DNA from: an uncultured Geobacteraceae bacterium
Lineage (GTDB): Bacteria; Desulfobacterota; Desulfuromonadia; Geobacterales; Pseudopelobacteraceae
Assembly: GCA_903876875.1 (NCBI GenBank)
Contig: CAIRBT010000081.1
Span: 1-60,227 of the forward strand
DNA: 60,227 nucleotides
Direction: 5' to 3'
Positions 1-60,227 of the stretch are shown here, in pieces (the first letter of the stretch is position 1; every line of letters begins with the position of its first letter). The notes beneath the pieces were generated by a model. It saw only the letters and a program-made list of their open reading frames with translations. It did no database searches and was not told the origin of the DNA. Position numbers and translations under genes: made by a program.

Positions 1-128
1 CATTTTTGTAACATGTTGAACAAGCCGTTTATTTCACTTGTTTCAGTGCATGGATTCCTGTAATCAGTGGCAGCAGCACATATGGTTAACCGTTACTACT
101 ACCGGCCGCTCAGACAGATAGGGTGAGT

Positions 129-1424
129 ATGCAATGTCTGGTGGAGAATGCAGATGACACTATCATGACAACCGAATTTGACGAAATTTATCTCAGCCAG
201 GTTCTCGGCAAGAACGTTATCAACAACAATGGCGAAGAGCTTGGAGTACTGAGTGACCTGATCATGATGCCGGGAGAATCCTTTCCGGAAGTATCTCACA
301 TTATTTTCCGTACCGGTGATGGCCTGAAGTCATTGCCCTGGTCGGAAGTGGCTCTTTTCACCCATGTTGTCATTTCCTCTGTCGGTATCAATCCCCCCGG
401 GCTAACCCGTTATGAACCCCGTGAAGGTGAAATACTGGTCAGACGGGGTCTGCTTGACAAGCAGATTGTTGATGTTGACGGTGCCAAGGTCGTCCGGGTT
501 AATGATATTAAACTGGGCAAGTTCAATGATAAACTCTGTATTTTTAGCGTTGATATCGGCTTTCGCGGACTGCTGCGCCGTCTGGGATACATGGGGCTCG
601 GCGAGAAAATTGCGCGTATGCTTCGCAAGGAAATTTCATCCGCCGAAATCGGCTGGGAATACGTTCAGCCACTGGAACCGCACTCATCCCGTCTGGCTCT
701 CAATATCGCCCGTGGCCAGATGAATGAAATCCATCCGGCTGACCTTGCCGATATTATCGAGAACATCCCCATACGCAACATCCGTGCGGTACTGGATTCA
801 ATTGACCCTGAAACAACCGGCGATGCACTGTATGAGCTGGAAGCCGACATGCGTAATATCGTAGTCAACCAGCTCGATTCAGAGCAATTAACCGATATTC
901 TCGAAGAGATGGAACCGGACGAAGCGGCAGACATTCTCTCTGATCTTCCTGAGGACAAAGCGCGAGAACTGCTTGGCAAGATGGATCAGGAGGATGCCGA
1001 GGATATTCAGGAACTTTTGGAACAGGAGGATGACACGGCCGGTGGCTTCATGAATTCGGATTACTTCAGATTATCTCCGGATTGTAGCGTTGGTGCGGCA
1101 CTTGATCTGGTGAGAACAACCGGCGATGAAGTTGAGACTGTCTATTACGGTTATATTGTTACCGATGATGACCATCTTGAAGGGGTCGTTTCCCTGAAAG
1201 AACTGCTTATGTCATCCGCAGAAACTCACATTAGTCAAGTCATGGTCGAAAATATCAAGACGGTTTGTGTCGATGACGAATTGATTGACGTACTTGAAAC
1301 TCTCACCAAGTACAATCTGATTGCCCTTCCCGTTCTTGATGAAGACGGTCTCATGGCCGGGATTGTCACCGTTGACGATATTCTTGAGCATTATTTGCCA
1401 CGTATGCACAAATTGCATCGCTGA
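129..1424 (+). CDS. PRC-barrel / MgtE_N / tandem CBS domain protein without membrane part
   Basis: This cytosolic protein of about 431 aa has an N-terminal PRC-barrel-like region (roughly residues 10-160), an MgtE intracellular N-domain with repeated acidic helices (motif EMEPDEAADILSDLP near residues 260-275) and a C-terminal CBS pair ending in TVDDILEHY. In MgtE magnesium channels the N and CBS domains close the pore when Mg2+ binds, but no transmembrane segment exists here. It lies 16 bases upstream of an NRAMP-like transporter, so I infer that it gates or regulates that partner. The frame opens at GTG 123. ATG 129 is preferred because of the adjacent GGGTGAG; ATG 165, just before the conserved-looking MTTEFDEIYL, is also possible. 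The domain calls are firm; the regulatory role is inference. Confidence 0.85.
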   Translation: MQCLVENADDTIMTTEFDEIYLSQVLGKNVINNNGEELGVLSDLIMMPGESFPEVSHIIFRTGDGLKSLPWSEVALFTHVVISSVGINPPGLTRYEPREGEILVRRGLLDKQIVDVDGAKVVRVNDIKLGKFNDKLCIFSVDIGFRGLLRRLGYMGLGEKIARMLRKEISSAEIGWEYVQPLEPHSSRLALNIARGQMNEIHPADLADIIENIPIRNIRAVLDSIDPETTGDALYELEADMRNIVVNQLDSEQLTDILEEMEPDEAADILSDLPEDKARELLGKMDQEDAEDIQELLEQEDDTAGGFMNSDYFRLSPDCSVGAALDLVRTTGDEVETVYYGYIVTDDDHLEGVVSLKELLMSSAETHISQVMVENIKTVCVDDELIDVLETLTKYNLIALPVLDEDGLMAGIVTVDDILEHYLPRMHKLHR

Positions 1425-1440
1425 TCGGATATACACAACC

Positions 1441-2739
1441 ATGTTCAACTTTATTTCATCATATAGATTCTTGAAGCCGCTTAAAAGTTTCAGCCCGCGG
1501 AACATCATGATCTTCTTGGCAATCATCGGCCCGGGGATCATTACCGCTAATGTTGACAATGATGCCGGTGGTATCACCACCTATTCTTTGGCAGCAGCCA
1601 ATTACGGCTACTCGATTCTCTGGATGATGATACCGACAACCATTGCTCTGGTGGTTATTCAGGAGATGTGTGCCCGCATGGGGGCGGTCACCGGCAAGGG
1701 GCTTTCCGACCTCATCCGGGAATCCTTTGGCGTCAAAGTTACTTTTTACGTCATGATTGCGCTGCTTCTCACCAATATGGGCAACTCAATTTCCGAGTTT
1801 GCCGGTATCGCGGCCAGTCTGGAAATTTTCGGTGTCAGCAAATACATTTCCGTTCCGGTCTGTGCTGTTCTGGTCTGGCTATTGATTGTCAAGGGCTCTT
1901 ACAAATTGGTTGAAAAGGTTTTTCTGGTCGCCTGCCTCGTCTACATTGCCTATCCGGTTGCTGCGTTCATGGCCGGCCCGGACTGGCCGGTTGTGCTGAA
2001 AGCAACGGTGACACCCACATTCAAGACCGATAGTGCCTACCTGATGACCTTAATCGGCATTGTTGGGACAACCATTGCACCCTGGATGCAGTTCTACCAG
2101 CAGGCTGCGGTAGTAGAGAAGGGGATCACTGCAGATCAGTACAATTTTTCACGGATTGATGTCATCTTCGGCTGCATTATGGCAATCGTGGTGGCGTTTT
2201 TTATGATGGTCGCCTGCGCCTCCACCATTCACCTGCACGGGCTGAAAGTTGAAACTGCCGCCGATGCTGCGTTGGCTCTGAAACCGCTGGTCGGTCAGCA
2301 TGCATCGGCACTGTTTGCCTTCGGGCTTTTTAACGCATCACTCTTTGCCGCATGTATTCTGCCACTTTCAACCGCCTATTACATCTGTGAGGGGATGGGG
2401 TGGGAGTCAGGGGTGGATAAGGATTTCAAACAGGCTCCGCAGTTTTTCTGGCTCTTTACTATTATTATCATTATCAGTGCCGGGTTGATTTTAATTCCCA
2501 ATGCACCGTTAATGGCGATCATGTTTCTCTCTCAGGTCGTCAATGGTGCCGTTCTGCCATTTGTATTGATGTTTATGATTAAGCTGATCAACGACAAAAA
2601 TCTCATGGGGAGTTATGTCAATGGCCCATCTTTTAACATTATCTCCTGGATAACCGTAGTCATCATGATTGTTCTTACCATCGTCATGACTGTCGATATG
2701 GCAGTTCCAGGTATTACCAAACGAGTATTGTCATTCTGA
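1441..2739 (+). CDS. Divergent NRAMP-family divalent metal transporter
   Basis: This integral membrane protein of 432 aa has about eleven hydrophobic segments. It begins with the NRAMP-typical IIGPGIITAN, but the metal-site motifs are altered. The TM1 motif that is usually DPGN reads as NVDNDAGG, and the TM6 motif that is usually MPH reads as APW (in GTTIAPWMQFYQQ). In canonical NRAMPs the TM6 methionine favours Mn/Fe over Ca/Mg, and its loss is known in NRAMP-related Mg2+ transporters. With the MgtE_N/CBS protein just upstream, Mg2+ or a broad divalent substrate is plausible. The open frame extends back to 1321 inside the upstream gene; ATG 1441 is chosen because it follows that gene's stop and starts a normal N-terminus. 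The family is confident and the substrate uncertain. Confidence 0.88.
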   Translation: MFNFISSYRFLKPLKSFSPRNIMIFLAIIGPGIITANVDNDAGGITTYSLAAANYGYSILWMMIPTTIALVVIQEMCARMGAVTGKGLSDLIRESFGVKVTFYVMIALLLTNMGNSISEFAGIAASLEIFGVSKYISVPVCAVLVWLLIVKGSYKLVEKVFLVACLVYIAYPVAAFMAGPDWPVVLKATVTPTFKTDSAYLMTLIGIVGTTIAPWMQFYQQAAVVEKGITADQYNFSRIDVIFGCIMAIVVAFFMMVACASTIHLHGLKVETAADAALALKPLVGQHASALFAFGLFNASLFAACILPLSTAYYICEGMGWESGVDKDFKQAPQFFWLFTIIIIISAGLILIPNAPLMAIMFLSQVVNGAVLPFVLMFMIKLINDKNLMGSYVNGPSFNIISWITVVIMIVLTIVMTVDMAVPGITKRVLSF

Positions 2740-2743
2740 AATT

Positions 2744-3169
2744 ATGATCGTAAGTATAAAGAACGCATCTGAAATAGTGGGAGTAACACGGTCAACACTC
2801 CAGCGACAAAACGACAATAATATTTTGACGTTTACCACGCTACCAGACGGCTCACCAGGTATTGACCTTTCCGAGCTGTATCGTGTATATCCACCGGTAA
2901 ACGCAACAGCTACCTCTGACACGTACGTAGCCGAATACCCCAATGCGTTAGAAGTGTCAAAAGTCAAAAGTCTAAAAAGACAGTTGGAACTCCAACACAA
3001 ACAGCTCCTCCAATCTGAACAGTGGTTGCTTGGGCAGATTGACAAACTCAATGAGATTACTCAGACCTCTGAGCCGATTATTTCAGAGCAAGCAGCAGTA
3101 AAAAGAACAAGACTGCGTAGTTTGTTGAACACTATTGTAAATTGGATACGGTCTCTGTTACGTGCATGA
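2744..3169 (+). CDS. Plasmid-type HTH DNA-binding protein with coiled coil
   Basis: This 141-aa protein has an N-terminal helix-turn-helix (IKNASEIVGVTRSTLQR), a short Gly/Asp linker with GIDLSELYRVY, a central coiled coil (about residues 70-105, KSLKRQLELQHKQLLQ) and a basic C-terminus. This layout resembles small DNA-binding proteins found beside rep genes of mobilisable plasmids, sometimes labelled entry exclusion or replication accessory proteins. It starts 4 bases after the NRAMP stop with no visible Shine-Dalgarno, and is clearly more AT-rich than its neighbours. No rep, mob or transposase gene is adjacent. I infer a horizontally acquired fragment; whether it is expressed is unknown. 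Confidence 0.6.
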   Translation: MIVSIKNASEIVGVTRSTLQRQNDNNILTFTTLPDGSPGIDLSELYRVYPPVNATATSDTYVAEYPNALEVSKVKSLKRQLELQHKQLLQSEQWLLGQIDKLNEITQTSEPIISEQAAVKRTRLRSLLNTIVNWIRSLLRA

Positions 3170-3195
3170 ACAACATCCGGCAGTTACATCAGGAA

Positions 3196-3264
3196 TTTTA
3201 CCAATAATTACAATGATTTTTCCTAACCAAGGGGGTATATCTGTCATTGGTTCCATTGGTAAAA
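3196..3264. repeat. Nested inverted repeat (long hairpin) after the HTH gene
   Basis: TTTTACCAAT at 3196-3205 pairs perfectly with ATTGGTAAAA at 3255-3264. Inside it, CAATGA at 3211-3216 pairs with TCATTG at 3244-3249, leaving a symmetric 5x5 internal loop and a 27-base terminal loop. There is no poly-T tail, so it does not look like a standard terminator. It sits in the AT-rich gap between the HTH gene and the convergent glmS. Confidence 0.5.
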
Positions 3265-3367
3265 ATTCTGCCGCCTTGGTCGTTCCACTTTGATCTTCAT
3301 CATTAAATGTTACTTTGTTTTTCAATTATCGACTTTATTTTAACAACATAAATACGTCCGAATGAGA

Positions 3368-5197
3368 TTATTCCACCGTGACACTTTTCGCCAAATTCCT
3401 CGGCTGATCCACATCAGTTCCCTTTAAGACCGCAATATGATAGGCCAATAACTGGAGCGGCACCGATAGGAGCAGCGGATCAAGGTCTTCGTCAAGGTGC
3501 GGAATTTCGATAACAGTTTCCACCCTGCCCCGCACCTCGTCATCTCCGGCGGAACAGACGGCGATCACCCGCCCGCTGCGGGCTATGACCTCTTCCATAT
3601 TAGACAGGGTCTTTTCAAAGCAACTTCCCCTTGGAACCAGCACCACAACCGGAACATCCTCGTCAATCAAGGCGATGGGGCCATGCTTCATCTCACCGGC
3701 CGGATACCCTTCCGCATGGATATAGGAGATTTCCTTGAGTTTCAAGGCTCCCTCAAGGGCAATAGGGAAATTCTTTCCCCGCCCCAGATAAAGGAAATCA
3801 CGGGCATTCATATATTTTTTTGCCACTTTTTCCGTGTAGTCATTGAGCTTCAGCGCACTTTCCAGCATACCGGGCACTTTTTTCAGGGCAGCGATCATCT
3901 GCTGACCTTGGGCTATGTTGATGGCACCGATGGCTCTGCCAAGACGGATGGTGAAGAGATAGAGGGCTGTCAACTGGGTGACAAACGCTTTAGTTGAGGC
4001 AACACCGATCTCCGGGCCGGCATGGGTATAGATGACTCCACCCGATTCACGGGCAATGGAGGAGTCAACCACATTGCAGATGGCCATGTTCATGGCTCCC
4101 CGCGATTTTGCTTCCCGCAGTGCCGCCAGGGTGTCGGCCGTCTCCCCCGATTGGGAGATAACAATTGCCAGTACCCCCTCGCCAACAACCGGATTACGGT
4201 AGCGGAACTCGGAGGCGATATCGATTTCAACCGGAATGCGGCAGTGCCCCTCTATATAGAACTTGCCCACCAGAGCCGCATGCCAGGAGGTGCCGCAGGC
4301 GATGATGATAATCCGTTTGATGGAGGCCAACTGTTCTTCACTGAAATGCAGATCCTCCAGATAGACATCCCCCTGCGCCTCCCGAAGGCGACCAGCGATG
4401 GTGTCACGCACGGCACGGGGCTGTTCATGGATTTCCTTGAGCATAAAGTGACGGTATCCCCCCTTCTCCGCCATCATGGGGGACCAGTCGATATGCCGCG
4501 ACTTTTTTTCGAGGGGGGTGCCGTCGATTGTTGAGAAATGGGCTTCACCCTTACGGAACAGTACCAGCTCCCCATCATCCATAAAGACCATATCCCGTGT
4601 GTAGGCCAGAATGGCCGGGATATCGGAGGCCACGAAGAATTCACCGACACCGAGCCCCACAACCATCGGAGAACCAAGCTTAGCGGCAATCAGCAGATCG
4701 GGGTCGTTTTCATTGAGAATACAGACCGCATAGGCACCCCGCAGCTGGGCCAGGGACGCTCTGACCGCCTTCTCGAAATCTTTTTCCGTCCGTAAAGTCT
4801 GCTCGATGAGATGGGCGATAACTTCGGTGTCGGTCTCACTTTTGAAGGTGTGGCCAGCCTGCCGCAGCTGCTCTTTTAATTGCAGATAGTTTTCGATGAT
4901 GCCGTTATGCACCAGTATCACCGGCCCCCCTTTGTGGGGATGGGCGTTTATTTCAGACGGTCTGCCATGGGTAGCCCACCGGGTATGTCCGATACCAAGG
5001 GTTCCGGCAAGGGGCTGTTCCCGCAGCATATTCTCCAGATTAACCAATTTTCCCTGACTCCGCCTGATGGCCGATGTACCTTCCGTTACCGTGGCGATCC
5101 CCGCAGAGTCGTAGCCCCGATATTCGAGTTTTTTCAATCCTTCAAGAATAATGGGCGTTGCCTGCTGTGCCCCGATGTATCCAACAATTCCACACAT
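3368..5197 (-). CDS. glmS: Glutamine--fructose-6-phosphate aminotransferase (isomerizing)
   Basis: GlmS makes glucosamine-6-phosphate from fructose-6-phosphate and glutamine, the first step toward UDP-GlcNAc for peptidoglycan and LPS. The 609-aa length is normal. The N-terminus [10 protein letters not shown] places the catalytic Cys directly after the initiator Met, followed by the class II amidotransferase domain with HTRWATHG near residue 71. Two SIS sugar-isomerase domains follow (SQSGETADT near residue 350), and the protein ends in the expected [16 protein letters not shown] precedes the ATG. It is transcribed alone, divergent from the PBP1A gene. No glmS ribozyme is expected in this lineage and none was recognised. 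Confidence 0.97.
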
Positions 5198-5243
5198 ATA
5201 AACTCTCCTTCATCCACGCCTAAGATACCGGTTAAACCTGGTT

Positions 5244-5252
5244 ATAATACCA
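5244..5252 (-). promoter_or_regulatory. Candidate extended -10 promoter for glmS
   Basis: On the minus strand the sequence reads TGGTATTAT, an extended -10 (TG-N-TATTAT), about 47 bases upstream of the glmS ATG. No good -35 lies at 16-18 bases, which fits an extended -10 promoter. Confidence 0.4.
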
Positions 5253-5435
5253 TAACAGCCTGCATGAAGCACGCTATTTTTCGGGATAGGCGGGGGGAAA
5301 CCGGGAGCCGCCGAATCCCTTTTATTCGTTAATATACTTGAATTTATTGAGGGATATGTTATTTATGCAGCACGGAAAACCGGCTATTGTGTAAAGGTCG
5401 GCGTTTATCATCATTTTTCACTGAAAGGTTCGGCA

Positions 5436-7748
5436 ATGGCACAACGAGCACAGCAAACCCCGACCCATAACAGTTATCTCTCCACGCTACTGCTCTGCGG
5501 CGTCACACTGACGGTTGTCGCCCTGCTGGGGGTGGCCGGCTACGTGTTCTATATGATGGCAAAACTTCCCCGGGTGGATCGTCTGGCAGATTATCGCCCC
5601 CCCATTGTTTCCCAGGTGTATGGGGATGACGGCAGCCTGGTGGGAGAATTTTATCTGGAGCGACGTATTGTCGTACCAATCAATAAAATGCCCCGCAAAC
5701 TGATTCAAGCCTTTGTTTCTGCTGAAGATGCCAATTTCTATTCCCATACCGGCATTGATTATCTCGGCATACTGCGTGCCGCCTTCAAAAATGTTCTCAC
5801 CATGAGCAAGAAAGAGGGAGCCTCCACCATTACCCAGCAGGTGACAAAATCCATGCTGCTGTCGCCGGAAAAGAAATTTTCCCGTAAAATCAAGGAAGCC
5901 ATCCTGGCCAAACGGATGGAGGATCGGCTCACCAAGGATGAGATTCTTTACCTTTACCTGAATCAGATCTATCTGGGGAGCGGTGCCTATGGGGTGCAGG
6001 CCGCTGCGGAAACCTATTTCGGCAAAAATGTTGAGCAGCTTAATCTGGCCGAAATGTCCCTGCTGGCGGGGTTGCCGAAGGCACCCAACTCCTACTCACC
6101 CATCAAGCATCTTGACAAGGCACGGGAACGCCAGGCCTATGTCCTCGACCGGATGACCAAGGAGGGCTATATCACGCCGGTGGAGGCGGAACATGCCAGA
6201 AACACCACCATCACCCTCCAGCCGATGAAAAAAGTAAATACCGAACAGTCGGCCTATTTCCTTGAGCATCTGCGTATCCAACTGGAGCAGAAATATGGTG
6301 AGGATCAGCTCTACAAGGGGGGGCTAAAGATCTATACCACCATGAACGCGGCAATGCAGCGTGCCGCCTACGACAGCCTCCGCAAAGGGCTGAAGGAGGT
6401 GGACAAGCGTCAGGGATTCCGGGGCGCCACCAAATTCTTGAGCAACACCGAGGTGGATCCGTTCTGCAGTAAGATTGAAGATTCCATTGATTCCGTCGCC
6501 TTGAAAGTCGGCGAGACCTATCAGGGGGTTGTGGTCGGCTTCAATACGGAACGGGGCGACGCACTGATCCGGGTGGGCGAACGCAAGGGCACCCTCACCC
6601 GCAAGAATATGGCCTGGGGGGGCAAAATCGCCCTGGTCAATCAATACGGCAAACCGGAAAAGGGAGCCCGTTCGCTGACCCTCGGTTCGGTGATCGAGGT
6701 GTCGGTTGTCACCCCGGAGAGCAAGGAGGAAGGGGCACAGTTCGCCCTGGATCAGACCCCGGAAGTACAGGCAGCGCTGGTGTCTATTGACCCCCGCACT
6801 GGCGGCGTAAAAGCCATGGTCGGCGGCTATGATTTCAAAAAAAGTCAGTTTAATCGAGCCATCCAGGCAAAGCGGAACGCCGGTTCCGCCTTTAAACCGA
6901 TTATCTATTCAGCAGCACTGGACAAGGGGCTGACCACGGCAACCATTATCGAAGATGCGGCCGTTGAATATCCCGATGGTGCCGGTGGGGTCTGGAAACC
7001 ACAGAACTATGACCATGAATTCCGGGGACCGGTCACCATGCGGGAGGCCTTGACCTACTCCATCAACATCGTCAGTGTCAAAATTATGGAGCAGATCGGT
7101 GCCCCCTACACCGCCGACTATGCCAAAAAACTGGGGTTCACCTCGGACATCCCGGCCAACCTGGCTTTGGCACTCGGCGCGGCCTCGGTCTCCCCCTTTG
7201 AGTTGACCGCCGCCTATACGGTTTTTGCCAATAATGGCATGGTAACACCCCAGTATTTTATCACCAAGGTGACCGACAATGACGGCACCGTTCTCCAGGA
7301 GAATCCCCCCCCGGTGCCGATTCCGGTCATGGCTCCCGAAACGGCCTATGTCATAACCAACCTGATGCAGAGTGTTGTGTCCAGCGGCACGGGACATCGA
7401 GCTTCGGTGCTCGGACGGCCGGTGGCGGGCAAAACCGGCACTACCAACGGAGCCAAGGATGCCTGGTTTATCGGCTACATCCCCCAACTGGTGACCGGCG
7501 TATGGGTCGGCTATGATCAGGAACGGTCGCTGGGAAGTGGTGGTACCGGTGGACAGGCGGCGGCTCCCATCTGGAGTGATTTCATGCAGAAGGCGGTGTT
7601 AAATCTGCCAACGCAGGATTTTGCCGCACCGGAAAACGTCTCTTTTGTGCTGATCAACCCCCGCACCGGCAAATTGGCCAAGGAGGGGAGTCCGGGGGCG
7701 GTCATGGAGTGTTTCATCAAAGGGAGCGAACCGAGTTCTTACGAGTAA
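5436..7748 (+). CDS. mrcA: Penicillin-binding protein 1A (bifunctional transglycosylase/transpeptidase)
   Basis: This 770-aa class A PBP polymerises and cross-links peptidoglycan on the outer face of the inner membrane. A single N-terminal anchor (about residues 18-40, LLLCGVTLTVVALLGVAG) precedes the GT51 domain with EDANFYSHTGID and GASTITQQVTK. An OB-like insert follows, then the transpeptidase domain with S484 in SAFK, the SIN motif and KTGTT near residue 668. The start at 5436 follows GAAAGG. It lies divergent from glmS and faces an L,D-transpeptidase gene, so two kinds of cross-linking enzyme are close together. All catalytic motifs are intact. Confidence 0.95.
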   Translation: MAQRAQQTPTHNSYLSTLLLCGVTLTVVALLGVAGYVFYMMAKLPRVDRLADYRPPIVSQVYGDDGSLVGEFYLERRIVVPINKMPRKLIQAFVSAEDANFYSHTGIDYLGILRAAFKNVLTMSKKEGASTITQQVTKSMLLSPEKKFSRKIKEAILAKRMEDRLTKDEILYLYLNQIYLGSGAYGVQAAAETYFGKNVEQLNLAEMSLLAGLPKAPNSYSPIKHLDKARERQAYVLDRMTKEGYITPVEAEHARNTTITLQPMKKVNTEQSAYFLEHLRIQLEQKYGEDQLYKGGLKIYTTMNAAMQRAAYDSLRKGLKEVDKRQGFRGATKFLSNTEVDPFCSKIEDSIDSVALKVGETYQGVVVGFNTERGDALIRVGERKGTLTRKNMAWGGKIALVNQYGKPEKGARSLTLGSVIEVSVVTPESKEEGAQFALDQTPEVQAALVSIDPRTGGVKAMVGGYDFKKSQFNRAIQAKRNAGSAFKPIIYSAALDKGLTTATIIEDAAVEYPDGAGGVWKPQNYDHEFRGPVTMREALTYSINIVSVKIMEQIGAPYTADYAKKLGFTSDIPANLALALGAASVSPFELTAAYTVFANNGMVTPQYFITKVTDNDGTVLQENPPPVPIPVMAPETAYVITNLMQSVVSSGTGHRASVLGRPVAGKTGTTNGAKDAWFIGYIPQLVTGVWVGYDQERSLGSGGTGGQAAAPIWSDFMQKAVLNLPTQDFAAPENVSFVLINPRTGKLAKEGSPGAVMECFIKGSEPSSYE

Positions 7749-7824
7749 ATCAGACAACTAATCAAAGTACTCATGGGATTATGCGGATTACGTTATTACC
7801 TTACCAAACAATCCGGCTTTTGAC

Positions 7825-7858
7825 GTTCTCTGCGCCCTCCGCGTCTCCGCGTGAGAAA
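7825..7858. repeat. Short-period (about 9-nt) intergenic repeat
   Basis: The stretch has a repeating CTCTGCG / CTCCGCG / CTCCGCG pattern between the PBP1A and L,D-transpeptidase genes. Similar sequences with 'ctctgcg...ctccgcg' periodicity occur in intergenic DNA of many environmental bacteria; that comparison is from memory. It does not look coding here. Confidence 0.5.
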
Positions 7859-7894
7859 GCCTCTAAAAATCGTCTATAACTTGACACGTGGATA

Positions 7895-9139
7895 TTATAA
7901 CGAAATATCCTCAACAACCCCGCGTTTTTGCTTGATTACCGTGTTGAATTTTTTCCAGTTCACCATTTTGGAGAGTTTCTGTTTTTCCACCATCTGCCGT
8001 GCCTCTGCACCGATGTCGGCACCGGTGTGGTAGACATCATCATGCACTTCCAGAAAAATCCGCCCCTCTTCGCTGACCGCCAGCTTGACCGGTTTATAGA
8101 TAATTTCTCCGCTGGTGTTTACCTTCACCTGGGGGAAAAACTCCTCCATCCGGCGGGGAGAAACCCGGATACAACCGTGACTTGAGAAACTATAAATTGA
8201 CCCGGGTCTGGTGGTGCTATGGATCAGGATGCCCGGAATCGAGGTTTTTATGGCATATTTCCCCAGGGGATTCTCCGGGCCGGGGGGGACGCTGGTGATG
8301 ACGTCCTTGCCCTGTTCCTCCATCTCCGTCTGAATCGATGACGGCACCGTCCAGGTGGGATCCTTGATCTTGGCGGTAATTTTGAATTTTCCTACCGGTG
8401 TCTGCCAGACGTATTTTTCATTTTTCACCACCGAACCAAGAGCCACCGGCAGTGAATCCACCAGCGTTCCCTGCTGGAAATAATAGAGCGTTCGATCCGG
8501 AATATTGACGATAATGCCGTTTTTCACCTGTTGGGGAACTATTTTCCGGTTATCGTAGGCAAGCCTTTGTCCCGTTTGCAGCACCGCCTTAGGGGCAAGA
8601 CCGTTCATACGTCGAAGATGGGCCTGGCTGACCCCCAACCGGGCGGCGACAGTACGAATGGTATCGGACTTGACCACCGTGTAGACCCCTTTGGTGCCAA
8701 TCAGCCGACCGGAACTGCGGAGAGCAGGCCGCAGCAACGGTTGCTGTTCCGCAACAGTGGGCTCCGGCTCCTCCCCCTCTTCCTCCGGCGTCAGCACCGA
8801 TTCAGCAGGTGGTCCCAGCGTTTTCAGTGGCGGCAGTTCAACCTCACCCTGCATTTTCAACTCAATAAGGCGGGCTTTTTGCAACACCATCTGGAAATAT
8901 TCCTCCGCACTGCCGAGGTCGTCACCCTGCACGTGCCGGAGTGCCACTCCATACACGTCTGACAGCGTGGTCATTTCCTCCGGAAACTTCTCGATTGCCT
9001 GTTCTTTCAGTAACCGTGCCACAGCAATTTCAGCGTCCTGACGACTGTCGGCACGGGCAGAATTAACAGGAATCAGCAGTAAAGCGATAAGAAGGAAGGG
9101 CAGCATATGCGGTTGTAAGCGTAGTTTTTCAATTGTCAT
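7895..9139 (-). CDS. Periplasmic L,D-transpeptidase with LysM domain (YkuD family)
   Basis: This 414-aa exported protein has a Sec signal peptide (hydrophobic PHMLPFLLIALLLIPVNSARA, residues 10-30), a helical N-region, an acidic/proline linker, a LysM peptidoglycan-binding domain (about residues 150-200, with YTVVKSDTIRTVAARLGV) and a YkuD domain (about 205-355). The catalytic motif SSHGCIRVSPRRME carries the nucleophilic Cys and its His. Such enzymes form 3-3 cross-links or attach lipoproteins to peptidoglycan. A C-terminal extension of about 60 residues is basic and of unknown use. It faces the PBP1A gene and shares an upstream region with the end of hcp. Confidence 0.92.
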   Translation of the reverse strand: MTIEKLRLQPHMLPFLLIALLLIPVNSARADSRQDAEIAVARLLKEQAIEKFPEEMTTLSDVYGVALRHVQGDDLGSAEEYFQMVLQKARLIELKMQGEVELPPLKTLGPPAESVLTPEEEGEEPEPTVAEQQPLLRPALRSSGRLIGTKGVYTVVKSDTIRTVAARLGVSQAHLRRMNGLAPKAVLQTGQRLAYDNRKIVPQQVKNGIIVNIPDRTLYYFQQGTLVDSLPVALGSVVKNEKYVWQTPVGKFKITAKIKDPTWTVPSSIQTEMEEQGKDVITSVPPGPENPLGKYAIKTSIPGILIHSTTRPGSIYSFSSHGCIRVSPRRMEEFFPQVKVNTSGEIIYKPVKLAVSEEGRIFLEVHDDVYHTGADIGAEARQMVEKQKLSKMVNWKKFNTVIKQKRGVVEDISL

Positions 9140-9155
9140 AACGGGACATTATGTA

Positions 9156-9176
9156 CATTATCTCGTAAAGATAATG
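9156..9176. promoter_or_regulatory. Palindrome upstream of the L,D-transpeptidase gene
   Basis: CATTATCT at 9156-9163 and AGATAATG at 9169-9176 form a perfect 8-bp inverted repeat around a 5-base loop, 17 bases upstream of the L,D-transpeptidase ATG. The position fits an operator or a leader hairpin. No regulator can be named. Confidence 0.35.
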
Positions 9177-9219
9177 CAATATTATTTTACAAGGGAAGCG
9201 TATACCATCCGTAAACGCT

Positions 9220-9252
9220 GTTGCCTCCACCGGTTTTTCCGGCGGAGGCAAC
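9220..9252 (-). terminator. Strong stem-loop downstream of hcp
   Basis: GTTGCCTCC pairs with GGAGGCAAC, and inside this CCGG pairs with CCGG around a TTTTT loop. The hairpin begins 36 bases past the hcp stop. No clear U-tract follows on either strand, so it may stop transcription inefficiently or protect the mRNA 3' end. Confidence 0.55.
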
Positions 9253-9288
9253 AGGATGTGAAGCGTTTTCGTGCCACGGATAGCCGGC

Positions 9289-10890
9289 TTAGCCGAGGAT
9301 CGCCTTCATATCTGCCTCAACCGTGGTGATCGGGCCGACGTTAAAGTTCTCAACCAGGAAGTTGAGGATGTTCGGGGTAATGAAGGCCGGCAGTGTTGGT
9401 CCCAATTTGATGTTCTTGATGCCGAGATGGAACAGGGTCAGCAGGATAACCACCGCCTTCTGCTCGTACCAGGAAAGAATCATCGACAGCGGCAGGTCGT
9501 TGACACCGCATTCAAAGGCACCGGCCAGAGCCACGGCAATCTGGATTGCCGAGTAGGCATCGTTGCACTGCCCGATATCCAGCAGACGGGGAATGCCGCC
9601 GATATCGCCAAACTCAAGCTTGTTAAAGCGATACTTGCCACAGGCCAGGGTCAGAATAACCGTATCCGAAGGAAGTTTTTCGGCAAATTCGGTGAAGTAA
9701 TTACGTCCCGACTTCGCGCCGTCACAGCCGCCGATCAGGAAGAAATGCTTGATAGCACCGGATTTGACGGCAGCAATAATTTTATCAGCAACCCCTAGCA
9801 CCGCATTGTGACCGAAACCAGTGAGAATTTCCTGACCAGGATTTTCAGAGAAACCGGGCAGTGACAACGCTTTTTCGATAACCGCCGAAAAATCCCACCC
9901 TTCAACGTGCATGACGTCGGGCCAGGCCACCAGTCCCCAGGTATAGAGCCGGTCTTTATAGCTGTCGGACGGCTTCTGGATACAGTTGGTGTTAAAGATG
10001 ATGGCACCGGGGAAGTTAACGAATTCTTTCGCCTGATCCTGCCATGCACCGCCGAAGTTGCCCACCAGGTGGGAATATTTTTTCAGGCCGGGGTAGCCAT
10101 GGGCAGGCAGCATCTCACCATGGGTATAAATGTTAATCCCCTTCCCTTCGGTCTGTTTGAGCAGCTCTTCCAGCATTTTCAGATCATGTCCGGTGACCAG
10201 AATAGCCTTGCCTTCTTTGGTACCGAGCTGTACGGGGGTCGGCACCGGGTGACCATAGGCATCGGTGTGAGCCGTATTCAAAAGCCCCATGACGGTCAGG
10301 TTCTGCTTGCCGCACTCCATGGCCAAACCGACGAAGTCCATCAGGCCAAAGTCGCCATTGGTAGTGGCGGCCAGTGCCCTCTGGAAATATGCCATAACCT
10401 CATCATCGGTTCTGCCGAGGATCATGGCATGATCCATATAGGCGGCCATACCTTTCAGCCCGTACATGACGATTTCAATGATCGAGCGGATATCCGCATC
10501 GGCATGCTGACTGTTGATGCCATAGGCTTCCGCCTGGGCAACCATGCCGGCAACATCGGCGGCAGGCTTCCACTCGGCAACCGGCCCGGACAGGGTAACA
10601 CCGGCGGCGGCCTTTGCCTGTTCCTTCAACTCGAAGCAGCGGGTGATCATACCTGCGATCCGCTCGGCATCAAAATCCACGTTGGTAACAGTAGTAAAGA
10701 GCCCCTCGATGGTAAAGCGGTCGATCTCAGCGTTACGCCCCAGTTTGTCGGCATAGAGTGCCAGACTCTTCAGGCCGTACAGCAGATGATCCTGCAATGC
10801 CGCCACATCCGGCTTCTTACCGCACACGCCTGAAATGTTACAGCCTGTCCCGTTTGCTGCCTGTTCACATTGATTACAAAACATGCTCAT
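9289..10890 (-). CDS. hcp: Hydroxylamine reductase / hybrid-cluster protein
   Basis: Hcp is a cytosolic Fe-S protein that handles reactive nitrogen species (hydroxylamine or NO reduction, depending on species). The 533-aa length is normal. The N-terminal cysteines C5, C8, C17 and C23 (CNQCEQAANGTGCNISGVCG) bind the cubane cluster, and later conserved stretches (FNTNCIQKP, GGCDGAKSGRNYF, LACGKYRF) supply hybrid-cluster ligands. AAGGAG lies 9 bases before the ATG. It is divergent from a DUF362 ferredoxin gene across a CRP/FNR-type palindrome, which suggests regulation by nitrosative or anaerobic signals. Confidence 0.96.
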   Translation of the reverse strand: MSMFCNQCEQAANGTGCNISGVCGKKPDVAALQDHLLYGLKSLALYADKLGRNAEIDRFTIEGLFTTVTNVDFDAERIAGMITRCFELKEQAKAAAGVTLSGPVAEWKPAADVAGMVAQAEAYGINSQHADADIRSIIEIVMYGLKGMAAYMDHAMILGRTDDEVMAYFQRALAATTNGDFGLMDFVGLAMECGKQNLTVMGLLNTAHTDAYGHPVPTPVQLGTKEGKAILVTGHDLKMLEELLKQTEGKGINIYTHGEMLPAHGYPGLKKYSHLVGNFGGAWQDQAKEFVNFPGAIIFNTNCIQKPSDSYKDRLYTWGLVAWPDVMHVEGWDFSAVIEKALSLPGFSENPGQEILTGFGHNAVLGVADKIIAAVKSGAIKHFFLIGGCDGAKSGRNYFTEFAEKLPSDTVILTLACGKYRFNKLEFGDIGGIPRLLDIGQCNDAYSAIQIAVALAGAFECGVNDLPLSMILSWYEQKAVVILLTLFHLGIKNIKLGPTLPAFITPNILNFLVENFNVGPITTVEADMKAILG

Positions 10891-10950
10891 TGTTGTTTCT
10901 CCTTTTTAGTGGTTTCATGTGTGAGTTTTACTTCGTTTTATGCTATGAAC

Positions 10951-10956
10951 AGTATA
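10951..10956 (-). promoter_or_regulatory. Candidate -10 element of the hcp promoter
   Basis: The minus strand reads TATACT, a 5-of-6 match to the -10 consensus, about 60 bases upstream of the hcp ATG. With a start site near 10944, the palindrome at 10976-10991 is centred near -40, the class II activator position. Confidence 0.5.
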
Positions 10957-10975
10957 CCGCTCTTTCGATTAATAA

Positions 10976-10991
10976 CTTGACGCTAGTCAAG
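10976..10991. promoter_or_regulatory. CRP/FNR-family operator (HcpR-like) between hcp and the DUF362 gene
   Basis: CTTGACGCTAGTCAAG is a perfect inverted repeat of CTTGAC / GTCAAG with a 4-base spacer. TTGAC-N4-GTCAA fits CRP/FNR-family sites, and HcpR of this family is known to control hcp in deltaproteobacteria. It lies centred about 40 bases upstream of the predicted hcp start and 26 bases before the rightward ATG, so it can serve both genes. Confidence 0.6.
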
Positions 10992-11017
10992 AAATGACAG
11001 TTAAAAGGAGAAACAGG

Positions 11018-12121
11018 ATGTCAGAAGTCTTTTTCAGTGATCTCCGCACCGGCCACACAGAAAACTTGTTTGATAAGATTGCAAAATTACTCATACATGC
11101 CGGATTAGACCAGACCATCGCCGAAGGGGATCTGGCCGCCGTCAAAATCCATTTTGGTGAGAAAGGCAATCATACCTATATCCGTCCGGTCTTCGCCCGG
11201 CGGGTCGTCGAAGAGATTAAAAAACGGGGAGCACTCCCCTTTCTGACCGATTCCTCAACCCTCTATCCCGGACAGCGCAAAGAGGCGGTATCGGCTCTCG
11301 TCTGTGCCATTGAAAACGGCTTTGACTACTCCTGTGCCGGTGCTCCGCTCATCATCAGCGACGGCCTGCGGGGGGTTACGGAAACCGAGGTGGCCATCGA
11401 CGGCGAACTACTCAAATCAACCTTTATCGGCACCGAAATAGTCGAAGCCGACGCCATTGTCGCCATGACCCATTTCAAATGCCACGAGTTGACCGGCTTT
11501 GGTGGTGCCCTTAAAAATATCGGCATGGGATGTGCCAGCCGTAAGGGTAAACTGGTTCAACATTCCACCGTGGCCCCCAAAGTTTCACAGAAAAATTGTA
11601 CCGGGTGCGGCATCTGCCCCCGCTCCTGTGCCCATAACGCCATCTCCTTTGAAGGGGGCAAAGCTGTCATCAATCCCGCCGCCTGTGCCGGCTGTTCCCG
11701 CTGCATCACGGTCTGTCCGGTCAAAGCCATCAACATCCAGTGGAATGAGGCGGCCGATCTGGTGATGCGAAAAATGGCCGAATACGCCAAAGGTGCCCTG
11801 ACCGGCAAAGCGGGAAAAACACTCTATATCAACTTTATCACCCAGGTATCCCCGGCCTGTGACTGCTACGGTCATTCCGATGCCCCCATCGTCAATGACA
11901 TCGGCCTCTGTGCTTCCACCGACCCGGTGGCCATTGACCAGGCCTCGGCCGACTTGGTCAATGCAGCACGGGGCAATGAAGGCTCTGCCCTGCAATCGGG
12001 CCACGAGCCGGGCGGAGACAAGTTCCGTGGCTGCTGGCCCCAGATCCCCTGGGAGGTACAACTGGAACATGCGGAAAAAATCGGCCTCGGCAGCAGAAGC
12101 TATCAGTTGGTGAGGGTCTGA
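11018..12121 (+). CDS. DUF362 domain protein with two 4Fe-4S clusters
   Basis: This 367-aa protein has an N-terminal DUF362 domain (about residues 1-180, with [13 protein letters not shown] and [20 protein letters not shown]). A ferredoxin insert follows with two CxxCxxCxxxC(P/A) motifs ([11 protein letters not shown] and [11 protein letters not shown]), and then a C-terminal DUF362 remainder. The biochemical role of the family is not established. The frame opens earlier at 10994, but ATG 11018 follows AAAAGGAG and is the better start. It leads a tight operon with dtd (1-base gap), mqnD and a phosphoesterase, and shares the regulatory region with hcp, which hints at a redox or nitrosative-stress function. 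Confidence 0.88.
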
Positions 12122-12122
12122 T

Positions 12123-12560
12123 ATGAAAGCGGTTATCCAGCGGGTCACCTCGGCCAGTGTCACCATAGAAGGCACTGTCGTGGGGTGCATCGACCAGGGC
12201 ATCATGGTGCTGTTGGGGGTAGAAAAAGGGGATGACGAGCAGAAGGGTGCCTGGCTTGCGGATAAAATCTGCGGGCTGCGCATCTTTTACGACGAGGCCG
12301 GTAAAATGAACCGTTCGCTACTTGATGTGGGCGGTTCCCTGCTCATCGTGTCCCAATTCACCCTGGCAGGAAACTGCAACAAGGGGAAACGCCCCTCCTT
12401 CGACACGGCGGCTCCGGCCGAAGAGGGGAAACGGCTGTACGAACTGTTTGTCGCCTCGGCCCGCAACTGCGGCGTCACCGTTGAGACCGGCATTTTTCAG
12501 GCCGATATGCAGGTGGCTCTGGTGAACGACGGCCCGGTGACCTTTATTCTGGAACGATAA
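12123..12560 (+). CDS. dtd: D-aminoacyl-tRNA deacylase
   Basis: Dtd hydrolyses D-amino acids (and glycine mischarged on tRNA-Ala) from tRNA in the cytosol. The 145-aa length and [13 protein letters not shown] start are typical. Both signature motifs are present: SQFTL near residue 78 and the Gly-cisPro motif GPVTF at the C-terminus. It begins one base after the DUF362 stop and ends 10 bases before mqnD, so it is co-transcribed with them. Confidence 0.96.
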
Positions 12561-12570
12561 CGGAGAGCCC

Positions 12571-13407
12571 ATGACACGACAACTGACCCTTGGTTTTTCC
12601 CCCTGTCCCAACGACACCTTCATGTTTTATCCCCTCGTGCATAGCCTGATTGATGCAGAATGCATCAGCTATCGGGAGCGGCTTGAAGATGTGGAAACCC
12701 TCAATCAGCTGGCCCTGGCCGGCACACTTGATGTCAGCAAGGTTTCCTACCACGCGTTGGGGCACATCCGTGACCAGTACGCCCTGCTCCGTTCGGGAAG
12801 TGCTCTGGGGCGAGGGTGCGGGCCGCTGCTGGTGGCGACCGAAGCCTTCGATCCGGCCATGCTACGGGGCAAGACCATCGCCATACCGGGGCGCTACACC
12901 ACCGCGCTGCTGTTACTGAGACTGTTCGATCCCCACCTGGACACCTTCATTACCATGCCGTTTAACGAAATCATGGATGCCGTCCTCAGCGGCACCGTCG
13001 ATGCAGGTCTGATCATCCATGAGTCCCGTTTTACCTATGCAGGTTTCGGACTCCATAAACTGTTGGATCTGGGTGAATGGTGGGAACAGGAGACCAACCT
13101 CCCCATCCCCCTCGGCGGCATCGTCGCCCGTCGCTCCCTCGGTGCCGGAACCATCGCCGCCATCGAGCGGGCCTTGCGGGCCGGGGTTGACTACGCACGC
13201 AGTCATCCGGATCAGGCGGCAGCGTACATCGGAGAGCATGCCCAGGAGATGAGCCGGCAGGTCTGCGCTGCCCACATCGATCTCTATGTTAACGATTTTT
13301 CAGAGAATTTAGGGGATGAGGGGGAGCGGGCAATCACCTGTTTGATGGAACGTGCAGCAGAGGCGGGACTCATTCCCCCCTCTGCCATGCCGCTCTTCAT
13401 GTCATAG
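12571..13407 (+). CDS. mqnD: 1,4-dihydroxy-6-naphthoate synthase (futalosine pathway)
   Basis: MqnD turns cyclic dehypoxanthinyl futalosine into 1,4-dihydroxy-6-naphthoate in the alternative menaquinone pathway. The 278-aa periplasmic-binding-protein-like fold starts with LGFSPCPNDTFMFYPL, the MqnD signature, and contains SKVSYHALGH and DAGLIIHESRFTY. MqnA is a related fold, but the CPNDTF motif favours MqnD. Menaquinone is the membrane electron carrier expected for this respiratory lifestyle, and it would feed the NrfD-type complex further along the window. It is the third gene of the DUF362-dtd operon. Confidence 0.92.
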   Translation: MTRQLTLGFSPCPNDTFMFYPLVHSLIDAECISYRERLEDVETLNQLALAGTLDVSKVSYHALGHIRDQYALLRSGSALGRGCGPLLVATEAFDPAMLRGKTIAIPGRYTTALLLLRLFDPHLDTFITMPFNEIMDAVLSGTVDAGLIIHESRFTYAGFGLHKLLDLGEWWEQETNLPIPLGGIVARRSLGAGTIAAIERALRAGVDYARSHPDQAAAYIGEHAQEMSRQVCAAHIDLYVNDFSENLGDEGERAITCLMERAAEAGLIPPSAMPLFMS

Positions 13408-13437
13408 GGAATAGGTAACGATGAAACGGGGCGACCA

Positions 13438-14334
13438 ATGGCCATACTAATCACCGGCGACACCCATGGTGCCCGGGGCATTCACCGACTGTCACCGGAG
13501 CACTTTCCCGAGGGGGAATCTCTTGACCGGGAAGACTTCGTCATCATTGTCGGAGATTTTCAGGTGATCTACGCCCACGGCGGCATCACCAAGCATGAGG
13601 AACAGATGCTCACCTGGTTGTCATCCCGCCCCTGGACCACGCTCTTCATCGACGGCAACCATGAACATATGCCCCGCCTCCGCTCACTCCCCCTGGAACA
13701 GCGTTTCGGCGGCAGAGTCGGGCGAGCCGCCCCCCATGTCTATTACCTGCTGCGGGGAGAGCGCTACGACATTGACGACCGGAGTGTCCTCTGTCTGGGG
13801 GGTGCCATCTCCATTGACCGCCACAAGCGGATTCCGGGGGAGTCCTGGTTTGACGATGAGATACCCACAGAAGTTGATATTATGACAACCCGGCAGTCGG
13901 CGGCCCGTGGGCCGGTTGACCTGTTTCTGACCCACACCTGTCCACCGGACATTAAATTCCAGCTCCCGATCCACAATCGGAACGACATCAGTGATCCGAC
14001 CGAACATACGCTGGCCGAACTACGCCCCCTGGTCAAGCCGCGCCACTGGGTTTTCGGTCACTTCCACGTCAACTGGAAGGGGCGTGACAACGGCATCGAC
14101 TACGCCTGTCTCTTTGACGAGATTGCACTTCTTGACCCAAAACTCGGCATCATCCCCCTGGGCAAAAAGCCGCTGACCCGCCGTTCCCCGGATCAGCACC
14201 ATCTGCTGCCTGCCGTCGTCCCGGCAGCAACACCGGCGAAACTCCCCAAGGGCACCCCCATGGCACCATCACCGGCAGCACAGACAGTCGTTGACACCCC
14301 TTCCGGAGGGTTCGGCACCTGGGGGGGAGAGTAG
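13438..14334 (+). CDS. Calcineurin-like metallophosphoesterase
   Basis: This 298-aa cytosolic metallophosphoesterase shows the metal-site motifs in order: GDTHG (residues 6-10), GDF near 41, GNHEH near 66, a later histidine in LTHTCPP, and GHFHVNW near 204. The last 60 residues or so are low-complexity Pro/Ala/Thr sequence, unlike the compact core. The substrate cannot be deduced. It follows mqnD by 30 bases and is probably the last gene of that operon. The base composition drops sharply after it. Confidence 0.85.
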   Translation: MAILITGDTHGARGIHRLSPEHFPEGESLDREDFVIIVGDFQVIYAHGGITKHEEQMLTWLSSRPWTTLFIDGNHEHMPRLRSLPLEQRFGGRVGRAAPHVYYLLRGERYDIDDRSVLCLGGAISIDRHKRIPGESWFDDEIPTEVDIMTTRQSAARGPVDLFLTHTCPPDIKFQLPIHNRNDISDPTEHTLAELRPLVKPRHWVFGHFHVNWKGRDNGIDYACLFDEIALLDPKLGIIPLGKKPLTRRSPDQHHLLPAVVPAATPAKLPKGTPMAPSPAAQTVVDTPSGGFGTWGGE

Positions 14335-14663
14335 CGGGAAAACGGAGTACTCCCTTGGCAAAATATGCCATAGTGTACTACGAACACCGCCTGTGTGCAG
14401 TTGGCTCCCAATAAAAAAACCCAAGTGCAGCCTCAATTACACATCCCTAACCGTACGCCCCCCCCCAACCAAACTGGTAACTTCGAACACAAACCTATCT
14501 CGAACGCCTGATCAGCAGTAGTTTGCCTAACCATAATACAAAGCGTCCAACCAAAGCAATCGCCACACTCCACCGGCGACCACCACACACAGAGTTACAT
14601 AACTTAATGAACAATAAATAACAGTAATAATCCGAATATGTATTAGTTAATCTGATAAGAATG

Positions 14664-14910
14664 GTAACTATTCAGAATAATTACTTTTGATTTTTTTAAA
14701 AAAGTTCTTGACACAGTTTTTAGGTGTTTTTTCGAAAATTCGCTACACCGCGACACCGAGTCTATAGTGGCCTGAGAAGGCTCTGTGCGCTGTTTACAGT
14801 GGTTGTGGGCGGCATTGACACTGCTGGCCGTGCAGAAAATAAAACGTAACTATTCAGCACGGTCTTTACATGCCAGGCCTTTTTGATATTGCCATATGCT
14901 GAATAGTTAC
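14664..14910. mobile_element. IS66-like relic or MITE bounded by 12-bp inverted repeats
   Basis: GTAACTATTCAG at 14664-14675 and its exact complement at 14899-14910 form terminal inverted repeats. An internal copy extended to 14 bp (GTAACTATTCAGCA, 14846-14859) is the perfect partner of 14897-14910, so a 65-bp nested unit is also possible. Ends starting with GTAA and 8-bp target duplications are typical of IS66. The flanking octamers TAAGAATG and TAAAAAAG match at 6 of 8 positions, which is weak support. No transposase frame is present. Confidence 0.5.
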
Positions 14911-14987
14911 TAAAAAAGATAATTTGTTTTCCCGGCACATAGCGCCACCTCCTCAAGCAGTTTCTCAATTACATTTTGGTTACTCAT
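14910..14987 (-). pseudogene. Truncated 25-codon open frame abutting the element
   Basis: An ATG at 14987, preceded by GGGGAG at good distance, opens a 25-codon frame starting MSNQNVIEKLLEEVALC. It ends in a stop created where the terminal repeat begins (14910-14912). It looks like the start of a gene cut by the element. It is too short to identify and may be chance. Confidence 0.22.
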
Positions 14988-15248
14988 GTTACAGCTCCCC
15001 ACCAGAAAATGCCCTGAACCTTAATTTATTTATAAATTCATTATGTTACGAGGCATAATCAAGTATTTCCCACCACTACCTCTCCAAAACAACCACAACG
15101 ACGTCAAACAGAAAAGTCCAATGATTACAAGCAATAACAGCCAATTACGGCATGACATGCACCGGCATCCCAAGCACAACTACCCATAACGAATACACGG
15201 GTAGACAAAATGACCACAAGAGAAGAACCAATTTCGGCACATAATAAT

Positions 15249-15276
15249 TTGATATTACAAATAAAAAAAATAATAT
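15249..15276 (+). promoter_or_regulatory. Candidate promoter of the tail-collar protein gene
   Basis: TTGATA (15249-15254), a 16-base spacer and TAATAT (15271-15276) lie about 105 bases before the ATG in AT-rich DNA. A run of nine T (15288-15296) lies in the would-be leader. Such AT-rich sequence makes chance matches likely. Confidence 0.35.
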
Positions 15277-15381
15277 TAAGTCGGTAATTTTTTTTTATTG
15301 TCGTGAGTGCTGCATAAGAGAATAACGACGAACAGAACAGATACGGTTGTGCAGTTACTTTATTTAAGGAGGAAATTAGTT

Positions 15382-18300
15382 ATGAAAACGCTCATCACAT
15401 CAGTCATCATGGCGGTGCTGCTCATGACAGGCCAAAGTGCCTGGAGTGCCATTCCCCGCACGATCTCGTACCAGGGGTATCTCGCCGCCACCCCCGACAA
15501 TGTCACCTTCACTGGCGCTGCCCAAATGACCTTCAGTCTCTATGAGGACGCCACCGTGGGCTCTCCCCTCTGGACGGAGAGTCTGAGTGCAGTGCCTGTC
15601 GTAAAGGGGGGCTACACGGTACTCCTTGGAAAGAGTAATGCTCTCGAATTAAGCTTTGATAAAGTATATTACCTGGGGGTAAAGGTAGGCACCGATACCG
15701 AAATGGTGCCTCGGCATGAATTGTCTGCATCACCATTTGCCTTCAGAACCATTAACGCCGACAGTGCCGACACCTTGTCACTCTCCTGTAACGATGGCCA
15801 GATACTGGGCTATAGCACCTCCAGTACATCATGGAGATGTGTGGATGGAGCTGTTAACGGAGGCGGCACCTGGGGAACTATTAAAGGTACCCTTACCAAC
15901 CAAAGTGATCTGGCAGCTGCCCTGACTGGAAAGGTGAGTACATCAACCACCATCAACGGCCGTAGCCTGAACAGAAACGTAAGTCTCATTGCTGCTGACC
16001 TTAATCTGGGCAACGTGAACAACACCACTGACATGAACAAGCCTGTCAGTCTGGCAATGCAGACCGCACTTAACGGCAAGGCCGCCAGCGGAAGCAACGC
16101 TGACATCACCCGCCTTTCCGGCCTGAAGACCGCCATCACCGTACCCCAGGGGGGAACGGGGAGTACTGCCTTGACCGGCTATGTGAAAGGCTCAGGCACC
16201 AACGCCCTGACCGCTTCCACCTCCATTCCGGTGGCTGATATTTCCGGTCTGGGTACATTTGCAACCAAATCTCAGGCATCACTTACCGCCGACGTCACCG
16301 GCATCCTGCCGGTCACCAAGGGGGGAACCGGCAGCACCACCCGTAACTTCGTCAATCTGACCGACTCGGAAACCATCAACGGCACGAAAACCTTCAGCAA
16401 CGTGATTATCGGTAGCGTGTCCGGCAACGCCATTACTGCAACTACTGCCACAAAACTGAGTGCAGGATCAACACTGCCAAGCGACACTCTGGCCGCCACC
16501 CAGGACATAGTGGACAACAGCGACAAAATTGCCACAACGAAATTTGTACACAGTATGGCCGACAGTGTCAGCTCCAGGGCTGCCAGTGGCGCCAACAGTG
16601 ACATTATCAGTACGAGTAGTTTGACAACCGTCACGACGACAGAGGCCACGGACTTTACCCTGCTGACCGGTGGAAGCACCAGTATTATACCAAAAGCTGG
16701 CTCAATTAAGCTTACGGGCGGTGCTGCAGTGGATAATGACCAGGACACAGCTGTCGGCGGTTCAGTCGTGCTTACCGGCGGTGACTTCATCGGAATGAAC
16801 GAAGTGGGGATGGCTGGTTCGGTTACCATCAGTGGCGGTTCTGGTGGCAACGGTACAGGTGGGGATGTTGTTCTCTCTGCCGGTAAGGGGATCCTGGCTC
16901 CCGGTGCGGTTAAGGTACAGGGTCTCCGTATCATGTCCCAGAATACGACCAGCACCAACACTCCCGTACTGTCTACTACGACGCCCTCTTTCGGTGTAAA
17001 AATAGCAGCTTATTCTGACATCTCCAGCTCTGGCGTCAACCTGACAGCCCCATCCAACACCACCTTGTATACCCTGACCCTTCCGCCAACTGCGGGCACA
17101 CGCAATCAAGTCCTTGCCACCGACGGCACCGGCATTTTGAGCTGGACAACTCCTATATCCGGTACCGTCACCGACATTAAGGTTTCGGCACCGGTACTAT
17201 CCTCCGGTGGCCCCGTACCAACCATCAGCATTACCAAAGCCGACGGCACCACCGATGGTTATCTTTCTGCCACTGATTTCAAGGCTTTTAACGACAAACA
17301 GAACGCCTCCGCCAACCTGAACAGCTTTGGTACACTGACAAACAGCAGTGGCTGGTTAAATAACAACGGCTCGGGTCTATTGAGCTACAAAAACCCGACC
17401 TCAGCGGATGTAGGGCTCGGCAATGTGACCAATGACGTGCAGACCAAGGCAGCGATTGTACCAAACACAGCACCGACTGCTGGCCAGATTTTGATTGGTA
17501 ATATCAATAAAGCGTTTACAGCTCAGAGCGTAAGCGGTGACGGCTCCTTTGATGCTACCGGCACACTCACCATTACAAAGACGGAAGGGCAACCCTTCGG
17601 GCGTCTGGCAAAGCAGAGCAGCGTAAATCTTACCAGCAGCACTGATGTTACCGGCACGCTGCCGGTGGCAAACGGCGGTACCGGACTGGGAAGTAACCTT
17701 GCCGTCGGTGGCCTGCTCTATGCATCCAATGCCACAACATTGAGCAGTCTGAAAACGGACACCAGTGGCCTGATACTGACATCCGCTGCAAACGCAGCCC
17801 CAAGCTGGAGCAAGGATCTCACCTTGAGCGGCAATCTTACTGTCACCGGCACCACCTCCTTGAATAACACAATTATCAATGGCAGCAGTACCTTCACCAC
17901 CGGTACGGGTGCGGTATCCCTGAACGGCAACACAATACTTGGTGCAGGCAAGTCACTTAGCTTCTCCAACAGCAGCAACAAAAAAATAGGTTTCGCTGCC
18001 CCTACAACCATCAACAGCGAATACACCCTGAGCTTGCCGCCAGCCGCCCCTGGTACCAACGGTCAAGTGCTTGCCAGCGATACCGGTGGCAACTTGAGCT
18101 GGGCACCGATAATGACGATTCCCGCAGGGACTGTCGTAGCATACATGGGGGTCACCGCCCCTCCAGGATGGGTAATGTGCAACGGTGCCTCCGTTACCAT
18201 AACCAGCACTTTGAATACTGATTATGTTGCGCTCTACCAGTTGCTGTATGGCACAACGAGTGCAACCGGTACGTTAGTATTGCCCGACATGCGGGGTCGT

Positions 18301-18612
18301 TTTTTGAGGGGGCTGGATAACGGTGCGAATCGTGACTTCGACACGGGAACGCGCGGAGCAGAAGGTGCTGGCAAATCTGGAAGCAATGTAGGCTCAGTAC
18401 AATCGGATGCCTTTGCAAATCATGACCATGGCGTAAGTGCTCAAGGTAGGAGAACGACCGCCAGCCCAGACAATGCTAATGGTGTAACAGTAATTGACCC
18501 GGGAACGTCAGGTGGGTGGTTTAATAACATTGACAAAATCGACGTTCTGCCAAGCGGCGGTTCCGAAACCCGCCCAAAGAATATCGCGGTTAATTATATT
18601 ATTAAAAAATAG
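15382..18612 (+). CDS. Large secreted fibre-like protein with C-terminal phage tail-collar domain
   Basis: This 1,076-aa protein starts with a Sec signal peptide (MKTLITSVIMAVLLMTGQSA). An N-terminal domain (about residues 25-125, RTISYQGYLAAT to HELSASPFAF) resembles one found in many uncharacterised surface proteins. A long Ser/Thr/Gly/Asn-rich shaft carries tail-fibre-like repeats (VPQGGTGST, LPVTKGGTGST, LPVANGGTGLG). The last 165 residues or so form a tail-collar domain (PPGWVMCNGAS, LPDMRGRFLRG, FANHDHG). No other phage genes are near, so I infer a cell-surface or released adhesin. ATG 15382 follows AAGGAGG; the open frame reaches back to 15307 without such support. A strong terminator closes the gene. 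Confidence 0.82.
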   Translation: MKTLITSVIMAVLLMTGQSAWSAIPRTISYQGYLAATPDNVTFTGAAQMTFSLYEDATVGSPLWTESLSAVPVVKGGYTVLLGKSNALELSFDKVYYLGVKVGTDTEMVPRHELSASPFAFRTINADSADTLSLSCNDGQILGYSTSSTSWRCVDGAVNGGGTWGTIKGTLTNQSDLAAALTGKVSTSTTINGRSLNRNVSLIAADLNLGNVNNTTDMNKPVSLAMQTALNGKAASGSNADITRLSGLKTAITVPQGGTGSTALTGYVKGSGTNALTASTSIPVADISGLGTFATKSQASLTADVTGILPVTKGGTGSTTRNFVNLTDSETINGTKTFSNVIIGSVSGNAITATTATKLSAGSTLPSDTLAATQDIVDNSDKIATTKFVHSMADSVSSRAASGANSDIISTSSLTTVTTTEATDFTLLTGGSTSIIPKAGSIKLTGGAAVDNDQDTAVGGSVVLTGGDFIGMNEVGMAGSVTISGGSGGNGTGGDVVLSAGKGILAPGAVKVQGLRIMSQNTTSTNTPVLSTTTPSFGVKIAAYSDISSSGVNLTAPSNTTLYTLTLPPTAGTRNQVLATDGTGILSWTTPISGTVTDIKVSAPVLSSGGPVPTISITKADGTTDGYLSATDFKAFNDKQNASANLNSFGTLTNSSGWLNNNGSGLLSYKNPTSADVGLGNVTNDVQTKAAIVPNTAPTAGQILIGNINKAFTAQSVSGDGSFDATGTLTITKTEGQPFGRLAKQSSVNLTSSTDVTGTLPVANGGTGLGSNLAVGGLLYASNATTLSSLKTDTSGLILTSAANAAPSWSKDLTLSGNLTVTGTTSLNNTIINGSSTFTTGTGAVSLNGNTILGAGKSLSFSNSSNKKIGFAAPTTINSEYTLSLPPAAPGTNGQVLASDTGGNLSWAPIMTIPAGTVVAYMGVTAPPGWVMCNGASVTITSTLNTDYVALYQLLYGTTSATGTLVLPDMRGRFLRGLDNGANRDFDTGTRGAEGAGKSGSNVGSVQSDAFANHDHGVSAQGRRTTASPDNANGVTVIDPGTSGGWFNNIDKIDVLPSGGSETRPKNIAVNYIIKK

Positions 18613-18661
18613 AGTCTTGAATTTATAAAGCAGAAAGAAGTTTACACCGATTCCAACCGAT

Positions 18662-18710
18662 ACCGGCACCACCAGTAATGAACTCTCACTGGTGGTGCCG
18701 GTTTCTCTTT
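18662..18710 (+). terminator. Rho-independent terminator after the tail-collar gene
   Basis: A perfect 15-bp stem (ACCGGCACCACCAGT with ACTGGTGGTGCCGGT) around an 11-base loop is followed by TTTCTCTTT on the plus strand. Confidence 0.85.
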
Positions 18711-18737
18711 AACCAGAGATGTTCTCCGCAGGTGCCA

Positions 18738-20123
18738 CTACATCCCCTCTGTATCTTCAACGAGCGGCAACACGATCGTAAATAACGCCCCATTTTCAGT
18801 GTTATGCGCCTGTATGGAACCAAGATGGTTGACAATTATCCGGTTGGCTATGGCGAGCCCCAAACCGGTGCCGTGATGCTTGGTGGTGAAAAATGGATTA
18901 AATATCTGGGAAAGCATATTATCGGGAATGCCACCACCACTGTCTTCCAGAGTCACCACTACCACCGATGCTCCGTCACGCTGAGACTTTCTGACACGCA
19001 ACTCCAACCGCCCCCCATCCGGCATGGCATCACAGGAGTTAAGGATCAGGTTGAGGAACACCTGCTTTATCTGATGGGAATCACCAAGCAGGATTAACGG
19101 AACATCACTACCGGAAAAAGAGGCCGCAATATTACGATCCTCAAAGGCGGTCGCACAGTTGGCAAGACTATCGCTGATGATGCCCACGATATCACAGGGG
19201 CAGAAGCAGATGGTCGGCTTGCGTGAAAAATCGAGGATTTCAGTAAGCATCAGCTCAAGCCGTCCCACTTCTGAAACAATAGTATCGGCGTACCCATGCT
19301 CCCTTGTTGAGGCAGGAAGTGATTTCAGCAACCGACCGGCAAAACCACCTATGGTTATGAGGGGATTTTTCAGTTCGTGTGCCAGATTAGCCGCCATCTC
19401 GCCGATGGAAGCCAACCGTTCCCCATGGAGTAACCGTTCCCGGGCGTATCTGAGGTTGGCATTGGCGTCTTCAATGCGGGTATAGAGCATGGAATTTTCG
19501 ATTGCCATGCCGGCCTGATTGGCCAACAACTGGAGAAAATGCAGATTGACGGAGGATATTTCGCTGTCGGTGTCCGGGTTGTCAACCACTATCATGCCAA
19601 TGGTCACATCGCGGGAGACCAGTGGTACGGCCGCGAAACGTCCCTGACACAGCTCTCTGACAGCAGTACATGTCGGGCAGATATGACAGTGGGCTTCATC
19701 CGAATGGCAGATACCCCGCTCGAAAACGACACGCTGTATCACCGGACAAACGGCATCAACTTCGAGCCGCGTTAAACGAACCTGAGCACAGAACTCAGCG
19801 GAACGCTGCTCTGCAATGGTTTCATCACTGATTTCCCATCTGCTTTCCAGGGCATCCTGACTACCGACTATCTGTAGACCGCTGGACAACCGACGGGTGA
19901 CGGCCAGCATCCCCTGCAACACGTCGGTTTTCTCATTGCGGAGAAAGAGAAGCGCACGCTCGAAGAGCTGGGAAGAGGGGGAGGTAATCGCCGTAAGTAC
20001 AAGATGCGTCAGCTTATTAAGGCGCATGGTGGACAACATGGTATTGCTGAACTGATACAGCAGTGTCAGCTCAGACATACGGTGGGCGGACTCAGGAGAC
20101 TGTAATACTTCATGAGCATTCAT
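18738..20123 (-). CDS. GAF-domain sensor histidine kinase, cytosolic
   Basis: This 461-aa soluble two-component kinase has an N-terminal GAF-like sensor (about residues 15-215) and a dimerisation/phosphoacceptor domain with the H-box HELKNPLITIGG. The ATPase domain has NLILNSCDAM (N box), DSGGGIPD (G1) and GTGLGLA (G2). The GAF region contains a Cys/His-rich insert (CHSDEAHCHICPTC, about residues 139-152, with more cysteines around it) that could bind metal, an Fe-S cluster or heme. No transmembrane segment is visible, so the signal should be cytosolic. It follows dksA by 26 bases and is probably co-transcribed. No cognate response regulator lies nearby. Confidence 0.88.
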   Translation of the reverse strand: MNAHEVLQSPESAHRMSELTLLYQFSNTMLSTMRLNKLTHLVLTAITSPSSQLFERALLFLRNEKTDVLQGMLAVTRRLSSGLQIVGSQDALESRWEISDETIAEQRSAEFCAQVRLTRLEVDAVCPVIQRVVFERGICHSDEAHCHICPTCTAVRELCQGRFAAVPLVSRDVTIGMIVVDNPDTDSEISSVNLHFLQLLANQAGMAIENSMLYTRIEDANANLRYARERLLHGERLASIGEMAANLAHELKNPLITIGGFAGRLLKSLPASTREHGYADTIVSEVGRLELMLTEILDFSRKPTICFCPCDIVGIISDSLANCATAFEDRNIAASFSGSDVPLILLGDSHQIKQVFLNLILNSCDAMPDGGRLELRVRKSQRDGASVVVVTLEDSGGGIPDNMLSQIFNPFFTTKHHGTGLGLAIANRIIVNHLGSIQAHNTENGALFTIVLPLVEDTEGM

Positions 20124-20149
20124 TAGTTATCCCGCACAACTCACACGGC

Positions 20150-20506
20150 TCAAATTCGGCGTTCCTTTTCTTCGGCGGCCATTTTGCAGTCAATACACTG
20201 GGTCGTCACCGGACGTGCCTTGAGCCGGGCTTCACCGATTTCTTCGCCGCAATCATCACAAATCCCGAACTCATCGGCTTCTATGCGATCAAGAGCATCC
20301 TTGATCTTATTAATCAACTTCCGTTCGCGATCCCTGATGCGCAATTCGAAGTTACGATCCGACTCCTGGGTCGCACGATCAGTAGGATCGGGGAAACTCG
20401 AAGCATCCGAAGTCATTTCCGTAACGGTTTTACCGGCTTCACCGAGCAACTGCTTCAACTCCTCATTAAGGATATTTTTAAAATATTCCCGTTTGTCCTG
20501 TTCCAT
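20150..20506 (-). CDS. dksA: RNA polymerase-binding transcription factor DksA
   Basis: DksA binds the RNA polymerase secondary channel and works with ppGpp in the stringent response. The 118-aa protein has the long helical coiled coil with the tip motif DPTDRAT, containing the two acidic residues needed for function. It also has an intact zinc finger (CDDC...CIDC) near the C-terminus. A GAGTGAG element precedes the ATG. A second, longer DksA/TraR-like protein is encoded 3 kb away. Confidence 0.92.
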   Translation of the reverse strand: MEQDKREYFKNILNEELKQLLGEAGKTVTEMTSDASSFPDPTDRATQESDRNFELRIRDRERKLINKIKDALDRIEADEFGICDDCGEEIGEARLKARPVTTQCIDCKMAAEEKERRI

Positions 20507-20539
20507 CGCTCACTCCCCTATTACTGAATAAACTGTTAG

Positions 20540-20568
20540 ATTCTAGTGAGATTTTGCCAACAAGTCCA
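20540..20568 (-). promoter_or_regulatory. Candidate sigma-70 promoter of dksA
   Basis: The minus strand reads TGGACT (20563-20568), 17 bases, then TAGAAT (20540-20545), about 34 bases before the dksA ATG. Confidence 0.5.
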
Positions 20569-20641
20569 GTAAAAAACTGACGGCCGTTGCTCCGTTCACC
20601 ACACTTTTACAAAAGTATTACACTTATTCGGGGCAAAGAGT

Positions 20642-20650
20642 TGCTATTAT
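20642..20650 (+). promoter_or_regulatory. Candidate extended -10 for the nitronate monooxygenase gene
   Basis: TGCTATTAT matches the extended -10 pattern 33 bases before the ATG at 20684. The -35 is poor at normal spacing. Confidence 0.4.
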
Positions 20651-20683
20651 AGCACAAAATACAGCCACCAGAGGAGCATCAAC

Positions 20684-21742
20684 ATGACTCAACCACTACA
20701 AATTGGCATACATACGTTAAAATATCCGGTCATACAGGGGGGCATGGGAGTACGCGTTTCCGCAGGAAGTCTCGCCGGGCACGTTGCCAAATGCGGTGGA
20801 GTCGGACTGGTGGCAGCAGCCGGTATTGCCCTCAACAGCGGCCTCTATGATGGCAAGAATTTTTTCCAGGCAGAGGCGGAGGCCTTTAAAGAGGAATTAC
20901 GCAAAGCCTATCAGATTGCCCCCGATGGTGTCATCGGCGTTAACGTCATGGTTGCACTTTCCGACTTTGAGCCACTGGTCAAAGCTGCCATAGAGGGAGG
21001 GGCAAAGGTTATCGTTTGTGGTGCCGGCCTCCCCATGGGATTGCCCGAACTGACCATGGATCACCCCGATGTGGCACTGGTTCCCATCGTCTCGTCACTG
21101 CGCGCCGCCCAGCTCATTGCACGAAAATGGCGTAAGAGCTACAACCGGATGCCCGATGCGGTGGTGGTGGAAGACCCGGATACCGCCGGTGGTCACCTGG
21201 GAGAGAAAATCGAGAATATCGGCACTGGTGAATACGATCAGTATGCCACCGTGCGCGAAATAAAGGCTTTTTTCCGTAATGAATACGGCGTCAACATTCC
21301 GGTCATCGCAGCCGGTGGCGTCTGGGACCGAGCAGATTTCGAGTACGCCATGGCTCAGGGTGCCGACGGTGTGCAGATGGCAAGCCGCTTTGTCTGCACG
21401 GAAGAATGTGACGCCAGTGATGAATTTAAGCAGCGCTACCTGGACTGCACACAGGAAGATATCGGCCTCATCATGAGCCCTGCCGGACTGCCGGGACGTG
21501 CCATTCTCAGCAACCAGCATAAAATCAGACAGTATGATACAGACCTTCACACCCCGTGCCGCATGGGGTGCCTGAAAAAATGTTCCTATAAGGAGTCGGG
21601 TGAACGGTTTTGCATAGTGACTGCCCTCGACCGTGCCCAGCGGGGGGACGTGGAAACCGGCCTGGTTTTCTGTGGCACGAACGCCTGGAAAGCGGATAAA
21701 ATCACCACAGTGCAGGCGATCTTTGATGAACTTTTCGGGTAA
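20684..21742 (+). CDS. Nitronate monooxygenase-like flavoprotein with Cys-rich C-terminus
   Basis: This 352-aa FMN-dependent TIM-barrel enzyme is of the nitronate monooxygenase / 2-nitropropane dioxygenase superfamily. Motifs include YPVIQGGMGVRVSAG at the N-terminus, DTAGGHLG with the likely catalytic His, and IAAGGVWDRADFEYAMAQGADGVQM at the FMN phosphate site. A C-terminal addition carries four cysteines (PCRMGCLKKC and a fourth ten residues later), spaced CX3CX3CX9C and unlike the usual family. It could hold a metal or Fe-S cluster. The physiological substrate is unknown; enoyl-ACP reductase (FabK-like) activity is an alternative. It stands as a single gene before rplU. Confidence 0.85.
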   Translation: MTQPLQIGIHTLKYPVIQGGMGVRVSAGSLAGHVAKCGGVGLVAAAGIALNSGLYDGKNFFQAEAEAFKEELRKAYQIAPDGVIGVNVMVALSDFEPLVKAAIEGGAKVIVCGAGLPMGLPELTMDHPDVALVPIVSSLRAAQLIARKWRKSYNRMPDAVVVEDPDTAGGHLGEKIENIGTGEYDQYATVREIKAFFRNEYGVNIPVIAAGGVWDRADFEYAMAQGADGVQMASRFVCTEECDASDEFKQRYLDCTQEDIGLIMSPAGLPGRAILSNQHKIRQYDTDLHTPCRMGCLKKCSYKESGERFCIVTALDRAQRGDVETGLVFCGTNAWKADKITTVQAIFDELFG

Positions 21743-21789
21743 GCAACCGCCGATTAAGTGACTCAGAGAGCGTTTTGTGTATTTTATGC

Positions 21790-21818
21790 TTGACTTGTTG
21801 ATGTTAAGAATCTATATT
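21790..21818 (+). promoter_or_regulatory. Sigma-70 promoter of rplU-rpmA
   Basis: TTGACT (21790-21795), a 17-base spacer and TATATT (21813-21818) give a near-consensus promoter 40 bases before the rplU ATG. Confidence 0.72.
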
Positions 21819-21858
21819 CCAAAACTCTTTAAAAATCAGAAGCGGATGGAGATGGCAT

Positions 21859-22167
21859 ATGTATGCAGTTATCAAGACAGGTGGCAAGCAGTACAAAGTA
21901 GCTGAAGGGGATTTCCTCAAAGTTGAAAAACTTCAGGGTGAGATCGGTGATAGCATCGAATTCGCTGAGATCCTCATGGTAGGCGGAGAAAAAACCGTCG
22001 TTGGTGCTCCTCTCGTAGCCGGTGCATCGGTAACTGCCAAGATTGCAGTGCAGGGCAAAGGTAAAAAGGTCCTGGTTTTCAAGTCGAAACGCCGTAAGGA
22101 TTCCCGTAAATTGCGCGGTCATCGTCAGTTCCTGACCGTTCTCAAAATTGAAAAAATTACTGCATAG
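21859..22167 (+). CDS. rplU: 50S ribosomal protein L21
   Basis: This 102-aa protein begins [14 protein letters not shown] and has the L21 signature near the C-terminus ([16 protein letters not shown]), which contacts 23S rRNA. It is the first gene of the two-gene rplU-rpmA operon, with rpmA 35 bases downstream. The promoter lies directly upstream. Confidence 0.98.
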
Positions 22168-22202
22168 TCACGGTTTAATTATTTTTCCCAGGAGATACGG
22201 AA

Positions 22203-22457
22203 ATGGCACATAAAAAAGCAGGTGGTAGTTCAAGAAACGGTCGTGACTCCGGCGGACAACGCCTTGGTTGCAAAAAGTTTGGTGGCGAAACGGTAAAAGC
22301 CGGTAATATCATTTATCGTCAGCGTGGCACACAGATCCATCCGGGCAACAATGTCGGCTGCGGCAAGGATTACACCCTTTTTGCACTGATCGAAGGCGTC
22401 GTAGCCTTTGAGCGCCTTGGTAAAGATCGCAAGAAAGTTTCGGTATACCCGAACTAA
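22203..22457 (+). CDS. rpmA: 50S ribosomal protein L27
   Basis: This 84-aa protein begins [16 protein letters not shown]. The N-terminal tail of L27 reaches the peptidyl-transferase centre. The [12 protein letters not shown] and [14 protein letters not shown] motifs are intact. It starts directly with AHKKAGG, without the extra N-terminal stretch cleaved in Firmicutes. A strong terminator follows. In many relatives obgE and proB come next; here a DUF362 gene does. Confidence 0.98.
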
Positions 22458-22483
22458 TTCGCATCAATCAATTTCTACAAATC

Positions 22484-22513
22484 AACCCGGAAGAGTCTCT
22501 TCCGGGTTTTTTT
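22484..22513 (+). terminator. Rho-independent terminator of rplU-rpmA
   Basis: AACCCGGAAG pairs with CTTCCGGGTT around a short loop, followed by seven T (22507-22513). The tract ends directly at the ATG of the next open frame. Confidence 0.92.
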
Positions 22514-22528
22514 ATGTACAGGAATCAC

Positions 22529-23674
22529 GTGGAAACCGTCTCCCTTGAAACAGCAGCCAACTACGAACTCCCGGAAATAAGACGTGCGGTGACCAAGCTC
22601 TTGGAACCGCTGGGGGGAATGTCAGCGTTTATCACCCCCGGTGACCGGGTGCTTATCAAACCCAACATGTTGGCGGCCAAAAGCCCCGACAAGGCGGTGA
22701 CCACCCATCCGGCACTGGTTCAGGTCGTCGCAGAACTGGTTATTGAGTCCGGCGGCACGGCTCTGATCGGCGACAGCCCGGGGATCGGCAGCTTCAGTAA
22801 GGTTGCAGAGAAAAGCGGCATCCAGGGAGCGGCGGAGCGGAGCGGTGCCCGGTTAACCGAGTTCTGCGACCCCGTGGAACTGCGGGGAGAAGGAACGTTT
22901 CGTTCAATTCAGCTCGCCCGCTGTTACCATGAGGCAGATAAAATCATCAATCTGCCAAAACTGAAAACCCACGAGATGATGACCATGACCTGCGCCGTCA
23001 AGAATCTGTTTGGTGCCGTTATCGGCACCGAGAAGGCGGCCTGGCACCTCAAGGCGGGCAGCTCACGACAGATGTTCGCCCGCCTGCTCCTGGAAATCTC
23101 CCTTCTGAAAAAAACAACACTCACTATCGTCGATGCAATTACGGCCATGGAAGGGAACGGCCCGGGGAGCGGCACCCCCATCCAGCGGGGAATATTGATT
23201 GCGGGAATAAATCCGCTTGCCGTCGATGTTATCGCGGCCCGACTGGCAGGCATACCATCTGACCTGTTACCGTTAGAACAAGAAGCCGTCGCCAGGGGGC
23301 TTGCCGGAGCCAGACTGAGCGAAATTGAACTTAAGGGAACACCCTATGCAAGCGTAACGGCAATGACCTTCACACTGCCGACGGGGCTCGATCCCCGCTT
23401 CGGCCTCCCCCCCTTTCTGGCAACGGCATTGAAAAATCAACTAACCTCCTATCCAACCGCGGACCATGCCGTCTGTGTACTCTGCGGCATCTGTCGCGAC
23501 GCCTGCCCCCCAGAGGCCATCACCATAACAAACAGCGCGCTGTCCATAGACAAGGCGCGCTGTATTCGCTGCTGGTGCTGTCGCGAGCTCTGCCCCCACG
23601 ATGCCATGGCCATTGAGCGGGGCTTGCTGCTACGGGCTCTGAAATGCCTTTCCCGCAGGAAAGTCAGCCGATAA
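22529..23674 (+). CDS. DUF362 domain protein with C-terminal 2x4Fe-4S ferredoxin
   Basis: This protein of about 381 aa has an N-terminal DUF362 domain (about residues 1-290, with RVLIKPNMLAAKSP, GDSPGIGSFSKVAE and LPKLKTHEMMTMTCAVKNL). It ends in a bacterial ferredoxin module with CVLCGICRDAC and CIRCWCCRELC. The first ATG (22514) touches the U-tract of the rpmA terminator and has no ribosome-binding site. GTG 22529 is preceded by CAGGA at 5 bases and is preferred. It shares only the DUF362 fold with the protein at 11.0-12.1 kb, where the ferredoxin is inserted rather than terminal. The function is unknown. Its stop touches the stop of the convergent next gene. Confidence 0.85.
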   Translation: METVSLETAANYELPEIRRAVTKLLEPLGGMSAFITPGDRVLIKPNMLAAKSPDKAVTTHPALVQVVAELVIESGGTALIGDSPGIGSFSKVAEKSGIQGAAERSGARLTEFCDPVELRGEGTFRSIQLARCYHEADKIINLPKLKTHEMMTMTCAVKNLFGAVIGTEKAAWHLKAGSSRQMFARLLLEISLLKKTTLTIVDAITAMEGNGPGSGTPIQRGILIAGINPLAVDVIAARLAGIPSDLLPLEQEAVARGLAGARLSEIELKGTPYASVTAMTFTLPTGLDPRFGLPPFLATALKNQLTSYPTADHAVCVLCGICRDACPPEAITITNSALSIDKARCIRCWCCRELCPHDAMAIERGLLLRALKCLSRRKVSR

Positions 23675-24232
23675 TCAGGACTCATCCTCTTCGGAGCCGA
23701 GAGGAATTTCCCGATAGGCGCGTTCTTCTTCTACCCGCTTGGTCTGGGCCTGAAGTTTTTCAATTTCGGACTTGCATTTCACGCAGTGGCGGGTAAAGGG
23801 CATCGCCTTCAGCCTACCGAGCGGAATATCCTCATCGCACTCTTCGCACACTCCATAGTCCCCTTCATCTATCCGCAGCAGCGCTTCATCGATACTGTGA
23901 ATTTTTTCCCGCTCCCGATCACCCAACAACAGACCGAGCTCACGATCCCTTTCGGAAGAAGCCTGGTCATAAATATCCCCACCCGGCTCAATTGCCGCCA
24001 CCGCTTCAGTACCGTTTTTGACTGATTTGCGTATTTCCCGCAGGGTATCATCCTTGAGTTTCTCAAGTATGCCCTGTATTTCCTGCCACCGTGGATCCTT
24101 CACAGCGCGTGGTGCTGCAGGTACAGCAGCTGCAGCCGGAACAACATCCAGCGGCGCAACCTCTTCCATAACCGATGAAGCTTCAGCTGTTTGTGACGGT
24201 GATTCTTTTGCACATTTCGGTTTTGATGCCAT
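23675..24232 (-). CDS. DksA/TraR-type zinc-finger protein with Ala/Pro-rich N-terminus
   Basis: This 185-aa paralog of DksA has a low-complexity N-terminal extension of about 50 residues (rich in Ala, Pro and Val), a coiled coil with the tip DIYDQAS that keeps D-x2-D-x-A, a four-Cys zinc finger (CEEC...CVKC) and a charged tail. It probably binds the RNA polymerase secondary channel like DksA. A GGAGATC element precedes ATG 24232. It has its own promoter and is convergent, without gap, with the DUF362 gene. Confidence 0.85.
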   Translation of the reverse strand: MASKPKCAKESPSQTAEASSVMEEVAPLDVVPAAAAVPAAPRAVKDPRWQEIQGILEKLKDDTLREIRKSVKNGTEAVAAIEPGGDIYDQASSERDRELGLLLGDREREKIHSIDEALLRIDEGDYGVCEECDEDIPLGRLKAMPFTRHCVKCKSEIEKLQAQTKRVEEERAYREIPLGSEEDES

Positions 24233-24289
24233 AACGTATGATCTCCACTCATGAGGATAGAAGGTGTATTACCTGAAAAAAGGCGGCAA

Positions 24290-24318
24290 ACTATCACAAA
24301 AATAGTTGGCTTTGTCAA
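24290..24318 (-). promoter_or_regulatory. Sigma-70 promoter of the second DksA/TraR-like gene
   Basis: On the minus strand, TTGACA (24313-24318) is followed by 17 bases and GATAGT (24290-24295). The predicted leader is about 50 bases. Confidence 0.58.
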
Positions 24319-24350
24319 GCTATCTGTCAATAGTCCCACAATAAGGACAG

Positions 24351-24396
24351 AAAAAGACCACCCGGCACGCCAAAATGGCTTCACCGAGGTGGTCTT
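24351..24396 (-). terminator. Terminator of the tol-pal cluster
   Basis: AAGACCACC (24354-24362) pairs with GGTGGTCTT (24388-24396), with further CGG/CCG and GCCA/TGGC pairing inside. On the minus strand it is followed by TTTTT. It lies 24 bases past the pal stop. Confidence 0.75.
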
Positions 24397-24420
24397 GTAA
24401 GGAGACAGGTATGGAAATAC

Positions 24421-25065
24421 TTATTTTATGACTGCGAGCTCTGCGCGGCGGTTTTTAGCCCAGGCAGCTTCGTCATTGCCGGACACGGCCGGTTTTTCTT
24501 TCCCATAGCTGACAATCGAAAGATTGGCGGCCTTCACGTTCAGCGTGGTCAGGTATTTCTGAGCCGCTTTGGCACGCCGTTCCCCCAGAGCCAGGTTATA
24601 TTCGGCAGAACCCCGCTCATCACAATGCCCCTCCACGATAATTTTGGCATCGGCATATGACTTGAGGATTTTTTCGGCATTCTTAGCAAGAACATCACGG
24701 GAATCCTGACGCAGCTCTGACTTGTCATAGTCGAAATAAACCGTTTCAAACAAGTTACCGATGGTAACAGGAGCGATAGCACTATTCAGTGCTTCTCGAC
24801 GGCTGTCAGTCACATCAGTGGCCGGCACAATCTCCACCGGCTTTGCTTCGGCAGCCGCCCGCTTTTTCGCTTCAGCCTCTTCCCGCAGCCGTGCCTCTGC
24901 ATCGGCCTTTGCCTTGGCAGCCCGAGCAATTTCGGCATCACTACTTTCTGAAGTAACACCCGAGGCCAATGCATCCTCTTTTTTCACACCCTTGTTTGTA
25001 CATCCACCGGCAAGCAAGGCACACATACTGATGCCTGCTAACGTTTGTACCCAGTACTTTTTCAT
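24421..25065 (-). CDS. pal: Peptidoglycan-associated lipoprotein Pal
   Basis: This 214-aa outer-membrane lipoprotein has a signal peptide ending in the lipobox LLAGGC, so C22 is lipidated. A charged Ala/Glu/Lys-rich helical linker (about residues 40-75) leads to an OmpA-like peptidoglycan-binding domain with VYFDYDKSELRQD and VEGHCDERGSAEYNLALGERRA. Pal anchors the outer membrane to peptidoglycan and is moved to division sites by TolQRAB. It is last in tolQRAB-pal but has its own good promoter. Confidence 0.95.
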   Translation of the reverse strand: MKKYWVQTLAGISMCALLAGGCTNKGVKKEDALASGVTSESSDAEIARAAKAKADAEARLREEAEAKKRAAAEAKPVEIVPATDVTDSRREALNSAIAPVTIGNLFETVYFDYDKSELRQDSRDVLAKNAEKILKSYADAKIIVEGHCDERGSAEYNLALGERRAKAAQKYLTTLNVKAANLSIVSYGKEKPAVSGNDEAAWAKNRRAELAVIK

Positions 25066-25126
25066 ACGAAACTCCTGTTTTGACTAGTTATAATGGGCAA
25101 AATGCCCCTGTAAAACCTACAGACGG

Positions 25127-25154
25127 ATTATACATAACAGCGTTAGTATTGCAA
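25127..25154 (-). promoter_or_regulatory. Internal promoter of pal, with leader hairpin
   Basis: On the minus strand, TTGCAA (25149-25154), 16 bases and a perfect TATAAT (25127-25132). The leader contains GGGCAAAATGCCC (25095-25107), a small hairpin that could also act on read-through from tolB. Confidence 0.65.
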
Positions 25155-25191
25155 CCTCTAATGTCTTCGGTACCAGACATTTTACCGGTCA

Positions 25192-26472
25192 TCACCGACG
25201 GGACCAGACCGGCTGAAAGTACTTTCCCTTGGATTGTGATACTTTCATCTGCCCCGAACCATCGGCACGCATGACATATATTCCATCGCCACCACCCCGT
25301 TTTGAACTAAAACAGATGAAGCGCCCATCTCCCGACCAAGAGGGGTTTTCGTTGTTGCCGTCAGCCGTAAGCTGGGATTCCCCAGAACCATCGGGAGAAA
25401 TCGTAATGATATTAAAGCCGGAACCGGACAAGCGGGAGAAAACAATCTTATCCCCCTTTGGTGACCAGCGGGGATTGACGTTGTAATTTCCGGAGGTGGT
25501 CAACCGCTTCACCCCACTGCCATCGGAGTTCATGATAAAGATTTGAGGTTTCCCCAAACGATCAGAGACAAAGGCGATCCGCTTACCATCCGGTGACCAG
25601 GCGGGATAGAGATCCAGAGCCGGACTCTTCGTCAAACGAACCGGATGCCCCCCCTCCCTGTCGATGGTGTAGATCTCGGCATCACCATCCTTACTGAGTG
25701 CTAACGCAATGGATCCCCCGTCAGGAGACCAGTTACCGGTAATGTTAAGCCCCTTCCGGTTTGAAATGAGCGTTTCGGAACTGTTCGACAGGGAGCGGCG
25801 ATACATATCCGGGTTTCCCCGTTTGTACGAACTGAAGATTACGTCACGACCGTCCGGTGAAAAATCCGGGTTCATGTTGATGGAGCCATTTTTAGTCAGC
25901 GGCAGTGGATTACCGCCATCCCAGTCCATGACGTAAATTTCTTTATTGCCGGTATGACTGGCAACATAGGCTATTTTTGTGGTAAAAATCCCCTTCTCAC
26001 CGGTAATGACCCGCAGGATCTCATCCGCAAACTGATGGCTGAAACGCCTGATATCCTTGGTGGAACCATGATAGCGTTGCGCCGTTACCATCTTGCGGTT
26101 GATGATGTCATACAGACGATATTCGACCGTCAGTCCGCCGCTTTTCAGACTGTACTCACCCTTAACCAGCATATCAAATCCGGCAGTTACCCAGGGAGTA
26201 TAATTGAAGTCAGCCAGCAACTGCTCCCGTGATGCCGCTGGGGTGGCACGCCCTTCTGCGCTAAAGAGCCCCGACATATTCATGTCATTGACCAGCACAT
26301 CCACCGCCAGTTTTGCCGTAGCCGGGTTAGCAAGAGCATCGGTGCAGCGTGGCGCATCGACCGCCAGCTTAAGGAACCGATTGCCCGGTGCAGTCACTTC
26401 AATCGCCCCCGACTGGGCAGACAGGGTAACCGGGAGTATCAGGAGAAAAAACAGGAGACACAAAAGTTTCAT
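25192..26472 (-). CDS. tolB: Tol-Pal system protein TolB
   Basis: This 426-aa periplasmic protein binds Pal. It has a signal peptide (KLLCLLFFLLILPVTLSAQS), an N-terminal alpha/beta domain with LAVDVLVNDMNMSGLFS, and a six-bladed beta-propeller of WSPDG-type repeats (NPDFSPDGRDV, YPAWSPDGKRIAF, NPRWSPKGDKIVF). The open frame begins at a TTG (26487), but ATG 26472 gives a normal signal peptide and has CGGAT upstream. It lies 28 bases after tolA. Confidence 0.95.
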   Translation of the reverse strand: MKLLCLLFFLLILPVTLSAQSGAIEVTAPGNRFLKLAVDAPRCTDALANPATAKLAVDVLVNDMNMSGLFSAEGRATPAASREQLLADFNYTPWVTAGFDMLVKGEYSLKSGGLTVEYRLYDIINRKMVTAQRYHGSTKDIRRFSHQFADEILRVITGEKGIFTTKIAYVASHTGNKEIYVMDWDGGNPLPLTKNGSINMNPDFSPDGRDVIFSSYKRGNPDMYRRSLSNSSETLISNRKGLNITGNWSPDGGSIALALSKDGDAEIYTIDREGGHPVRLTKSPALDLYPAWSPDGKRIAFVSDRLGKPQIFIMNSDGSGVKRLTTSGNYNVNPRWSPKGDKIVFSRLSGSGFNIITISPDGSGESQLTADGNNENPSWSGDGRFICFSSKRGGGDGIYVMRADGSGQMKVSQSKGKYFQPVWSRR

Positions 26473-26500
26473 AGTCATATCCGTCAAGCCAGTAACCAGC

Positions 26501-27301
26501 TCATTTTTTAATGTCTTCCGGATGGAATATTACTTCAAACCGGTTACCAATGGATCCGGGGGGGGCAACAAACGTCTCATTGGCGAGATCAACGGCTCGC
26601 ATAACGGCCAGTCCAAAGGTTGCATCACCACTTGTTTCAATAATTTTCATCTGGGAGAGTTTCCCCTCTCCCGATATCACCAGACTCACCTTTACAAACG
26701 GCTTTTTTGATTTATAACTAATTGTAACTTTTAAAGCTTCGTCAAGGCGTGTCTTTATATAACGGCCGGGGTCGCCACTTCCCGCTGCCGGTGCGGGTAC
26801 TTTTCCGGTTCCCACCGCCTTTTTTCTCCCGTTCAGCTTTTTGAGCCGTTCCTCATACTGCTGAGCCTCAGCTTTACCTTGCAATCGGGCAAGTCGTTCA
26901 TTAAAGTCTTCTGCCGCACCCGGGGTTTCTTGAACAGGTTCAGCCCGAACTGCCGCCTTTGCGACCGGTCGCGCACTAACTCCCACTGCCGATTTGACGG
27001 CAGGCTTACCAGTCGGCTTGACTGCCGCCTTAACCGGCGAGTGTACCTGAACAGGAGTTTTCACCCGCACCGGTGGTGCAGGGTGTGGCTTCGGGGCGAC
27101 CGACTCCGCTGCAGCCGCAGGCTGTGGTTCCGGTGCGGGGGCGGTTACCATATCCACATAATAGGTCTCCGGCACCACCGGACGCGGAGGGGTCAACACC
27201 CCCCACCATGCCAGCAATAAAAAAACCGCCAGATGAATGACGGCTGAAACTATGAAACTGGCACCCACACCGGTGTCAATTTGTGGAGTACGGGAGGTCA
27301 T
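26501..27301 (-). CDS. tolA: TolA/TonB-family protein of the Tol-Pal system
   Basis: This 266-aa protein has one N-terminal membrane anchor (about residues 12-35, ASFIVSAVIHLAVFLLLAW). A long Pro/Ala/Lys/Val linker (about 50-125), a short helix and a C-terminal TonB/TolA-like domain (about 180-260, ISYKSKKPFVKVSLVISGEGKL without the break) follow. It transmits energy from TolQR across the periplasm to TolB-Pal. The start overlaps the tolR stop by one base (TAATG), so translation is coupled. It is shorter than E. coli TolA, mainly in the helical domain. Confidence 0.9.
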   Translation of the reverse strand: MTSRTPQIDTGVGASFIVSAVIHLAVFLLLAWWGVLTPPRPVVPETYYVDMVTAPAPEPQPAAAAESVAPKPHPAPPVRVKTPVQVHSPVKAAVKPTGKPAVKSAVGVSARPVAKAAVRAEPVQETPGAAEDFNERLARLQGKAEAQQYEERLKKLNGRKKAVGTGKVPAPAAGSGDPGRYIKTRLDEALKVTISYKSKKPFVKVSLVISGEGKLSQMKIIETSGDATFGLAVMRAVDLANETFVAPPGSIGNRFEVIFHPEDIKK

Positions 27302-27717
27302 TATTTGACAGCCGGATCCGTTACCATACCGAGACGTTCGATACCTGCACCCTTGATCTCAGCCATGGCCCGCACCACATCCCCGTAGGGCACACCGGCA
27401 TCGGCTTTGAGCAGCACCTCTTTCTTCTGTCGGGTAATAAACATGGCAGTCAGCCGTTTACGCAGATCTTCCGCCGGAATTTCGGTTTTATCAACGAATA
27501 TCCTGCCGTTTTTATCCACGGAAACAACCACCGCTTCCTCAGTCGGGGGTGCCATGGCCTTGGTGTCAGCCTTGGGGAGATTCACCTGCACCCCCTGCTG
27601 CATCATCGGCGCGGTAACCATAAAGATGACCAACAGCACCAGCATGACATCCACCAGCGGCGTTACATTGATCTCCGCCATGACACTCCGGTTATGGTTC
27701 TGTCCTCCCATGGCCAT
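27301..27717 (-). CDS. tolR: Biopolymer transport protein TolR (ExbD/TolR family)
   Basis: This 138-aa protein has a single transmembrane helix after an N-terminal MAEINVTPLVDVMLVLLVIF motif, which contains the conserved Asp for proton coupling. The periplasmic domain ends in RLGMVTDPAVK. It forms the proton-driven TolQ-TolR motor. It lies between tolQ (3-base gap) and tolA (1-base overlap). Confidence 0.95.
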   Translation of the reverse strand: MAMGGQNHNRSVMAEINVTPLVDVMLVLLVIFMVTAPMMQQGVQVNLPKADTKAMAPPTEEAVVVSVDKNGRIFVDKTEIPAEDLRKRLTAMFITRQKKEVLLKADAGVPYGDVVRAMAEIKGAGIERLGMVTDPAVK

Positions 27718-27720
27718 GGA

Positions 27721-28395
27721 TCACTTCCCCGCTATATTACGCTGGACAATATTAAGAAATTCCGACGAAAAACTGTCCATTTCATTTATCAAGACACGTA
27801 TTTTATGCTGAAAATGGTTAAATGCCATAACGGCAGGAATTGCCGCCACCAGACCGATGGCTGTTGCAATCAGTGCTTCGGCGATACCGGGTGCCACAAC
27901 GGCCAAAGAAGCGGAACCGCTTTTACCGATCCCTTCAAAGGCGGTCATAATACCCCATACCGTACCAAAAAGTCCGATAAAAGGTGATGTAGAGCCGGTT
28001 GTTGCCAAAAAAGTCAGGTATTTTTCCAGGCGGGTTATTTCCGAATTCGTGGCACGGCGGAGTGCGCGGGAAACGTTTTCCACGCCCCCTAAATCTGTAC
28101 TGAGCGCGCTGCTACTGGTACTCTTCGCGTCATTTTCAACAACTTTTTTCAGTTCACTGAACCCCTCATTAAAGAGCACCGTCAAGGGAGAATGGGCAAA
28201 ACGATCAACCTGAGAGGCTATGGCGTCAAAATGTTTTGACTTCCAGAAGAAATCCATGAAACGTTCCGATTCACTCTTGGCCCGCTGCACCTGAAAGAAT
28301 TTAAAAAGGATAATAGCCCAGGAAATAACCGAAAAGCTCAGGAGCAGCAGCAGAACAAGTTTCACGATAATTCCGGCACCGAGGATTATGGCCAC
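27721..28395 (-). CDS. tolQ: Tol-Pal system protein TolQ (MotA/ExbB family)
   Basis: This inner-membrane protein of about 224 aa has three membrane segments: one near the N-terminus (VLLLLLSFSVISWAIILF), then a large cytoplasmic loop, then two helices with TTGSTSPFIGLFGTVWGIM and EALIATAIGLVAAIPAVMAF, which are typical of the family. The open frame begins at GTG 28410, but that codon overlaps the GGAGG. GTG 28395 lies 8 bases after GGAGG and is preferred. It is the first gene of the tol cluster. Confidence 0.95.
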   Translation of the reverse strand: MAIILGAGIIVKLVLLLLLSFSVISWAIILFKFFQVQRAKSESERFMDFFWKSKHFDAIASQVDRFAHSPLTVLFNEGFSELKKVVENDAKSTSSSALSTDLGGVENVSRALRRATNSEITRLEKYLTFLATTGSTSPFIGLFGTVWGIMTAFEGIGKSGSASLAVVAPGIAEALIATAIGLVAAIPAVMAFNHFQHKIRVLINEMDSFSSEFLNIVQRNIAGK

Positions 28396-28485
28396 GGGTG
28401 GTACCTCCACATGGGTTAGAAACCTTAAAAAGGTAATACTTTAACCACGTCAAGTCAAGACAAAACCGTGCCACACGTAGTGAAA

Positions 28486-29682
28486 TCAGCGCGTTGGCAG
28501 TCTGGCACTAATGACATCAAGAATTACGTTGGCAAGTTGATCTTTCGTCATGAGTTCACACTCATGACTGCCCCCCTCTTTGAAGAGGAGGAGAGCCCTG
28601 TTGGTATCCACGTTAAAACCCGCATCTTCCTGACTCACATCATTGGCAATAATCATATCCAGGTTTTTCGCCGTCAATTTCTTTTCTGCATTGCCACCGA
28701 CGTTATCGGTTTCTGCCGCAAATCCGGCGAGAAAGGGACGCCGTTCCCGACTGCCAAGCAGGGCAAGAATATCCGGATTTTTCACCAGCTCCAGAGAAAT
28801 AGTATCCCCCTGTTTCTTGATTTTAGTGCCATTACGCATTTCCGGCCGATAATCGGCAACGGCCGCCGCCTTGATAACCGCATCACAACCATCAACATGC
28901 AACATAACCGCGTCCAGCATATCCGTAGCACTCACAACAGGAACGGCCTCAACCCCTTCCGGATACGGCAGTGCGGTCGGCCCACTGACCAGAATCACCC
29001 GGGCACCCCGGTGCCGGGCAGCCCGAGCCAGGGCATAGCCCATTTTTCCCGATGAGTGGTTACTGATGTACCTGACCGGATCAAGCTCCTCCCGGGTCGG
29101 CCCGGCGGTCACCAGAATCACTCTTCCGGCCAGATCCTGGGGGGTTAAAGCCACAACGGCGGCCTCAAAGATAGCCTCTGGTGCCGCCAACTTCCCCTCC
29201 CCTTCCCAGCCACAGGCAAGACGCCCGGAGACCGGTGCCACGAAATGATAACCGTGGCGACGAAGCTTTTCTTCATTTTCCTGATAGAGGTGGTTCCGGT
29301 ACATATTCACATTCATGGCCGGTGCGAACAGCACCGGTGCCGTGGTGGCCATCACCGTGGTGGTCAGCATGTCATCGGCAATCCCACCGGCAATTTTACC
29401 AATAATATTTCCTGTGGCAGGCACGATGAGGAAGAGATCCGCCCGGTCTGCCAGCGAGATATGTCCGATTTCATCTTCGCCGATCAGGTTGAATAGTTCG
29501 GTGTGAACCGGATGATTTGACAGGGCCTGAAAGGTCAGGGGAGCAATGAACTCCTGTGCCGAGCGGGTCATGATAACATGTACGTCCGCCCCGCCTCGGG
29601 TCAGGAGTCTGAGCAGCTCAACCGCCTTGTAGGCCGCTATACCGCCGCAGACGCCAAGTATGATCGTTTTATTTTTGAGCAT
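28486..29682 (-). CDS. coaBC: Bifunctional phosphopantothenoylcysteine decarboxylase / synthetase
   Basis: CoaBC carries out two steps of coenzyme A synthesis. The flavin-dependent N-terminal CoaC domain (about residues 1-180) contains GVCGGIAAYKA and the Asn motif PAMNVNMY. The C-terminal CoaB domain has VTAGPTREELDPVRYISN and KIKK...LELVKNPDIL. The length of 398 aa is normal. The frame opens at a TTG (29697), but ATG 29682, after AGAAGAGG, fits the family N-terminus (MLKNKTIILGVCGG). It follows the hydrolase gene by 11 bases and is probably co-transcribed. Confidence 0.96.
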   Translation of the reverse strand: MLKNKTIILGVCGGIAAYKAVELLRLLTRGGADVHVIMTRSAQEFIAPLTFQALSNHPVHTELFNLIGEDEIGHISLADRADLFLIVPATGNIIGKIAGGIADDMLTTTVMATTAPVLFAPAMNVNMYRNHLYQENEEKLRRHGYHFVAPVSGRLACGWEGEGKLAAPEAIFEAAVVALTPQDLAGRVILVTAGPTREELDPVRYISNHSSGKMGYALARAARHRGARVILVSGPTALPYPEGVEAVPVVSATDMLDAVMLHVDGCDAVIKAAAVADYRPEMRNGTKIKKQGDTISLELVKNPDILALLGSRERRPFLAGFAAETDNVGGNAEKKLTAKNLDMIIANDVSQEDAGFNVDTNRALLLFKEGGSHECELMTKDQLANVILDVISARLPTR

Positions 29683-29693
29683 GGAGCCTCTTC

Positions 29694-30317
29694 TCAAAAG
29701 TAGGGATTATTGGCTTTTTCGTACCCGATTGTTGTTGATACGCCGTGCCCCGGATAGGCTGTCACGTCATCGGGCAGGGTGAACAGTTTACTGGTAATCG
29801 AATCAAGCAGTTGCTGGTGGGAACCGCCCGGCAGATCGGTACAACCGATGGAGTCGGCAAACAGGGTATCGCCAGTGACAACGAGCCGTTCCTTTTCAAA
29901 GTACAGACAGCACCCCCCCCGCGTGTGACCCGGCGTATGCAGCACCTTCAGATGGCAGGTACCGAAGGAAATTTCCGCACCATCCTCCAGAAAACTATCG
30001 GCGGGGGGGGAATTTTGGCACTGGATTCCATAGTTGCGAGCCACCTCGGCGCAACGCTGTAACATCGGTTCATCATCCCGATGGATCATCAGGCCGGCAC
30101 CAAAAGCCGCCACCGCCTGCTGGTTACCACCGATATGATCAAAATGACCGTGGGTGTTAATCACCGCCCGGATCGTCAGTTGATGTTTACGAACCAGCTC
30201 AACTATCTGTTCAACATCACCTCCCGGATCAACCACGATCCCTTCATGGGTCGTCGGGCAAGCAATAACAAAACAGTTCACAGAGAGGGGGCCAACGGGA
30301 AGTGACTCAAATAACAT
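29694..30317 (-). CDS. Metallo-beta-lactamase-fold hydrolase (glyoxalase II-like)
   Basis: This 207-aa cytosolic hydrolase shows THGHFDH (the dinuclear metal site), [19 protein letters not shown] and YPGHG, the ordered motifs of the glyoxalase II-like subgroup. The glyoxalase II C-terminal glutathione-binding domain is absent, so the substrate is open. ATG 30317 ([14 protein letters not shown]) is favoured over ATG 30350 because CGAGAC lies upstream and the fold normally starts there. It sits upstream of coaBC in the same direction. Confidence 0.85.
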
Positions 30318-30390
30318 AATTTGTCTCGATTTCTGCCCCGTGCAGCGCATTCGGGCATGGATATATGATGGGTGTGCCAGTTACTGTCAG

Positions 30391-30418
30391 TTGACATCTT
30401 CGGTGAACATGTTAAACT
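30391..30418 (+). promoter_or_regulatory. Sigma-70 promoter of the rubredoxin gene
   Basis: TTGACA (30391-30396), 16 bases and TAAACT (30413-30418), about 70 bases before the rubredoxin ATG. Confidence 0.6.
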
Positions 30419-30486
30419 CCTCACATACCGAAGTCCCCTGTTCAGTTTCAACAGGGCACAATTTATCTCACAAGGAGCACACTTTC

Positions 30487-30645
30487 ATGGAACCAATGAT
30501 CTGTACCATCTGTCAGTATGTGTATAACCCCGCCGTAGGCGATCCGGACCGCGGTATCGCACCCGGCACCCCCTTTGAAGCACTGCCGGAAGATTGGAGC
30601 TGCCCACTGTGTGGTGCAGGCAAGGATGTTTTTGAACAGGAATAA
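30487..30645 (+). CDS. Rubredoxin
   Basis: This 52-aa one-iron electron carrier has the two Cys pairs CTICQYVYN and [12 protein letters not shown] that bind Fe, and the [18 protein letters not shown] core typical of the family. AAGGAG precedes ATG 30487; the longer open frame from 30340 has no support. It is monocistronic, with its own promoter. Rubredoxins of anaerobes often feed oxygen- or NO-detoxifying enzymes, but no such partner is adjacent. Confidence 0.96.
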
Positions 30646-30727
30646 TAGAATAGTGTGGGGCGGCTCCTCGGGGTCGCCCTCATCTCCCCTGAACCACCCC
30701 GCATACCTACTACGTTGCATCTTTATT

Positions 30728-31801
30728 TCAGGCTAGTTCCGGCAGAATGGTCACAATGGCCTGGAACAACTCATCCAGATCGGCACGGGTCATATCCCCC
30801 ATGTGGGCAATACGGAAGGTCTCCCCTTTTATCTTCCCGTATCCGTCATCAAAGGCAAAACCGGCTTTTCCCAGGTTGCTTTTCAATGATTTGAGATCAA
30901 TACCCCGGCTGTTTCTACTGCAGGTAAGAGTCTGGGAGCGATACGCTGCCGCCGGAAATGAAGCAAAACCACGATCCCCTAACCATGAGCGGACATAACA
31001 GGCGAGATCATCATGGCGAGCCCACCGGTTTTCCAACCCTTCGGCAAACATACGCTGCAGCTGGCAATCAAGGGCATAGATCAAGGAAATGCAGGGGGTT
31101 GACGGAGTATTGTTCTTGTCGTCGTTTGCCGCAAATTCCACAAAGTCAAAGTAGTATCCCCGTCCCGCCATGCCGGCCGCCCGCTGAAGTGCTTTTTCGC
31201 TGGCGGTAAACACCGCAAGACCGGGGGGAAGGGCAAAAGCCTTTTGCACCCCAAAAATACAGCTGTCAATACCCAACTCATCAACCGGAATCTTCAGGGC
31301 ACTCATTGATGATACCGTATCAACAATAAACAGCACATCGGGGAATTTCCGCATTACTTCGGCAATGTCAGCCAGTGGCGACATCACCCCGGTTGACGTT
31401 TCATTATGAATCATCGTCATACTATCGTATTTACCGGTGGCAAGGGTACGCTCTACCACTTCGGGAGTCACCGGTTCCCCCCAGGGGAAACGAATGGCAT
31501 CGGCCTCCTTACCGCAGCGCAGTGTGACATCGTGCCATTTATCGGAGAAGGCACCGTTGCAGAAGTTGGCACACCGGGTACCGACAAGATTACGAATGGC
31601 TCCTTCCATAACACCAAAGGCACTTGAAGTGGCCAGAAACACCCTGTTGTCGGTAAACAGAACCTTTTTCAGACCGGAGGTCACCCGACCATGGAGTTCG
31701 GCATATTCCGGCATACGGTGACCAATCATCGGTTGTGACATGGCCTTTAAAATATCGGGATGCACCTCGATCGGCCCCGGTATAAACAGTTTCTTGTGCA
31801 T
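30728..31801 (-). CDS. Class V pyridoxal-phosphate aminotransferase (serine/alanine-glyoxylate type)
   Basis: This 357-aa PLP enzyme starts MHKKLFIPGPIEVHPDIL. It has a phosphate-cup region TSSAFGVMEGAIRNL, the Asp motif FIVDTVSSMSALKIPVDELG and the Schiff-base lysine in GVQKAFALPPG. The fold fits alanine-glyoxylate or serine-pyruvate aminotransferases; the in vivo substrate cannot be told. ATG 31801 follows GGAG at 9 bases and is chosen over ATG 31834, which lacks a Shine-Dalgarno. Confidence 0.88.
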   Translation of the reverse strand: MHKKLFIPGPIEVHPDILKAMSQPMIGHRMPEYAELHGRVTSGLKKVLFTDNRVFLATSSAFGVMEGAIRNLVGTRCANFCNGAFSDKWHDVTLRCGKEADAIRFPWGEPVTPEVVERTLATGKYDSMTMIHNETSTGVMSPLADIAEVMRKFPDVLFIVDTVSSMSALKIPVDELGIDSCIFGVQKAFALPPGLAVFTASEKALQRAAGMAGRGYYFDFVEFAANDDKNNTPSTPCISLIYALDCQLQRMFAEGLENRWARHDDLACYVRSWLGDRGFASFPAAAYRSQTLTCSRNSRGIDLKSLKSNLGKAGFAFDDGYGKIKGETFRIAHMGDMTRADLDELFQAIVTILPELA

Positions 31802-31916
31802 GGGAAATTTCTCCAGAACGGGATTAGTAATCATTTTTAGTGTGGGGGAAACCTAACAAATGGAGGTGATAATGTCAAGGTTCGGAAGGCTGCCTCTTTT
31901 TTGTGGCGGGTAAACG

Positions 31917-31949
31917 CAGAATCCCCCCGCTGAAAGCGGGGGGATTCTG
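31917..31949 (-). terminator. Very strong stem-loop downstream of the NrfD-type operon
   Basis: A perfect 15-bp stem, CAGAATCCCCCCGCT with AGCGGGGGGATTCTG, closes a GAA loop. It lies 21 bases past the stop of the NrfD-like gene. No U-tract follows on either strand. It could be a terminator-like barrier or an mRNA-stabilising end. Confidence 0.6.
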
Positions 31950-31969
31950 TACTGAAGAGCTTTGTGTCA

Positions 31970-33277
31970 TCAGTGAGCCGAACTTCTCGGTGGTTTTTCC
32001 TCCGCCACATCAACAGAATCCTCCTGACCGGAGATAAACACCTCATCACCGATAAACCAGCCGATTCCGTTGTCGGCAACATGGAAATCACCATTAAGAA
32101 TCGGGATGGCAACCCGCAGCAGCATGGTGTAAATAAACAGACCGGTGGCCCAAATGCCCATGGCCAGCATTATCTCGATGTTGCTTGGTGAGTATTCATA
32201 AATCTCGTGTAACGTGTCCGGAATAAAGCCGGGGATAACCAATCCCATCCCCTTTTCAATGTAGACTCCGACAAATACCAGGATACAACCAAGAACCAAG
32301 GTCTTGTTATTGTGCCGGGTCGCTGGAATTAAAAAGAGGAAAAAAGCGACAATATTAAAAGTCATGGCGGTCCAGATATAGGGCACCAGTGCGGAGTGTC
32401 CATGTAATCCCTGGAACAGATACAAGAAAGAATCAAGGTGCACCGTGTCGGTGTAATACTCTTTGAACAGCTCGGCTCCCAGCAGCAGAAGGTTAATGAA
32501 CATGGCATATGCCATGATTTCAGCCACTTTTTGAATGGCTTCATCCTTGATCCTGAACTTGGTGTATTTACGCACCAAGAGGAATAGCAGCAACATGAAC
32601 GCCGGGCCGGAGCAAAAGGCCGACGCGAGGAAACGGGGAACCAGAATGGAGGAGTTCCAAAATGGTCGGGCACCGAGACCGTTATAGAGGAATGCCGTAA
32701 CCGTGTGAATGGAAATGGCCGATGGTATGGAGAGCAGCACCAGCGGGGTATAGAAGTTGTGATTCGGCTCCCGTTTGTAATAGAGGTTGTAAAGAATGAA
32801 GACCGAAATTGTCACGTTAAGAATGAGATAGGTATTAAGAACAACCACATCCCAGGCAAGCAGTGATTGGGGAAAATTGAGCCGCCCAAGCTTGGGAATC
32901 AGATGCCAGAAGCGTTCAGGATGTCCCAGGTCAGCGGTCACAAAGAGCATACACATGATAATTGCCGACACCGCCAGCAACTCTCCCAACACAGCGAACT
33001 CCTTGATGGGCCCCCACTCATAGACGTAAGCCGGAATAACCAGCAGTACGGCAGCAGCGGCCACCCCAACCATGAAGGTAAAGTTGGAAATATAGAAGCC
33101 CCAGGAGACCTGATCCCGCATAGCAGTAACCGCCAACCCCTGATCCAGCTGTTGTAGATAGGCATAACCACCAACGGCCATCAGCGACAGCAAAAACAGC
33201 ACCCAGCAGTAGTACGCCTTGCTCCCCTTGGAGACAAGAACCAGAGTTCCCGCAAAAAAATTGAGTATATTTCTCAT
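31970..33277 (-). CDS. NrfD/PsrC-family integral membrane quinol oxidoreductase subunit
   Basis: This 435-aa protein has about ten hydrophobic segments and belongs to the NrfD / HmcC / DsrP superfamily, which exchanges electrons between the menaquinone pool and a partner Fe-S protein. Recognisable stretches include WGFYISNFTFMVGVAAAAV and TADLGHPERFWHLIP. The C-terminal tail of about 50 residues is hydrophilic. It is the last gene of a three-gene operon after a tetraheme cytochrome and a Tat-exported Fe-S protein. The set resembles the Cbc menaquinol:cytochrome complexes of Geobacter. GGGAG precedes the ATG. Confidence 0.9.
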   Translation of the reverse strand: MRNILNFFAGTLVLVSKGSKAYYCWVLFLLSLMAVGGYAYLQQLDQGLAVTAMRDQVSWGFYISNFTFMVGVAAAAVLLVIPAYVYEWGPIKEFAVLGELLAVSAIIMCMLFVTADLGHPERFWHLIPKLGRLNFPQSLLAWDVVVLNTYLILNVTISVFILYNLYYKREPNHNFYTPLVLLSIPSAISIHTVTAFLYNGLGARPFWNSSILVPRFLASAFCSGPAFMLLLFLLVRKYTKFRIKDEAIQKVAEIMAYAMFINLLLLGAELFKEYYTDTVHLDSFLYLFQGLHGHSALVPYIWTAMTFNIVAFFLFLIPATRHNNKTLVLGCILVFVGVYIEKGMGLVIPGFIPDTLHEIYEYSPSNIEIMLAMGIWATGLFIYTMLLRVAIPILNGDFHVADNGIGWFIGDEVFISGQEDSVDVAEEKPPRSSAH

Positions 33278-33290
33278 TGTTGCTCCCTGA

Positions 33291-34214
33291 TCACGTTGCG
33301 TAGAAATAAAAGAACTTTGGTTGAGTATTGAGCTCTTCTTTCAGAATGAATACCCGCTTATGCTCGATGAGGTATCTGATTTCACTCTCGGGATCAAGCA
33401 GGTTGCCAAATTTACGGGCTCCAACCGGGCAGATCTCTTCGCATGCCGGATAACGTCCCGGTTGTTCACGGGTTCGCTGCACGCAAAAAGTACATTTTTC
33501 AACGACCCCCCGGGGACGGGGACGATTGCCCAGATAGTGGGTCACCGGATTCATCTCCGCCTTCGGAAGTCCCGGTTTTCCCCAGTTGAAGTGACGGGCA
33601 CCGTAGGGGCAGGCCGCCATGCAGTAACGGCAACCGATACACCAGTTATAGTCCACCACCACAATGCCATCCTTTTCTTTCCAGGTGGCCTGAACCGGGC
33701 AGACTTTGGTACAGGGGGGCTTTTCACACTGCTGGCACTGAACCGGCATGTAAAAGTGCCCCTTGGCCGGAACCTGCTCCGGGTTGTAATAGTGCTCCGC
33801 CCGAGAGAGATCAACCCCTTTTTCCTTATCAAGCTGCATAACTCTGATCCAGTGAATCTGCGGATCACGGGACTGATTATTTTCCTTGACGCAGGCGTAG
33901 ACGCAGCGGCGGCAGCCGATACAACGGGAGAGGTCAAGGGCATACCCATAACGAACCCCTTCGATGGGCAGCGTCGTCTTAACGGTGACTTTCTTGTCGA
34001 ACTCACCGCTGTACTTAGCTTCAAGACGATTGATAACCGCCTTCAGCTCATCCTTGTTAAGTTCCTTGAAGTGCTTTTGGAAAAACTCTTCCCACATGGA
34101 GGCTGAGGCATCCTTGCCCGGAAGGGCAATCAGCCCGGCTCCCGCAGCAACTCCCTTTAAAAATTTACGTCGTGACCGATGCTGGTCATAGGAATTCTTT
34201 TTATTGTCTGACAT
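33291..34214 (-). CDS. Tat-exported 4x[4Fe-4S] ferredoxin subunit (NrfC/DsrO/HybA type)
   Basis: This 307-aa protein has an N-terminal twin-arginine signal (SRRKFLKGVAAGAG), so it is exported folded to the periplasm. Sixteen ligand cysteines appear in the usual four groups: CIGCRRCVYAC, CQQCEKPPCTKVCP, CIGCRYCMAACP and CTFC...CEEICP. It should pass electrons between the NrfD-like subunit (13 bases downstream) and the tetraheme cytochrome (32 bases upstream). The frame opens at TTG 34220; ATG 34214 after GGGAG is preferred. Confidence 0.93.
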   Translation of the reverse strand: MSDNKKNSYDQHRSRRKFLKGVAAGAGLIALPGKDASASMWEEFFQKHFKELNKDELKAVINRLEAKYSGEFDKKVTVKTTLPIEGVRYGYALDLSRCIGCRRCVYACVKENNQSRDPQIHWIRVMQLDKEKGVDLSRAEHYYNPEQVPAKGHFYMPVQCQQCEKPPCTKVCPVQATWKEKDGIVVVDYNWCIGCRYCMAACPYGARHFNWGKPGLPKAEMNPVTHYLGNRPRPRGVVEKCTFCVQRTREQPGRYPACEEICPVGARKFGNLLDPESEIRYLIEHKRVFILKEELNTQPKFFYFYAT

Positions 34215-34246
34215 GAACAACTCCCTGAGAGTCTTAAATTTCCGGA

Positions 34247-34762
34247 TCAGTGCCGTGCCGCGTCGGGACGAACCGGCGGGGGGAGCGGCTTAAGCGATTT
34301 GAACTTCGGATCATGGGGATTATGACAATGGACACAAAGCAGATACTGCTTTTCGCCATTCCAATATCCGGTACGTTTACCATGAACCCCGACCTTCCAG
34401 TCACGGTACTTGTCACCATGGCACTGTCCGCACAGTCGATACGACTCGGAGAAATCAACCGGATCCCCCGAAACCAGTCGCAGGGTGTCCCGGTTTAACA
34501 GATTGTGGCAATCGGTACACCACCGCTCCCCTTCGGCATGATGGAGGACGATTTCCGTATGATATTCGGTTAATACCCGCCGTTTTGGGTTCGGCTTGAA
34601 GTATTTGTGACACTGGCTACAAGGGAAAATCCCCTCTGAAAAGGGGGGACGGGGCACCTCGAAGGTTTTTTCCGCTGCATACACCGTCACGGATGCAAGT
34701 ATCAACACCGATACCAGAGCGGACAGGGGGAACTTACGGCTGAAGAAACGGGATATTTTCAT
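34247..34762 (-). CDS. Periplasmic tetraheme c-type cytochrome of the NrfD operon
   Basis: This 171-aa exported protein has a signal peptide (FPLSALVSVLILASVTVYA) and four CXXCH sites: CSQCH, CTDCH, CGQCH and CVHCH. The proline-rich tail (LKPLPPPVRP) may contact partners. As first gene of the cytochrome / Fe-S / NrfD operon it is probably the electron entry or exit point of a menaquinol-linked complex. CGAGG precedes the ATG. It is divergent from the triheme/dodecaheme cytochrome genes across 310 bases. Confidence 0.9.
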   Translation of the reverse strand: MKISRFFSRKFPLSALVSVLILASVTVYAAEKTFEVPRPPFSEGIFPCSQCHKYFKPNPKRRVLTEYHTEIVLHHAEGERWCTDCHNLLNRDTLRLVSGDPVDFSESYRLCGQCHGDKYRDWKVGVHGKRTGYWNGEKQYLLCVHCHNPHDPKFKSLKPLPPPVRPDAARH

Positions 34763-35072
34763 CTTTACCTCGATTGTGGTGCTGCTGGGTTATAATCCTT
34801 CCGGACAGAGGGGACCGATACAAGTACACAAAACGGGTGTGCCTAAACACGTCATCATTAACACAAAAAAATTACCCTATCGCCATACTGATATGAGTCG
34901 ATCGAATTTGTCAACACAAAAAGTGCGACTCTAAAATATGGTTTTGCAGATTTACCTATTGATATTACCGAGTCAAGGGTGTATTTCTGTGCTTAAGAGG
35001 TTACCGACCACCGGATCTATAACAACTCTTTTGAGTTGAATAGTGAAGCTAAGCAAACAAGAGGAGGGATAC
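34763..35072. promoter_or_regulatory. Divergent intergenic region of the cytochrome genes with a palindrome
   Basis: The 310-base AT-rich gap separates two cytochrome transcription units. CAACTC-TTTT-GAGTTG (35023-35038) is a perfect 6-bp inverted repeat 34 bases before the triheme ATG, an operator or leader hairpin. TTGATA at 34959 is followed at 17 bases only by a weak -10. I see no small gene here. Confidence 0.4.
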
Positions 35073-35387
35073 ATGTCTTTTTTTAGAACAGCGGTTGCAA
35101 CCGTGACTGTGACAATCGTTTTTTCATCGGTGGCACTGGCCATCCAACCGGGAAAGACGGTATCGTGGAATACCCCCATGGGCAAGGTAACTTTTAGCGG
35201 TAGTAATCATGCGGCAATGCAAGTAGGTTGCCTGGAGTGCCACTCCAAAATTTTTAAAATGAAAAAAGGTTCTACCGAGATGACCATGGCAGATATTACT
35301 GCCGGCAAATTCTGCGGGAAATGCCATCGTAAAGGTGGCAGAGCCTTTGAACCAGAAGGAAACTGCGACATCTGCCACAAAAAATAG
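35073..35387 (+). CDS. Single-domain c7-type triheme cytochrome with an altered axial-ligand motif
   Basis: This 104-aa periplasmic protein has a signal peptide (RTAVATVTVTIVFSSVALA) and three CXXCH sites (CLECH, CGKCH, CDICH). It corresponds to one repeat of the dodecaheme protein encoded next. The domain usually carries FSHxxH before the first heme, giving two distal His ligands; here it reads FSGSNH, so the first His is Gly. One heme may therefore lack its normal sixth ligand or use another residue. GAGGAGG precedes ATG 35073; the upstream GTG at 35043 is not supported. Confidence 0.88.
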   Translation: MSFFRTAVATVTVTIVFSSVALAIQPGKTVSWNTPMGKVTFSGSNHAAMQVGCLECHSKIFKMKKGSTEMTMADITAGKFCGKCHRKGGRAFEPEGNCDICHKK

Positions 35388-35414
35388 GGAGTCCCGTTAA
35401 ATTCTAATTTGCAA

Positions 35415-35444
35415 TTGACGATGACCGTCGGACTATTGTATACT
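35415..35444 (+). promoter_or_regulatory. Promoter of the dodecaheme cytochrome gene
   Basis: TTGACG (35415-35420), 18 bases and TATACT (35439-35444). The palindrome GTATAC occurs at 35438-35443 and again at 35455-35460, so a regulator could overlap the start site. Confidence 0.6.
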
Positions 35445-35509
35445 TACGCCCTTTGTATACATATGAAAAAATACTCACACGATCATTGATGAAGAAGGAG
35501 TCGGGACAC

Positions 35510-36526
35510 ATGACAAAATTTCTGGTGCTATCATCCCTCGCGCTCGTGCTTATGGCGGCGACATTTTCCGGTGCAGCTGAGTACAAGGATGTTACGTTTA
35601 CCTTCAAGAACGCTGCTCCGGTCGTGTTCAGCCACGAGCTCCACCTCAGCAAGTACAACAAAAACTGCAAGGTCTGCCACAGTGCCATTTTCAATCTGCG
35701 GGAAAAACGCCATTTCACCATGGCTGAAATGGAAAAAACCCGTTCCTGCGGTGCCTGCCATACCGGCATAAAAGCCTTCAGTGTTACCAGCGGCAAAGAT
35801 TGTATTCGCTGCCACAAAGGGACTCCAAAGGACATAGCGTTCACGATCAAGGGGCTTGGAGCAACCGTATTCAGCCACGCCAAGCATATCGCCAAGGCTG
35901 ACGGCAACTGCCGGGTTTGCCATGACGGCACCGTAAAAGGCAAAAACGTCACCATGGCTCAGATGGAACAGGGCAAAAAATGCGGTTCCTGCCATAATGG
36001 CAAACGAACCTTCACCGTTACCGGCAACTGCGAACGGTGTCACAAAGGGTTCAAAACCAAAGAGATTACCTTTGCTCTGAAATCCGTGGCAGCAGCCACA
36101 TTCAGTCACAATCTCCACGTACAGGCATACAAGTGTGCCGACTGTCATAGCAAACTGTTCCCCTTCCGCTCCGTTGTCGGCAAAGCGACCATGGGTGACA
36201 TGGCCAAAGGGAAATCATGCGGCAGTTGCCACAATGGCAAGGACGCCTTCTCCGCAACGGGTGACTGCGCGAAATGCCACAAAGGCTTCAAACCGGGCAA
36301 CATCACCTTCAAAACCGATGGCGGGGAAGCTACTTTCAGCCATGAATTCCATCTCCAGAGCTACAAGTGTGCCGATTGCCACACCAAAATATTCCCCTTC
36401 AAAAAGGGCACCCTTACGGCAACGATGGCGGACATGGAAGCGGGGAAATCCTGCGGCACCTGCCACAACAAAGACAAAGACGCCTTCTCGGTACAAGGTG
36501 ACTGTGGCAAATGCCACAAGATGTAA
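35510..36526 (+). CDS. Dodecaheme c-type cytochrome made of four c7 triheme repeats ('nanowire' type)
   Basis: This 338-aa periplasmic protein has a signal peptide (KFLVLSSLALVLMAATFSGA) and twelve CXXCH sites in four repeats of about 75 residues. Each repeat has FSHxxH, three heme motifs and a TM-x2-M element. It matches the architecture of Geobacter sulfurreducens GSU1996, an elongated heme chain in which one heme per domain is His-Met ligated. The TM(A/G)xM elements fit that role. It probably carries electrons across the periplasm. ATG 35510 after AAGGAG is preferred over earlier in-frame starts. It has its own promoter and terminator. Confidence 0.93.
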   Translation: MTKFLVLSSLALVLMAATFSGAAEYKDVTFTFKNAAPVVFSHELHLSKYNKNCKVCHSAIFNLREKRHFTMAEMEKTRSCGACHTGIKAFSVTSGKDCIRCHKGTPKDIAFTIKGLGATVFSHAKHIAKADGNCRVCHDGTVKGKNVTMAQMEQGKKCGSCHNGKRTFTVTGNCERCHKGFKTKEITFALKSVAAATFSHNLHVQAYKCADCHSKLFPFRSVVGKATMGDMAKGKSCGSCHNGKDAFSATGDCAKCHKGFKPGNITFKTDGGEATFSHEFHLQSYKCADCHTKIFPFKKGTLTATMADMEAGKSCGTCHNKDKDAFSVQGDCGKCHKM

Positions 36527-36562
36527 GACAATTTTCATGCTATAATAACTTGAAAAATGGAG

Positions 36563-36592
36563 CGGTGGCGGAGATTCTGCCACCGTTTTTTT
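36563..36592 (+). terminator. Rho-independent terminator of the dodecaheme cytochrome gene
   Basis: CGGTGGC (36563-36569) pairs with GCCACCG (36579-36585), followed by seven T. Confidence 0.9.
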
Positions 36593-36614
36593 CGTACATC
36601 GGAGGCACACAGCC

Positions 36615-38699
36615 ATGACAAAATCGAGCCTGACCCGCAAGATAATTCTGATTATCGCCTCTACCCTGTTCCTTGGCTTTACCGGCCTCGGCATCCTCAC
36701 CACCTGGCTGGAATATTCCGCCACCATTGACCTGCAACGAAAAAATGCCCGCCAACTGACATCAACGGTCAGTCATGATATTTTGAACCAGATGGCAAAG
36801 GGGGATATGTCAGACTTTGCCAGTTACGTCGGCGATATCAAGGCCAAGGGGGGCATATCTGATATCCGGCTGTTCAACGCTGAGGGAAAAGAGCGGGGAA
36901 GCGGAACCGTCAGCGAAGAGATCCGCACTGCCATCTCAACCGGCAAACCGGTTGAACTAACCGGCAGTAAAGACGGCAAACGGGTTCTAAATCTGGCACT
37001 CCCCCTCCTTAATGAAGAGCGCTGTCACAAGTGCCACAGCAGCACGGAAAAGTACCGTGGCGGTATTTTACTAACCACCTCCCTTGAGGAGGGCTTTTCT
37101 GCAGCACTCCGCCTGACCTTGATTATTGTGGTTGTCGGAATTTTTTTCTTTTTCGTCACCCTGGCAGCCCTCGCCCTCTTCTTGAAACGCACGGTCGTGC
37201 GACAAATCACCGAACTCTATCAGCAGATTGGTGACCTTGCCGGTAGTGAGGGTGACCTAACCCGGGTGCTTGAGGTTCGGTCAGACTGCGAGATAGGTCG
37301 TTTGGGGAAGGAGGTCAATAACCTGACGACTAAAATCAGGATTTCATTCCTCGACCTGTACAAGCAGATCGGTAAAATCGGTGTCGACGTGTGTAAACTC
37401 TCTTCCGGCACCAGCAGGACTCTCAAAATGACCCAGGATCAGAAGGAGCAGGCGGCTGCCGTTGCCACTGCCGCGTCAGAACTGGCAGCAACCATCTCCG
37501 GAGTCAACGAGAATACCCACCGGGCCGCCGAGCTTTCAACGGCGGTTGACAGTGCGGCCAGCAACGGCATGGGAGTGGTTGAGGAAACCTGGAACTGTAT
37601 GCAGCAGATCAGCAGTAGTGTCAACGGCACTCTGAGCATCATTCAGGAACTGGAAAGTGCCTCGGCTCATATCGGCGAAATGGTTGTCCTCATTGAAGAC
37701 ATCGCCGACCAGACCAATCTGCTGGCACTCAATGCCTCCATTGAGGCGGCTCGTGCCGGTGATGCGGGCAAGGGCTTTGCCGTAGTCGCCAGTGAGGTCA
37801 AGGGACTGGCAGAGAAAACCACCGCTTCGACACGAGAGATCAAGCGGGTTGTGGCGAGCATCCAGAGCACCAGCCACTGTGCCGCCGAAATGATCAACAC
37901 GGAAAGCAGGCTGGTGCAGACCGGCTTAACCCGGGCAGCGGAGGCACGGGATAGCCTGGAAAACATTAAGAATCATGCCAATGAATCACGCATCATGATC
38001 GAACAGATAGCGACCGTCTCGGAAGAGCAGAGTGCCACAACAAATCATATTTCAGAAATGATCCACCTGGTCTCCCGCTCCGCAGAAGAGACCAACACCA
38101 TGATGCAACGAACCAGCGAAGGGTTCGCCATGTTTACCGAGGTAGTAGAGCAGGTCTATGGCACTGTCGGTAAATTCTCCGTCGGCAATTATCATGACAG
38201 TACAAAAGGGTATATCCATGAAATGGCAGCACAGTTCAACGCTGCCATTGCAAAGGCACTTGCCGACCGCACCATCACCATAGACAGCCTTTTTGACCGG
38301 AAATATGTTCCCCTGCCGAACAGTGACCCCCAAAAATACCGTACAAAGTTTGACCAATTCTTTGACCGGATTATTTCTCCGTTTCAGGAAGCGATCGTCA
38401 CCCGCGACACCAAGGTGCTCTATGCCATCTGCGTGGATAATAACGGCTATGTCCCCTGCCACAACCTCCGCTTCACCAAGCCGTTGACCGGTGATCCCGA
38501 GACCGACAAGAATGGCAACCGAACCAAGCGGATTTTCAATGACCATACCGGCTTGCGCTGCGCCCAGAACACCAACGGCTTCCTGCTGCAAACTTACAGC
38601 CGCGACACGGGGGAAATCCTCAACGACATGTCCCGGCCGATTTATGTCAACAATCGCCACTGGGGTGCCATCCGTATCGGCTATCTGGTTCCTGAGTAA
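36615..38699 (+). CDS. Heme-motif methyl-accepting chemotaxis protein with C-terminal sensor domain
   Basis: This 694-aa chemoreceptor has TM1 (about residues 9-30), a small periplasmic domain with a c-type heme motif CHKCH at residues 137-141, TM2 (about 160-185), a HAMP-like linker and an MCP signalling domain with the hairpin tip [18 protein letters not shown]. An extra C-terminal domain of about 150 residues then follows ([29 protein letters not shown]) and resembles Cache-like modules found after MCP domains. Periplasmic heme-c receptors are known in Geobacter (GSU0582, GSU0935). Its place after the cytochromes suggests redox or electron-acceptor taxis. The second sensor is cytosolic and its ligand is unknown. 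Confidence 0.92.
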
Positions 38700-38702
38700 G
38701 AT

Positions 38703-39230
38703 TCAGTGCCGCCCGAAACCTCCGCGCTGATTTTCCCTCTCCCTGAATTCCCAGGGGGGAATCGGCGCGGGGTCTCGCCAGAGCCCCCGATGCCGGGAGC
38801 GGGCGGTTGCTTCGCTATCACAGTAGAGGGACTCATACGGTTCTTCAAGATAGCTGACATATGCCCACGCCATCCCCCCTTCAATCATCTCCCGATTGAT
38901 ATCTCGCCCGTTAAGACGAATCACCGCCACCGTTCGTCCGTACCTATCCGTATCCATCACTTCGGCGGCGACCCGCTGCCCCATAACTTTATACTTCAAT
39001 AGACGTCGTGAGCTATCCCCGTACGGCTGCCCCGGTGTATGTTGTTTTCCGGTTTCCGGGGCATCAATACCATAGAGCCGCACCCTGAGCCGATTATCTT
39101 CCCGGGTCGCCAGCTGCAGGGTATCCCCATCGTACACCCCCCGCACCACACCGACAAGAATTCTCCCCGCCTGGGCTATGGACACCAGCAGAACCAGCTG
39201 CACGATAAGAGCCAGGCAGAGCTGTTTCAT
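38703..39230 (-). CDS. Secreted thermonuclease (SNase-like) protein
   Basis: This 175-aa exported protein has a signal peptide (LCLALIVQLVLLVSIAQA) and a staphylococcal-nuclease domain with VYDGDTLQL, RLYGIDAPE and DTDRYGRTVA, which carry the Ca2+-binding Asp residues and catalytic Arg/Glu. It should hydrolyse DNA and RNA outside the cytoplasm. Its ATG overlaps the stop of the upstream U32 gene (ATGA), so translation is coupled. Confidence 0.92.
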   Translation of the reverse strand: MKQLCLALIVQLVLLVSIAQAGRILVGVVRGVYDGDTLQLATREDNRLRVRLYGIDAPETGKQHTPGQPYGDSSRRLLKYKVMGQRVAAEVMDTDRYGRTVAVIRLNGRDINREMIEGGMAWAYVSYLEEPYESLYCDSEATARSRHRGLWRDPAPIPPWEFRERENQRGGFGRH

Positions 39231-41596
39231 ATCAATTCGGTACCGTAGTTAAACTCGGTGGTGCCGGAGATTTCCCGGCCACTCCGGAAAGCGGCCACGA
39301 TCTCACTCCACCGTTCACGGGGCTCCTCACTCAGATCCAGCAGAAAGGAATGGCACCCCTTCTGGGTCAGTTCCCCCCGCCGTGCGGTCAGCGAAAACGG
39401 CTGGGTGGAGGTAATGGTTTGCAGACCGTCATGGCTGGTAACCCGATAGGTTTCCCCTCGGTCGGAACGAAGGGGGGTATTGGCATGAACATCTTTAATG
39501 CGGATTTTGGTGGTCATGACCGGCAACGGAGAGAAGGCAACCACCCGTTTTTCAACATCCCCCCCGGTTTTCAGCAGTTCACCCATATTGCGACTGTCAT
39601 CTTCGAGGTACAGCGTGACCGCTCCGGCACCAAGCTCCCGCCAGGCGGCAAGGGCCTGGCTGTTCAGGGTAAAACAACGATGCCAGGCCGAAATCTGGAG
39701 GGAGTCCAGCCCCTTGAACAGGTGAAAATGGGAGAGGTTCGCCACTTCAAAATGCCGGAAGCCATGCTGATGCAGTGTCCGGACGGTATCACGGTACAGC
39801 GAGATGTCCCGATCAAACAGCATGAACGGTATCTGCCAGATGATCTCCCCTTCCGAACCACGCATACGTGATGTTGCGGTGGCAAGCTGGTGTATAACCG
39901 CCCGGGAGAGGGGAATGATGACACCATCGGCACCGTTTTGCAGGGGAAAACGCCACTCTTTGGTATCGGGCACCACGACAAGGAGCCGTTCGCGGGAGGG
40001 GTGACGGGGTGCAGGGGAGGTAATCCCTCCCACATCTGCGAGAGCAGCACGACGGGCACCGGCGATATGCTCGCGAAAGACGGCGGTGGTTGCTTCTCCC
40101 AACTGCCCATAAAACCGCCTCCGCAGGTCTTTAAAGAGCGACATCGGAATCAACACCGGCGGAAAGCCGGGGGCTTCCAATGATTCAAGACGGAACGGAG
40201 TGTCACCGCATTTCGAAAACTGCCCCGCCAGTACCCGCTCCATATCCCCACCACGGGACGGCTCCAGGAGCCCGACCGGAAAGGCAAAATCATGGCGGTA
40301 CCCGGACACCAGGGCAGCAATACGAAGCTGTTCCCCCTCCAGAGTAACGGTGAGCCGACAGGGGAGTTTATCGCCCGTTGCCCCCTCCAGCCGCCGCTGG
40401 CAGGCACTGTCGCTCAGGGTAAAGGCTTCTTTGGAGGAGACTTTGTAGATGGAGTCACCCACCGTGAAGGTGAACGGCGTTTCAACCTCCACCAGACTCC
40501 CGGCCGGAGCTTCCATAGCTTTTTTCCGGCTCACCGCCAGCTCCCGCACCGTCCAGGCCTGCCCCGCCATGTCGCTTTTCGGCTGAGCCCGCAGACGATC
40601 CCCCACGTACAGTGCGTCCCTGGTTTCAAAGGTCAGCCGGTTCCCCTTGATACTTTTTATCTGCCCAATGTAGCGACCCGTCCCCCCCTTTTGCCAGGGG
40701 TTGGCAATATCGTCCGGCTGCTGGGAGGCCAGAAACCCCTTGGTTGGCGTGCGGCCAAAGGAGTATTTCAGAATTCCTTTGGCAGCGGTCAAGGTATCCT
40801 TGCGGGTCTGTTCAGAGGCATCAATGACAGTCCGATACGCCTCCACCACCGAGGCCACATACTCAGCCGATTTCATGCGCCCTTCAATCTTGAGAGAGGA
40901 GACCCCCGCCTTTACCAGCTCGGGAATCATGTCGATGGCAGAAAGATCGCTGGTGGAAAAATAGTGACCATCCTTCCCCCGGTGACTGTAGAGGCGACGG
41001 CAGGGTTGGGCACAACGTCCCCGGTTGCCGCTGTGCCCCCCGAGAAGGGAGGAAAAAAAACATTGACCGGAGATGGAGAAGCAGAGGGCACCATGGACAA
41101 AGCATTCAATCTCCACCGGCGTTGCGGCAACAATGCCGGCTATCTCATCAACGGCCAGCTCCCGTGCCAGCACGGCTCGCTGGAACCCCAACTCCTCCAG
41201 CATTTTCACGCCGGGGGTGTTGTGGATGGTCATCTGAGTTGAGGCATGGAGCGGAATCGAGGGAAAGTGGTTCCTGATGAGCCGCGCCACGGCAAGATCC
41301 TGAAGAATCACCCCGTCAACCCGCATCCCGGCCAGGGCCGCCAGGGTATCCACCAACGGGGGCAGTTCCTGCTCCTTCACCAAGGTATTGAGGGTGACAT
41401 AGACCCGACGATTCTGACCATGGGCATAGGCCAGCATCCGTTCCATCTGGGCAAGAGTAAAGTTGCGGGCACGGGCACGGGCGGAGAAATCCTGCAACCC
41501 TGCATATACGGCATCGGCTCCCTTTTCCAGGGCGGCAAAGAAGGATTCAAGTGAGCCCGCAGGGGCAAGCAGTTCCGGTTTCTGACTGTTTTTCAT
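39227..41596 (-). CDS. U32-family protein with DUF3656 (RlhA-like RNA hydroxylation)
   Basis: This protein of about 789 aa has an N-terminal U32 TIM-barrel-like domain (ELLAPAGSLESFFAALEKGA; Cys motif ECFVHGALCFSISGQC and GRCAQPCRR), then a central DUF3656-type region and a long C-terminal domain. U32 proteins were annotated as peptidases, but RlhA and TrhP of this family hydroxylate rRNA or tRNA using prephenate-derived chemistry and bind Fe-S via the conserved cysteines. A role in RNA modification is more likely than proteolysis. The open frame extends to 41896 across a terminator; ATG 41596 fits the family start. Confidence 0.88.
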   Translation of the reverse strand: MKNSQKPELLAPAGSLESFFAALEKGADAVYAGLQDFSARARARNFTLAQMERMLAYAHGQNRRVYVTLNTLVKEQELPPLVDTLAALAGMRVDGVILQDLAVARLIRNHFPSIPLHASTQMTIHNTPGVKMLEELGFQRAVLARELAVDEIAGIVAATPVEIECFVHGALCFSISGQCFFSSLLGGHSGNRGRCAQPCRRLYSHRGKDGHYFSTSDLSAIDMIPELVKAGVSSLKIEGRMKSAEYVASVVEAYRTVIDASEQTRKDTLTAAKGILKYSFGRTPTKGFLASQQPDDIANPWQKGGTGRYIGQIKSIKGNRLTFETRDALYVGDRLRAQPKSDMAGQAWTVRELAVSRKKAMEAPAGSLVEVETPFTFTVGDSIYKVSSKEAFTLSDSACQRRLEGATGDKLPCRLTVTLEGEQLRIAALVSGYRHDFAFPVGLLEPSRGGDMERVLAGQFSKCGDTPFRLESLEAPGFPPVLIPMSLFKDLRRRFYGQLGEATTAVFREHIAGARRAALADVGGITSPAPRHPSRERLLVVVPDTKEWRFPLQNGADGVIIPLSRAVIHQLATATSRMRGSEGEIIWQIPFMLFDRDISLYRDTVRTLHQHGFRHFEVANLSHFHLFKGLDSLQISAWHRCFTLNSQALAAWRELGAGAVTLYLEDDSRNMGELLKTGGDVEKRVVAFSPLPVMTTKIRIKDVHANTPLRSDRGETYRVTSHDGLQTITSTQPFSLTARRGELTQKGCHSFLLDLSEEPRERWSEIVAAFRSGREISGTTEFNYGTELI

Positions 41597-41622
41597 GGCG
41601 GTTTTCCAATGTGGTGAAAAAT

Positions 41623-41647
41623 GAAAACGCCCCGTTGGGGCGTTTTC
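41623..41647 (-). terminator. Rho-independent terminator of leuB-asd
   Basis: GAAAACGCCCC pairs with GGGGCGTTTTC around a 3-base loop, followed on the minus strand by ATTTTT. It separates asd from the U32 gene. Confidence 0.85.
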
Positions 41648-41685
41648 AAGGTTACGAAACGAGCAGAGAGTTCTGACGCACCGGT

Positions 41686-42786
41686 CTATTTTTCCAGAAG
41701 GACGCGGAGCATCCTGCGGAGCGGCTCTGCGGCTCCCCAGAGAAGCTGGTCGCCACAAGTAAAGGCCGACAGGTACTGGGAGCCCATTTTCATTTTGCGC
41801 AAACGACCGATCGGCACCGTCAGCGTACCGGACACCGCAGCCGGGGTCAGACCGCTCAAGGTTTCTGCCTTGGTGTTGGGGATCAGCTTGACCCACTGGT
41901 TGTCGTTGGCAATCAACTGCTCGATTTCGGCAATCGGCAGATCCTTGGTCAGCTTGATGGTCAACGCCTGGCTATGGCAGCGCATGGCACCAACGCGGAC
42001 GCAGAGGCCGTCAACCGGAATCGGCTCGGTGGTACCGAGGATTTTATTGGTTTCTGCAAAGCCTTTCCACTCTTCCCGGCTCTGCCCATCCTCAACTTCC
42101 CGGTCAATCCAGGGGAGTACGTTACCTGCCAGGGGAAAACCGAATTCCTTGGTCGGCAGAGAGCCATCGCGGAGGGTGGCGGTAACTTTGCGGTCTATTT
42201 CAAGAATGGCGGAACCGGGGTTTTTCAATTCTTCGGCAACCACACCGTTCAGCACGCCCATCTGGGACAACAGTTCCCGCATATTGGGGGCACCGGCACC
42301 ACTGGCTGCCTGATAGGTCATGGAGCTGATCCACTCGACCACACCGGCACGGAACAGACCGCCCAACGCCATCAGCATCAGGCTGACGGTACAGTTACCA
42401 CCAATGAAATCCTTTTGCCCCGCTGCCAATGCGGCATCAATAACGCCCCGGTTCACCGGGTCGAGGATGATGACCGCATTATCTTCCATACGCAGAGTAC
42501 TGGCCGCATCAATCCAGTAGCCGTTCCACCCCTGCTTGCGCAGTTCGGGGTGAACTGCCTTAGTATAATCCCCCCCCTGACAGGTGATGATCACATCCAA
42601 CTGTTTCAGTTCGGCGATATCCGCCGCATCCTTCAAAACACCGGCATTGAGCGGTGCTGGCTGACCCGCCTGTGATGTGGTAAAAAACACCGGTTCAAAG
42701 CCAAGGGCAAAATCATTTTCCTCCTGCATGCGCTGCATGAGAACCGAACCAACCATTCCGCGCCATCCGACGATTCCGACTTTCAT
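41686..42786 (-). CDS. asd: Aspartate-semialdehyde dehydrogenase
   Basis: Asd reduces aspartyl phosphate to aspartate semialdehyde for lysine, diaminopimelate, methionine and threonine synthesis. The 366-aa protein belongs to the long E. coli type: [20 protein letters not shown] at the NADP site, the catalytic Cys in GGNCTVSLM, and [14 protein letters not shown]. The start could be ATG 42792 or 42786; the latter gives the usual MKVGIVG start and sits 9 bases after GGAG. It follows leuB by 41 bases. Confidence 0.97.
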
Positions 42787-42827
42787 AGTCATCTTCTCCT
42801 TCTCCCTCTGGAGTAATTATATAAATA

Positions 42828-43916
42828 TTATAAGTTAGCTATTATTGCAGCACCCATCTCTTTGGTGGTAACCAGCTTTTCGCCAGCCTTTTTCTGGTAG
42901 ATATCAGCGGTACGATACCCCTGATCAAGCACCTTCGCCACCGCGTTATCAATGGCATCGGCCGCATCGAGCATGCCGAAGGAGAACTTGAGCATCATCG
43001 CCGTGGAGAGAATCTGGGCAATGGGGTTGGCGATACCTTGACCGGCAATGTCAGGAGCCGAACCACCCGAGGGCTCGTACATGCCGAAGGTCCCTTCGGC
43101 CAGCGATGCCGACGGCAGCATACCAAGGGAACCGGTCAGCATAGCAGCCTCGTCCGACAGAATGTCACCAAACATATTTTCACAGAGAATGACGTCGAAC
43201 TGCTTGGGCCATTTGACCAACTGCATGGCGGCGTTGTCAACGTACATGTGGGACAGCTCCACGTCCGGGTACTCACTGGCGATACCGATGACGATTTCAC
43301 GCCAGAGTACGGAACTGGAAAGGACGTTTGCCTTGTCAATGGAGCAGACCTTTTTACCCCGTTTACGAGCCGCCTGGAATGCCACATGGGTAATCCGCTC
43401 GATCTCCGGCACGCTGTAACGCATGGTGTCGATCCCGACGCGGTCACGACCAACCCCTTCGATCCCCTTGGGCTGGGAGAAATAGATCCCGCCGGTCAGC
43501 TCACGAATGACCAGAATATTAAAACCACCGCCGATAACCTCTTCCTTGAGTGACGAAGCACCGGTCAGGGAGGGGAAAATAATGGCAGGGCGCAGATTTG
43601 CGTACAGTCCGAAAATCTTCCGGAGCGGCAGCAGAGCCCCCCGTTCCGGCTGCTCATCGGGTGGCAGAGTTTCCCATTTAGGGCCGCCGACCGAGCCGAA
43701 CAGAATGGCATCGGCAGCGGTACAGATATCAATGGTACTCTGGGGCAGTGCCTTCCCTTCGGTATCAATACCCGCTCCGCCAACGTTGGCGGTGGTACGC
43801 GCAAAGGTCACATCAAATTTCTTTTCCACCACGTCCAGAACATTCAACGCTTCGACCATTACTTCCGGTCCAATACCATCTCCCGCCAACACCGCCACTT
43901 TATACGTTTTGCCCAT
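42828..43916 (-). CDS. leuB: 3-isopropylmalate dehydrogenase
   Basis: LeuB oxidatively decarboxylates 3-isopropylmalate in leucine synthesis. The 362-aa length is typical. It starts [20 protein letters not shown] and has [27 protein letters not shown], and [18 protein letters not shown] near the C-terminus. GGAGG precedes ATG 43916. A longer frame to 44399 runs into the next gene and is spurious. A near-perfect promoter lies directly upstream. Other leucine genes are not in the window. Confidence 0.97.
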
Positions 43917-43956
43917 AGTTCCTCCGATAAGTATGCACATCGACCTCAATCTTCTG

Positions 43957-43985
43957 ATAATATTTTTACACCGTAGTTTTGTCAA
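43957..43985 (-). promoter_or_regulatory. Sigma-70 promoter of leuB-asd
   Basis: On the minus strand, a perfect TTGACA (43980-43985), 17 bases and TATTAT (43957-43962), with a leader of about 35 bases. Confidence 0.8.
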
Positions 43986-44097
43986 ACTAAAAGCACATTT
44001 TACTTTTCCAAACAATATGATTTTACGACAGTCATAAGTATTGATTAACGCGTCACCATCCCGTACAATGCAGTAATCTTCATGCAAGGAGAAACAG

Positions 44098-45486
44098 GTG
44101 AGCAACCTCTTATTAATCACTGATGTTGCACGATTACGCAAGATCTTCGGCCGCTTGGCAGAAGATAAAAGTATCCGACTTCGTGTGGTCAACAACCTGG
44201 AAAACGGTGCCGAGGAACTCGCCATCGAGAAACCGGATGTGGTGTTCGTCCAGACCCATCTTTCGGGGCTCTCAGCCGATATCCTGCTGATGCACCTCAA
44301 AAAACAGCTGGGACGAAAACGGTCGAAATTTGTGCTGCTGGCCGCTCCCGGCCAGGCCAATGAAGCTGTCCGCAAATCATTCCAGGGGTGGCTTGACACG
44401 TCCGTCGGAGACAGTCAGATGTTGGCTGATCTCTATCGCCTGCTGGATACCCTGCAAAACAAGCCAAAAAAAGCTCTGGACATGCCAACGGAACCGGAAC
44501 CGGCAGTGAGCCCCGTAACCAAAACCACTCCGCCACACAGAGAGGAGAACCTGCCAGCCCGGCGTGACTTCGAAGCACCCCTTGAGGAGCAGGGCATTAC
44601 CTACGGGCCGCGCAAACGTCTTCAGGTCTATTCTGAATTCAACAGCTCCTTTGACAGCGCGGTCAGCAACACGCCGGAACCGGAAGCTCTGGAGCCGGAT
44701 GTACCCACATCAGCCCGTGATTGGGGTGCCATAGAACCGGGGGAAAAAGATTCTGGCAGATCGCCGTCACGCACCGGAACCATCCTCATCGGGCTTTCGG
44801 TGGTGGCGATGATAATCGCCGCCGGGGTCGCCACCTATATGCAGCACCAACCGGCACCGGAAGCCAAGACACCCGTAGTCAAACCGCTCTCGGTCGTCAC
44901 GGTGAAACCGATCCAGCGCCCCCTCTCCTCACTTTCATCGGCTCGAAAACCAGCAGTAGCGACGGTGACTCCAGCCGTTCAGGCGCAGGTTCCCCCCCCG
45001 GCAGTGGCGGCAACTCCCCCTCCGGTTCCACAGCAGGTTAAGGAGCGGGAGACCGAGAAAGAGGTGCTGTCGGCGGTTGTGGAGAAGCAAGGGGTGAAAA
45101 AAACGGCCGCTCCGGCGGTGGCAAAGGGACGCCCCACCACACTTCCCCCTTTTATTCCCCGTTATGGCCGGGATAAAAAGTACACCGCCACCAATCCCGG
45201 CTGGGAGCGGTATACCGGAAAAATCAGGGAGTTCAAAGTTCTTTACGAAAAGGATACCGTTAAAGCGATTCAGATCATCGACCGCCGTGGTCTGGGAATA
45301 TCCGACTCGTTTTTACGTTATGCCCTGCTGCAGGTCACCCCAAAACCGCTGTTCGTCGTGGAATCCTCCGAGAAGAAGGAGGGGTATGATATCCAGCGGG
45401 GCCACATTTCACAAGGCATCAAAGCCATCTACTACCGGGATGAAACCACCGGTAAACTCATGGCTCTGGCCCTGACCTGGCAATAA
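44098..45486 (+). CDS. Membrane protein with degenerate receiver-like N-domain and Pro-rich periplasmic region
   Basis: I do not recognise a named family. The 462-aa protein has a receiver-like alpha/beta domain (residues 1-125), but the strand that should end in the phospho-accepting Asp reads VVFVQTHL, with Gln instead. An acidic/proline linker follows, then one transmembrane helix (about residues 228-246, [19 protein letters not shown]), a Pro/Ala/Val-rich segment (250-350) and a C-terminal domain of about 105 residues (NPGWERYTG to LALTWQ). The order suggests a cytosolic receiver signalling to, or anchored beside, a TonB-like periplasmic arm. The start is GTG 44098, preceded by AAGGAGA. 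Confidence 0.78.
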
Positions 45487-45505
45487 ACAACCTGACTTCC
45501 ACACC

Positions 45506-47617
45506 TCAGTCGGTCAGGCGCCAGGCCGTCAGCTGAGCGATAGTATGCTGGAACTTGCGCCCCGTTTCCCGTATCACAAACGGCACGTCACGGGGTTCAC
45601 CAATCATCTGGAAATGGGGTTTCAGGGTTTCCTTGAGCCCCTCCAGTGACCATACCGGTTCACCCGCATCCCGGTACCCCCCCAGCCATTCCTCTTTTTT
45701 GGTAAAATCCTCCAACCAGGTATAGGGAGAGGTGAGAATCAGCACCGCTCCCCGGTTCATCCGGGTGTGGATCGTTGTCAGGAAGCTGCGGGGGGAATAG
45801 AGTCGATCAATGAGATTGGCCGCCAGTACCAGATCGTAACCCCGGAATTTTTCCGGCAGGTTGCAGGCGTCTCCCTGATAAAACTCCACCCGATTACGAA
45901 TTTCCGCCAATTCCAGTTTATCAAGACCAACTTCATGATAAGAAACAATATCCCCCTCTTCGGGCAGGGTATAGCGCAGATACCCCTCCTCCTGCATCCG
46001 GGCTGCCAAGCGGAAGAAGCGGGTTGAAAAATCCACGCCGGTCACCTTCTCGAACCCCTTCCGCGCCAGTTCAAACGAAGCCCTTCCGAGGGCACAACCG
46101 AGGTCAAGGGCATGACCGGTGCCGTTTGCATCCAGATAACCATGGGCAATGGCGGCACAGGTGGCCGGAAAATTCGCCACACCAAAGCGCTCCGGCCCAT
46201 AGTGAGCATCACAATATTGGGACGTCAGGGCATCGCTTTCGTACTGATCGTCGTGGATCGGCACCGGTGCCGAACTCTCGATATAGCGGAAACCGGCGTG
46301 CTGATAGAAATGACGCCGGAAGGCATAACGGGCATCCCGGGTGGCCTCATTACCGGTGGAGATCCACGAGCCCCCCTTAATCAGGTTATGGCGGGTGTCA
46401 AAGGTCGGCGTTGAGAAATCATCGTACCAGGGATGAACGGCAAAACCATGGAACGGATAGATCGGAGTTTCGGTCCATTGCCAGACATTGCCGATAACAT
46501 CACAAAAGTCTCCGGTTCTGAAGCGATCAACCGGACAGGAGGAGCTCCAATACTCAAGATTGATGTTGCCGGGAGCCGTATCCCACCCGGGCTGATCCGA
46601 CAAGCCGCTGATATCCCGCAACCGGCTCCATTCATCTTCGCTCGGCAATCTGATTGGAGTGCCACACCGGGCGGCTTTCCAATTACAGAACGCCTTGGCC
46701 TCCAGGCAATTGACCTCCACCGGCCAGTTCCAGGGCATCGGAATTTCACTGGCCATGGTACGCAGCTTCCAGCCATCGTTTCCCGTGATCCAGAAAAGCG
46801 GGTAACCGGCCTCTTTAAAACAGCGCCACTGCCACCCTTCCTCACTCCACCACTGCTGTTCGGCATACCCCCCGGCTACAACGAATTCGAGAAACTCACG
46901 GTTGGAGGTAAGATACTCTGCCGCACTGAAAGCGGCAACGTCCGCACGGTACTTTCCGTACTCGTTATCCCAGCCGTAGAGCGGATGTTCCCTCCCTTTG
47001 CCCAGGTTCACCGCCCCCCCCGTCACCTTCACCAACCGATTGACAGGCGGCTCCCCCTGTTCGGTGCAGATTGGCCACTGCGGCAGCTGCCGAACCCGCT
47101 CAAGGGGAAGTTGTCGAATCAGCACCGACGACGTTTCCAGATGGATGCGTTGATGTTCAATCCCCATCATAATCCCCCACAGCGGGCTTTCCCAACCGAT
47201 GGGCAGCGTCAGCGGCAGCTCCCGGATCAGGCGGTCAATCAGGACGCGCACCTGGTACCGGTATTCCCGAACCTCGTCGCAGGTGGGCCAGTCGTAGTGG
47301 GCTTCATTAAGATCATCCCAAGACATTTCATCGACCCCCACGGCAAACATCGATTCAAAGCGGGGATTGATGCGTTTTTCAATGACATGGGCAATGGTCA
47401 GCTTATTGATATAAAAGGTTGCCGTATGACCGAAATAAAAAATCAACGGATGCCTGAGCCGGTCGGCACGCAGATAAAAGCTACCATCATCGGCCAGCGT
47501 ATCGTAGATACGTTCGTCAATCTCGAAGGTGGCATGAAAATAAGCCAGTATTTCAGCACGTTTCTGTTCAGGCTCCCCTTCGTTCAGGATAATTGTATGT
47601 GGTGAGCACGGTTCCAT
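45506..47617 (-). CDS. ovoA: Ovothiol synthase OvoA (5-histidylcysteine sulfoxide synthase with methyltransferase domain)
   Basis: This 703-aa protein has the full OvoA layout: an N-terminal DinB-like domain with iron ligands H64 and H155-x3-H159 (IEHQRIHLE), a formylglycine-generating-type sulfatase-modifying domain (about 200-450, WNWPVEVNCLEAKAFCNWKA and DVIGNVWQWTETP), and a C-terminal SAM methyltransferase (ALDLGCALGRASFEL). OvoA joins histidine and cysteine using O2 and then methylates, giving the antioxidant ovothiol. AGGAGG precedes the ATG. A C-S lyase (OvoB) is not nearby. It is divergent from metH. Confidence 0.92.
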   Translation of the reverse strand: MEPCSPHTIILNEGEPEQKRAEILAYFHATFEIDERIYDTLADDGSFYLRADRLRHPLIFYFGHTATFYINKLTIAHVIEKRINPRFESMFAVGVDEMSWDDLNEAHYDWPTCDEVREYRYQVRVLIDRLIRELPLTLPIGWESPLWGIMMGIEHQRIHLETSSVLIRQLPLERVRQLPQWPICTEQGEPPVNRLVKVTGGAVNLGKGREHPLYGWDNEYGKYRADVAAFSAAEYLTSNREFLEFVVAGGYAEQQWWSEEGWQWRCFKEAGYPLFWITGNDGWKLRTMASEIPMPWNWPVEVNCLEAKAFCNWKAARCGTPIRLPSEDEWSRLRDISGLSDQPGWDTAPGNINLEYWSSSCPVDRFRTGDFCDVIGNVWQWTETPIYPFHGFAVHPWYDDFSTPTFDTRHNLIKGGSWISTGNEATRDARYAFRRHFYQHAGFRYIESSAPVPIHDDQYESDALTSQYCDAHYGPERFGVANFPATCAAIAHGYLDANGTGHALDLGCALGRASFELARKGFEKVTGVDFSTRFFRLAARMQEEGYLRYTLPEEGDIVSYHEVGLDKLELAEIRNRVEFYQGDACNLPEKFRGYDLVLAANLIDRLYSPRSFLTTIHTRMNRGAVLILTSPYTWLEDFTKKEEWLGGYRDAGEPVWSLEGLKETLKPHFQMIGEPRDVPFVIRETGRKFQHTIAQLTAWRLTD

Positions 47618-47655
47618 AGGGTTCCTCCTGAGGTACTGATGGTAACGCAGCGTAT

Positions 47656-47684
47656 TTTATGGCATCACCGGTTACACAAGTCAA
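47656..47684 (-). promoter_or_regulatory. Candidate sigma-70 promoter of ovoA
   Basis: On the minus strand, TTGACT (47679-47684), 17 bases and CATAAA (47656-47661), about 40 bases before the ATG. ATTGC and GCAAT form a small inverted repeat just upstream (47692-47707). Confidence 0.52.
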
Positions 47685-47842
47685 TAATTCTATTGCAAAG
47701 AAGCAATGAGCGTACAGACCCCGGAATGAAAAACCTCTTCATTTCATCACTAAAACAGACGTTTTGCAGGTGACATCGACCAACCGAGCATGTAATATCT
47801 GTTGTACATCACTGCAATCGAATCAACGTAAGGAGTTTTTCC

Positions 47843-50800
47843 ATGACACAAAGCATTATGACCGCCCTCACCGAGCGGATACTGGTTATCGACGGAGCCA
47901 TGGGCACCCAACTCCAGGCCCGGAACCTGACCGCCGGGGATTTTGGTGGTGCCGAATATGAGGGGTGTAATGAATATCTGGTAATGAGCCGTCCCGATGT
48001 CATTGAAGACGTCCACCGTGATTATCTGGCCGCCGGAGCCGATATCGTCGAATCAAACTCCTTTGGCTCGACGGATATCGTACTGGCCGAATACGGCCTT
48101 GAGGAGCAGGTCTTCGAACTGAACCGTCAGGCGGCTTTGATTGCCCGGCGTGCCTGCGATGCTTTTTCCACTCCGGACAAACCCCGCTGGGTCGCCGGTT
48201 CCATGGGACCGACTACCCGCACCATCTCGGTGACCGGCGGCGTCACCTTCCCCCAACTGGTGGAAGCGTTCCGGGGGCAGACCCTGGGTCTGCTGGCAGG
48301 AGGGGTTGATCTGCTGCTGCTTGAGACAGCTCAGGACACCCTCAACCTGAAGGCGGCGGCCGAAGGTATCCGTCTGGCCTTTGCCGAAGCGGGGAAACGG
48401 GTTCCGCTGATGGTCTCCGGCACCATTGAGCCGACCGGCACCATGCTGGCCGGTCAGGGGGTTGAGGCACTTTACACCAGCCTGGCCCACCTTGAAGAGA
48501 GCCTGGGACTGGTCAGCATCGGCCTCAACTGCGCCACCGGCCCCGAATTCATGACCGACCACCTGCGAACCCTTTCCGAACTGGCACACTGCCACGTATC
48601 GGTCTATCCGAACGCCGGACTTCCCGATGAAAACGGCCACTACGCCGAATCCCCCGACTCCCTGGCTGCCAAGCTGTCCCGTTTTGTGGACGAGGGGTGG
48701 CTTAACATCGTCGGCGGCTGCTGTGGCACAACTCCGGCACACATTGCCGCCATCGCCCGCATGGTGGCAGGCCGCCCCCCCCGGCGTCCCGCCACGACCA
48801 CCCGACGGGCGGTCTCTGGCATTGAAACCCTGGTCATAGAAAATGACGCCCGCCCCGTACTGGTGGGGGAACGCACCAACGTCATCGGCTCCCGCAAATT
48901 TAAAAACATGGTCATTGCCGAACAGTTTGAAGAGGGGGCAGAGATCGCCCGTGATCAGGTCAAGGGGGGGGCACAGGTCATTGATATCTGCGTGGCCAAT
49001 CCGGATCGGGATGAGCAGAGCGACATGATGCGGATGCTGGATTTCCTCCCCCGCAAGGTACGGGCACCGATCATGATTGATTCCACCGACCTGCAGGTCA
49101 TGGAGCAGTCACTCCAGCGGTTACAGGGAAAATGCCTCATAAACTCCATTAACCTGGAGGATGGCGAGGAGCGTTTTGCCCGGGTGGCTTCGCTGATTCA
49201 TCGTTACGGTGCCTCCGTGGTAGTGGGATGCATTGATGAAGACCCCCAGCATGGCATGGCGGTCACCCGGGAGCGGAAACTGGCGGTAGCCCGCCGTTCT
49301 TACGACCTGCTGGTCACAACCCATGGCATCAGCCCGGAAGACATCATCTTCGATCCGCTGGTTTTTCCGGTCGGCAGTGGTGATGCCACCTATATCGGTT
49401 CGGCGGTGGAAACCATCGAAGGGGTGCGACTGATCTCGGCAGAGTTCCCCCGTTGCAGCACCATTCTCGGCATCTCCAACGTTTCCTTTGGCCTTCCCCA
49501 GGCGGGACGGGAAGTACTCAACGCCGTCTTCATCCACCACTGCGTCAAGGCGGGGCTCACCTATGCCATTGTCAACACCGAGAAGCTGGAACGGTACGCA
49601 TCGCTGCCCGCCGAAGAGCTGCAACTGGCGGAGGATCTGCTTTTCTGGCGGGGTGCCGACCCGGTGGCAGCGTTTGCGGCGGCATTTCGTGATAAGAAGC
49701 AGACCGTTCGCAGTTCAGTGGCCGAACTTCCCCTCGATGAACGGCTCCCCCGCTACATCATTGAAGGGACCAAAAACGGTCTGACCACCGATCTTGATGC
49801 CGTACTGGCCCGGGGAGACAGGCCACTGGAGATCATCAACGGGCCACTCATGGCCGGCATGGCCGAAGTGGGACGGCTATTCAACGATAATCAGCTGATC
49901 GTGGCCGAAGTGCTGCAATCAGCCGAAGCCATGAAGGCGGCAGTCGCCCATCTGGAGCCGCACCTTGAAAAGGGAGAGACCTCCAGCAAGGGTAAAATGC
50001 TGCTGGCTACGGTCAAGGGAGATGTACACGACATCGGGAAAAATCTGGTGGAAATCATCCTCTCCAACAACGGCTTTGAGGTGATAAACCTCGGCATCAA
50101 GGTCGGCCCCGAAACCCTCATCGAAGCGGCCCGGCGGGAAAAACCGGATTTCATCGGCCTTTCGGGACTGCTGGTAAAAAGCGCTCTCCAGATGGCGACC
50201 ACCGCAGCCGACCTCAAGGCGGCCGGTATTGCGGTGCCCCTGATGGTCGGTGGTGCCGCACTCTCCCGTAATTTTGCCGACAGCCGCATTGCCCCCCACT
50301 ACGACGGAGCGGTCCTGTACGCCAAAGATGCCATGGCAGGCCTGGAACTGGCCAACCAACTGTTCGATCCGACTTCACGGGAAAAACTTCTCTCCGAACT
50401 GGCTACCCGGCAGGCCGGGGTGGTTTCCCCCTCCAGTCGAAAAGAGGCGGTGGTTTCGGGAGACAACAACGGGAGGAGATCCGCACTCCGTGCCGACGTG
50501 TCGGTGCCATCTCCCCCTGATTTCGAAGGTCATACTATCCGTGACATTCCGCTCCATCAGGTGACCCCCTTCCTCAACCGTCAGATGCTCTACAGCAAGC
50601 ATCTGGGCTTGAGCGGGGCGGTGGACAAGCTACTGGCCGCCGGCGATGAAAAGGCACTCAAGCTACACAGTACCGTTAATGACATGCTGGAACGTATTAC
50701 CCGTGACAACCTGCTCCAACCCCAGGCGCTCTACCGGTTCTACCCAGCCAACAGCGAGGGCAACCAGATCATTTTCTACAAGCCGTCGGCACCCGACCAG

Positions 50801-51304
50801 GAACTGCTCCGCATCGACTTCCCCCGGCAGTCTGCCGGAGAGCGACTCTGCGTCGCCGACTTTGTCCGCCCCCTCTCCGGTTGCGTGAAGGACAATCTGG
50901 CACTCTTTGTGGTCACCTGTGGTCAGGGGGTACGAAGCCAGGCCGAAGAGATGAAACAGGCAGGAGATTACCTCAACTCCCATCTTCTGCAAGCGGTGGC
51001 GCTGGAACTGGCCGAGGCCACGGCGGAGTTTCTCCACCGCCGCATCCGCACCTCCTGGGGTATCATCGATGATCCGGCCCTGACCATGAAGCAGCTTTTC
51101 AACGCCGACTACCACGGTATCCGCGTTTCATTCGGCTATCCGGCCTGCCCGGAACTTTCCGACCAGCGCACACTCTTCTCATTACTGAAACCGGAGGCCA
51201 TCGGGGTGCAGTTGACAGACGGTGACATGATGGATCCGGAGGCAAGTATCTCGGCTCTGGTATTCCACCATCCCGAGGGGCGTTACTTTGATGTAACCCG
51301 CTGA
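47843..51304 (+). CDS. metH: Cobalamin-dependent methionine synthase
   Basis: MetH transfers a methyl group from methyltetrahydrofolate to homocysteine. The 1,153-aa protein has all modules in order: homocysteine domain (DGAMGTQLQ and the zinc Cys pair in GGCCGTTP), pterin-binding domain ([14 protein letters not shown]), cap, B12 domain with the axial His in DVHDIGKNL near residue 727, and an activation domain with the AdoMet motif [18 protein letters not shown] precedes the ATG. No cobalamin riboswitch was recognised in the 225-base upstream gap. A strong bidirectional terminator follows. Confidence 0.97.
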
Positions 51305-51321
51305 GTCCTGTTTGCAGACAT

Positions 51322-51368
51322 AAAAGAGCCCCCACTGACATATCATATGCAGTGGGGGCTCTTTTATT
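51322..51368. terminator. Bidirectional terminator between metH and the heptaheme cytochrome gene
   Basis: A 16-bp stem (AAAAGAGCCCCCACTG with CAGTGGGGGCTCTTTT) around a 12-base loop supplies A- and T-runs on both sides, serving the two convergent genes. Confidence 0.9.
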
Positions 51369-51394
51369 GTGGCACCATAAATCCTGGTGGGAAA

Positions 51395-52069
51395 CTATTT
51401 TCTTTCATACCCCAGAGCATCATGACAGCTCACGGTGCAATTGCCTCCTTTCGGAGCGGCGGTATAGGTCAGAGTAACCGCATCCTTGCCATTCATCCCC
51501 TTGGGACGCAGCAAATGCGGTTGACTGCTCGCATGCTGATCATGGCAGGCGAGGCAGGGGATGGCATTTTTCCCCGCGTGTACGTTGTGCAGGTTCTGCG
51601 TCCCTTCACGGAAACCGGTAACGGTTGACGTTTCTTTCTGATCCACCAGGCTCCGGTTATGGCAGGTAAAGCAGAGGTCCGGCGCCAAGGTTTTCAAGAG
51701 GTTTTTATTGGAAGCACTATGGGGCAGATGGCACCCGATACATTCAACCGCTTCAATGGCAGGATGCACGCTCGTCTTGCCTGCCTGACTCTCGTGGCAC
51801 TCACTACAGAGCTTTGCACTCTTATCCTTGACGGCATAGATGGTGGCATCATTTTGATGATCACCGCCGGTCGCCTTATGACAGGGGGTACATTCCTTCT
51901 CGGCGAGGGCATCGTGAATAAAAGCACCGCTCACTTTGCTCTTGTGACAGGAAGCGCAGGGTTTTCCGGTGACCTTATCCAGCGTACCGCCGGATTCGGC
52001 CTGACAATTTACCGCAACAGCAAGAGCTACCAGAAAAACAGACGTCACTCTACCGAATAAAGACATCAT
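51395..52069 (-). CDS. Multiheme (probably seven-heme) periplasmic c-type cytochrome
   Basis: This 224-aa exported protein has a signal peptide (SVFLVALAVAVNCQA). Six CXXCH sites are present (CASCH, CTPCH, CSECH, CIGCH, CFTCH, CLACH), plus one unusual CX3CH (CTVSCH) near the C-terminus. Doubled patterns such as CIGCHLPHSA and CLACHDQHAS resemble doubled-CXXCH cytochromes. It probably moves electrons in the periplasm. Two ATG codons are adjacent (52069 and 52066). It is a single gene, convergent with metH. Confidence 0.88.
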   Translation of the reverse strand: MMSLFGRVTSVFLVALAVAVNCQAESGGTLDKVTGKPCASCHKSKVSGAFIHDALAEKECTPCHKATGGDHQNDATIYAVKDKSAKLCSECHESQAGKTSVHPAIEAVECIGCHLPHSASNKNLLKTLAPDLCFTCHNRSLVDQKETSTVTGFREGTQNLHNVHAGKNAIPCLACHDQHASSQPHLLRPKGMNGKDAVTLTYTAAPKGGNCTVSCHDALGYERK

Positions 52070-52175
52070 ATGCCATCCTTAAAAATTGAATTAGACACCG
52101 CTCTTAATACTAATCAATATTCATCGAATTGCAAAGAAGAAAATTATGTTCACCAAAATAGCACCCGGCTTTCCC

Positions 52176-53822
52176 CTACACCTTGGCTAAGATTTTGAGC
52201 AGATGGGGCACCATCTGCTTCTTTCGGGACATGACATTTTTCAGTTCATAGAGATGGGGCTCCAACTGGGGATACTCCATCACATGGGCAATGCGGGTAT
52301 GCCCCTCAACCAGAAAAAGGGTGGTCTCCGTGGTAATATCGGTCACCATCAACCCGGCAATGAACAGATTATCGCGCCGTTTTTCCTCCGCCAGGGCGTC
52401 CAGCAATCCTTCCTTCATGGCATGGAACTCTTCAAAACCGATCACTTCCACCTGCCCCAGTCCGATGCTGTATTTTTCATGGGTAAACAGCTTAAAGTCC
52501 GCAGTAACAATTTTCTCAAAGGAGCCGTAGTTTTTCAGGGAACTACTGGCGGCAAAGATATCCCGGCCAAAATCGGCGGCCACCAGACCGGATCGCTCCT
52601 CCAGCCAGAGCACCGCCTGCTGGTCGGCTGCGGTGGTAGTCGGTGACTTGAGGATGACCGTATCGGACAGGATACCGGCCAGCAGCAGTGCAGCAATCTT
52701 CTGTTCCGGCTCCACCCCCCACTCACGGTAACGGCGCGCCACCAGGGTGCAGGTACTCCCCACCGGTGAGGTGGTAAAGGAGATCGGGCTGTTTGAATGA
52801 GTGTTACCCAGCTTGTGATGATCAATCACCTCAACGATTTCAACCGCTTCGGCACCCGGCACCGCCTGCCCCAGTTCGTTATGATCCATCAGGATCAAAT
52901 TATAGGGAAGCGGGGCGAGCAGTGAGGATTTGGTTGCCACCCCGGCCAAGGTGCCGTCCCCCTCCAGGGCCAGTACGGCCGGGATATTGGTGCCGAGCAG
53001 TTTCTGCCGCAGTGCCGCCAATGATTTATCCACACCGATATCGGCAAACTCTCCGTCAGCCAGGCATCCAACCGGCGTGGAAAGACGCGCCAACCAGGCC
53101 GCCGTTGCCGTATCGTGGGAGGTCAGCAGCACGATAACCCCCTGTTTCTGAGCCATTTCCAGCAGCCCATCCTCAAGGGAATGCCCCCCGGTGATGACCA
53201 GCATGCGAACGCCCCGTTCAATGGCCGCCTGCTGGATGGTGCGCCGGTTACCAGTCATGACCATCAGCTTGCCCGGCTCATAGCCGTCAATCCTGCTGGT
53301 AAAGGACTCCTCTTTCATCGCTCCGATAAACAGATTCAGGGTAAGGGGGGCAGAAATATCCCCCTCGGTCAGGTAATGACCGGCCAGGGTTCGGGCAATA
53401 CTCCGGGAAGTAACGGTAACCTGGCGCATTTTATCGTGGCTTGGCAGCAGATAGCTCTCCGAAAGCCTGAGCAGCGACAGAATTCCGCAGGGGCGCCGTT
53501 CTTCATCAATCACCGGCAGTACCCGTACTCCGCTCTTGTTAAACAGCTCCAACGCCTCATAGGCGGAAGCAGACCGGTCAACCGTAATCGGCTGCCGCTT
53601 CAGGGTATCACGAACCTTGGGATGAACATCGGCGAGAAAATACGGTTCGGCGATACCAAGGCGATCAAGGATGTAACGGGTTTGGGGGTTCGGGGCACCA
53701 GCCATGGCGGCAATGACATGATTCTCTCCCCGTGCCTGCTTCAGTGCAGCATAGCCGATTGCCGAAGCGATGGAGTCGGTATCCGGATTACGATGGCCGA
53801 TAACATAGGTTGTTTTATTCAT
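52176..53822 (-). CDS. ppaC: CBS/DRTGG-regulated manganese-dependent inorganic pyrophosphatase (DHH family)
   Basis: This 548-aa protein hydrolyses pyrophosphate. Catalytic motifs are VIGHRNPDTDSIASAIGYA, MDHNELGQ, EVIDHHKLG and SPVGSTCTLVA. Between the first and second lie two CBS motifs split by a DRTGG-like domain (about residues 65-300). In this family CBS domains bind AMP, ADP or diadenosine polyphosphates and tune activity to energy state. The open frame extends to 54200 into rsgA, but ATG 53822 fits the family N-terminus. It lies 31 bases after rsgA. Confidence 0.95.
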   Translation of the reverse strand: MNKTTYVIGHRNPDTDSIASAIGYAALKQARGENHVIAAMAGAPNPQTRYILDRLGIAEPYFLADVHPKVRDTLKRQPITVDRSASAYEALELFNKSGVRVLPVIDEERRPCGILSLLRLSESYLLPSHDKMRQVTVTSRSIARTLAGHYLTEGDISAPLTLNLFIGAMKEESFTSRIDGYEPGKLMVMTGNRRTIQQAAIERGVRMLVITGGHSLEDGLLEMAQKQGVIVLLTSHDTATAAWLARLSTPVGCLADGEFADIGVDKSLAALRQKLLGTNIPAVLALEGDGTLAGVATKSSLLAPLPYNLILMDHNELGQAVPGAEAVEIVEVIDHHKLGNTHSNSPISFTTSPVGSTCTLVARRYREWGVEPEQKIAALLLAGILSDTVILKSPTTTAADQQAVLWLEERSGLVAADFGRDIFAASSSLKNYGSFEKIVTADFKLFTHEKYSIGLGQVEVIGFEEFHAMKEGLLDALAEEKRRDNLFIAGLMVTDITTETTLFLVEGHTRIAHVMEYPQLEPHLYELKNVMSRKKQMVPHLLKILAKV

Positions 53823-53853
53823 AAGCGCCTCTCTACGAAAGGGTAATAAGGGA

Positions 53854-54756
53854 CTATTTGTTTTTCCAATCCCTGCTCCGTGCATCAAATTGCAGAGTTT
53901 CAACTTCTCCCAGTATTTCCATATAGGTATCATACCGCTCCGCCGGAATAACTCCCTGCTCCACCAGGGAAAGCACGGCACACCCCGGTTCGGTACGATG
54001 ACGACAGTTGCGAAACTTGCAGGCATGATCCCGATGTTCTTCAAAGCCGGGAAAATGTTCTGCCAACTCTTCAACGGTAATATCCACCAGCCCGAAATCC
54101 CGGAACCCGGGGGTGTCCACCAATTCCCCCCCTCCTGCCAGGGCATGCAGAGTGGAGACCGTCGTGGTGTGACGCCCCATGCTCCGGTACTCGCTGACAC
54201 TTCCCACTTTCAGATCGATATCGGGACAAAGTGCATTGAGCAGCGAACTCTTGCCAACCCCGGTGGTTCCGACAAAAGCTCCCCGGTGCCCCTCACTGAA
54301 AAACGTTTCCAGGGGGACAAGGCCGCTTTGCAAGACCACGCTGACCGGAAAGATAGAGACTGAAGAGCCATAGAGCCGTTCAAGATCAGCCAGAAGCTCG
54401 GCAGTGCCCTCCAGATCACATTTATTCACCACCAGAAACGGCTGCAAGAGAGCCGAGCGGGCAGCAACGATGGCCCGATCTATAAAGCCCCCCGGCGACA
54501 GGGGAGCCACGACAATACCAAGAACATCAAGGTTTGCCGCCACCAGATGGATCCCCCCACGGGCATCCCTCCGCTGCAATTCGGTACGCCGGGGGAGCCG
54601 CTTCAGCAGGTCACCAGTAACAACAACGGAGTCGCCAACCACATGGCCGGAGTTACGCTTAACCCGTACCATGCGACGTGCCCCGTTATCGAACAGCACC
54701 TCCACCGAAATTCCGTGATGGGCGACAATCAGACCGTTTGGTGTGAAACTGTTCAT
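53854..54756 (-). CDS. rsgA: Ribosome small subunit-dependent GTPase A
   Basis: RsgA is a circularly permuted GTPase that matures the 30S subunit. The 300-aa protein has an N-terminal OB fold, the G4 motif VVNKCDLEG, G1 GTTGVGKSSLLNAL, G3 DTPGF, and a zinc motif CKFRNCRHRTEPGC. The open frame reaches 54831. ATG 54756 (MNSFTPNGLIVAHHG) has GGGAAG upstream and matches the OB-fold start; ATG 54771 is possible. It is co-transcribed with the pyrophosphatase gene. Confidence 0.94.
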   Translation of the reverse strand: MNSFTPNGLIVAHHGISVEVLFDNGARRMVRVKRNSGHVVGDSVVVTGDLLKRLPRRTELQRRDARGGIHLVAANLDVLGIVVAPLSPGGFIDRAIVAARSALLQPFLVVNKCDLEGTAELLADLERLYGSSVSIFPVSVVLQSGLVPLETFFSEGHRGAFVGTTGVGKSSLLNALCPDIDLKVGSVSEYRSMGRHTTTVSTLHALAGGGELVDTPGFRDFGLVDITVEELAEHFPGFEEHRDHACKFRNCRHRTEPGCAVLSLVEQGVIPAERYDTYMEILGEVETLQFDARSRDWKNK

Positions 54757-54902
54757 GTGGTGGCTTCCCATGGTACTCTTCATCGTAGAGTGACTTGACA
54801 GCAGGCAACAAATCCCGCATACATTCGACACACCGTAGCACAGCCGGAAGAATCAAGCTATAGTCTATACGAACCGACTACATGTTTAACAGGAATTAAC
54901 CG

Positions 54903-55889
54903 ATGTCAGAGAATAACCACCCGTTTCTGCGCCTTACCCCCTCCTTTGTCATGGACGCCGTCGAATCCCTCGGATACCGGTGTGATGGTCGTATTTTTGC
55001 CCTCAACAGTTATGAAAATCGCGTCTATCAGGTTGGCATTGATGAGGCACTACCGCTGATAGCCAAGTTTTATCGGCCGGGGAGGTGGAGCAGGGAGCAG
55101 ATACGCGAGGAGCATGAGTTCTGTGCCGAACTTGTCGAGCAGGAACTGCCCATCGTGGCACCGCTGAAAAACCCGGACGGCTCGACCCTCTGCGACTATG
55201 ACCAGTTCATGTTCGCCCTCTACCCCCGTCAGGGGGGGCATGCTCCCGAGTTCGACAATCTGGGCAACCTGAAAATTCTGGGACGGCTCTTGGCACGTAT
55301 CCATGCCATCGGTGCGGTTCGCCCCTTTCGGGAACGGCCGGTACTGGATCTCCAGAGTTTTGGCACCGCCAGCGTGCAACTGATTGAGGAAAAATTCATA
55401 CCCGATGAATACCGGGCAAGTTATTGTGCCGTCACCGGGCAGCTTCTTGAAGAAATAGCCGCCATTTTCCACGAAGTCGGGTCGGTTCGAGCCATTAGAA
55501 CCCACGGGGACTGTCATGCCGGTAACATCCTCTGGCGTGATAACGCACCCCATTTTGTTGACTTTGACGATGCCCGCACGGCACCGGCCGTGCAGGATTT
55601 CTGGATGATGTTTTCCGGCGAACGCCCCCGGCAGTTGGCACAACTTGATTCACTATTGGAAGGATACCGGGAGTTCAACGATTTTGACCCACGGGAACTG
55701 CGGCTCATCGAACCGCTCAGAACCCTGCGCATGCTCCACTACAGTGCCTGGCTGGCCCGACGCTGGCAGGACCCGCTCTTTCCTCATACATTTTTCTGGT
55801 TCAACACCACCCGTTACTGGGGAGAGCATATTCTGGAGCTGCGGGAACAGCTGGCCGCACTGCGGGAACCGGCACTGGAAATACTATAA
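54903..55889 (+). CDS. srkA: Stress response kinase A (SrkA/YihE family)
   Basis: This 328-aa aminoglycoside-phosphotransferase-like Ser/Thr kinase includes YENRVYQVG near the nucleotide site, the ATP-binding Lys in LIAKFYRPGRWS, the catalytic loop HGDCHAGNILW and the metal-binding VDFDDA. In E. coli SrkA protects against stress-induced death involving MazF; targets here are unknown. AGGA precedes the ATG. It is divergent from rsgA. Confidence 0.92.
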   Translation: MSENNHPFLRLTPSFVMDAVESLGYRCDGRIFALNSYENRVYQVGIDEALPLIAKFYRPGRWSREQIREEHEFCAELVEQELPIVAPLKNPDGSTLCDYDQFMFALYPRQGGHAPEFDNLGNLKILGRLLARIHAIGAVRPFRERPVLDLQSFGTASVQLIEEKFIPDEYRASYCAVTGQLLEEIAAIFHEVGSVRAIRTHGDCHAGNILWRDNAPHFVDFDDARTAPAVQDFWMMFSGERPRQLAQLDSLLEGYREFNDFDPRELRLIEPLRTLRMLHYSAWLARRWQDPLFPHTFFWFNTTRYWGEHILELREQLAALREPALEIL

Positions 55890-55930
55890 TTATTAAAAAA
55901 TGAATCCACTTCAATGGTATCGAGGTGACT

Positions 55931-56221
55931 ATGGATGGCATTATTACGTTGGCTGTACAGTGGCTTGAGGGAACCAAGAGAAATGACGACAACGCGGTAC
56001 AGATGCATATCGTGGAATGCCTGCTTGCCGAAATTGAACGGCTCGATACAAAAAATGACACGCTGAGGAGTGAGTTGCAGAGAGTAAAAGAGGTGCAGGC
56101 TGAAGAACTGCGACACAGTGTGGCGGAAGAGTGTGCCGTTATCTGTGAGACGGCCGACTACTCGCTCCGCAGCTACGGATGCGCCGGGGAGATTCGGAAG
56201 CACTTCGGTTTGGCGATCTGA
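55931..56221 (+). CDS. Small hypothetical protein with coiled coil
   Basis: I do not recognise this 96-aa protein. It has a helical N-terminus (LAVQWLEGTKRNDDN), a central coiled coil (about residues 30-65, IERLDTKNDTLRSELQRV) and a C-terminal segment with three Cys ending in GEIRKHFGLAI. The GTG at 55925 lies inside GAGGTG, which is the likely ribosome-binding site for ATG 55931. It follows srkA by 41 bases and may be co-transcribed. Confidence 0.6.
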   Translation: MDGIITLAVQWLEGTKRNDDNAVQMHIVECLLAEIERLDTKNDTLRSELQRVKEVQAEELRHSVAEECAVICETADYSLRSYGCAGEIRKHFGLAI

Positions 56222-56245
56222 GGTGGCGCGCTGCCATCATCCCCT

Positions 56246-56271
56246 GTTGGGCACGCTTTGCTTTGCCCAAC
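56246..56271. repeat. Hairpin repeat of the 'GTTGGGCA...TGCCCAAC' type
   Basis: GTTGGGCA (56246-56253) and TGCCCAAC (56264-56271) form an 8-bp stem around a 10-base loop, followed by CTACGG. Similar 'gtaggttgggca...gcccaac' repeats are scattered in intergenic DNA of many Proteobacteria (from memory). Confidence 0.5.
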
Positions 56272-56309
56272 CTACGGACCCAACCCACAATGCGGGATAT
56301 AAAACAGAC

Positions 56310-56339
56310 AAAAAAACACCCCCCTTTATAAAAGGGGGG
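56310..56339 (-). terminator. Terminator of typA formed by a C6/G6 hairpin repeat
   Basis: CCCCCCTTT (56319-56327) pairs with AAAGGGGGG (56331-56339). On the minus strand it is followed by TG and seven T, a good rho-independent terminator 13 bases after the typA stop. The sequence, with the following CTGGGGGAATTT, resembles a widespread intergenic repeat. Confidence 0.8.
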
Positions 56340-56352
56340 CTGGGGGAATTTC

Positions 56353-58158
56353 TTAACCTTTGTTGGCCCGCTTGCGGCGGGTCGGATCCAGCTCCTTCTT
56401 GCGGAGGCGGATCGAAAGGGGGGTCACTTCGACCAGCTCATCATCTTCGATGAACTCAAGGGCCTGCTCAAGGGTCATGACCTTTGGCGGTGTCAGCTTG
56501 ATGGCGTCATCGGTCCCGGAGGCGCGGACGTTGGTGAGCTTTTTCCCTTTGCAGGGATTGACATCCAGATCGTTGTCTTTGTTGTTCTGACCGATAATCA
56601 TACCGCCGTACACTTCAACACCGGCACCGATGAACAGGGTGCCACGGGGCTGCAGGGCGTCCAGGGAGTAGGCGGTGGTTTCACCATGATCCATAGCCAT
56701 GAGGGCACCGTTTTTACGGCCCGGAATTTCACCCTTGTAGGGGGCATATTCATGGAAGGTATGGGTCATGACCGCCGTACCACGGGTATCGGTCAGCACT
56801 TCTCCCCGCAGACCGATCAGGCCACGTGCCGGAATAATGAACTCAAGACGGACCATTTCACCCATGGGGGCCATGGCGACCATTTCACCCTTACGGGGGC
56901 CCATTTTCTCGATGATAGCACCCTGAAATTCTGTGGCAACATCCACCACCAGATACTCCATCGGCTCCATCTTTACGCCATCCTTGATACGGACGATAAC
57001 TTCCGGTTTGGAGACGGCAAGCTCGAAACCTTCGCGACGCATGTTTTCAATGAGAATAGACAAATGCAGTTCACCGCGACCGGACACCATAAAGGTATCG
57101 GCACTGTCCGTGTCATCAACGCGGAGGGAGACGTTGGTACGCAGCTCCTTGGTCAGACGCTCACGGATATTACGGGAGGTAACCCATTTCCCCTCACGAC
57201 CGGCAAAGGGGGAGGTATTGACGATGAAGTTCATGGAGAGGGTCGGCTCATCAATTGAGACGTAAGGAACCGCGACCGGGCTCTCGGCCGACGCCAGCGT
57301 CTCACCGATGCTGACATTTTCAAAGCCGGCCACCGTGATGATATCGCCGGTTCCCGCCTCTTCGATGTCCACCTGTTTCAGCCCTTCGTAGCCGAGCAGC
57401 TTGGTAATGCGCCCCTTGGTGATGGTGCCATCCTGCTTGATCATGGCAACGGTTTCACCGGCCCGCACCTTACCGTGGAAGATACGCCCGGTGGCCATAC
57501 GGCCGATATAATCGTTATAATCGATGTTGGCGATCAGCATCTGGAAGGGTGCATTGGCATCCCCTTTTGGTGGCCGCACATTGGCCTCCACCACCGCAAA
57601 GAGCGGTTCCATGCTGTTGGACTCGACAGAGATATCCAGTTTGGCATAGCCCATTTTCGCACTAGTATAGACCACCGGAAAATCAAGCTGGTCATCGGAG
57701 GCGTTCAGTTCGCAGAACAGGTCGAAGACCATGTTGAGTACTTCATCGGGGCGCGAACCGGGACGGTCGATCTTGTTGATGACAACGATCGGCTTCAGAT
57801 TCAGGTCAAGGGATTTTTTCAATACGAAGCGGGTCTGGGGCATGGGGCCGTCAAGGGCGTCCACCAGCAACAGCACCGAGTCAACCATTTTGAGTACCCG
57901 CTCAACTTCGCCGCCAAAGTCGGCGTGGCCCGGGGTATCGACAATATTTATCTTGTACTGACCATGGTGGATCGAGAGGTTCTTGGCAAGAATGGTAATT
58001 CCCCGCTCCTTCTCAAGATCGTTGGAGTCCATGACCCGTTCGGTAATGGCTTCATTGGCACGGTACACACCGGCGTGTTTCAACATGGCATCTACCAGGG
58101 TGGTTTTGCCATGGTCAACGTGGGCAATGATGGCGATATTTCTAATTCGTTCCTGCAT
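56353..58158 (-). CDS. typA: Ribosome-associated translational GTPase TypA/BipA
   Basis: This 601-aa EF-G-like GTPase has a G domain with [30 protein letters not shown] and [10 protein letters not shown], then domains II, III and V and the TypA-specific C-terminal domain ending with basic residues ([16 protein letters not shown]). It assists 50S assembly and growth under stress or cold. GAGGAG precedes the ATG. It has its own terminator and is separated from the upstream gene by another. Confidence 0.97.
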
Positions 58159-58177
58159 CGGTCAAACTCCTCAATTC

Positions 58178-58211
58178 AACAAAATAAAACGACGGGCATC
58201 ACTGCCCGTCG
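58178..58211 (-). terminator. Terminator after the CoA-binding protein gene
   Basis: CGACGGGCA (58190-58198) pairs with TGCCCGTCG (58203-58211) around TCAC. On the minus strand it is followed by TTTTATTTTG. It separates proA-CoA-binding from typA. Confidence 0.85.
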
Positions 58212-58307
58212 AAGCTACTCACTATGTCAGATTATTTGTTTTCTGACAAGCATTTACTGCACATCAGGAAAAATAATTCATTTTTTCGGTACGATAGCAC
58301 CGGAGAA

Positions 58308-58712
58308 TCAATGATCGTGGTACCCAAGCACCACCAGCAGACAGCTGCCGTCGGCGATGACATTGACCCCATGACTCTGGCAGAAAGCCACCGCGTCGGG
58401 GTGCTCTGCCCCCGGCTGCATCCAGATATTCTTTATCCCCCGGTCCACCGCCTGGGGTATCAGCTGCAGGGTAATGGCCGGTGGTGTGATCACCGACAGA
58501 CTCTCCACATCGGAGGGGAGCTCCGAAATTGAGGCGACTGTTGCAACCCCTTCGATTTCCGGCTCGCTGCCATGGATCGGCACTACTTTTTTACCATTTT
58601 GCTGATAGCAACACAGCACCTTGTTGCCATATTTGCTCCGATTGACGGATGCTCCGGCAACGCCAAAGGCGGGGGCTGCGAGAAACTGTTCGATCTGCTC
58701 CTGAATTGTCAT
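58308..58712 (-). CDS. CoA-binding domain protein (CoA_binding_2)
   Basis: This 134-aa Rossmann-fold protein resembles the CoA-binding domain of succinyl-CoA synthetase alpha. Motifs include FGVAGASVNRSKYGNKV and a central VIPIHG-like strand, here VVPIHGSEPEIEGV. IKNIWMQPGAEH follows, and the chain ends near CLLVVLGYHDH. The role of these stand-alone proteins is mostly unknown. AAGGAG precedes the ATG, 21 bases after proA. Confidence 0.87.
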   Translation of the reverse strand: MTIQEQIEQFLAAPAFGVAGASVNRSKYGNKVLCCYQQNGKKVVPIHGSEPEIEGVATVASISELPSDVESLSVITPPAITLQLIPQAVDRGIKNIWMQPGAEHPDAVAFCQSHGVNVIADGSCLLVVLGYHDH

Positions 58713-58733
58713 ACCTGCTCCTTATGGCGTGGG

Positions 58734-59993
58734 TTATTCCCGCACCTGACCATCGCCATACACAATGAATTTGGTTGTCGTCAAATCCTCTAGTCCCATG
58801 GGACCAAAGGAGTGGAGCTTGGTGGTGGAAATGCCGATCTCGGCCCCGAGTCCCAACTGCCCCCCATCGGCAAAGCGGGTGGACGCATTGACCATAACAC
58901 AGGACGAGTTAACTTCACGGATAAATCGCTGGGCACGCCCGTAATCGCTGGTAATGATGGACTCCGTATGGAGCGAGCAGTAGCGGTTGATATGGTCGAT
59001 GGCAGCATCAATGTCGTCCACCACCCGGCAGGCCAGAATCAGCTCCAGATATTCGGCATACCAGTCGGCCTCGGTGGCTTCGCTTGCGGCCGGGGCAAGA
59101 CGACAGAACTCTGCATCCCCCCGCAGTTCGACCCCCAACCGGGAGAGGGTTGCCGCAATCCTCGGAATAAATTCCGCTGCCACCTCACGGTGTATCAACA
59201 GGGTTTCCAGGGCGTTACAGACGCCGGGACGCTGGGTTTTGCTATTGACGATGATCTGCTCTGCCTTGTCAAAATCTGCTGAGGCATCGACAAAAATATG
59301 ACAGACCCCCTTGTAATGCTTGATCACCGGAATGCGGGAATTTTCCACCACAAAGCGAATCAGGCTCTCACCACCACGGGGGATAATCAGGTCAATGGAT
59401 TCCTCCTGCTTGAGCATGGCCAGCACCCCCTCCCGTTCAGTAAAGGGGATCAGCGACAGTGCCGCCTCGGGAATACCCATCTCTTTCAGCACCCCCTGCA
59501 ACACCCGTGCAATGACCAGATTTGAGTGAATCGCCTCCGAGCCCCCCCGGAGCACCACCGCATTGCCCGCTTTCAGACAGAGGGCGGCGGCATCGGCGGT
59601 CACGTTGGGACGGGACTCATAGATAATACCGATGGTACCGAGTGGTATGCGCATCTTGCCGACCATCAACTCATTGGGGCGTTTCCACATGCGGGTCACT
59701 TCACCAACCGGGTCCGGCAGGGCGGCAACCTCACGCAGTGCATCGGCAATCCCGCTGATACGTTTTTCATCCAGCATCAGGCGATCAAGCATCGCGGCAG
59801 AAAGCCCTTTCTGCCGTCCGACTTCAAGGTCCCGGCCGTTTTCAGCAATGATTTCCGCCGACGACTGTTCAAGGGAGGCGGCCATGGCCCGCAGCATACT
59901 GTTTTTAACCGATGTGGCAAGGCGTGCCATGGCAAGCGAAGCCAGTCGGGCCCCCTTCGCTATGGATACAACCTGTTCTGAAATATTCTCCAT
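58734..59993 (-). CDS. proA: Glutamate-5-semialdehyde dehydrogenase (gamma-glutamyl phosphate reductase)
   Basis: ProA makes glutamate semialdehyde for proline synthesis. The 419-aa protein has GTIGIIYESRPNVTADAAALC, KAGNAVVLRGGSEAIHSN, the catalytic Cys in QRPGVCNALETLL, and the C-terminal LGLGAEIGISTTKLH. GGAGAT precedes the ATG. No proB is adjacent; it continues into the CoA-binding gene. Confidence 0.97.
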   Translation of the reverse strand: MENISEQVVSIAKGARLASLAMARLATSVKNSMLRAMAASLEQSSAEIIAENGRDLEVGRQKGLSAAMLDRLMLDEKRISGIADALREVAALPDPVGEVTRMWKRPNELMVGKMRIPLGTIGIIYESRPNVTADAAALCLKAGNAVVLRGGSEAIHSNLVIARVLQGVLKEMGIPEAALSLIPFTEREGVLAMLKQEESIDLIIPRGGESLIRFVVENSRIPVIKHYKGVCHIFVDASADFDKAEQIIVNSKTQRPGVCNALETLLIHREVAAEFIPRIAATLSRLGVELRGDAEFCRLAPAASEATEADWYAEYLELILACRVVDDIDAAIDHINRYCSLHTESIITSDYGRAQRFIREVNSSCVMVNASTRFADGGQLGLGAEIGISTTKLHSFGPMGLEDLTTTKFIVYGDGQVRE

Positions 59994-60061
59994 ATGATCT
60001 CCAATAAAAAAGTACTCATGACCGATTAGAAAATTACACGAGTGATCAAACCCTGCCGTCG

Positions 60062-60227
60062 AGGAGCCTGTCGGACGTAGGAGGTTGCCTCTAGGAGCCT
60101 GTCGGACTTAGGAGAAATCTACTGCAAATCCGTCTGAACGGATCATATTTCACCGCTTTTTCGGTCAATAGAACGACTATTGACCTTCAAAATCGTCGAA
60201 ATCTGCTCTCGCCCAGCCGAATTTTCG
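60062..60227. mobile_element. Insertion-sequence-like end, duplicated, running off the window
   Basis: AGGAGCCTGTCGGAC begins two 22-base copies (60062-60083 and 60093-60114) that differ at one base. After the second copy come two hairpins, ATCCGT-CTGA-ACGGAT (60128-60143) and GGTCAATAG-AACGA-CTATTGACC (60163-60185), as often seen in transposon subterminal regions. No open frame for a transposase is visible before the window ends. The family cannot be assigned. Confidence 0.45.

Follow-up and report, generated by a model that had tools for sequence, protein, structure and literature searches.

A Single-Domain Triheme c7-Type Cytochrome with Glycine at the Heme I Distal Histidine Site in an Uncultured Geobacteraceae Bacterium

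Introduction

Periplasmic c7 proteins are thought to act through transient contacts with their partners. In cytochromes of the PpcA type, the distal ligands of hemes I, III and IV are His17, His20 and His47, respectively, and PpcA and PpcB of Geotalea are described as low-spin proteins in which every heme is six-coordinate (PMC11787507). In GSU1996, domains C and D each carry an axial Met (Met209 and Met287) on one heme (PMC10138318). Open coordination sites have been described in OcwA, an extracellular-electron-transfer cytochrome in which hemes 2 and 5 are five-coordinate, give EPR signals near g 6 and are accompanied by weak nitrite reduction (PMC6703420). Besides an EPR signal near g 6, NMR methyl resonances above 40 ppm are typical of high-spin heme, and an axial Met shows up near −3 ppm in reduced protein. 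A search of the literature, narrow in reach and covering titles and the starts of abstracts, found no paper on a c7 protein that lacks the distal ligand of heme I.

The gene described here (P0001) lies in a window of 60,227 nucleotides, the whole stretch of DNA analysed, from an uncultured Geobacteraceae bacterium (contig CAIRBT010000081.1). Its product shares with domains C and D of GSU1996 (1rwj, 3oue and 3ov0) the fold (Z 11–12), the three CXXCH motifs and the position of the axial Met of heme IV; in GSU1996 the first distal His is retained and the domains are joined one after another, whereas P0001 consists of one unlinked domain and has Gly at that site. Like PpcA-E, it would be a periplasmic single-domain triheme protein, and its second distal His is in the same place. 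However, all hemes of the PpcA type are bis-His, whereas P0001 has no counterpart of His17 or His47, its structural similarity to PpcA reaches only Z 5–6, and it falls below the cut-off of the PpcA family NF043011 (31.8 bits against 120). OcwA of Thermincola (6i5b) resembles it in being a multiheme electron-transfer cytochrome in which distal sites of hemes are open, although the open site of P0001 is a predicted one, and OcwA has nine hemes, is NrfA/c554-like and matches P0001 marginally in sequence (E 0.016).

The most likely reading, to which slightly better than even weight is given, is that P0001 is secreted and carries electrons in the periplasm as a c7 protein whose heme I has no fixed side-chain ligand, and that it belongs to a widespread Gly-type group within TIGR04257.

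Results

The Gene and Its Product

The following features were placed on the forward strand; residues are numbered from the initiator Met, with mature numbering in brackets.

35062–35067, +: ribosome-binding site AGGAGG, 5 nt 5′ of the ATG (sequence)
35073–35387, +: P0001, gene for a 104-aa triheme c7 cytochrome of one domain, Gly type (71.1 bits against a cut-off of 40 for the c(7)-type triheme domain TIGR04257; 55.2 bits against 24.8 for PF14522)
35073–35141, +: predicted signal peptide, residues 1–23, ending in VALA and followed by IQPGK (AXA rule)
35154–35156, +: Lys28 (5), predicted opposite Gly43 in the hairpin from strands 6–11 and 14–19
35199–35201, +: Gly43 (20), at the heme I distal His site (sequence, homology)
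35208–35210, +: His46 (23), putative heme III distal ligand (homology)
35229–35243, +: CLECH, heme I attachment, proximal His57 (sequence)
35259–35261, +: Met63 (40) (alignment of 130 Gly-type proteins)
35286–35288, +: Met72 (49), counterpart of axial Met209 and Met287 in GSU1996, heme IV (alignment)
35313–35327, +: CGKCH, heme III attachment, proximal His85 (sequence)
35364–35378, +: CDICH, heme IV attachment, proximal His102 (sequence)
35510–36526, +: dodecaheme cytochrome downstream of P0001, GSU1996-like, with four c7 domains that all read FSHxxH (sequence, profile matches)

The reading frame is exact, from the ATG at 35073 to the TAG at 35387 (ORF check), and the product passes both domain profiles. 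It runs through the signal peptide to ALA, whose cleavage site was placed by the AXA rule alone, and then as IQPGKTVSWNTPMGKVTFSGSNH...CLECH...CGKCH...CDICH, so laid out that the three CXXCH motifs stand in c7 spacing. A structure model was built with AlphaFold on 130 aligned rows of both Gly and His types (pLDDT 91.6, pTM 0.77) and was used in place of one made from Gly-type sequences only (pLDDT 62). The model has the c7 fold; its best structural matches are 3oue (Z 12.1) and 1rwj (Z 11.1), each with an rmsd of 1.7 Å over 77 residues, and strands 6–11 and 14–19 form a hairpin. Sequence comparison likewise ranks GSU1996 and fragments of it first among solved relatives (3ov0, E 1.3e-35).

Ligands of the Three Hemes

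The earlier note had contrasted the FSGSNH of P0001 with FSHxxH in the four repeats of the adjacent dodecaheme protein, and re-reading of the sequences bears this out (FSHELH, FSHAKH, FSHNLH and FSHEFH in the dodecaheme domains). It had also held that the first His of this c7 motif ligates a heme, which agrees with the assignment by homology of that His to the distal position of heme I (His17 of the PpcA type); on the same homology, Gly43 appears to replace this ligand in P0001. Residue 4 of the model pairs with residue 1 of PpcA, which puts mature Gly20 on residue 17 and His23 on residue 20, where the structural match gives the end points only and the register was set by the common F..x..H frame.

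Mature P0001 contains four His and no more (23, 34, 62 and 79 in mature numbering), three of them within CXXCH motifs. Because there are four His for three hemes, coordination of all hemes by two His, which the earlier note had named as counter-evidence, is impossible in P0001. In 113 of 130 Gly-type sequences, too, the number of His as far as the third CXXCH is exactly four. Heme III would be bis-His, with His85 as the proximal and His46 as the distal ligand. Counted along the chain alignment, Met209 and Met287 of GSU1996 correspond to Met72 of P0001, the earlier of the two Met residues in TMADM. We take the heme that carries Met209 and Met287 in the GSU1996 structure to be heme IV, and this fits the place of His47 in PpcA. 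Heme IV of P0001 is thus probably a His-Met heme, ligated by His102 and Met72.

The position of Met72 is occupied by Met in 129 of the 130 Gly-type proteins. In the sole exception (L119), a His follows three residues later, and three other Gly-type proteins (L121, L128 and L151) also have His at that point. The loss of Met in L119, with a His nearby, suggests replacement of the heme IV ligand, so that a lost ligand looks compensated at heme IV in this protein and uncompensated at heme I.

Conservation of Glycine Among Relatives

Sampling was centred on P0001 and therefore describes its relatives, not c7 proteins at large. All 115 loci from the closest-match searches, in which some genes are repeated, have Gly at the heme I distal site. 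A single-protein search of 58 genomes (its own and relatives) gave best-match loci with Gly in 29 of 29 (L010–L038). A search of 277 Desulfuromonadia genomes gave 156 with a match at E 1e-22, a figure that is not a count of the Gly type because His-type proteins score up to 1.9e-24 in the phylum search; the new loci (27/27) and the further readable stretches (59/59) all have Gly, so that the 86 loci read among these matches are uniformly Gly-type, in a sample that excludes family f122, whose matches are weaker. The presence of Gly throughout the nearest relatives indicates that the change in P0001 is no private mutation.

At greater distance both residues are met. A scan of a species-level collection gave 52 loci, 41 Gly-type and 11 His-type, and a search of 395 genomes of the phylum gave 96 with a match at 1e-10. 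Thirty loci from the latter search comprised 12 Gly-type, 12 His-type and 6 of neither type, and 39 stretches picked from it comprised 1 Gly-type and 38 His-type. Among the sequences gathered before the Desulfuromonadia search, 149 distinct single-domain proteins fit the pattern, 69 with Gly and 80 with His and none with another residue at the site. Set aside from this pattern screen were 12 matches with a CXXCH count other than three (Lys in 4, Asn in 2, Ala in 2, Thr in 2, Leu in 1, and a seven-heme row with Gly). From the later sets, two stretches were left out, one being a three-heme ORF off the pattern that is another protein (L212) and the other having 10 bases (L285). The question posed in the earlier note, whether orthologs restore His, thus has two answers: the nearest relatives do not, while distant single-domain relatives with His exist, yet the two types part on the tree.

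This tree (150 rows and 81 columns, calculated without columns 5 and 20) separates the Gly and His types with two changes, the extra one owing to a long-branch row (L108). A single origin would be compatible with a tree of so few columns. Two contigs, named Nitrospirae (L074) and Bacterium BMS3Bbin05 (L075), each carry a tandem pair of Gly-type triheme genes.

Search for a Replacement Ligand

An alignment of 130 distinct Gly-type sequences was examined, from which one sequence without an N-terminus (L286) was excluded. Since the pattern demanded His46 and the CXXCH motifs and the type demanded Gly, the occurrence of Gly and His46 in all 130 follows from the selection and by itself proves nothing. 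No invariant substitute side chain for heme I was found among these 130 proteins: of the side chains able to bind heme iron, His46 is invariant and Met72 nearly so, and the others vary.

Lys28 was invariant among the first 52 Gly-type sequences, and the register of the modelled strands would place it directly across the hairpin from Gly43. Over all 130, residue 28 is Lys in 108, Arg in 15, Asn in 3, Asp in 2, His in 1 and Thr in 1; the two rows with Asp (L108 and L279) have a Lys one residue earlier. Lys28 was accordingly rejected as a universal ligand of heme I, being replaced in 22 of 130, because Arg, Asn and Thr are unlikely stand-ins for an iron-binding Lys. Residue 63 (position 40) is Met in 125, Lys in 3 and Tyr in 2, each of which could bind iron; in His-type proteins the same place is Met in 45 of 80, the others including Thr, Gln, Ser, Pro or gaps.

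The mature N-terminus lies five residues ahead of the strand in practically all Gly-type members and also in several His-type relatives. The fixed five-residue arm was considered as proof of an N-terminal ligand and is weakened as such, since several His-type relatives, in rows read by eye, are similar in arm length. Counts of arm length were not used, as the crude cleavage rule departs from the expected 18–19 in 18 of 69 Gly-type proteins. In the comparison of Gly with His types, divergence is by definition complete at position 20 (JS 1.00) and next highest at position 5 (JS 0.79), and the mean JS is 0.52 over positions 1–9, 0.26 over positions 10–19 and 0.23 over positions 21–81.

Neighbouring Genes

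The recognised genes around P0001 in the window, besides the dodecaheme gene, are as follows.

31970–33277, −: NrfD/DsrP-like membrane subunit (DsrP profile passed, 424.6 bits against a cut-off of 350)
33291–34220, −: Fe-S subunit in the NrfD module, DsrO/QrcC-like (profiles; below the DsrO cut-off, 183.9 against 200)
34247–34762, −: tetraheme cytochrome in the NrfD module, divergent from P0001 (profiles; same neighbour in other loci)
36615–38699, +: methyl-accepting chemotaxis protein with one CXXCH (CHKCH) in the sensor region (PF21563, Mcp40H-20 sensor domain, 111.8 bits)

The first three genes suggest an NrfD-type quinol oxidase module and point to electron transfer. The arrangement recalls that of Cbc4, the menaquinol oxidoreductase of Geobacter, in which CbcT is an Fe-S subunit (PMC7894505). 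The module is divergent from the Gly-type gene in 12 loci (L039–L049 and L051), which bear the taxon names Geobacteraceae, Geobacter, Desulfuromonadales, Desulfuromonadaceae or Deltaproteobacteria. The same three genes, at 58–68% identity, adjoin the Gly-type gene in a Nitrospirota locus (L079), giving a total of 13 loci, so that the association is drawn from near relatives and one member of the Nitrospirota. In a further locus (L191), Fe-S and tetraheme genes lie about 7 kb from the triheme gene.

Other relatives have other neighbours. Ten loci from Desulfuromonadia (between L290 and L305) have the Gly-type gene downstream, on the same strand, of GlcD-like (FAD-oxidase) and GlcF-like (CCG-domain) genes, at a distance from the GlcF-like gene of within 340 bases in eight and of 1.3–1.7 kb in two (L290 and L298). 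With a lactate racemase gene (LarA) present in six of the ten, these loci look like lactate-oxidation operons with their own periplasmic cytochrome. The cytochrome c assembly genes ResB and CcsA adjoin the Gly-type gene in four loci (L191 and L193–L195) and a His-type gene in another (L083). None of these tested neighbours (NrfD, GlcD/GlcF, ResB-CcsA) was found in 57 of the 86 loci, of Gly and His type together, that exceed 4.5 kb and contain a triheme match.

Other genes of the window were noted in passing. The CHKCH motif makes a heme possible in the sensor region of the chemotaxis receptor, which stands beside the cytochromes and may be a redox or gas sensor. A 703-aa protein (45506–47617, −) combines an FGE-sulfatase domain with a methyltransferase domain, an architecture reminiscent of OvoA-type enzymes, and a 1101-aa ORF (15307–18612, +) has a phage tail collar domain.

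Discussion

Most likely, no side chain is a fixed ligand of heme I in P0001, and the protein acts as a periplasmic electron carrier. This view of heme I is favoured because no other donor is conserved in the Gly-type group and because the loss of a ligand at heme IV appears to be compensated in L119. The sixth position of heme I, whose proximal ligand is His57, would be open, bound by water, or covered no more than loosely by the N-terminal strand, which is basic and in which residue 28 is predicted to lie opposite Gly43; such a heme would be exchangeable and could be high-spin. Hemes III and IV would pass electrons between inner-membrane donors, of which the divergent NrfD/Fe-S/tetraheme module may be one, and the neighbouring dodecaheme protein.

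A heme I ligand peculiar to certain members (Lys28, Met63), or one from the N-terminal amine, is possible. A majority side chain as the ligand, either Met63 (Lys or Tyr in five proteins) or Lys28, would yield a His-Met or His-Lys heme, and this is considered unlikely. The restriction of position 40 to Met, Lys and Tyr in the Gly type, against a wider range in the His type, speaks for Met63, but Met also stands there in more than half of the His-type proteins, in which heme I should be bis-His. Position 5 is Lys or Arg in 123 of 130 and, after position 20, is the most type-specific site, which argues for Lys28; the replacements by Arg, Asn, Asp, His or Thr argue against it, as does domain C of GSU1996, where a Lys at the same position is paired with a distal His. 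The N-terminal α-amine of a protein is a heme ligand in cytochrome f. If the mature N-terminus of P0001 (Ile24) acted likewise, Gly43 would leave room for the arm, and no donor other than this amine is common to every Gly-type member. The residue before the five-residue arm is Ala in 129 of 130 and Ser in 1, type specificity is highest along the N-terminal strand, and positions 1–10 of the model have a mean pLDDT of 89. Nevertheless, this ligand seems rather improbable, since several His-type proteins (L100, L105, L106, L160 and L161 among them) have arms of nearly equal length and the cleavage site that would free the amine is a product of the AXA rule.

Heme I may instead be an active or sensing site for NO, CO, nitrite or sulfur species, with residue 28 as a hydrogen-bond donor. 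The five-coordinate hemes and weak nitrite reduction described for OcwA (PMC6703420) offer a precedent, and a residue capable of hydrogen bonding (Lys, Arg, Asn, His or Thr) occupies position 28 in 128 of 130 proteins. The conserved columns, however, show no set of catalytic residues beyond that position, and the recognised neighbours are electron-transfer, lactate-oxidation and cytochrome-assembly genes, although the chemotaxis receptor with a CXXCH motif does lie in the window. An electron carrier is ranked above an enzyme or sensor because the neighbouring genes belong to respiratory electron transfer, and a dedicated site of this kind is thus thought unlikely, too. The least probable of the readings considered, and a distinctly improbable one, is that Gly merely tunes the potential of an ordinary carrier while a partner protein or a second molecule fills the site in vivo. 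It would suit the transient partner contacts of periplasmic c7 proteins and the proximity of the gene to several differing redox systems, but a ligand supplied by a partner is hard to square with neighbours so varied.

A heme I without a fixed ligand in a periplasmic electron carrier thus remains the preferred reading. As a more speculative extension, to which rather low weight is given, this conserved group of triheme proteins of about 80 residues in Desulfuromonadia and Nitrospirota may keep a permanently open heme beside two electron-carrying hemes and may use it, in the periplasm of bacteria that respire metals, for the binding or reduction of some small molecule. If the ligand of heme I has indeed been lost, the Gly-type group would offer a natural scaffold of very small size that combines one exchangeable heme with two electron-transfer hemes, and it poses a defined question, namely, what binds heme I.
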